Shown: positions 1 to 25,371 of the stretch, one piece after another
How positions within the stretch are numbered: the stretch's first letter is position 1
Layout of the letters: each line of letters opens with the position of its first letter
IMG/VR virus record: IMGVR_UViG_3300032931_000117
Span: 1 to 25,371 of that record
DNA from: a virus
Strand: one strand, 5' to 3'
Length of the DNA: 25,371 nt
Position numbers and translations under genes: made by a program
Notes under the pieces: generated by a model
The model's database searches: none
Told to the model about the DNA's origin: nothing
Seen by the model: only the letters and a program-made list of their open reading frames with translations

Positions 1-9
1 ATAATATAG

Positions 10-660
10 ATGATTAGTTGTTGTATATACATAATTATCTCACCAAGTAATTCAGTTTATATTGGTCAGACAACTAATTTCCAAAAAAGAAAAAGTAGAT
101 ATAAAAATCTATCTTGTAAGCAACAACCAAAGCTGTATAACTCCTTAATAAAATATGGATTTGATAATCACTTATTTGTTATTATAGAAGATAATATCGA
201 TAGAAATCTTTTGAATGATGTGGAAACATACTATATCTCTTTATATGATTGTTTTAATAATGGTATGAATTTAACTAGTGGTGGTGGGTGTAATCATATT
301 AGAAGTGAGGAAACAATCAATAAATTAAAAATAGCATCTACTGGTAATAAGAATAATCTTGGTAAAAAAAATGCTTTAGGTTATAAACATACAGATGATG
401 CTAAAAAAAGAATATCAGAATCATTTAGAAATAGAGAATCACATTGGATTGGTAAAAGTCAATCAGAAGAACATAAAAATAAAATTGCTGCTGCTAAACA
501 CAAAAAGATTTTAAAATTTGATATAGATGGTAATTTTTTGTGTGAATATGATTCTCTAAAGCAGGCATCTACTTTAAATAATTTAGGAAAATCTAACATT
601 TCTATGTGTTGTACTGGTAAAAGAAAATCCTGTGGAAATTTTATATGGAATTACAAATAG
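10..660 (+). CDS. GIY-YIG homing endonuclease with NUMOD modules
   Basis: This is a site-specific DNA endonuclease of the GIY-YIG family, a selfish gene that cuts alleles lacking it. The N-terminal nuclease core shows the two short strands (IYI at residues 6-8 and YIG at 17-19), basic residues at 26-31, a conserved Glu at 72 (VETYYI) and the family's closing Asn-Leu-Thr-Ser-Gly-Gly-Gly stretch near 87-93. Residues about 98-165 hold three NUMOD3-like DNA-binding repeats (SEETINK, TDDAKKRISE, SEEHKNKIA). Residues 166-216 look like a NUMOD1 helix-turn-helix, ending in the typical CGNFIWNYK. At 216 residues it is a normal full-length free-standing enzyme. Its last 16 bases overlap the terminase start. 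No intron boundaries are visible, so I read it as free-standing rather than intron-encoded. Family assignment is strong; the target site is unknown. Confidence 0.9.
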   Translation: MISCCIYIIISPSNSVYIGQTTNFQKRKSRYKNLSCKQQPKLYNSLIKYGFDNHLFVIIEDNIDRNLLNDVETYYISLYDCFNNGMNLTSGGGCNHIRSEETINKLKIASTGNKNNLGKKNALGYKHTDDAKKRISESFRNRESHWIGKSQSEEHKNKIAAAKHKKILKFDIDGNFLCEYDSLKQASTLNNLGKSNISMCCTGKRKSCGNFIWNYK

Positions 661-1805
661 AGCACACTCCTGTCTTCAGCTCAAATCATAAAGCATATGA
701 AGACAAGTTTAGATTTATAATAAATCAAGGTGGTACAAGATCATCTAAAACCTATAGTATTCTACAACTTTTAATTTTTTTATGTTTAACAACCCCAAAG
801 ATGAAATGTTCAATAGTTAGAAAATCATTTCCATCTTTAAGAGGTTCTGTATTAAAAGATTTTATTGAGATAATGAATAGCTTTAATGTTTATGATGAAA
901 ACAACCATAATAAAACAGAACATATTTATAATTTCAATAATGGTTCACTAATTGAATTTTTTAGTATAGATGATTCAAAAAAGGTAAGAGGTAGAAAAAG
1001 GGACATATGTTATATAAACGAAGCAAATGAATTAGATTTAGAGGAATTTCAACAATTAAGTTTAAGGACAAATACAACTTTATTTATTGACTTTAACCCA
1101 TCAGATACTGAACACTTTTTATATAATTTGGTTAATGATGAAAGAAGCATTTTAATAAAATCAACTTACAAAGATAATACATTTTTATCAAAATCTATAA
1201 TAACTGAAATTGAAAATCTTATAAATGTAGATGAGCAATACTATCGCGTGTATTGCTTAGGTGAAAGACCAATCTCATCTACTAGGATATATTCACATTT
1301 TAAACAATATGTAGATGAGCCAGAAATAAATGATTATTGTTATGGACTTGATATTGGTTATAACCACGCGATGGCTTTAATAAAAGTTAAGTATAGTGGT
1401 GAGAGAATATATGTTGAGGAACTTATCTATGAAAGTAAATTAACTATATCTGATTTAATGGTTAAGATAAAAACTTTAATAAATGATAGACAACCTATTT
1501 ATGTTGATAGTGCTAGACCTGATGTGATTGAAGAATTGAGAAGGGCTGGACTTAATAGTCAAGGTTCTAATAAACAAGTTAAAGAAGGTATTGACTATGT
1601 AAAGTCAAAAGAAATATATATCAATGTAGAATCAACTAATCTATGGAGGGAATATAAATTATATTCTTGGAAATCAAAAGGAGACCAAGTATTTGATGAA
1701 CCTATTAAGATGAATGATGATGGATTAGATGCTTTAAGATATGGTATATTTACACATAAGAAAAAGAAGTTTAACTCTGAATATACCAAAATCTTTGTTA
1801 TGTAA
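645..1805 (+). CDS. terL: Terminase large subunit (PBSX-like)
   Basis: This is the ATPase-nuclease motor that cuts concatemeric phage DNA and pumps it through the portal into the prohead. The ATPase domain has a Walker A loop GGTRSSKTYS (residues 29-38), a Walker B strand ending in the catalytic Glu (ICYINE, 121-126) and a coupling motif DFNPSD (149-154). The RNase H-like nuclease domain has acidic residues in GLDIG (Asp236), VDSA (Asp288) and NDDGLDALRY (357-366). At 386 residues it is complete and slightly short for the family. The start at 645 gives an N-terminus (IEHTPVF followed by an INQGG strand) that fits other phage terminases of this type, so the overlap with the endonuclease upstream appears real. 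No small terminase is present downstream; it may lie left of the window. Confidence 0.93.
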   Translation: MELQIEHTPVFSSNHKAYEDKFRFIINQGGTRSSKTYSILQLLIFLCLTTPKMKCSIVRKSFPSLRGSVLKDFIEIMNSFNVYDENNHNKTEHIYNFNNGSLIEFFSIDDSKKVRGRKRDICYINEANELDLEEFQQLSLRTNTTLFIDFNPSDTEHFLYNLVNDERSILIKSTYKDNTFLSKSIITEIENLINVDEQYYRVYCLGERPISSTRIYSHFKQYVDEPEINDYCYGLDIGYNHAMALIKVKYSGERIYVEELIYESKLTISDLMVKIKTLINDRQPIYVDSARPDVIEELRRAGLNSQGSNKQVKEGIDYVKSKEIYINVESTNLWREYKLYSWKSKGDQVFDEPIKMNDDGLDALRYGIFTHKKKKFNSEYTKIFVM

Positions 1806-1823
1806 AAAAATAAGATATGAAAA

Positions 1824-2873
1824 ATGGAACAAAAGATTTTAACTGGTGATTGTTTTGACTTGATTAAAGAACTACCAGACAACTCAGTGGATTTAGTTAT
1901 TACAAGTCCACCATATGCTGATATAATAAACTATGGTAAAAATGTATCTGTAAAAAAAGTAGATGATTATTGTGATTGGATTTTACCCCTTTTTAAGGAG
2001 GTATATAGAGTTTTAAAACCAAGTGGTAGTTTCATACTAAACATTAATGATAAGTGTGTAGGTGGTTATAGAAACACCTTTATATTTGATTTGATTAGTA
2101 GGAATAATAGTGAAACAAAATTAAAGATGTATGACTATTATATTTGGTATAAAACAAATGGTATTCCTAATGGTTCAACTAAAAGATTTAGAAATATGAC
2201 TGAATGGATTTTTCATTTTTGTAAAGATAAAAACCAAATAAAGTTCTATATGGATAGAGTTTTAGAAAATCCTAAAGATGGTAGTTTTGATAGATGGAAA
2301 TACCCAATAACAGATTATCACCCAAATGTAATTGACGGTGCTAGAGTTCATAAAAAGGTAAAAATTAGACATATTAAAGAAATAGTAGATGTACAACCAC
2401 AACATACATTTAAGGATAAAATAATACCCGATAAGGTTAGGCCAGATAATGTATTTAGATTTCCAACAGCTGGAGCTTCAAGAGATAATACTATTAAACA
2501 CCCAGCACCTTATCACAAGGAACTACCAAGTTATTTTATAAATCTATTAACAGATGAAGGTGATTTAATTCTTGACCCTTTTAGTGGGATTGGGACTACA
2601 TCATTAGCAGCAAAAGAACTCAATAGAAAATCTATTGGTTTTGAGCTTAATGAAAGATATGCTGATTTTAGTATTAAAAGAATAAATGGTAATCTTGATG
2701 ATGAATATATTATTAATCAATATACATTAGATGATGTGTTTATAAAATCTTATCCATCATTTACATCAGCTCAAAAAGAAAATCCTTCTGCTAACCCACA
2801 TAATATAATGATGAATTATAGAGGTAATAGAACTGAGGCTGGTGGATATAAGTGGAAGTTGGAAAAAAAATAA
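1824..2873 (+). CDS. DNA methyltransferase (N4-cytosine / N6-adenine, beta class)
   Basis: This enzyme transfers a methyl group from S-adenosylmethionine to an exocyclic amino group of DNA. The catalytic motif IV is TSPPY (residues 27-31), followed by a Rossmann half. Motif X-like HPAPYHKELP lies at 226-235 and the cofactor-binding motif I, DPFSGIGTT, at 251-259, then IGFELNERY. The order IV before I marks the beta class. TSPPY is frequent in N4-cytosine enzymes but also occurs in N6-adenine ones, so the base is undecided. The target-recognition region probably lies in residues 80-220. No restriction endonuclease is adjacent, so it is a solitary methylase, most simply for protecting phage DNA from host restriction. 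It sits 18 bases after the terminase in the same direction. The 40-residue C-terminal tail is not part of the core fold. Confidence 0.9.
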   Translation: MEQKILTGDCFDLIKELPDNSVDLVITSPPYADIINYGKNVSVKKVDDYCDWILPLFKEVYRVLKPSGSFILNINDKCVGGYRNTFIFDLISRNNSETKLKMYDYYIWYKTNGIPNGSTKRFRNMTEWIFHFCKDKNQIKFYMDRVLENPKDGSFDRWKYPITDYHPNVIDGARVHKKVKIRHIKEIVDVQPQHTFKDKIIPDKVRPDNVFRFPTAGASRDNTIKHPAPYHKELPSYFINLLTDEGDLILDPFSGIGTTSLAAKELNRKSIGFELNERYADFSIKRINGNLDDEYIINQYTLDDVFIKSYPSFTSAQKENPSANPHNIMMNYRGNRTEAGGYKWKLEKK

Positions 2874-2900
2874 ATATAAAATAGAATATATACAATAACT

Positions 2901-4841
2901 ATGGCAAGTAATACTCCGTCACTCAACAAACTTATTGAACTCATTGGTTTAGTATCGAGAAACCACAGAATGGTTAAAGATTTTAGGCACGGCCCTTTAT
3001 GGGATATGAATGCCTTAAAGGATTTACAAACACCTTATATTTGGTGTGAGGAAGCACAATCAAGAATTACTATCGGTAATGGTTCTCATAAGACAGGATT
3101 ATATACTTTTAGATTATATTGTATGGATAGAATCCAGAAAGACCAATCTAATTATAATGAAATCCTATCTGATACTAAGTTTATATTAGATACTATTGTA
3201 ACTGAATTAGACCAACACCCATTATTTATACAATTGGGTTTATCTATTGACCAAGGTGATGTAATTTTTGAACCTGTATATGAGGAAACAGATGTTAATG
3301 CAAATGGACATATGGTTGAGTTCACATTAAGATTTCCTATAAGATATACACCTTGTAATGTACCTATTGATAGTTTAGCTGGATTTACATTCAGTTTAAA
3401 TAATAATGTATTTAATTATTCAGTAGTTGGTATCGCAGGTCCTACAGGTCCTATTGGTGCTACAGGTCCTCAAGGAGCTACTGGTGTTGGATTAATAGGT
3501 CAAACAGGTCCACAAGGTAATACTGGTGTTCAAGGATTTACTGGTCCACAAGGTTCAACGGGTGCTCAAGGATTTACAGGACCACAAGGCTCAACGGGTG
3601 TTCAAGGATTTACTGGTTCACAAGGTTTTACAGGACCTCAAGGTGCGACAGGTGCTGATGGACAAACTGATTTTATTGATATAGATGAATCATATGTTTT
3701 GACATTTATTCTTGATAATGATGTTAATACAACAGGACCTTTAATAGAAAATAGATGGTATAGAATAATAAATAGAAACACTATTCAAAATAATGATTAT
3801 AATACTTTTGGTGATATATTTTTCAAAGCTATAACAGATAAGAGATTTTCTCCAGATGGTTATTTATTACAAATTAACGCTGATTATAATGATGTTGGTA
3901 ATTACTCAGATATTACACCAACACCAACACAATTAGGAGTTCCTTATTACGGACTATCTGTTAATATAAATGATATTGTTATTTTCAACAATCAACATTG
4001 GTTAATTGGAACAGCATCAAGTTTATTAGTACAACAAGACATTTTTGATAATAGTGTTTTGTTAGATAAAGATTATACAAGTAATTATGGTTATATTACT
4101 GAAACAGTTAAGATAATATTTAGTTGGGAAAGGCGTATTATATTTGGTTATGGATTTGTTAGATTGGAAGATTCCAGAGGAAATGTGGTATATGATAATA
4201 GTGAGGAACGACTTTGTGATTTTTTTAGATTTGGTGATGATGAAGTTCGTGATAATTCAATAGAATATGCTGGTAGATGTTTTATCATAAATTATCCAAA
4301 TATACAATTTCGTTCTAATACTTATAGATATGGTTTATTTAATAATATATCACAAAGTCAATTACAAACAAATGAATTACAATATATTAATGGTTGTACT
4401 TTTAATGATGTTGAGTTTGCTATAAGTAATGATGATTTACCCCTTTATTTAATTGAATGTTTTTTTAGTGATAATAAACTTTTAGGAAGTACTAATAACT
4501 ATATTTTAGTTGATGATACTATAACAATAGGTAATGGTACAGTATATCCAACTCCTGGTTATAAACTTCCAATTGATGGATATGGTGGTACATTCGCAGG
4601 TATTGTAAACTCAATAAATGTTAATTTTTTAACTATTAATTCAACAGATACATATAAGTTTAAAATAAGTATATCTAATAAAATAGCTGGTGGAACCACA
4701 CCAGTTACATTTATTAACTCAAGTAATTTGAGATGTGAGGGTGGTATAGACCCAACAATTAATTATGGTGATAATATAGAGTTTCTATATGACCCATATC
4801 TAAATATAGCCTATCAAACAGATATAAATAATTATATATAA
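2901..4841 (+). CDS. Virion protein: tail-terminator-like domain fused to collagen-like stalk
   Basis: Three regions are visible. Residues 1-160 form a compact alpha/beta domain (helical start, then [15 protein letters not shown] and a run [20 protein letters not shown]) that resembles small tail-completion/terminator proteins of phages; this is a weak similarity by eye. Residues 178-256 are about 26 Gly-X-Y triplets rich in GPQG and GxTG, a trimeric collagen-like stalk. Residues 257-646 are beta-rich, full of Asn, Asp, Ile and Tyr, with no domain I recognise, probably a trimeric receptor-binding or fibre tip. It has no signal peptide or membrane segment. The next gene is a second collagen-like protein starting 15 bases downstream. 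Collagen repeats in phage virion fibres are well known. Role as fibre or neck/tail appendage is inferred. Confidence 0.72.
3432..3668 (+). repeat. Collagen-like Gly-X-Y coding repeat with 36-base units
   Basis: This segment encodes about 26 Gly-X-Y triplets. Within it, 3525-3632 consists of three near-identical 36-base units (each encoding a variant of [12 protein letters not shown]), differing at a few third positions and by two substitutions in the last unit. Such direct repeats can expand or contract by recombination or slippage. Confidence 0.85.
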
Positions 4842-4856
4842 AAAAAACATAAAAAG

Positions 4857-7160
4857 ATGCCATTAGGATATAGTCAATTATTAGATTTGGTTGGAACTTT
4901 AACTGGTCCAACAGGACCTCAAGGAGAAACAGGTGCTCAAGGTGAAACTGGTCCTCAAGGTGTTCAAGGTGGTACAGGCCCACAAGGCTCCGATGGTATA
5001 TCAGTATCATATTACAGATATAATGCTAGAACAAATACACAATCACCACCACCTTCTAACTCACAGATTATTTGGAATGATGCTACACAAATAAACTCAA
5101 CTATAATATATGTTGACCACATTACAACTGATAATATAGATATAGATGTTTTTTTAGCATTGATTAAAACTGGTGATAATATAATTATTCAAGATGCAAA
5201 TGATTCTACTGCATATCAAAAATGGACTGTTAGTGGTACTGTAAGTCAAACATTAGTATATACAACTATACCAGTCACATATGTTGAAGGTGGACACCAA
5301 TATACAAATGGGGAAAATATAATCTTTATACCCCTATCTATTGGTATATCAGGACCACAAGGAGTTCAAGGATTTCAAGGCCCAACTGGTCCTAACCAAC
5401 CTATAACTTTATCTGGTGCTGTAACAGGTACTGGTTTAACAGCTATAACAACTACTTTATCTAATTCTGTTGTTGGTATAGCTAATCTATCAGCAACAGG
5501 CTCACCATCATCTGCTACTTATCTTAGAGGTGATAATACTTGGTTCACACCTGCAGGCTCTGGTGATATGATATTAGGAGCCACCCAAACAGTAACTGCT
5601 GCAAAGTTATTTAGCAATAATACATTACGATTAGCTAGACCAGATAATAATGCAACTAACTTTTATACAATCGTTGGTTCTAATATAACTGCTGCTAGAA
5701 CATTAACAGTACCACTAATAACAACATCAGATACCTTAGCTGTTTTAGGTATATCACAGACCTTTAGTGCAGCTCAAGGTTTTAGCTCAAGTCCAGCTTC
5801 TGCGCCAAGTGTATCAATTTCACCAACTACTGGTGGTGTAGCAAATCCACAATTATTTATTGGTGGGTCAGGGTCTCAATGGATAGGATTTCCTGCTTTA
5901 GCATCTAATGCTGGTTTAGGAGGACCAACAGCAGCAGCTAATGGAAGAGCAATTGGTTCTAAGTTGGTATTTGTACCATCACCAAACTTTTTTATAAACT
6001 CTGATACTGCTATTGGTGTTGAAACAGTAGCATCGAGAACTGCTTTATGGACGCAGGCACACGGAGTTATTAAATACTATCCAGATAGTACATTAAACTC
6101 AGTTGGACAATTTGAATCTGGTAGTAATGTTGTGGGATTAAACCTAAATGGAAACTCTACTTCAACAATACCCAACTTATTAGTATCAACTGGTTCTAAT
6201 AACTATCAATGGATAAGTTTTGGTGCTAATACACAAGTTGGAACTCCAAGTACAACAAGAAGTTTAGGAACTAAAATTGCTCTTTATGCATCACCAAATC
6301 TATTCACTGGCCTTGATGCTGCATTGGGATTAGATTCTGGAAATGCACTATGGTTGTCTAGTCCATCAAATGTTAGATTTTATCCTAATAGTAGCCAAGT
6401 TTCTAGTGGTCAATTTACTTATAATTTACTTACTAATGATGGAGTTAGAGGGTTACAACTAAACTCACCATCTGATGCGAATAATTTAGTATCTCAACTA
6501 CTTATTGCGGGCGCTGGTTCTCAAAGTTATACTTTATCATTTGGTTCAACTCCACAATTATCACAACCAACACCATTTACTGGGACAAGAACAGCTGGTA
6601 AGAAAATTGTATTACAAGAAACTACAAACACATTCATTAGTGTTGAATCAGCCATTGGTAGGGAAACTGGTTTTATGTGGTTTTGTGACCCGGGTGGGAT
6701 TAAGTTTTATACGAATAATGAATCAACTACAGCTAGGGCTCAAATTAATAGTAGTGGATTAACATTAAACACAACTCTTAACTTAAGAACTAACACAGCT
6801 GCTGCTGGCACTGCACCAATATACTTTAATACAACTAGTCCTGTTCTTCTTACGACACCTGTGAATGGTGCTATGGAATATGATAATACTGATTTATTTA
6901 TTACTGCTAATAGTACAAGACAAACTATATTAAAAGGTAGGTCAGGTAATTTTTCTACTACTGCTACTGCTAGTACAGCATTTGTTGTGACTTTTGGTGG
7001 AACACAACCTAATAGCACATATGAAGTTGCTATAACTCCAACTAATCTATTGAGTTGTGCTTTATTATACATCAGTGCTAAAACAACAACTACATTCACA
7101 GTTACATACTTATCTGGCTTAACAGGTACTGTAGCTTTTGATTGGATATTAACTCAATAA
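4857..7160 (+). CDS. Collagen-like tail fibre protein
   Basis: This is a 767-residue fibre. Two Gly-X-Y stretches (residues 15-47 and 164-179) flank a beta-rich domain at 48-163. Residues 183-310 carry a pattern common in tail fibres: an SGAVTGTG strand, NSVVGIANLSATG, then TYLRGDNTWFTPAGSGDM and a TQTVTAAKLFSNNTL strand. Residues 331-631 contain three degenerate repeats of about 85-90 residues. The end (about 697-767) is a small beta-sandwich-like domain rich in Thr, Val and Phe, a plausible receptor-binding tip. The protein is expected to be a trimer in the tail. It starts 15 bases after the other collagen-like gene and has an A-rich leader. The first 14 residues contain no strong attachment domain, so how it joins the virion is unclear. 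Confidence 0.8.
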   Translation: MPLGYSQLLDLVGTLTGPTGPQGETGAQGETGPQGVQGGTGPQGSDGISVSYYRYNARTNTQSPPPSNSQIIWNDATQINSTIIYVDHITTDNIDIDVFLALIKTGDNIIIQDANDSTAYQKWTVSGTVSQTLVYTTIPVTYVEGGHQYTNGENIIFIPLSIGISGPQGVQGFQGPTGPNQPITLSGAVTGTGLTAITTTLSNSVVGIANLSATGSPSSATYLRGDNTWFTPAGSGDMILGATQTVTAAKLFSNNTLRLARPDNNATNFYTIVGSNITAARTLTVPLITTSDTLAVLGISQTFSAAQGFSSSPASAPSVSISPTTGGVANPQLFIGGSGSQWIGFPALASNAGLGGPTAAANGRAIGSKLVFVPSPNFFINSDTAIGVETVASRTALWTQAHGVIKYYPDSTLNSVGQFESGSNVVGLNLNGNSTSTIPNLLVSTGSNNYQWISFGANTQVGTPSTTRSLGTKIALYASPNLFTGLDAALGLDSGNALWLSSPSNVRFYPNSSQVSSGQFTYNLLTNDGVRGLQLNSPSDANNLVSQLLIAGAGSQSYTLSFGSTPQLSQPTPFTGTRTAGKKIVLQETTNTFISVESAIGRETGFMWFCDPGGIKFYTNNESTTARAQINSSGLTLNTTLNLRTNTAAAGTAPIYFNTTSPVLLTTPVNGAMEYDNTDLFITANSTRQTILKGRSGNFSTTATASTAFVVTFGGTQPNSTYEVAITPTNLLSCALLYISAKTTTTFTVTYLSGLTGTVAFDWILTQ
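5847..6749 (+). repeat. Three degenerate ~85-90-residue protein repeats in the fibre
   Basis: Three units (5847-6116, 6171-6416, 6492-6749) share a pattern: a PQLFIGG/PNLLVST/SQLLIAG strand, a Ser/Tyr-Gln-Trp-Ile-type strand with Phe, a Gly-Thr-Lys-Ile/Leu-hydrophobic strand, an xNxF...D/E-A-Ala/Ile-Gly motif, a Trp-containing strand, then a (K/R)FYxN turn and Gln-Phe/Ile. Identity is only visible at protein level. Confidence 0.65.
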
Positions 7161-7177
7161 AATATAAATAAATAATA

Positions 7178-7525
7178 ATGATAAACATTTCAGACAACCC
7201 AAACTTTGACTTTAAAAGAAAAGTAGACAATGATGAGGTACTAATCGTAATAGATTGTAAGAACAAATATGTTATATTACAATTAGATGTATATAATTAC
7301 ACACAAGATGATATATTGATTACTGATATACCTATAAAATCTGTACCACTAACAGCAGACAACAATACCAAGGTAGATGCTAATGGAGTACCTACTGATG
7401 TAGTAGCTGACCAAGTAATGGGTGAATATGATTACTTTAAGATTATGATGGGTACTCCTGTTGTTATTAATGATATGATTGATGCAAAGATAGTATGGGC
7501 GGATAGTGTTGGTAGATTTAACTAA
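7178..7525 (+). CDS. Small beta-rich protein, probable virion component
   Basis: This is a 115-residue protein I do not recognise. It opens with NPNFDFKRKVDNDEVLIVIDCKNKYVILQLDVYNY, whose start is charged and then alternates hydrophobic residues, suggesting a beta-sandwich. It has no signal peptide, membrane segment or cysteine motif (one Cys only). It lies 17 bases after a collagen-like fibre gene and before a membrane peptide, all in the same direction, so it is probably co-expressed with the tail genes. A fibre chaperone or a minor structural subunit are both possible; nothing in the sequence decides. Confidence 0.6.
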   Translation: MINISDNPNFDFKRKVDNDEVLIVIDCKNKYVILQLDVYNYTQDDILITDIPIKSVPLTADNNTKVDANGVPTDVVADQVMGEYDYFKIMMGTPVVINDMIDAKIVWADSVGRFN

Positions 7526-7542
7526 AAAATAAAATAAAATAA

Positions 7543-7704
7543 ATGAAAAAAGTTTTAGGGATAGTTGTATTTATATTTGCTGTTTTTTTATTTGTAGTCC
7601 TTATTGAGAATTATGGCATTACTCATACTGATACTAAAGTTATACTTATAGATACTTGTATCAATGATACTGTTAAAATACCTATTGATAGTGTTATAAA
7701 ATAG
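7543..7704 (+). CDS. 53-residue single-pass membrane peptide
   Basis: The frame reads MKKVLGIVVFIFAVFLFVVL at its start, a Lys-Lys N-terminus followed by one hydrophobic helix (residues 4-21), then a polar tail of about 32 residues ending IPIDSVIK. It has an A-rich leader and starts 17 bases after the preceding gene, which supports expression. The tail has a single Cys (Cys39) that is not in a lipobox position. A one-helix peptide in a phage could be a pinholin, an antiholin, a spanin subunit or a superinfection-exclusion protein. The probable true holin is elsewhere (23700-24089), so an accessory membrane role is likely, but this is a guess. Confidence 0.6.
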   Translation: MKKVLGIVVFIFAVFLFVVLIENYGITHTDTKVILIDTCINDTVKIPIDSVIK

Positions 7705-7770
7705 TTTTTGGATTGTGGGGCACATCGGATTGTGTTATCTGAGTAAGTCCTTCAACCAAAAATTGGTGCA
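7705..7770 (+). ncRNA. Structured intergenic RNA candidate
   Basis: The gap between the membrane peptide and the gp10-like gene can form a 10-bp stem with one bulged A: 7705-7711 pairs with 7756-7762 and 7713-7715 with 7753-7755. Inside, CACA (7721-7724) can pair with TGTG at 7731-7734 or with TGTG at 7714-7717. The 3' strand of the main stem also takes part in a competing hairpin (7755-7759 with 7763-7767, loop AAA), so the two folds exclude each other. GC in 7705-7762 is about 40%, above the neighbours. There is no T-run after it. Identity is unknown: a cis-regulator, processing site or small RNA are all possible. Confidence 0.4.
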
Positions 7771-7790
7771 AAGTAAGAAACAGACGAATG

Positions 7791-7819
7791 ATATAATATA
7801 ATAATAATAATAATTAATA
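7791..7819 (+). promoter_or_regulatory. AT-only leader with ATA/TAA microsatellite
   Basis: An A/T-only stretch with (ATA)n/(TAA)n triplets and two overlapping TATAAT hexamers lies just before the ATG of the gp10-like gene. It could act as an unstructured ribosome entry region or contain a -10-like element. No matching -35 element at a normal distance is seen. Confidence 0.35.
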
Positions 7820-8299
7820 ATGGCTCAACAACTCGACACAACAAACCTTAGAAAACAACTTGAAATAATTGGAGTTGAAGCTATTGGTTTTATAACAAAA
7901 ATCTTGGTTGAGAATGATAAACAAGTCACAGGTAATCTAATCAAATCACTTGATTTTAAAATTATTAAAGATGTTGATACTTTATTTTTAACTATATTAG
8001 CAGCACCATATTTTAGTAATGTGGATAAGGGTAGAAAGCCAGGAAAGATGCCACCATCTGGACCTATTAAAAAATGGGTGGATAGAAGAGGTATTATTAT
8101 AAAAGGTCAAACTAGTGCTCAAACTGCTTTTGTTATAGCTAGGTCAATTGGTAGAAAGGGAATTAAACCACTAAATATAACCAATAAACTTATAGATAAT
8201 ATAATAAGAAATAAAGAAAGTATCATTAAAGCTGGTGCTGTTAAAGATATACAAGAATTGTTAGATAAATTGATTATTAACTTAAATAGCACTTTATAA
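7820..8299 (+). CDS. HK97 gp10-like head-tail joining protein
   Basis: This 159-residue protein fits the small neck/tail-completion proteins related to HK97 gp10. It has an N-terminal helix with a conserved basic/hydrophobic pattern (LVENDKQVTGNLIKSLDFKI, about 30-49), a beta strand YFSNVDKGRKPGKMPPSGPI (71-90) that is a hallmark of this group, then KKWVDRRGI and AFVIARSIGRKGIKP near residues 104-118, and a C-terminal amphipathic helix. These proteins act at the junction between connector and tail tube. Its position among tail fibre genes rather than next to the connector (23087-23695) is unusual. It follows the structured intergenic segment. Confidence 0.72.
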   Translation: MAQQLDTTNLRKQLEIIGVEAIGFITKILVENDKQVTGNLIKSLDFKIIKDVDTLFLTILAAPYFSNVDKGRKPGKMPPSGPIKKWVDRRGIIIKGQTSAQTAFVIARSIGRKGIKPLNITNKLIDNIIRNKESIIKAGAVKDIQELLDKLIINLNSTL

Positions 8300-8315
8300 A
8301 TAAAATATATAGAAT

Positions 8316-9977
8316 ATGGCATTAACAGCAGAAACGATTGTGTTGAGAGCACCAGATAAACTCAGCTCATTAAACGATATTTGGGGAAATACAATTGCAC
8401 TTGGTTTATCTACAAGTAATTCATCAATAATTGGTGTAGGTTCTAATAATTTTAGATACTTTACTCTATTAACAGCCTTTTTTAATAATGGTTTAACACA
8501 ACCAGAAATTAACTTAGGTGTTTTTCAGTACCCACCAAGACCAATTGATAATAGTGGATTTGTTGTTGGATATGGAGCATTTTCAGTATCTAATCCATTA
8601 AGAAGTTTTATATCAAATAGTTATCAAGGGTATAATACAGATTTACCAATTTTTTTATTTCCAATAAACACACCAAATTATTCATCACCATTAATTAAAT
8701 ACTCAGTGAATAGTGGATTTTCATACAATCCAAACTTATCGGTTACAGCTTTTCAGGCTGTAGTTGGTCCTAATAGTTTTTTAGGATTTTCTTTTAGTAC
8801 TGTTAGTCCTTTTGTTAATAATACAAATAATTCAGTTTATATAGTTACTGATAATACATTCGTACAGGGTGTCCACGCTTTATCCACAAGTGGTACAACA
8901 AATACAATAGTAACTACTACACCATTTACATCAAGTATGGCTTCTGCAACACCACTAGGTACAATAACAGAGTATAGTCAATCAGATGCTGATACAACAA
9001 ACATAACTGATTTATATGGCTTCAATGGTATAACACCATATGAATTATATCCACTCACCTATAATTGGTTAGTAGTCGATGGGAGTACAGGAAGCTACCC
9101 ACTTGATAATCCACCAACAACATTTAAGTTTTTATCAAATTACCCAAATAGAAGTCAGAAACTCTGTGCTGGAACTGCAAGTACTAGTTGCTTTAATTAT
9201 ACTAAAAAAACAAGGGTTGGGTATTATGAAACAATAGATTGTATATTTGATAGTCAATTACTTGTTAGTAATAATATAGCTGTAATTATTCGGTCATATG
9301 ATAAAAACTTTGCAATACTAGATAGTTTCGTCGAAAGCCTTAATGATGCATTTGGTCTTGCCGCAACTCCTGGTGATTTATATAAAGTTAGAATACCTGT
9401 TGGTTGGTTAAACAGATTAGCTTATTTTATCACACCATCTGCTGTTGATTACTTATCAGTTCATATTGTAATCAATCCAACAGCATCATCAACAATTATT
9501 ACTGAGGGTAGATACTATAAATATGATAGAGATTGTACTATTTATGACCCAGTTGAGTTTATGTTTTTGAATAAACTAGGTGGTTGGGATTATTGGACAT
9601 TTACACAGGATTCTAAAGAAACGCATTCTATAACTCGTAATGAATATAAAAAGGAAATAAATTGGGGTGAAACACAAAATGGCTCACTTGGTATTGGATT
9701 TAGAGGTAGAACAGTTATGAGTGGTAATGTCCAAAAAACATTTACAGCAAATACAAATTGGATTACCGAAACTGAATATGAGTTTTTATCTGAGTTAGTT
9801 GAAAGTCCAGAAGTTTATATTATGAAATACTACGCAACAAGTGGTAGTGCTTTTGACCCAGTAGCTGTTGTTATAACAGATACTTCATATGAAATAAAAA
9901 CAGCTGTTAGAGATAGTATATTTAATTTAACAATAAATTATAAAATGGCTGTTGATACGCCAATGCAAAGACAATAA
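8316..9977 (+). CDS. Distal tail structural protein
   Basis: This 553-residue protein has no named domain that I can assign with certainty. Residues 1-200 are Ser/Asn/Phe-rich and beta-prone. The middle has a Cys-containing stretch (LCAGTASTSCFNYTKK) and long beta strands. The C-terminal 130 residues (FLNKLGGWDYWTFTQDSKET, then INWGETQNGSLGIGFRG and a TANTNWITETEYEFLSELVE helix) match a recurrent module of Bacteroidota phage tail proteins encoded beside the tail-tip gene. It has no signal or membrane segment. It starts 16 bases after the gp10-like gene and ends 9 bases before the 1383-residue tail protein, so the two are probably made together and form the tail tip or baseplate hub. Function is inferred from position and general resemblance. 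Confidence 0.62.
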   Translation: MALTAETIVLRAPDKLSSLNDIWGNTIALGLSTSNSSIIGVGSNNFRYFTLLTAFFNNGLTQPEINLGVFQYPPRPIDNSGFVVGYGAFSVSNPLRSFISNSYQGYNTDLPIFLFPINTPNYSSPLIKYSVNSGFSYNPNLSVTAFQAVVGPNSFLGFSFSTVSPFVNNTNNSVYIVTDNTFVQGVHALSTSGTTNTIVTTTPFTSSMASATPLGTITEYSQSDADTTNITDLYGFNGITPYELYPLTYNWLVVDGSTGSYPLDNPPTTFKFLSNYPNRSQKLCAGTASTSCFNYTKKTRVGYYETIDCIFDSQLLVSNNIAVIIRSYDKNFAILDSFVESLNDAFGLAATPGDLYKVRIPVGWLNRLAYFITPSAVDYLSVHIVINPTASSTIITEGRYYKYDRDCTIYDPVEFMFLNKLGGWDYWTFTQDSKETHSITRNEYKKEINWGETQNGSLGIGFRGRTVMSGNVQKTFTANTNWITETEYEFLSELVESPEVYIMKYYATSGSAFDPVAVVITDTSYEIKTAVRDSIFNLTINYKMAVDTPMQRQ

Positions 9978-9986
9978 ATATAACAT

Positions 9987-12900
9987 ATGAGATTTGAACT
10001 TTTAATAACAGAAGATTTATTTGGTAGTGGAACACCTAACATTTATTTAGATACATTTCAAGATGAAAGTATATCACTAAACTTTAATATAGCTGATATA
10101 TCAGATATATCAAATAAAAATAGTTCTTATAGTAAAACTATAAAATTACCAGACACTGGTACGAATAGGAAGGCTTTTAGTGATATATTTAACATAGAAT
10201 CAACATCAACATATTTTGGTGGTGAAAGAGTTTTTAACCCAAACAAAAAAGTCAAATGTTTAGTACTCAGAGATACATTAGAGATTTTTTCTGGTAATCT
10301 ACAACTAACAAACATTAGTTATGATTATGATAATAACAGGCATTCATATGATGTTGTAATATATTCTGATAATGATAATCTATATAAAAACATTGGTGAG
10401 TTATATCTAAGTGATTTAAAATTATCAAGATTTAACCACGCCTTTAATTATGATAATGTAGTTGGTTCTTGGAATAATTCATTTACTGATGGGTATTATT
10501 ACCCTATGATTGATTATGGTAACTCATTATCAATGACTAAGATTTTTAATATAAGAGATTTTAAAGTTTCTATTTTTATAAAAATAATACTTGACCAAAT
10601 CTTTACAGAGGCTGGTTATTACTATAGGAGTGATTTTTTAAATAGTGATTTTTTTAAAAGGCTTATTTTATTACCTGTTGTTTCAAACTCACCTGGATTT
10701 ACAAATCTAGTATTGAGTGATAACAAAGAGGGTTTAATAATAGCACAAAGTGGAACTAAAAATTATAAATGGGATAGAGATATACCAGCTAATAATGTTG
10801 GTAATTTTTGGGCACCAGCATTAGCTACGTGGTTTTGGAATACTATAGAAGCTAATACAATCATATATAATCCTAATAATTTATATGCGACTTCAAGTCA
10901 GATATATAGCGCCCCTAATGACCAAAGAATAGCTCAAAAAATAAAGATTGATTTTGGCTTAATTGAATCGGGTGTATTCTATGATACTTGGAGTGGATTA
11001 CCTAATTTTACTGCTGGTACTACACCAAAATGGGTATATCCAAATGCTCAAGGGCCAAATCCTGACCCAGATACTGCTGATTTTAATTTAAGGAACCAAT
11101 CAGATGATATAAGAATATATGTGAAAAGAGAATATATTAACAATGGTAATGGTGCAACAAGTTCTAATTTTACAACAACTTCTCCAACTTTTCAACAAGT
11201 AATTGGTAATAGTGGATATTTCACTCCAGGTAATCAAACTACTTGGTCAAATCTAAAGTTTGGTGGGAATGAGTGGTATTCTATTAGATATGATAAGAAC
11301 TTTACTGTTGGTTATAATGCCACTACTAATTTATGGCAATACTCTGGTAGTATAACTACTGATTTGATTGTAGACCCACTAACTGTTAGAGAGGGTGAAA
11401 GATTAAGGATTTTCATAGTAAGACCTTTAATACTTCGCCAAGGTAATGGTATTCCATCTTATTATGGTACTGCTACTGGTACATTAAATGAGTTCATACT
11501 AAATGTTTCTGATGTTAAAATTAGTTATATATTCGATGATACTGTGCAAGTAGGTAATGGATTAGTTAATATACCAAGGTCATTATCAAACATTAAACAA
11601 AAAGATTTCTTAACTAGTATTGTTAGAATGTTTAATCTTTTTATAGAACCTAGTAGAGATGGTTCAAATAGTTTTATAATAGAACCAAGAGATGATTATT
11701 ATAGGAAATATGGTTCTGATTTAGATTGGTCAAATAAAATAGATTTGAGCAAACCAATTGATAGTCAAATAACTAGTAATATACAAAATAGAACTCAGTA
11801 TTTTAGTCATAAGCCAGATAAAGATTTTTATAATAGTTTATACACACAAACAACAAACACTGTATTTGGTGAGTATAAATATGAGTTTGATAATGAGTTT
11901 ACTACTGGTGAAACTAAGATAGAAACTATATTCTCAGCAACACCAAATAACTTATTGGCCAATTCATCACAGATGGTTATACCATCAATACTATCATTAA
12001 ACAATGGTAATTTTACAAACTATAGTGGTGGTAATCCAAGAATATTATATTCTAAATTAATACCACTAAGTTCAGGTGATACATTTAGAATATACCCAAC
12101 TGGAGCCACTACTGGTATTCCATTAACACAAAGTTCTTATCCTTATGCTGGATTTTCTGATGACCCATTCAACCCAACACAAACTCTCAATTTTGGTAAT
12201 GTGACTTCATTTGTTAGGAATTATAAAGAAACAATAAATAATCTATATTATAAATACTGGAACAATAGTGTTTTAGAATTAAATAATAAAGATAGTAGAT
12301 TTATAACAGCCTATTTAAATCTAAACTCATATGATATTAATGAGTTCAGTTTTGCTAATTTAGTATTTCTAACAATAAATAATGCTTCTGCATATTACAG
12401 AGTTAATAAAATACTTGACTACGACCCAAATCAAATGGATAGTACAAAAGTTGAGTTTATAAAAGCATATGATTATTCGTTAAATAAAGATGGTTATGAA
12501 TCTAATAGATTTATATTTAATTCAATTGGTACAACTAGTCCAAGTATTAGTGGTACATTTAATGCTTCTACATCAGTAGATTTTATTGACCTTGTATCTA
12601 TATACTTTAATACTGCAAGTACAGATACGGGTGGTATATCTGTATTTGATTGGTTGTCTAATATATTAAATGAAAGGGTTGTTAATGGTAATGATATAAC
12701 TGTTAAAATATCAGAATTAGGAGACCCTACAAATTATGGTATTTATAGCGTAACTCCAAACATACCAGGTGGGCCTGGTTTTAGTTGGAATCTACTAATA
12801 AACTCTGGAAATGGCTCACTATCTAGTGGTGAAACATATACATTTTTAATATCTATAAATAGTAATTTACTTAATAGAAGTAATTATATAGAACAAAGTA

Positions 12901-14138
12901 CAGGTTTTAGGTCAACCCCACTTCAAACACAAATCTATAGTGGTGTTATTAATACCTCATTATTTAACCAAGTTTATGCACCTAATAATATAGTAAGTGG
13001 TGATGGTAATTTTATCTATGATAGTGATAATATAGTTTCTGGCCTTAATAATGGAGCTATAATTGGTCGTGGTAATTTGATAATGGGTGATGATAATTAT
13101 AATATTTATGGTTCAAGAAACTTTTTACTAGGAGCTTCTATATCTACATTAGATGGTAGTAGTAATCCAAGTGTTTTAGTTGGTAATAATATATTTAGTG
13201 AATATGAAGGTTCTTTTGTTTTTGGTAATAATGTAAGTTTAATACTGCCAGTAACAGGAACTGAATCTATTAGAGTTGATGAAACAATAAGCGATGTATT
13301 CATAATTGGTAATAATATAACCTTAACTCAATCAATATCATCAAACACACTTTATATTGGTTCTGATACAGTTGAGATTAACTCACAAAACTTTATAACT
13401 AATGTGGTTGGCACATCAAGCTTTAATAAAATGATTATTGGTGATTTAGTTTTACAGGATTTGCCTAATAATACTTATGGAAAGTTTAGATTAAACCAAT
13501 ATAACCCAGCTGATTATCCTGGTGGTTCTTATCTACAAATCAATAGTCCAGTACCAGGTTTAGCAATCGAGTATAAGGATTATGATAATGGGGCTTTATC
13601 AATCCAAAGAAATAATCTTAATACAGGCACATCACAACAATTCGTGTTGGAAGATGATAGTATTAGAACCACAATAATAGGAACTGATTATATCACAGAA
13701 TCTAGGATAATAACAAATAACCAGATTTTAAGAGTTGAAAATCAAGTAAGCCATAAGATTTTAGGGGAGGAGTTGAACTTAAATAACACTACCACCTTTA
13801 TCCGCCTAAGTGATTTTTATTACAACTATATGGATTTTTTCACATATTCAACTTTAGATATAGAAATTACAGTAAGGTATAACTCTGGAACAGAAGTTGG
13901 GTTTGATTATCTATCACAGAGGGCCTGGTATGATGGTGGTGGAATGTCTGTATTTACTGCTACTGGAAGTAGAGTTAGTTATAACAATCTAACATCTCCA
14001 AATGATGTTCAATCTTATATCGACCAATATTCATCTATCATTTGGGGTGGTGATGAACCCGCCCTAGTTTTATATACCAATTTTGGATTTACTGCTAGTT
14101 TTTACTATGAAATAAACCTAAAATATAACCACTATTAA
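9987..14138 (+). CDS. Large tail-tip protein with adhesin-head-like repeats
   Basis: This is the largest gene here, 1383 residues. The N-terminus (LLITEDLFGSGTPNIYLDTF, then a strand ending SKTIKLPDTGTNRKAF near residues 50-63) matches a tail protein type seen in Bacteroidota phages, just upstream of the tape measure. Residues 60-850 are beta-rich tail-tip-like sequence. Residues about 999-1125 change character to short Asn/Gly/Ser-rich turns (NNIVSGDGN, NNGAIIGRGN, DDNYNIYGSRN, GNNIFSEYEGSFVFGNN), a stacked beta-roll like trimeric adhesin heads. A C-terminal beta domain of about 250 residues follows. It probably forms the tail tip and carries a receptor-binding end. It starts 9 bases after the previous gene and is followed after 14 bases by the tape measure. 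Confidence 0.65.
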   Translation: MRFELLITEDLFGSGTPNIYLDTFQDESISLNFNIADISDISNKNSSYSKTIKLPDTGTNRKAFSDIFNIESTSTYFGGERVFNPNKKVKCLVLRDTLEIFSGNLQLTNISYDYDNNRHSYDVVIYSDNDNLYKNIGELYLSDLKLSRFNHAFNYDNVVGSWNNSFTDGYYYPMIDYGNSLSMTKIFNIRDFKVSIFIKIILDQIFTEAGYYYRSDFLNSDFFKRLILLPVVSNSPGFTNLVLSDNKEGLIIAQSGTKNYKWDRDIPANNVGNFWAPALATWFWNTIEANTIIYNPNNLYATSSQIYSAPNDQRIAQKIKIDFGLIESGVFYDTWSGLPNFTAGTTPKWVYPNAQGPNPDPDTADFNLRNQSDDIRIYVKREYINNGNGATSSNFTTTSPTFQQVIGNSGYFTPGNQTTWSNLKFGGNEWYSIRYDKNFTVGYNATTNLWQYSGSITTDLIVDPLTVREGERLRIFIVRPLILRQGNGIPSYYGTATGTLNEFILNVSDVKISYIFDDTVQVGNGLVNIPRSLSNIKQKDFLTSIVRMFNLFIEPSRDGSNSFIIEPRDDYYRKYGSDLDWSNKIDLSKPIDSQITSNIQNRTQYFSHKPDKDFYNSLYTQTTNTVFGEYKYEFDNEFTTGETKIETIFSATPNNLLANSSQMVIPSILSLNNGNFTNYSGGNPRILYSKLIPLSSGDTFRIYPTGATTGIPLTQSSYPYAGFSDDPFNPTQTLNFGNVTSFVRNYKETINNLYYKYWNNSVLELNNKDSRFITAYLNLNSYDINEFSFANLVFLTINNASAYYRVNKILDYDPNQMDSTKVEFIKAYDYSLNKDGYESNRFIFNSIGTTSPSISGTFNASTSVDFIDLVSIYFNTASTDTGGISVFDWLSNILNERVVNGNDITVKISELGDPTNYGIYSVTPNIPGGPGFSWNLLINSGNGSLSSGETYTFLISINSNLLNRSNYIEQSTGFRSTPLQTQIYSGVINTSLFNQVYAPNNIVSGDGNFIYDSDNIVSGLNNGAIIGRGNLIMGDDNYNIYGSRNFLLGASISTLDGSSNPSVLVGNNIFSEYEGSFVFGNNVSLILPVTGTESIRVDETISDVFIIGNNITLTQSISSNTLYIGSDTVEINSQNFITNVVGTSSFNKMIIGDLVLQDLPNNTYGKFRLNQYNPADYPGGSYLQINSPVPGLAIEYKDYDNGALSIQRNNLNTGTSQQFVLEDDSIRTTIIGTDYITESRIITNNQILRVENQVSHKILGEELNLNNTTTFIRLSDFYYNYMDFFTYSTLDIEITVRYNSGTEVGFDYLSQRAWYDGGGMSVFTATGSRVSYNNLTSPNDVQSYIDQYSSIIWGGDEPALVLYTNFGFTASFYYEINLKYNHY

Positions 14139-14152
14139 AAAATATATAACCT

Positions 14153-16123
14153 ATGGCTCAAGATATAGTTATTGGAATTAAAACCCAATTCGAGGGTGAT
14201 ATGGGAAAAACTTTGGATACACTGAATACCAAAGTAAAGGATGTAACCAAAAGTGTTGATAAACTTGGTGATGCTGAAGAAAAAACTGGTAAGCAGAGTA
14301 AGGACGCTGGAAAGAGTTTTGCATCATCAGTTAAAGAAATAGCTGCTGGTATTGGTGTTGCTAAATTAGCAGAGGGTGCTTTTGGTTTATTGAAAGATGC
14401 TTTTATGTCCAATCAAGTTGTAGCAGATGCTTTAAAGGGTGTAATGGAGGGTGTTAATATAATATTTCAAGAAGTAGTTGGTGTTATAATCGATGCTGTT
14501 AAACAAACATACGAAGCATCAAATGGATTTGAAGGATTATTTGCAGTACTGAAAGGTGGTATAACAATTGCTCTAACTCCATTGAAAGCAGCTTTTTATG
14601 GTATAAAACTAGCTATTGCTGAGGTACAACTATTATGGGAACAAAGTACATTTGGCTCTGGTGATGATAAAAGGATTAAAGAATTAACAGCTGATATAGA
14701 TGCTGCTTCTACTAGTTTAAAAGAAGTTGGTACAGATGCTATTGCTGCTGGTACTGATATAGTTAATAATATAGGAAAAGCAGTTAATGAGGTTAGTTCT
14801 GTTGTTGGAAAATCTGTTGAGGGTATTAAAAAGATTAGTATTGAAGGTGCTTTAGCTCAAGGAAAAGCATTGGTTCAATTAGAAAATAATGCAAAAAAAT
14901 CAGAAGCTCAAACTCAAAGGTTAAATGCTAAATATGAAACACAGGCTGAAAAGTTAAGACAAATTAGAGATGATGATACAAAGTCAATTGCAGAAAGAAC
15001 TGCTGCTAATGTAAAGTTAGAAGCTGTATTGAATGAACAAGAACAAACATTATTAAAAAATGTTGATATTCAAGTAGCAGCTGCTCAAGCTAGGAAAAAT
15101 GCTAATAACACTATTGAGAATCAAGTTGCTTTAACAAATGCTTTAGCTCAAAAAGACCAAGTATTAGCAGATATAGAAGGTAAGAGGTCAGAGCAAAAAG
15201 CAAATGAAGTCGCTCTAAGAAAAGAGGGTATTGAATTAACAAATGCTGAAAAGTCAACTGAAACTGAACTTGCTTTAAAAAGAAGGGAAAACTCTACTAA
15301 TCGTATAAAAGATGATGTTGAGAGATTAACTCAGCAAAAAGCAGATTTAGAGGAAACTAAAAGAATTGAACTTGAAAGATTACAATCTGTTATTGATTCT
15401 ACTACTGCTGGTACATTAGCTAGGGAAGCTGCTGAAAAAGAGTTTGCACTTAAAAAGGAGGAATTAGATAATGCTTTATTGGTTAAACAAGATGAGATAG
15501 ATGCTAAAATTGTTGAGAAGGCAAAAGAAGTAACCGAAAAGAAAAAGAAAGAAGAGGAAAAAAGAAGGGATAATGCATTCGCTATAGCTCAAGAAGTACT
15601 TGGTGGATTTTCAAGTTTTGTATCAGCTATTGGTGCATTAGATGCTGAACAAACTCAAAATAAACTAAATGGTGTTATAAAGGGTTCAGAAGCGGAGAAA
15701 AAGATTTTAGAAGAAAGTTTTAAAAGGCAAAAAAACTTAGCTATAGTAACTACACTAATAAATGGTGCTCAAGCAATCGTTGCTGCTTTAGCAACACCAG
15801 ACCCAACCCTTGGTGTATTAACAGGTATAAGAATAGGATTTGCAACTTTAACAACAGGAATACAAATAGCGGCAATACAAGCAAAACAATTCAGTGGTGG
15901 TGGTGGTTCTGCAGGTGGTGGAGGAGGTACACCACCTGCAAATCCACCACCGATACAATCTTCTGGAATACAAGCACCTTCTACTATTGGGTTGGGCCAA
16001 ACAAATATTATGCCACAAAGTACTCAACAACCTTGGCAAAAGGTATATGTTACAGAAGGTGATATACGAAGTACAATTAATAGAGTTGAAGTTATTGAAA
16101 CAAGAAGTAAATTAGGTGGTTAA
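14153..16123 (+). CDS. Tail tape measure protein
   Basis: This protein sets tail length and is ejected with DNA. It is 656 residues. The N-terminal 60 residues are charged (KTLDTLNTKVKDVTKSVDKL). Hydrophobic helices follow at about 60-165. A long Lys/Glu/Gln/Ala coiled coil spans about 225-480. A second hydrophobic segment covers about 525-580 (LAIVTTLINGAQAIVAALAT and the TLTTGIQIAAIQA helix), then a Gly-rich linker from residue 580 and a Pro-rich stretch. Coiled coil plus two hydrophobic patches is the classic layout. At about 0.15 nm per residue it would predict a tail near 100 nm. It lies upstream of the two chaperone candidates, the reverse of the usual order. Confidence 0.88.
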   Translation: MAQDIVIGIKTQFEGDMGKTLDTLNTKVKDVTKSVDKLGDAEEKTGKQSKDAGKSFASSVKEIAAGIGVAKLAEGAFGLLKDAFMSNQVVADALKGVMEGVNIIFQEVVGVIIDAVKQTYEASNGFEGLFAVLKGGITIALTPLKAAFYGIKLAIAEVQLLWEQSTFGSGDDKRIKELTADIDAASTSLKEVGTDAIAAGTDIVNNIGKAVNEVSSVVGKSVEGIKKISIEGALAQGKALVQLENNAKKSEAQTQRLNAKYETQAEKLRQIRDDDTKSIAERTAANVKLEAVLNEQEQTLLKNVDIQVAAAQARKNANNTIENQVALTNALAQKDQVLADIEGKRSEQKANEVALRKEGIELTNAEKSTETELALKRRENSTNRIKDDVERLTQQKADLEETKRIELERLQSVIDSTTAGTLAREAAEKEFALKKEELDNALLVKQDEIDAKIVEKAKEVTEKKKKEEEKRRDNAFAIAQEVLGGFSSFVSAIGALDAEQTQNKLNGVIKGSEAEKKILEESFKRQKNLAIVTTLINGAQAIVAALATPDPTLGVLTGIRIGFATLTTGIQIAAIQAKQFSGGGGSAGGGGGTPPANPPPIQSSGIQAPSTIGLGQTNIMPQSTQQPWQKVYVTEGDIRSTINRVEVIETRSKLGG

Positions 16124-16152
16124 AAAAATAGAATATATAAAAATAAAAAGAT

Positions 16153-16725
16153 ATGAGAATAGTTAGATTACAAAACGAAGATGTTAATGTTAAAGATTGT
16201 TGGAAGGATTTAACCACAGCTGAATATATTTCATTGATGGAGTTATACTCAGAATCAACAGATATGGTTGCTGAATTATTTTTAGTAAAGTTTATTTCAA
16301 TACTAACAGAAAAAAATGTTGATTTTATAAGTTCATTATATGAGGAGGAACTTATGGAGTTTCCAGATGTAATTGCTGGTTTTAAAATAGATGAGTTTGC
16401 AGATATAGAACAAAAATCATTTATATTAGAAGGTAAGTTGTATTCATATAATCTACCAAACCAATTAACTTTAGGTGAGAAAATATCTATTAAATTACTA
16501 GAAAAAAATAGCAAAAGTCAATTCGAACAATGGTTAAACCTTTTGACTATATTAGTTAGACCAGCTAAAGAAAAAACAAATGAGTTTGGCGAGATTGAAT
16601 ATGAACTTGAACCATTTGTTGGTGATATAAATGTACTCAATAGAAGGAAAGAATTATTTAAACAAATACCTGGCATTAACTCTATGTTTATCGTGAAGGC
16701 TTTTACAGGTGGGAGAATAAAGTAA
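16153..16725 (+). CDS. Putative tail assembly chaperone (first of a pair)
   Basis: This 190-residue, mainly helical, acidic protein has a start like WKDLTTAEYISLMELY (residues 17-32), a pattern seen in proteins next to tape measure genes in Bacteroidota phages. It has no membrane segment or metal motif. Its stop TAA overlaps the next ATG by one base (TAATG at 16723-16727), so the two are translationally coupled. Tail assembly chaperones (gpG and gpGT types) are expected beside the tape measure and often come as two overlapping reading frames; the second gene here is in the -1 frame relative to this one. I see no canonical slippery heptamer in the 45-base overlap that is open in both frames. 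Function is inferred from position, size and pairing. Confidence 0.55.
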   Translation: MRIVRLQNEDVNVKDCWKDLTTAEYISLMELYSESTDMVAELFLVKFISILTEKNVDFISSLYEEELMEFPDVIAGFKIDEFADIEQKSFILEGKLYSYNLPNQLTLGEKISIKLLEKNSKSQFEQWLNLLTILVRPAKEKTNEFGEIEYELEPFVGDINVLNRRKELFKQIPGINSMFIVKAFTGGRIK

Positions 16726-16979
16726 TGCAAGATTATGATATACTTTTTTCGCGACCCTCTCCAGCACAACAAAGTAGGGTAAGTGTTGATGAAATGCCAG
16801 AAGAATTGAATTGGATTGGAATGGTTGATAGGTTAAGTAATGGTGATATAACAAAACATAAACAAGTGTATGGTACTAATTACATTGAGTGCTTAACACT
16901 TATGGCATATTGGCATCATCGTGATAAATATATAGAGAATATAAATAGAATTAATGCGAGGAAAAATAAACAATCATAA
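16725..16979 (+). CDS. Putative tail assembly chaperone partner
   Basis: This is an 84-residue charged protein, helical after a Pro-rich start (SRPSPAQQSR at residues 9-18). Start codon overlaps the stop of the gene upstream by one base, so its translation probably depends on ribosomes finishing that gene. It has a His-His pair (WHHRDKY, 63-69) and ends in a Lys/Asn/Arg-rich tail. Small size, coupling and position between tape measure neighbour and protease fit a gpT-like partner, but the sequence itself has no domain I recognise. An unrelated small structural protein is the main alternative. Confidence 0.5.
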   Translation: MQDYDILFSRPSPAQQSRVSVDEMPEELNWIGMVDRLSNGDITKHKQVYGTNYIECLTLMAYWHHRDKYIENINRINARKNKQS

Positions 16980-16993
16980 AATATATATACACT

Positions 16994-18172
16994 ATGAATA
17001 AGAATATAAGAATGGAGGATTTACCAGTCTACGAAATACAGATAGATGAGGAAGGTAATCAGGGAATTAGAATGATTAGTTTAGTTGCTGACCCAGCTAT
17101 ATCCGTTATGGGTATGTATTTTTCATCAGATGTAGAGAAAGAGTATAGATTTAAATCTGTGAAAGATAAACAAGTTATAGTAGGACCTGCTATGATTGCT
17201 AATAAAAAGATTTTAAGAAAGGACGATAATGATAATTATTACTATGTTTATTTTACTAAAGAAACTATTAAAAAAATGGTTGATAAGTTTCTTAAAGATG
17301 ATAATAATAAATCTCTAAATATCGACCACTCAAATAAGATGGTACCTGGTTTTATACAAGGCGCTTGGATTATCGAAGACCCTATATATGATAAATCAAG
17401 ATATTATGGTTATAATTTACCAGTTGGTTCATTTTTTATTGAGGTTAAGATTGAAGATGAGGATTTTTGGTTTAGTGAGGTTAAAGAGGAAGGTAAGTTT
17501 TCTTTTTCGGTTGAAGGACTTATGGGTCAAAAACTAGTTCAAATGGAAAGTGTAATAGTTGATGCCCCTAAATATATTGATGAATTAATTGATACTTTAA
17601 AAGAAGAGGAGTTAGCGGATATTATGGAGTGTTTTGAAGCTTCGTATGATGATTACCCAAAAGCAGCTACTGAAAATGCTAAAATAGCTTTAAGATATGC
17701 TGAGGAAAATGGGTGGGGTTCTTGTGGAACTCCTGTTGGAAAAGCTAGAGCTAATCAACTTGCTAAAGGTGAACCAATAACTAGAAGTACTATTGCTAGA
17801 ATGGCTGCTTTTGAAAGACATAGACAAAATAGTCAAAAAGAACTAGGTGATGGTTGTGGTAGATTAATGTGGTTGGCTTGGGGTGGTGATGCTGGTGTTG
17901 AGTGGGCTCAAAGGAAACTTAAACAAATAGATAATAAAGATTTTGAAAATGAAATAATAATTTGTAAGGAGTGTGGTCATAGATGGTATTTAGAAGATGG
18001 TGGTGATGACCCTTATGTTTGCCACATATGTAATCAAGAGTTTATTGTTGAACCTAAATCTGGTGAAACAAAAGATGAGTTTGTATCTAGGTGTATTGGT
18101 GTTGAGATAAATAGTGGTAAGCCACAAGACCAAGCAGCGGCTATATGTTATGCTAAATGGGAAAATAAATAA
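16994..18172 (+). CDS. XkdF-like prohead protease with C-terminal zinc ribbon
   Basis: This serine protease trims scaffold and capsid proteins during head maturation. Residues 1-190 match the XkdF-like family: a start like VYEIQIDEE, then GIRMISLVADPAISVMG, LNIDHSNK with the putative catalytic His112, the strand QGAWIIEDP, and KFSFSVEG with the candidate catalytic Ser at 170 or 172. Residues 220-310 form a second module (KAATENAKIALRYAEENGW, ERHRQNSQKEL, LMWLAWGGDAGVEWA) found fused to such proteases. Residues 324-346 are a four-Cys zinc ribbon (Cys324, 327, 343, 346). The tail (DEFVSRCIGVEINSGKPQDQ, AAAICYAKW) is another module. It is followed by scaffold and capsid genes, which supports the role. 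It starts 14 bases after the chaperone candidate. Confidence 0.85.
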   Translation: MNKNIRMEDLPVYEIQIDEEGNQGIRMISLVADPAISVMGMYFSSDVEKEYRFKSVKDKQVIVGPAMIANKKILRKDDNDNYYYVYFTKETIKKMVDKFLKDDNNKSLNIDHSNKMVPGFIQGAWIIEDPIYDKSRYYGYNLPVGSFFIEVKIEDEDFWFSEVKEEGKFSFSVEGLMGQKLVQMESVIVDAPKYIDELIDTLKEEELADIMECFEASYDDYPKAATENAKIALRYAEENGWGSCGTPVGKARANQLAKGEPITRSTIARMAAFERHRQNSQKELGDGCGRLMWLAWGGDAGVEWAQRKLKQIDNKDFENEIIICKECGHRWYLEDGGDDPYVCHICNQEFIVEPKSGETKDEFVSRCIGVEINSGKPQDQAAAICYAKWENK

Positions 18173-18256
18173 ATAATTTAAAAAAATAGTCAAAAAAAGC
18201 AAATATAAATAAAAATAATAACTATATACAATAGTATAAAAAAAAAGTTCAATTAA
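18173..18256 (+). promoter_or_regulatory. A-rich leader before the scaffold gene
   Basis: This 84-base gap is one of the longer ones in the late block. It is almost only A and T, with ACTATATACAATAG at its centre and a run of nine A upstream of the start. No hairpin and no recognisable flavobacterial promoter (TAnnTTTG) are visible. It may simply be an unstructured leader. Confidence 0.3.
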
Positions 18257-18937
18257 ATGAATAAAGGAGAACAAATCTATCAGATTAAACAAGCCTTAAA
18301 AAAGCTTTTTAGTTTAACTGAGGAAAAAGTAAAAGAGGATACTGAGATGGAAAAAAAGATGTTCAGTGATTATGAGTGTGAAGATGGTACAAGATTAACT
18401 ACACCTGGTGATACACTTGAAGTTGGTGCTGATGTTTTTGGTATTAATTTAGATGGTAATCAATTTCCGTTAAATAATGCTGATTATAAATTAGCTGATG
18501 GTAGAGTAGTATCAGTTGAGGATAATAAAATAAAATCCATTTCTGAGCCTGCTATGGTTGAGGAATCACCAATTACTTCTGCTGACCTTAAAAAAGTAGA
18601 AATGGAGGAAATGCCAATTGGTGAGGAATCTATTGAGGTAGAAGTTGAAGATGCTGAGGTTCCTTCAAGTGCTGATGAAAGAATTGCTAGATTAGAAGAA
18701 GTACTTGCTAAAGTTCTTATGTCTATTGATGATATACAAAAAGCACACGAGGAAATGATGGGTAGTATGAAAAAATACTCAGAGGAACCAGCTACAGAAT
18801 CAATAAAAATGGCTAAGGGTGTTAATTCATCAGCTGACCCTAAAGAGTTCTCTAAAAGAAAGAATATGTCTGAAATACAAGAGATTAGGGAATTAATTAA
18901 ACAAAACAAAAAAGAAAACAACAATACTAAATTGTAA
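18257..18937 (+). CDS. Probable capsid scaffold protein
   Basis: This is a 226-residue, strongly acidic protein between the protease and the major capsid gene, the usual place for a scaffold. Residues 1-35 are a charged helix. About 40-100 hold a beta-rich region with DGTRLTTPGDTLEVGADVFG and LADGRVVSVEDNKIKSI, a pattern of Asp-Gly turns also found in other phage head proteins. Residues 130-175 form an amphipathic helix with coiled-coil potential (IARLEEVLAKVLMSIDDIQK), and the end is Lys/Asn/Glu-rich. Scaffolds are cut and lost during maturation, which fits the adjacent protease. The leader 18173-18256 (84 bases) is A-rich with no clear ribosome site, and an AATTAA box just before the ATG. 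Confidence 0.7.
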   Translation: MNKGEQIYQIKQALKKLFSLTEEKVKEDTEMEKKMFSDYECEDGTRLTTPGDTLEVGADVFGINLDGNQFPLNNADYKLADGRVVSVEDNKIKSISEPAMVEESPITSADLKKVEMEEMPIGEESIEVEVEDAEVPSSADERIARLEEVLAKVLMSIDDIQKAHEEMMGSMKKYSEEPATESIKMAKGVNSSADPKEFSKRKNMSEIQEIRELIKQNKKENNNTKL

Positions 18938-18956
18938 TAAAAAAAAATAAAAAAAT

Positions 18957-19952
18957 ATGCCTTTTAATAGTACAATCGTAACAAGTGCTCTAACTAAATA
19001 TACAGACCAACTCGCGATGGAACTCATCAGAGAATCTGTACTTGCTGGTAGAACACAACAATATATTTCAGTCCAAACTGGTGTGAAATATGCTGACGCA
19101 CTAAACATTATGACCTCCAACTTGGTGGTTCAAGACGCTGCTTGCGGTCAATTAGCAGCAACAGGTTCTGTAACACTATCTCAGAACTCATTAACAGTAT
19201 GTCCTCTAATGGTTGAGGAGCAAATATGTCTAAATGGTAATGGTTCATTAGAACAATACTGGACTGGTAAGCTTATGAAATCTGGTTCATACTATGATAC
19301 ACTTGAGCCAACTGCTTTTGCTAAAATGTATGTAGCTGATAAAGTAGACAAAATCCAAGGTTTAATTGATGACCTTATTTGGGTTGGTTGTGTAGCTGGT
19401 GCTTCATATTCAACAGATGCTAATATGAGAAAATGTGATGGGTTCCTAGAACTTATTGATACTGACTTTGTATCTTCTGTTGTTAGAGTTGGTGGTACTG
19501 CTAGTCCTAATGGAACTACTGCCTCTGGTGCTTTAACTATATCAAATGCTATTGGTGTAGTAGATGCTATGGCTTCTGCACTACCTCAAAATGTTTGGGA
19601 CCAGCCTGACTTAACACTATTCTTATCTTATGCTAACTACAGAACATATGTAAGAGCTTTAAGAGATGCTAATTATTTTCACTTCACAGCTGATGAATCA
19701 AATGACATTGGATACTCAATTATGCATCCTGGTACAAACATTAGAGTTCTAGCAACTAGAGGTTTATCTTCTACAAATAGAATGGTAATGAGCCCAGCTT
19801 CTAACCTATTCTTTGGGACAGATTTACAGAATGATTACGAGTCATTTAGGATTTGGAAATCAGAAGATTTTAACGCAATCTTTTTCAGAGCACTTTGGAA
19901 GCAAGGAGTTCAAATCGCGTATCCGCAATATGTCGTAACTTATAGAGGATAA
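18957..19952 (+). CDS. Major capsid protein, HK97-fold type
   Basis: This 331-residue protein is the shell subunit. It follows protease and scaffold genes. N-terminal helical arm (TKYTDQLAMELIRESVLAGR, about 13-32), then the LTVCPLMVEEQICLNG stretch (about 80-95) and LEQYWTGKLMKSG, a signature of capsid proteins in Bacteroidota siphoviruses. The rest is mixed alpha/beta with a strand-rich C-terminus ending VVTYRG. Codons use more C and G at third positions than neighbours, as expected for a very highly expressed gene. The upstream gap is short (19 bases) and A-only in part. Downstream, a GC-rich hairpin lies 18 bases after the stop. The exact cleavage site of the delta domain is not visible; the gene may lack one because scaffold is separate. 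Confidence 0.85.
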   Translation: MPFNSTIVTSALTKYTDQLAMELIRESVLAGRTQQYISVQTGVKYADALNIMTSNLVVQDAACGQLAATGSVTLSQNSLTVCPLMVEEQICLNGNGSLEQYWTGKLMKSGSYYDTLEPTAFAKMYVADKVDKIQGLIDDLIWVGCVAGASYSTDANMRKCDGFLELIDTDFVSSVVRVGGTASPNGTTASGALTISNAIGVVDAMASALPQNVWDQPDLTLFLSYANYRTYVRALRDANYFHFTADESNDIGYSIMHPGTNIRVLATRGLSSTNRMVMSPASNLFFGTDLQNDYESFRIWKSEDFNAIFFRALWKQGVQIAYPQYVVTYRG

Positions 19953-19970
19953 AAAAAAACTATTGATTAA

Positions 19971-20004
19971 GTGGGGGTTGAGATATACCCCCACAGGGTC
20001 AACC
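19971..20004 (+). other. Hairpin / possible H-type pseudoknot after the capsid gene
   Basis: GTGGGGG at 19971-19977 pairs perfectly with CCCCCAC at 19988-19994 around a 10-base loop. Loop bases TTGA (19978-19981) can also pair with TCAA (19999-20002), giving an H-type pseudoknot. The alternative GGTTGA (19976-19981) with TCAACC (19999-20004) is a 6-bp stem that competes with the first. No T-run follows, so it is not a standard intrinsic terminator; a role in mRNA 3' stability, processing or translation of the tail tube gene is possible. Confidence 0.6.
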
Positions 20005-20023
20005 AAAAACAAAAATAAAAAAT

Positions 20024-20563
20024 ATGTCTTGTTTAATAACAGAAGGATACTCGATAGCTTGTAAAGGGATTGCTGGTGTTCAGGCGGTTTTTATTGGAGA
20101 ATGGAATGGTAATGATATAGGTTATACAATTGGTACTGGTTTAACAGCTGGACAAATAACAGCCTTCACAGGCGCAACTGTATCTTTTTATGAGTTTCAA
20201 CAAACAATAGAAACTGGCTCATTAACTGAAGCTGGTAATTTTAATGTTCAGAATGGTACTGCATTCTACGAACAAACAGTAGAAATCACAGTACATAATA
20301 CAAATGCAGAACTAATCGAACAAGTCAATGTACTTGGTAGAGGTAGATGGAGGATTTTAGTTCTTGATGTAAATGGTGCTTATTTCTTAGTAGGGAAACA
20401 AAATCCAGTTCAAGTATCAGCAGTAGCTGGTGGATTGGGTAAAGCTTATGGCGACCTAAATGGTTTTACTATAACATTTACTGGTAAGGAATATGATGCC
20501 TTAACTCAAGTAGTATCAACAGCAGCACTTAGTGTTATAGTACCGGCTCCATTGCCATCATAA
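20024..20563 (+). CDS. Probable major tail tube protein
   Basis: This is a 179-residue beta-rich protein placed directly after the major capsid gene. The N-terminus (CLITEGYSIACKGIAGVQAV) is a recurring start of virion proteins in Bacteroidota phages. The body has strands typical of tube folds (FYEFQQTIETGSLTEAGNF, YEQTVEITVHNTNAELIEQV) and a C-terminal FTITFTGKEYDALTQV resembling the end of a tail tube domain. Length fits a tube subunit (about 150-200). It is followed by an intrinsic terminator, which suggests it closes a high-level transcript with the capsid gene. A minor head protein is the alternative. Confidence 0.62.
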   Translation: MSCLITEGYSIACKGIAGVQAVFIGEWNGNDIGYTIGTGLTAGQITAFTGATVSFYEFQQTIETGSLTEAGNFNVQNGTAFYEQTVEITVHNTNAELIEQVNVLGRGRWRILVLDVNGAYFLVGKQNPVQVSAVAGGLGKAYGDLNGFTITFTGKEYDALTQVVSTAALSVIVPAPLPS

Positions 20564-20586
20564 CACTTTTCATATCCAATTTGAAG

Positions 20587-20610
20587 AAGCCGCCTTTTAG
20601 GTGGTTTTTT
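20587..20610 (+). terminator. Intrinsic terminator after the tail tube gene
   Basis: CCGCC (20590-20594) pairs with GGTGG (20600-20604) around TTTTA, with one G-U pair, and the stem extends through AAG/TTT (G-U, A-T, A-T). The T-run 20605-20610 follows directly. It lies 24 bases after the stop codon and should end the capsid/tail tube transcript. Confidence 0.8.
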
Positions 20611-20636
20611 CATTTTAGGACCTGTATATATACTAT

Positions 20637-20975
20637 ATGTTAAGTACAAAATGCTCGAAATGTTATGCTCAAAAAGAAACAATATCATATAGTTATTGTA
20701 AAAGATGCACTAAAGAGTATTACAAGAATTATAGAATTAATAAAAAACCACCGAATGTTAATGTTGATGGTTTGGGTGAGTTTATACAAAAGGTAGTTAA
20801 AAATAATTATTGTATTGATTTTGACGAAATCTCAATAATAATCTTTTTTTATCAAATAATAACTAGTGATATAAACGAATATGATAGATATAGAACTGGA
20901 AAGCAAATAAAAATGATGTGGGATAAGATTTATAACTTTTATACTAAAAAGATAAATACTAAAAAAAATATATAG
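20637..20975 (+). CDS. Small protein with N-terminal zinc ribbon
   Basis: This 112-residue protein has four cysteines in the pattern C-X2-C-X11-C-X2-C (Cys6, 9, 21, 24) at the N-terminus, then basic KEYYKNYRINKK. This is the usual zinc ribbon that leads HNH-type nucleases, but the HNH core is absent: the remaining 75 residues are helical with FIQKVVKNNY and a Lys-rich end. It may bind nucleic acid or be a remnant of an endonuclease. It starts 26 bases past the terminator behind a TATATATACTAT leader, so it opens the second transcription block. The following small gene begins 4 bases later. Confidence 0.65.
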   Translation: MLSTKCSKCYAQKETISYSYCKRCTKEYYKNYRINKKPPNVNVDGLGEFIQKVVKNNYCIDFDEISIIIFFYQIITSDINEYDRYRTGKQIKMMWDKIYNFYTKKINTKKNI

Positions 20976-20979
20976 ATTT

Positions 20980-21186
20980 ATGAAATTAAAGATTAAAGAG
21001 CAGTATTTAGATGAATTGATTTTTTGTCCATTTACAAAAAAGAATATATTGGTTAGATTTATAGATGTAGAAATGTATAACATATATTCTAATAAAGGTT
21101 ATTCAAATCTATTTGAGGAGGATAAACCAAAAAAAGTTATAAAAGAAATTAAACCAACTGATGATTTATCTCAATCCAGGGACTAA
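20980..21186 (+). CDS. Small protein of unknown function
   Basis: A 68-residue protein that I do not recognise. It has a beta-like central part (DELIFCPFTKKNILVRFIDV, about 11-30) and a Lys/Glu-rich tail. It starts 4 bases after the zinc-ribbon gene, behind an AATATATAG leader, and its last 26 bases overlap the next gene in another frame, which suggests translational coupling. Small proteins of this size between capsid and portal genes are often head-completion factors; that role is only a guess. The central CPF motif is not a metal site by itself. Confidence 0.5.
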   Translation: MKLKIKEQYLDELIFCPFTKKNILVRFIDVEMYNIYSNKGYSNLFEEDKPKKVIKEIKPTDDLSQSRD

Positions 21187-21556
21187 TAGTATAACATTAA
21201 CTTTGTATGAGAAATCTACACAAGTGCAACCATACTATACTTTTCAATTAATAAGGAAAGGTAGTTTTGATGAAGTAGTATTTTATCAAGATGATAATAG
21301 CTATGCACCTTGGTATTGGAATAGTTTTACAGTATCGGTTGGTACTATAAGTGGATTAACACAAGGTCAAATTGTAGCCAATTTTGGTGAATATACCTAT
21401 AATGTTTATGAAATGGCTACACCTTATAATCTTAGTTATACTCAGTCAATAGGCATTGTTGAAACAGGTATATGTATAATTACTGGAACATCAACTGATA
21501 ATACAGAATATAGTGGTAATGATGATGCTCAAATAATATACTACAAAAACATCTAA
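21161..21556 (+). CDS. Small beta-rich virion protein
   Basis: 131-residue protein with short alternating strands (SITLTLYEKSTQ at residues 10-21, YYTFQLIRKGSFDEVVFYQD, FTVSVGTISGL, GIVETGICIITG) and no cysteine motif beyond one Cys. The start at 21161 overlaps the preceding gene by 26 bases. The fold looks like a small beta sandwich; a similar protein occurs beside the portal in Bacteroidota phages, probably a head or tail decoration subunit. It ends 18 bases before the portal start. Assignment rests on general character, not a named domain. Confidence 0.55.
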   Translation: MIYLNPGTNSITLTLYEKSTQVQPYYTFQLIRKGSFDEVVFYQDDNSYAPWYWNSFTVSVGTISGLTQGQIVANFGEYTYNVYEMATPYNLSYTQSIGIVETGICIITGTSTDNTEYSGNDDAQIIYYKNI

Positions 21557-21574
21557 AGAAAAATATATAAGATT

Positions 21575-23068
21575 ATGAATACAAACACTAATGATAAAAA
21601 ATACTTTGATAGTTTTAACTTCACATCAGTAGAAATACCATCTCCATCAGAGACAATTTCAAATGGTAGAGGTTGGGTGTCTTTTGGAGATGATAATTTA
21701 TACCCACAATTCTTAATTAGTTTATCTAATAGGTCATCATTACACGCATCTATTCTAAAACAAAAAGCGATGCTCGTGGGTGGTCACGGGTGGTCGAAAC
21801 TTGGATTAAGTCCAGAAGCACTATCTTTTTTAAAGAACATATATAATCAAGATGACTTAGACCAAATAGTTTTTAAAACAGCTATGGATATGGAGTTATA
21901 TGGTGGTTTTTATCTAAATATAATTTGGTCTAAAGATAGAAGTAGAATTGCTGAAATCAATTATGTAGACCCATCTAAAATTAGAATAAATGTATCAAAT
22001 ACACCAGAAAAATATCCACAACAAGAAAATTATTGGTATTGTGATGATTGGAACTTATCTTATAAACACCAACCAGTTTTATATCAAGGTTTTTCAACAT
22101 CTAATAAAAAAGAATTATCACAGATTTTATATGTTAAAGAATATAGACCTGGTACTGAGTTCTATGCTAGACCTGAATATGAATCAGGTGTAAGGTGGAT
22201 TGAACTTGAGTGGGAGATTAGTAATTTTCATTTGAATAATGTTAAGAATGGTTTTCACCCATCTATGTTAATCAATTTTCCTATTGGACAACCATCTAAT
22301 GAGGAATCATTTGAGATAGTTAGAAGGTTAAGAAATCAATACTCGGGTAGTGATATGGCTGGTAATGTTATGGTGACTTTTAGTGATAGTAAGGATACAG
22401 CTGCTACTTTTGAACCAATCAACTTGAATGCTAGTGATGAAAGGTTTATTATGTTGAACGAGCAAGTTAGGGAAGGTATATTGAAAGCTCATAGGGTTAC
22501 TAATCCTGGCTTATTCGGTATTGAAACACCTGGCAAACTAGGTAGTAGAAATGAACTATTAGAAAGTTTAGAAATCTTTACACAACAATATGTTATACCT
22601 AAACAGAGGATTATTGAAAAAACTTTTAATTGGTTAAGAAAGATTAATGGTATTCAAGATGAATTAAAACTAAATGTCTATAAACCACAATTTAGTAAGA
22701 TTAATACTAACATTAAAGATATATTAGATGTTCTACAATCAAGTATAACACCAGAACAAAAGTATCACCTATTAATCCAAAACGAATATGAGGAGGCTGT
22801 GGCATCATCATTAACTGGCTTTGACCCTAATGCTCAACCAGTACAAGTGGAGCAACTAGAGGACATTACAGAGGGTGATGTTAATGAAGTAATTGTTAAT
22901 GAAAACATTAAGAATATGACTGCTAAACAACACCAACAACTTTTAAGAATTATAAGACAATTTAAGAAAGGTCAATTGGATAAATTGCAAGCAAGTATCC
23001 TAATAAAAAGTGGATTGGGTTTAGATGATTCAGAGGTAGAAGCATTACTAGGCGATATAATTGAATAA
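21575..23068 (+). CDS. Portal protein
   Basis: The dodecameric channel through which DNA enters and leaves the head. It is 497 residues, within the usual range. The N-terminus (VEIPSPSETISNGRGWVSFG, DDNLYPQFLISLSNRSSLHA) and the stretch ILKQKAMLVGGHGWSKLG match portals of Bacteroidota phages. The middle has wing-like strands, then the KLGSRNELLESLEIFTQQYV helix (about 317-336) corresponding to the stem/crown side. The C-terminus (about 434-497: MTAKQHQQLLRIIRQF, LQASILIKSGLGLDDSEVEA) is helical and acidic, the crown. It lies far downstream of the terminase, separated by the whole tail block, which is atypical. It is followed after 18 bases by the head-tail connector. Confidence 0.82.
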   Translation: MNTNTNDKKYFDSFNFTSVEIPSPSETISNGRGWVSFGDDNLYPQFLISLSNRSSLHASILKQKAMLVGGHGWSKLGLSPEALSFLKNIYNQDDLDQIVFKTAMDMELYGGFYLNIIWSKDRSRIAEINYVDPSKIRINVSNTPEKYPQQENYWYCDDWNLSYKHQPVLYQGFSTSNKKELSQILYVKEYRPGTEFYARPEYESGVRWIELEWEISNFHLNNVKNGFHPSMLINFPIGQPSNEESFEIVRRLRNQYSGSDMAGNVMVTFSDSKDTAATFEPINLNASDERFIMLNEQVREGILKAHRVTNPGLFGIETPGKLGSRNELLESLEIFTQQYVIPKQRIIEKTFNWLRKINGIQDELKLNVYKPQFSKINTNIKDILDVLQSSITPEQKYHLLIQNEYEEAVASSLTGFDPNAQPVQVEQLEDITEGDVNEVIVNENIKNMTAKQHQQLLRIIRQFKKGQLDKLQASILIKSGLGLDDSEVEALLGDIIE

Positions 23069-23086
23069 AAAAATAATAAATAGATT

Positions 23087-23695
23087 ATGTTTCAAAACAC
23101 AGTATATTTTATAACAGTAGATTACTTAAAGAAGTATTACTCAGGTTATTTAGACCAGAATATAGATGATGATGCCCTAAACTCATTCATCTTAATAGCT
23201 CAAAATGTTAGGATACAATCTGTATTAGGTTTTAACTTATATACGAAGTTTATAGATGATATACAGAACTTCGGTGCTCCTCAAGGTGCTCCATATTTAT
23301 TCTTAATGAATAACTATATTCAAGCAGCAACTGCACTATATGCTATTTATGAAGCAGCACCAAGTTTAGGATTTAAGATTACTAATAAAGCTGTAAGTCA
23401 AAAGTCAAGTGAATATGGTGCTCCATCATCAAGAGGTGATATAGAGTATATTAGAAATCAAATCTTAAATAATGCTGAGTTCTATTCTCAGAGAGTTAGG
23501 GAATATATCACGAATAATGTAACTGATTTTCCAGAGTACTTTAGAGTATCTGGTGTTAATAGAATTAGAGCTAAAAGAAATAACTATTTTGCTGGTTTAT
23601 TCTTACCAGATAATTTTTATCTAGGTAGTAGAAATGGCTTTCAACGAGATGAAAGATGCTGTGGCCAAGGTGATGGTTATTATGTAAATATCTAA
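23087..23695 (+). CDS. Head-tail connector protein (adaptor)
   Basis: A 202-residue protein starting with a helical region (ITVDYLKKYYSGYLDQNIDD, then LNSFILIAQNVRIQSVLGFN), the standard first helices of adaptor proteins that dock on the portal and receive the tail. It has a Gly/Pro/Tyr mid-region, then a helix ending in REYITNNVTDFPEYF and a Cys-Cys near the C-terminus (CCGQGDGYY). It directly follows the portal, the normal position. It has no membrane segment. Assignment as connector is based on the helical repeat and position; the exact family (gp6-like or other) is not certain. Confidence 0.72.
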   Translation: MFQNTVYFITVDYLKKYYSGYLDQNIDDDALNSFILIAQNVRIQSVLGFNLYTKFIDDIQNFGAPQGAPYLFLMNNYIQAATALYAIYEAAPSLGFKITNKAVSQKSSEYGAPSSRGDIEYIRNQILNNAEFYSQRVREYITNNVTDFPEYFRVSGVNRIRAKRNNYFAGLFLPDNFYLGSRNGFQRDERCCGQGDGYYVNI

Positions 23696-23699
23696 AATT

Positions 23700-24089
23700 A
23701 TGAAAAAGTACTTATCAGCTATTTTTGCTTCTGTGTTTGGTGTTTTATCACCAGTAGCACCGATTATTTATACATTAACATTTGTTATATTTTGTGATTT
23801 TGTATTTGGTCTTTATAGGGCTTATAAAGCTAAAGAGGAAATTACAAGTAGGAAAATGGCACAATCACTACCTAAACTACTTTTATATAACTTAATTATA
23901 ATCTGTCTATTTATGGTTGATAAGTATGTTATACAGACAGGTATTGGACTTGAGAAGGTTGCTTGTTCATTAATGGTAATGATTGAACTAAAAAGTTGTG
24001 ATGAATCGTTTAAGACTATTTTTGGTTATTCTCTGTGGAATAGATTGGTTGATTCTATTGATAGGGGCAAGTCAATTACTAAGAATTAG
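23700..24089 (+). CDS. Phage holin (toxin secretion/lysis holin type)
   Basis: This membrane protein makes holes for lysis. It is 129 residues. Hydrophobic segments lie at about 5-18, 20-40 (containing the charged Asp33 in FCDFVFGLYRAY), 58-73 and 85-97. The pattern Asp-x-x-x-Gly-x-x-x-Ala followed by a Lys/Glu-rich loop and SRKMAQSLPKLLLY fits the Phage_holin_4 family. It starts 4 bases after the connector gene, so is translated in the same late transcript, and it ends one base before a terminator for the other strand. No endolysin is within the window. Confidence 0.82.
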   Translation: MKKYLSAIFASVFGVLSPVAPIIYTLTFVIFCDFVFGLYRAYKAKEEITSRKMAQSLPKLLLYNLIIICLFMVDKYVIQTGIGLEKVACSLMVMIELKSCDESFKTIFGYSLWNRLVDSIDRGKSITKN

Positions 24090-24118
24090 AAAAAGAAAAA
24101 ACCGACTAAAATAGCCGG
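24090..24118 (-). terminator. Minus-strand intrinsic terminator at the convergent junction
   Basis: Read on the minus strand, CCGGCTA (24118-24112) pairs with TAGTCGG (24108-24102) over a 3-base loop, with one G-U pair, and is followed by TTTTTTCTTTTT (24101-24090). On the + strand the hairpin has an A-C mismatch and no T-run, so it works mainly for transcripts from the right. It begins directly after the holin stop. Confidence 0.82.
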
Positions 24119-24191
24119 CCCTTTCATTCACACATTAGCAATTCATAAGTATATATTCATTTTCTATTCTTTTGTTTAGAATTATTTTAAA
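24119..24191. other. Convergent intergenic spacer
   Basis: 73 bases without a gene. The right side carries the start of a threefold AATTATTTTAA tandem repeat (24177-24207) that runs into the end of the small minus-strand gene. Nothing else is recognised. Confidence 0.6.
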
Positions 24192-24362
24192 TTATTTTAA
24201 ATTATTTTTAACAAAATTGACTGGTAATCCTAATTCATTTATTTTATCTTGTAATTCGTTCATAATCATCTCCAGTTGAATTATCTTTTTGTTTCTGATA
24301 CTAATATCATTAAAGAACTTATCTTCTGTTATAGGTGTTTCTGTGGTGTTATTCTTTTTCAT
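24192..24362 (-). CDS. 56-residue coiled-coil peptide
   Basis: On the minus strand an ATG at 24362 opens a 56-residue frame (MKKNNTTETPITEDKFFNDI at its start) that ends with TAA at 24194-24192. Residues 21-43 form an amphipathic helix with heptad-like Ile/Leu/Met spacing (IIQLEMIMNELQDKINELG). It starts one base past the end of the polymerase-like gene, so the two are probably one transcript, and it lies before the minus-strand terminator. The tail NNLK comes from the AATTATTTTAA repeat. Function unknown; a small DNA-binding or polymerase-associated peptide is conceivable. Confidence 0.55.
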   Translation of the reverse strand: MKKNNTTETPITEDKFFNDISIRNKKIIQLEMIMNELQDKINELGLPVNFVKNNLK

Positions 24363-24363
24363 A

Positions 24364-25371
24364 TTATTTTTTTCTTTTTATTTCCTCACAATTAAATATA
24401 AGGTTTGGTTGGCTTTTTCTACAATAATCTAAAACTATATCTTTATCCTCTTTTTTAACTATTAATGAATCGTGTACTGATAGTGTGAATTGTACTGGTG
24501 AGTTGTTTAATAAATCATCTATAAATATATTTGCTTCTTTATTCTGTAATAATTTACAAACATCTTTATATGATTTTGTTTTGTAATTTCTAATAAATAT
24601 ATTTGCAACACTGAATATATCTCTGATTGCTACTTTATCTACATCAATATAACCATTGCCATTTATCCAAGAGGTGAATAGTTCTTTAGCTTCATCTCTT
24701 GTTTTTAAAGCTTCTATTCTCTCAATTATATAATCGTAGAAATCTAAACCATTCTCGAATATGTAATTTAAGTTTTTATCATTTAATCCTATTTCATTCA
24801 TAGTAATCCATAATAATCTTGGTTGTGATGTTTTAGCATCTATTGCATAATAATCACCACCTGCTAATAAATCCTTATATGATATTGAACCATTTATACT
24901 ACCAGTAATGTTGGTATGTAATCTTCTTGAAAAATTATCTCTTTTTATTAAAAGTTCATCAGGAAAAAAGTTTAGTTGTAATAATGAGTATCTAGTTCTT
25001 TGGAACCATTTTTCATCATCATATAAGTTAGTAGCTACTTTAAAGTCATATTCCTCACCAACCTCAACATCTATAAGAAACTTATACCTCATACATATAC
25101 CCTTTTCTGTGTTATAATATTTTTTCCTCCTAGGATTAAATATGCTATTATTATCATAATTGAATGACTGAAACTCTATAATCTTATGTTCTAATAAAAG
25201 TTTAGTTGCTTTATTATATTGTCCTGATACTTTTTTGAGATATGCTGAAGGACAATCGAACCAACCTTTATTATTTCCTTTTTTATATACAAGTGATTCA
25301 TATACTTTTATTATTCTATCTTTTGCATCTTTTCTTTTCTGTAGAGATAATAAGTAATCAAGTTCTTTTCC
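24364..25371 (-). CDS. Divergent family A DNA polymerase, C-terminal part (runs off window)
   Basis: The frame is open from the stop at 24366-24364 to the right edge of the window, at least 335 residues, so the ATG at 25092 is internal and the start lies outside. Residues below count from that ATG. The palm motifs of family A polymerases are visible: a GRL-like strand (RRLHTNITGSINGS, 56-69), motif A YAIDAKTSQPRLL (82-94, catalytic Asp85), motif B RDEAKELFTSWINGNG (132-147, with Lys136 as the dNTP-binding candidate), and motif C SVHDSLIV (205-212, Asp208; the usual following Glu is Ser). The N-terminal part has a basic helical region (RRKKYYN). It is probably the phage replicative polymerase or a relative of the small virus/plasmid family A group. 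Orientation opposite to the late genes fits a replication module. Confidence 0.68.
   Translation of the reverse strand, partial: GKELDYLLSLQKRKDAKDRIIKVYESLVYKKGNNKGWFDCPSAYLKKVSGQYNKATKLLLEHKIIEFQSFNYDNNSIFNPRRKKYYNTEKGICMRYKFLIDVEVGEEYDFKVATNLYDDEKWFQRTRYSLLQLNFFPDELLIKRDNFSRRLHTNITGSINGSISYKDLLAGGDYYAIDAKTSQPRLLWITMNEIGLNDKNLNYIFENGLDFYDYIIERIEALKTRDEAKELFTSWINGNGYIDVDKVAIRDIFSVANIFIRNYKTKSYKDVCKLLQNKEANIFIDDLLNNSPVQFTLSVHDSLIVKKEDKDIVLDYCRKSQPNLIFNCEEIKRKK

Follow-up and report, generated by a model that had tools for sequence, protein, structure and literature searches.

Locus and predicted fold

The window, the whole stretch of DNA analysed here, is a 25,371-base record of an uncultured virus. 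PHROG matches of its terminase, portal and tail-fibre genes indicate a tailed phage. Its host is likely a member of the Bacteroidota, since a tail-region protein described below finds its weak relatives in Cellulophaga, Tenacibaculum and Bacteroides phages. Within a tail block whose genes all share one reading direction, a gene for a 53-aa protein (7543..7704, + strand) is followed by a gene for this 159-aa tail-region protein (7820..8299, + strand; phrog_21534). The 53-aa protein has one N-terminal membrane-spanning stretch by eye, and no match for it was found in PHROG or among phage records. The 115 nt between the two genes (7705-7819) form the longest intergenic gap of the window, in agreement with the original prediction, which had called it the main non-coding gap inside the tail block. 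The G+C content of about 40% given at the same time holds for positions 7705-7770 (41%) and not for the gap as a whole (30%).

RNA read from the + strand of this gap is predicted to fold into one strong hairpin at 7702-7765. Its outer stem joins 7702-7711 and 7713-7715 to 7753-7765 around a bulged A7712, and is followed by a 5-bp middle stem (7717-7721/7747-7751) and a 6-bp inner stem (7725-7730/7737-7742) closed by the loop 7731-7736. The 10-bp stem originally described (7705-7711 and 7713-7715 with 7753-7762, A7712 bulged) is present both in the sequence and in the computed fold; the hairpin is longer than was stated, as three further pairs, T7702-G7765, A7703-T7764 and G7704-T7763, extend its base. 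These three positions are the TAG stop codon of the 53-aa gene (7702-7704), which thus lies within the base of the hairpin. Pair probabilities are mostly 0.94-1.0, with the outermost pairs at 0.68-0.97.

The stability of this fold was compared with dinucleotide-preserving shuffles (n=5000). The 7702-7767 fold reaches -24.9 kcal/mol (z -5.0), a stability equalled by 1 of the 5000 shuffles, and the originally proposed span of 7705-7770 reaches -21.7 kcal/mol (z -3.2; 26 of 5000). When every 66-nt stretch of either strand of the window is ranked by stability, the hairpin comes second; the first-ranked stretch is G+C-rich and lies inside a gene, which leaves the tail hairpin as the most stable non-coding fold of the window. 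From the z-scores, which by themselves are no proof of function, together with the shuffle counts and the stability rank, we conclude that base composition and chance do not account for the hairpin.

The original prediction went further and proposed mutually exclusive folds, a two-state design of the kind found in riboswitches, thermosensors or processing signals. The pairings it named do exist in the sequence: a competing 5-bp hairpin (7755-7759/7763-7767), the repeat GGATTGTG at 7710-7717 and 7727-7734, and a CACA between the two copies (7721-7724). Their energies are nevertheless far from the main fold. Alone, the competing hairpin amounts to -3.2 kcal/mol, against -21.7 kcal/mol for the 7705-7770 fold, and the best whole fold that contains it reaches -18.6 kcal/mol. 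Placing CACA on the second TGTG gives at best -17.4 kcal/mol and on the first -13.7 kcal/mol, so that the alternatives are less stable than the main fold (-24.9 kcal/mol) by 6.3-11.2 kcal/mol. CACA/TGTG pairings are predicted to appear briefly in prefix folds while the RNA is being synthesised and then to be replaced, and such transient pairings are common for any hairpin. Since the minimum fold is predicted to be identical from 5 to 45 °C, a thermosensor is disfavoured as well. The start codon at 7820 is also unsequestered, lying 54 nt past the stem in A/T-rich surroundings with little predicted pairing. The Rfam search suggested earlier returned nothing at gathering score (best sub-threshold E values 1.5-6). 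A two-state switch is rejected on the folding energies. In place of a riboswitch candidate the locus holds a plain, testable element: a real, strong, ordinary-looking intercistronic hairpin with a single predicted state. Of the functions first named, that of a processing signal is retained as a possibility.

Absence of the hairpin in a related phage

Three queries in viral contigs, one in genome contigs and one over 19 related records recovered a single relative that holds this gap, IMGVR_UViG_3300011337_000258 (L001/L003). It carries both flanking genes, with about 63-65% identity in the 53-aa protein (63% in the best segment, 65% over the alignment) and 86% identity in the 159-aa protein (best segment). 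Its gap measures 44 nt: the hairpin is missing, although the sequence to its left and right is preserved. The original prediction had expected related phages without this gap to speak against a structured RNA, and in the sole relative available the hairpin is indeed gone from conserved flanking DNA. The record L012 ends before the gap.

Pairwise alignment, completed by comparison by eye, places the difference at a segment of 72 nt (7701..7772) that comprises the hairpin and a few bases. The TATAAA at 7695-7700 and the GTAAGAA at 7773-7779 of the window are adjacent in L003 (3417-3429, TATAAAGTAAGAA), and beyond this junction the two phages are nearly identical, with 2 differences in 36 positions along AGTAAGAAnCAGACnAATGATATAATATAATAATAA (7772..7807, + strand), the best-conserved non-coding part of the gap, which runs into the start region of the next gene. 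AAA stands at both ends of the segment, and its limits are therefore ambiguous by up to 3 nt. With the block removed, both phages have identical last codons followed by a TAA stop. A block of about 72 nt would thus have been gained by the lineage of the window or lost by the other, two directions that one relative makes indistinguishable.

In more distant relatives the matching tail gene is not preceded by a comparable gap: the upstream gene overlaps it in Cellulophaga phage phi13:1 and Bacteroides phage SJC22, and in L017 a short A/T-rich spacer precedes it. No second copy of the hairpin was found in 667 kb of related DNA, and no real match occurred in the collections scanned. A loose search with the arm pattern matched 14 viral contigs, all unlike the hairpin outside the prescribed arms; they fold less stably and for the most part fall within open frames, which makes them chance-like. 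A mobile palindromic repeat of the REP or MITE kind would be multi-copy, and with one copy in 667 kb this identity was rejected. On present data the tail hairpin appears to be lineage-specific.

A conserved hairpin after the major capsid gene

The same comparison shows that the RNA structure conserved in this phage group lies elsewhere in the genome. Directly after the major capsid gene, the gap at 19953-20023 contains a two-tier hairpin at about 19963-20002, which has no U-run in the near relatives. A covariance model built from five near relatives found a match in L012 and weak matches in the post-capsid gap of L019 and L020, whose capsid proteins are only about 28-29% identical. Direct folding likewise gave a hairpin in this gap in all distant records (~28% identical capsids). 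In an alignment of seven distinct sequences, 98.9% of cells are paired and both partners have changed in 8 of 14 pairs, counts that lean towards the model because the alignment was fitted to it. None of 500 shuffles reaches these values, and slid controls are far lower. The post-capsid hairpin has no Rfam match.

The conserved RNA structure of the window is the post-capsid element and not the tail hairpin. The two have in common their genome, a two-tier form, the lack of a U-run and a position at a gene end, the tail hairpin at a stop codon and the post-capsid one just past its own, but compensatory changes that maintain the structure in relatives are seen for the latter. As a positive control, its recovery also indicates that the method detects kept structure in this phage group; the tail hairpin is missing from the single relative that holds its gap. 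Shared letters between the two (TCAACCAAAAA) had suggested kinship, an idea rejected when the covariance model of the post-capsid element produced no credible hit at 7702-7765. Further along, positions 20564-20636 hold a hairpin with a U-run, GCCGCCTTTTAGGTGGTTTTTT, an ordinary intrinsic terminator that is also found in L003, L005 and L006.

Possible roles of the tail hairpin

The likeliest role of the tail hairpin is an ordinary one, the protection or processing of RNA. In its full form, this reading holds that a single stable intercistronic hairpin, if active at all, would act post-transcriptionally in the protection or processing of mRNA in the manner of malE-malF; we regard it as roughly an even call. 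In Escherichia coli, protected operon segments have their 3' ends marked by stable hairpins that lack a uridine tract; such a structure immediately precedes the end of 26 of the 34 5' operon segments found to be stabilised, and malE-malF is a described case of an intercistronic mRNA-protecting hairpin (PMC5927463). The tail hairpin resembles this type in being highly stable, in lacking a U-run after its stem, which also leaves it without a terminator match, and in standing right at a stop codon, a cistron boundary inside a polycistronic block read in one direction. It differs in that it belongs to another host group and is not conserved in the one relative that holds this gap. Phage T7 early mRNA, with its intergenic hairpins processed by RNase III, offers a second parallel: the tail hairpin is likewise irregular, about 60 nt long and situated between phage genes.

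If active, the hairpin would work post-transcriptionally, either as a barrier to 3'-5' exonucleases that would shield the transcript upstream of it, as in the malE-malF type, or as a substrate that a double-strand RNase would cut. With the stop codon placed at the foot of the stem, a ribosome that terminates there would hold the outer pairs apart, and we infer that the full hairpin would form only between ribosomes. The covarying hairpin after the capsid gene lends support to protection or processing by suggesting that cistron-end hairpins occur in this phage group, as does the clean absence of the block in L003. On the other hand, that absence also means that the structure is not needed in the sole relative, the tail hairpin is unrelated in sequence to the one conserved after the capsid gene, and a strong hairpin could be the passive by-product of an inserted inverted repeat.

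A serious rival, to which we give real though lesser weight, is that the hairpin has no function, being a neutral hairpin-forming block of DNA that was inserted here, or deleted in the relative via slippage at the AAA repeats, at a site tolerant of any sequence. The ends of the indel fall within a few nucleotides of the hairpin ends, with AAA on both sides and flanks kept, and related phages and the scanned collections yielded no other copy, only the chance-like arm-pattern matches. Against neutrality, a far weaker fold would be expected from composition, and it is unusual for a random insert to consist of a single closed hairpin.

A more elaborate version of the protecting or processing role, in which a stop-codon-embedded hairpin, recently acquired as a discrete 72-nt block, would couple translation termination of the 53-aa gene to the way the tail mRNA is processed or protected, seems unlikely to us. 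Still less probable is that the hairpin terminates transcription, fully or in part, ahead of the 159-aa gene. A strong stem directly at a stop codon would suit one, but the stem is followed by GTGCAAAG with no U-run, a terminator scan of 7100-8400 found no intrinsic terminator, and the ordinary U-run terminator of this phage sits elsewhere, after 20563.

We consider it very improbable that the block is a coding remnant or that it extends the 53-aa gene by read-through, frameshift or bypass. An open frame of 33 codons (7700-7801) does span the hairpin, and the TAG within the stem is reminiscent of phage T4 gene 60. Codon usage in this frame, however, is -0.56 bits per codon, like out-of-frame sequence and below the true genes (about 0 to +0.47), and L003 has a stop at the matching place. 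No tRNA or tRNA remnant was found. The slimmest chance of all falls to the two-state regulatory RNA first proposed (riboswitch, thermosensor or attenuator), since its alternative pairings, real in sequence and predicted as short-lived during synthesis, are energetically inferior to one fold that is predicted unchanged from 5 to 45 °C, has no Rfam counterpart, leaves the start site free and is absent from L003.

Two further observations concern the surroundings of the hairpin. Immediately ahead of the 53-aa gene the window and L003 carry genes with no relation to each other (7178-7525 in the window, 2993-3256 in L003), which places a mosaic boundary at about 7540, beside the tail-fibre module. 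Downstream, the A/T-rich leader of the 159-aa gene (7772-7819), which includes AGTAAGAAnCAGACnAATGATATAATATAATAATAA, is conserved at the DNA level against L003 to a degree that exceeds the neighbouring genes, and it is perhaps a start-region or promoter signal.
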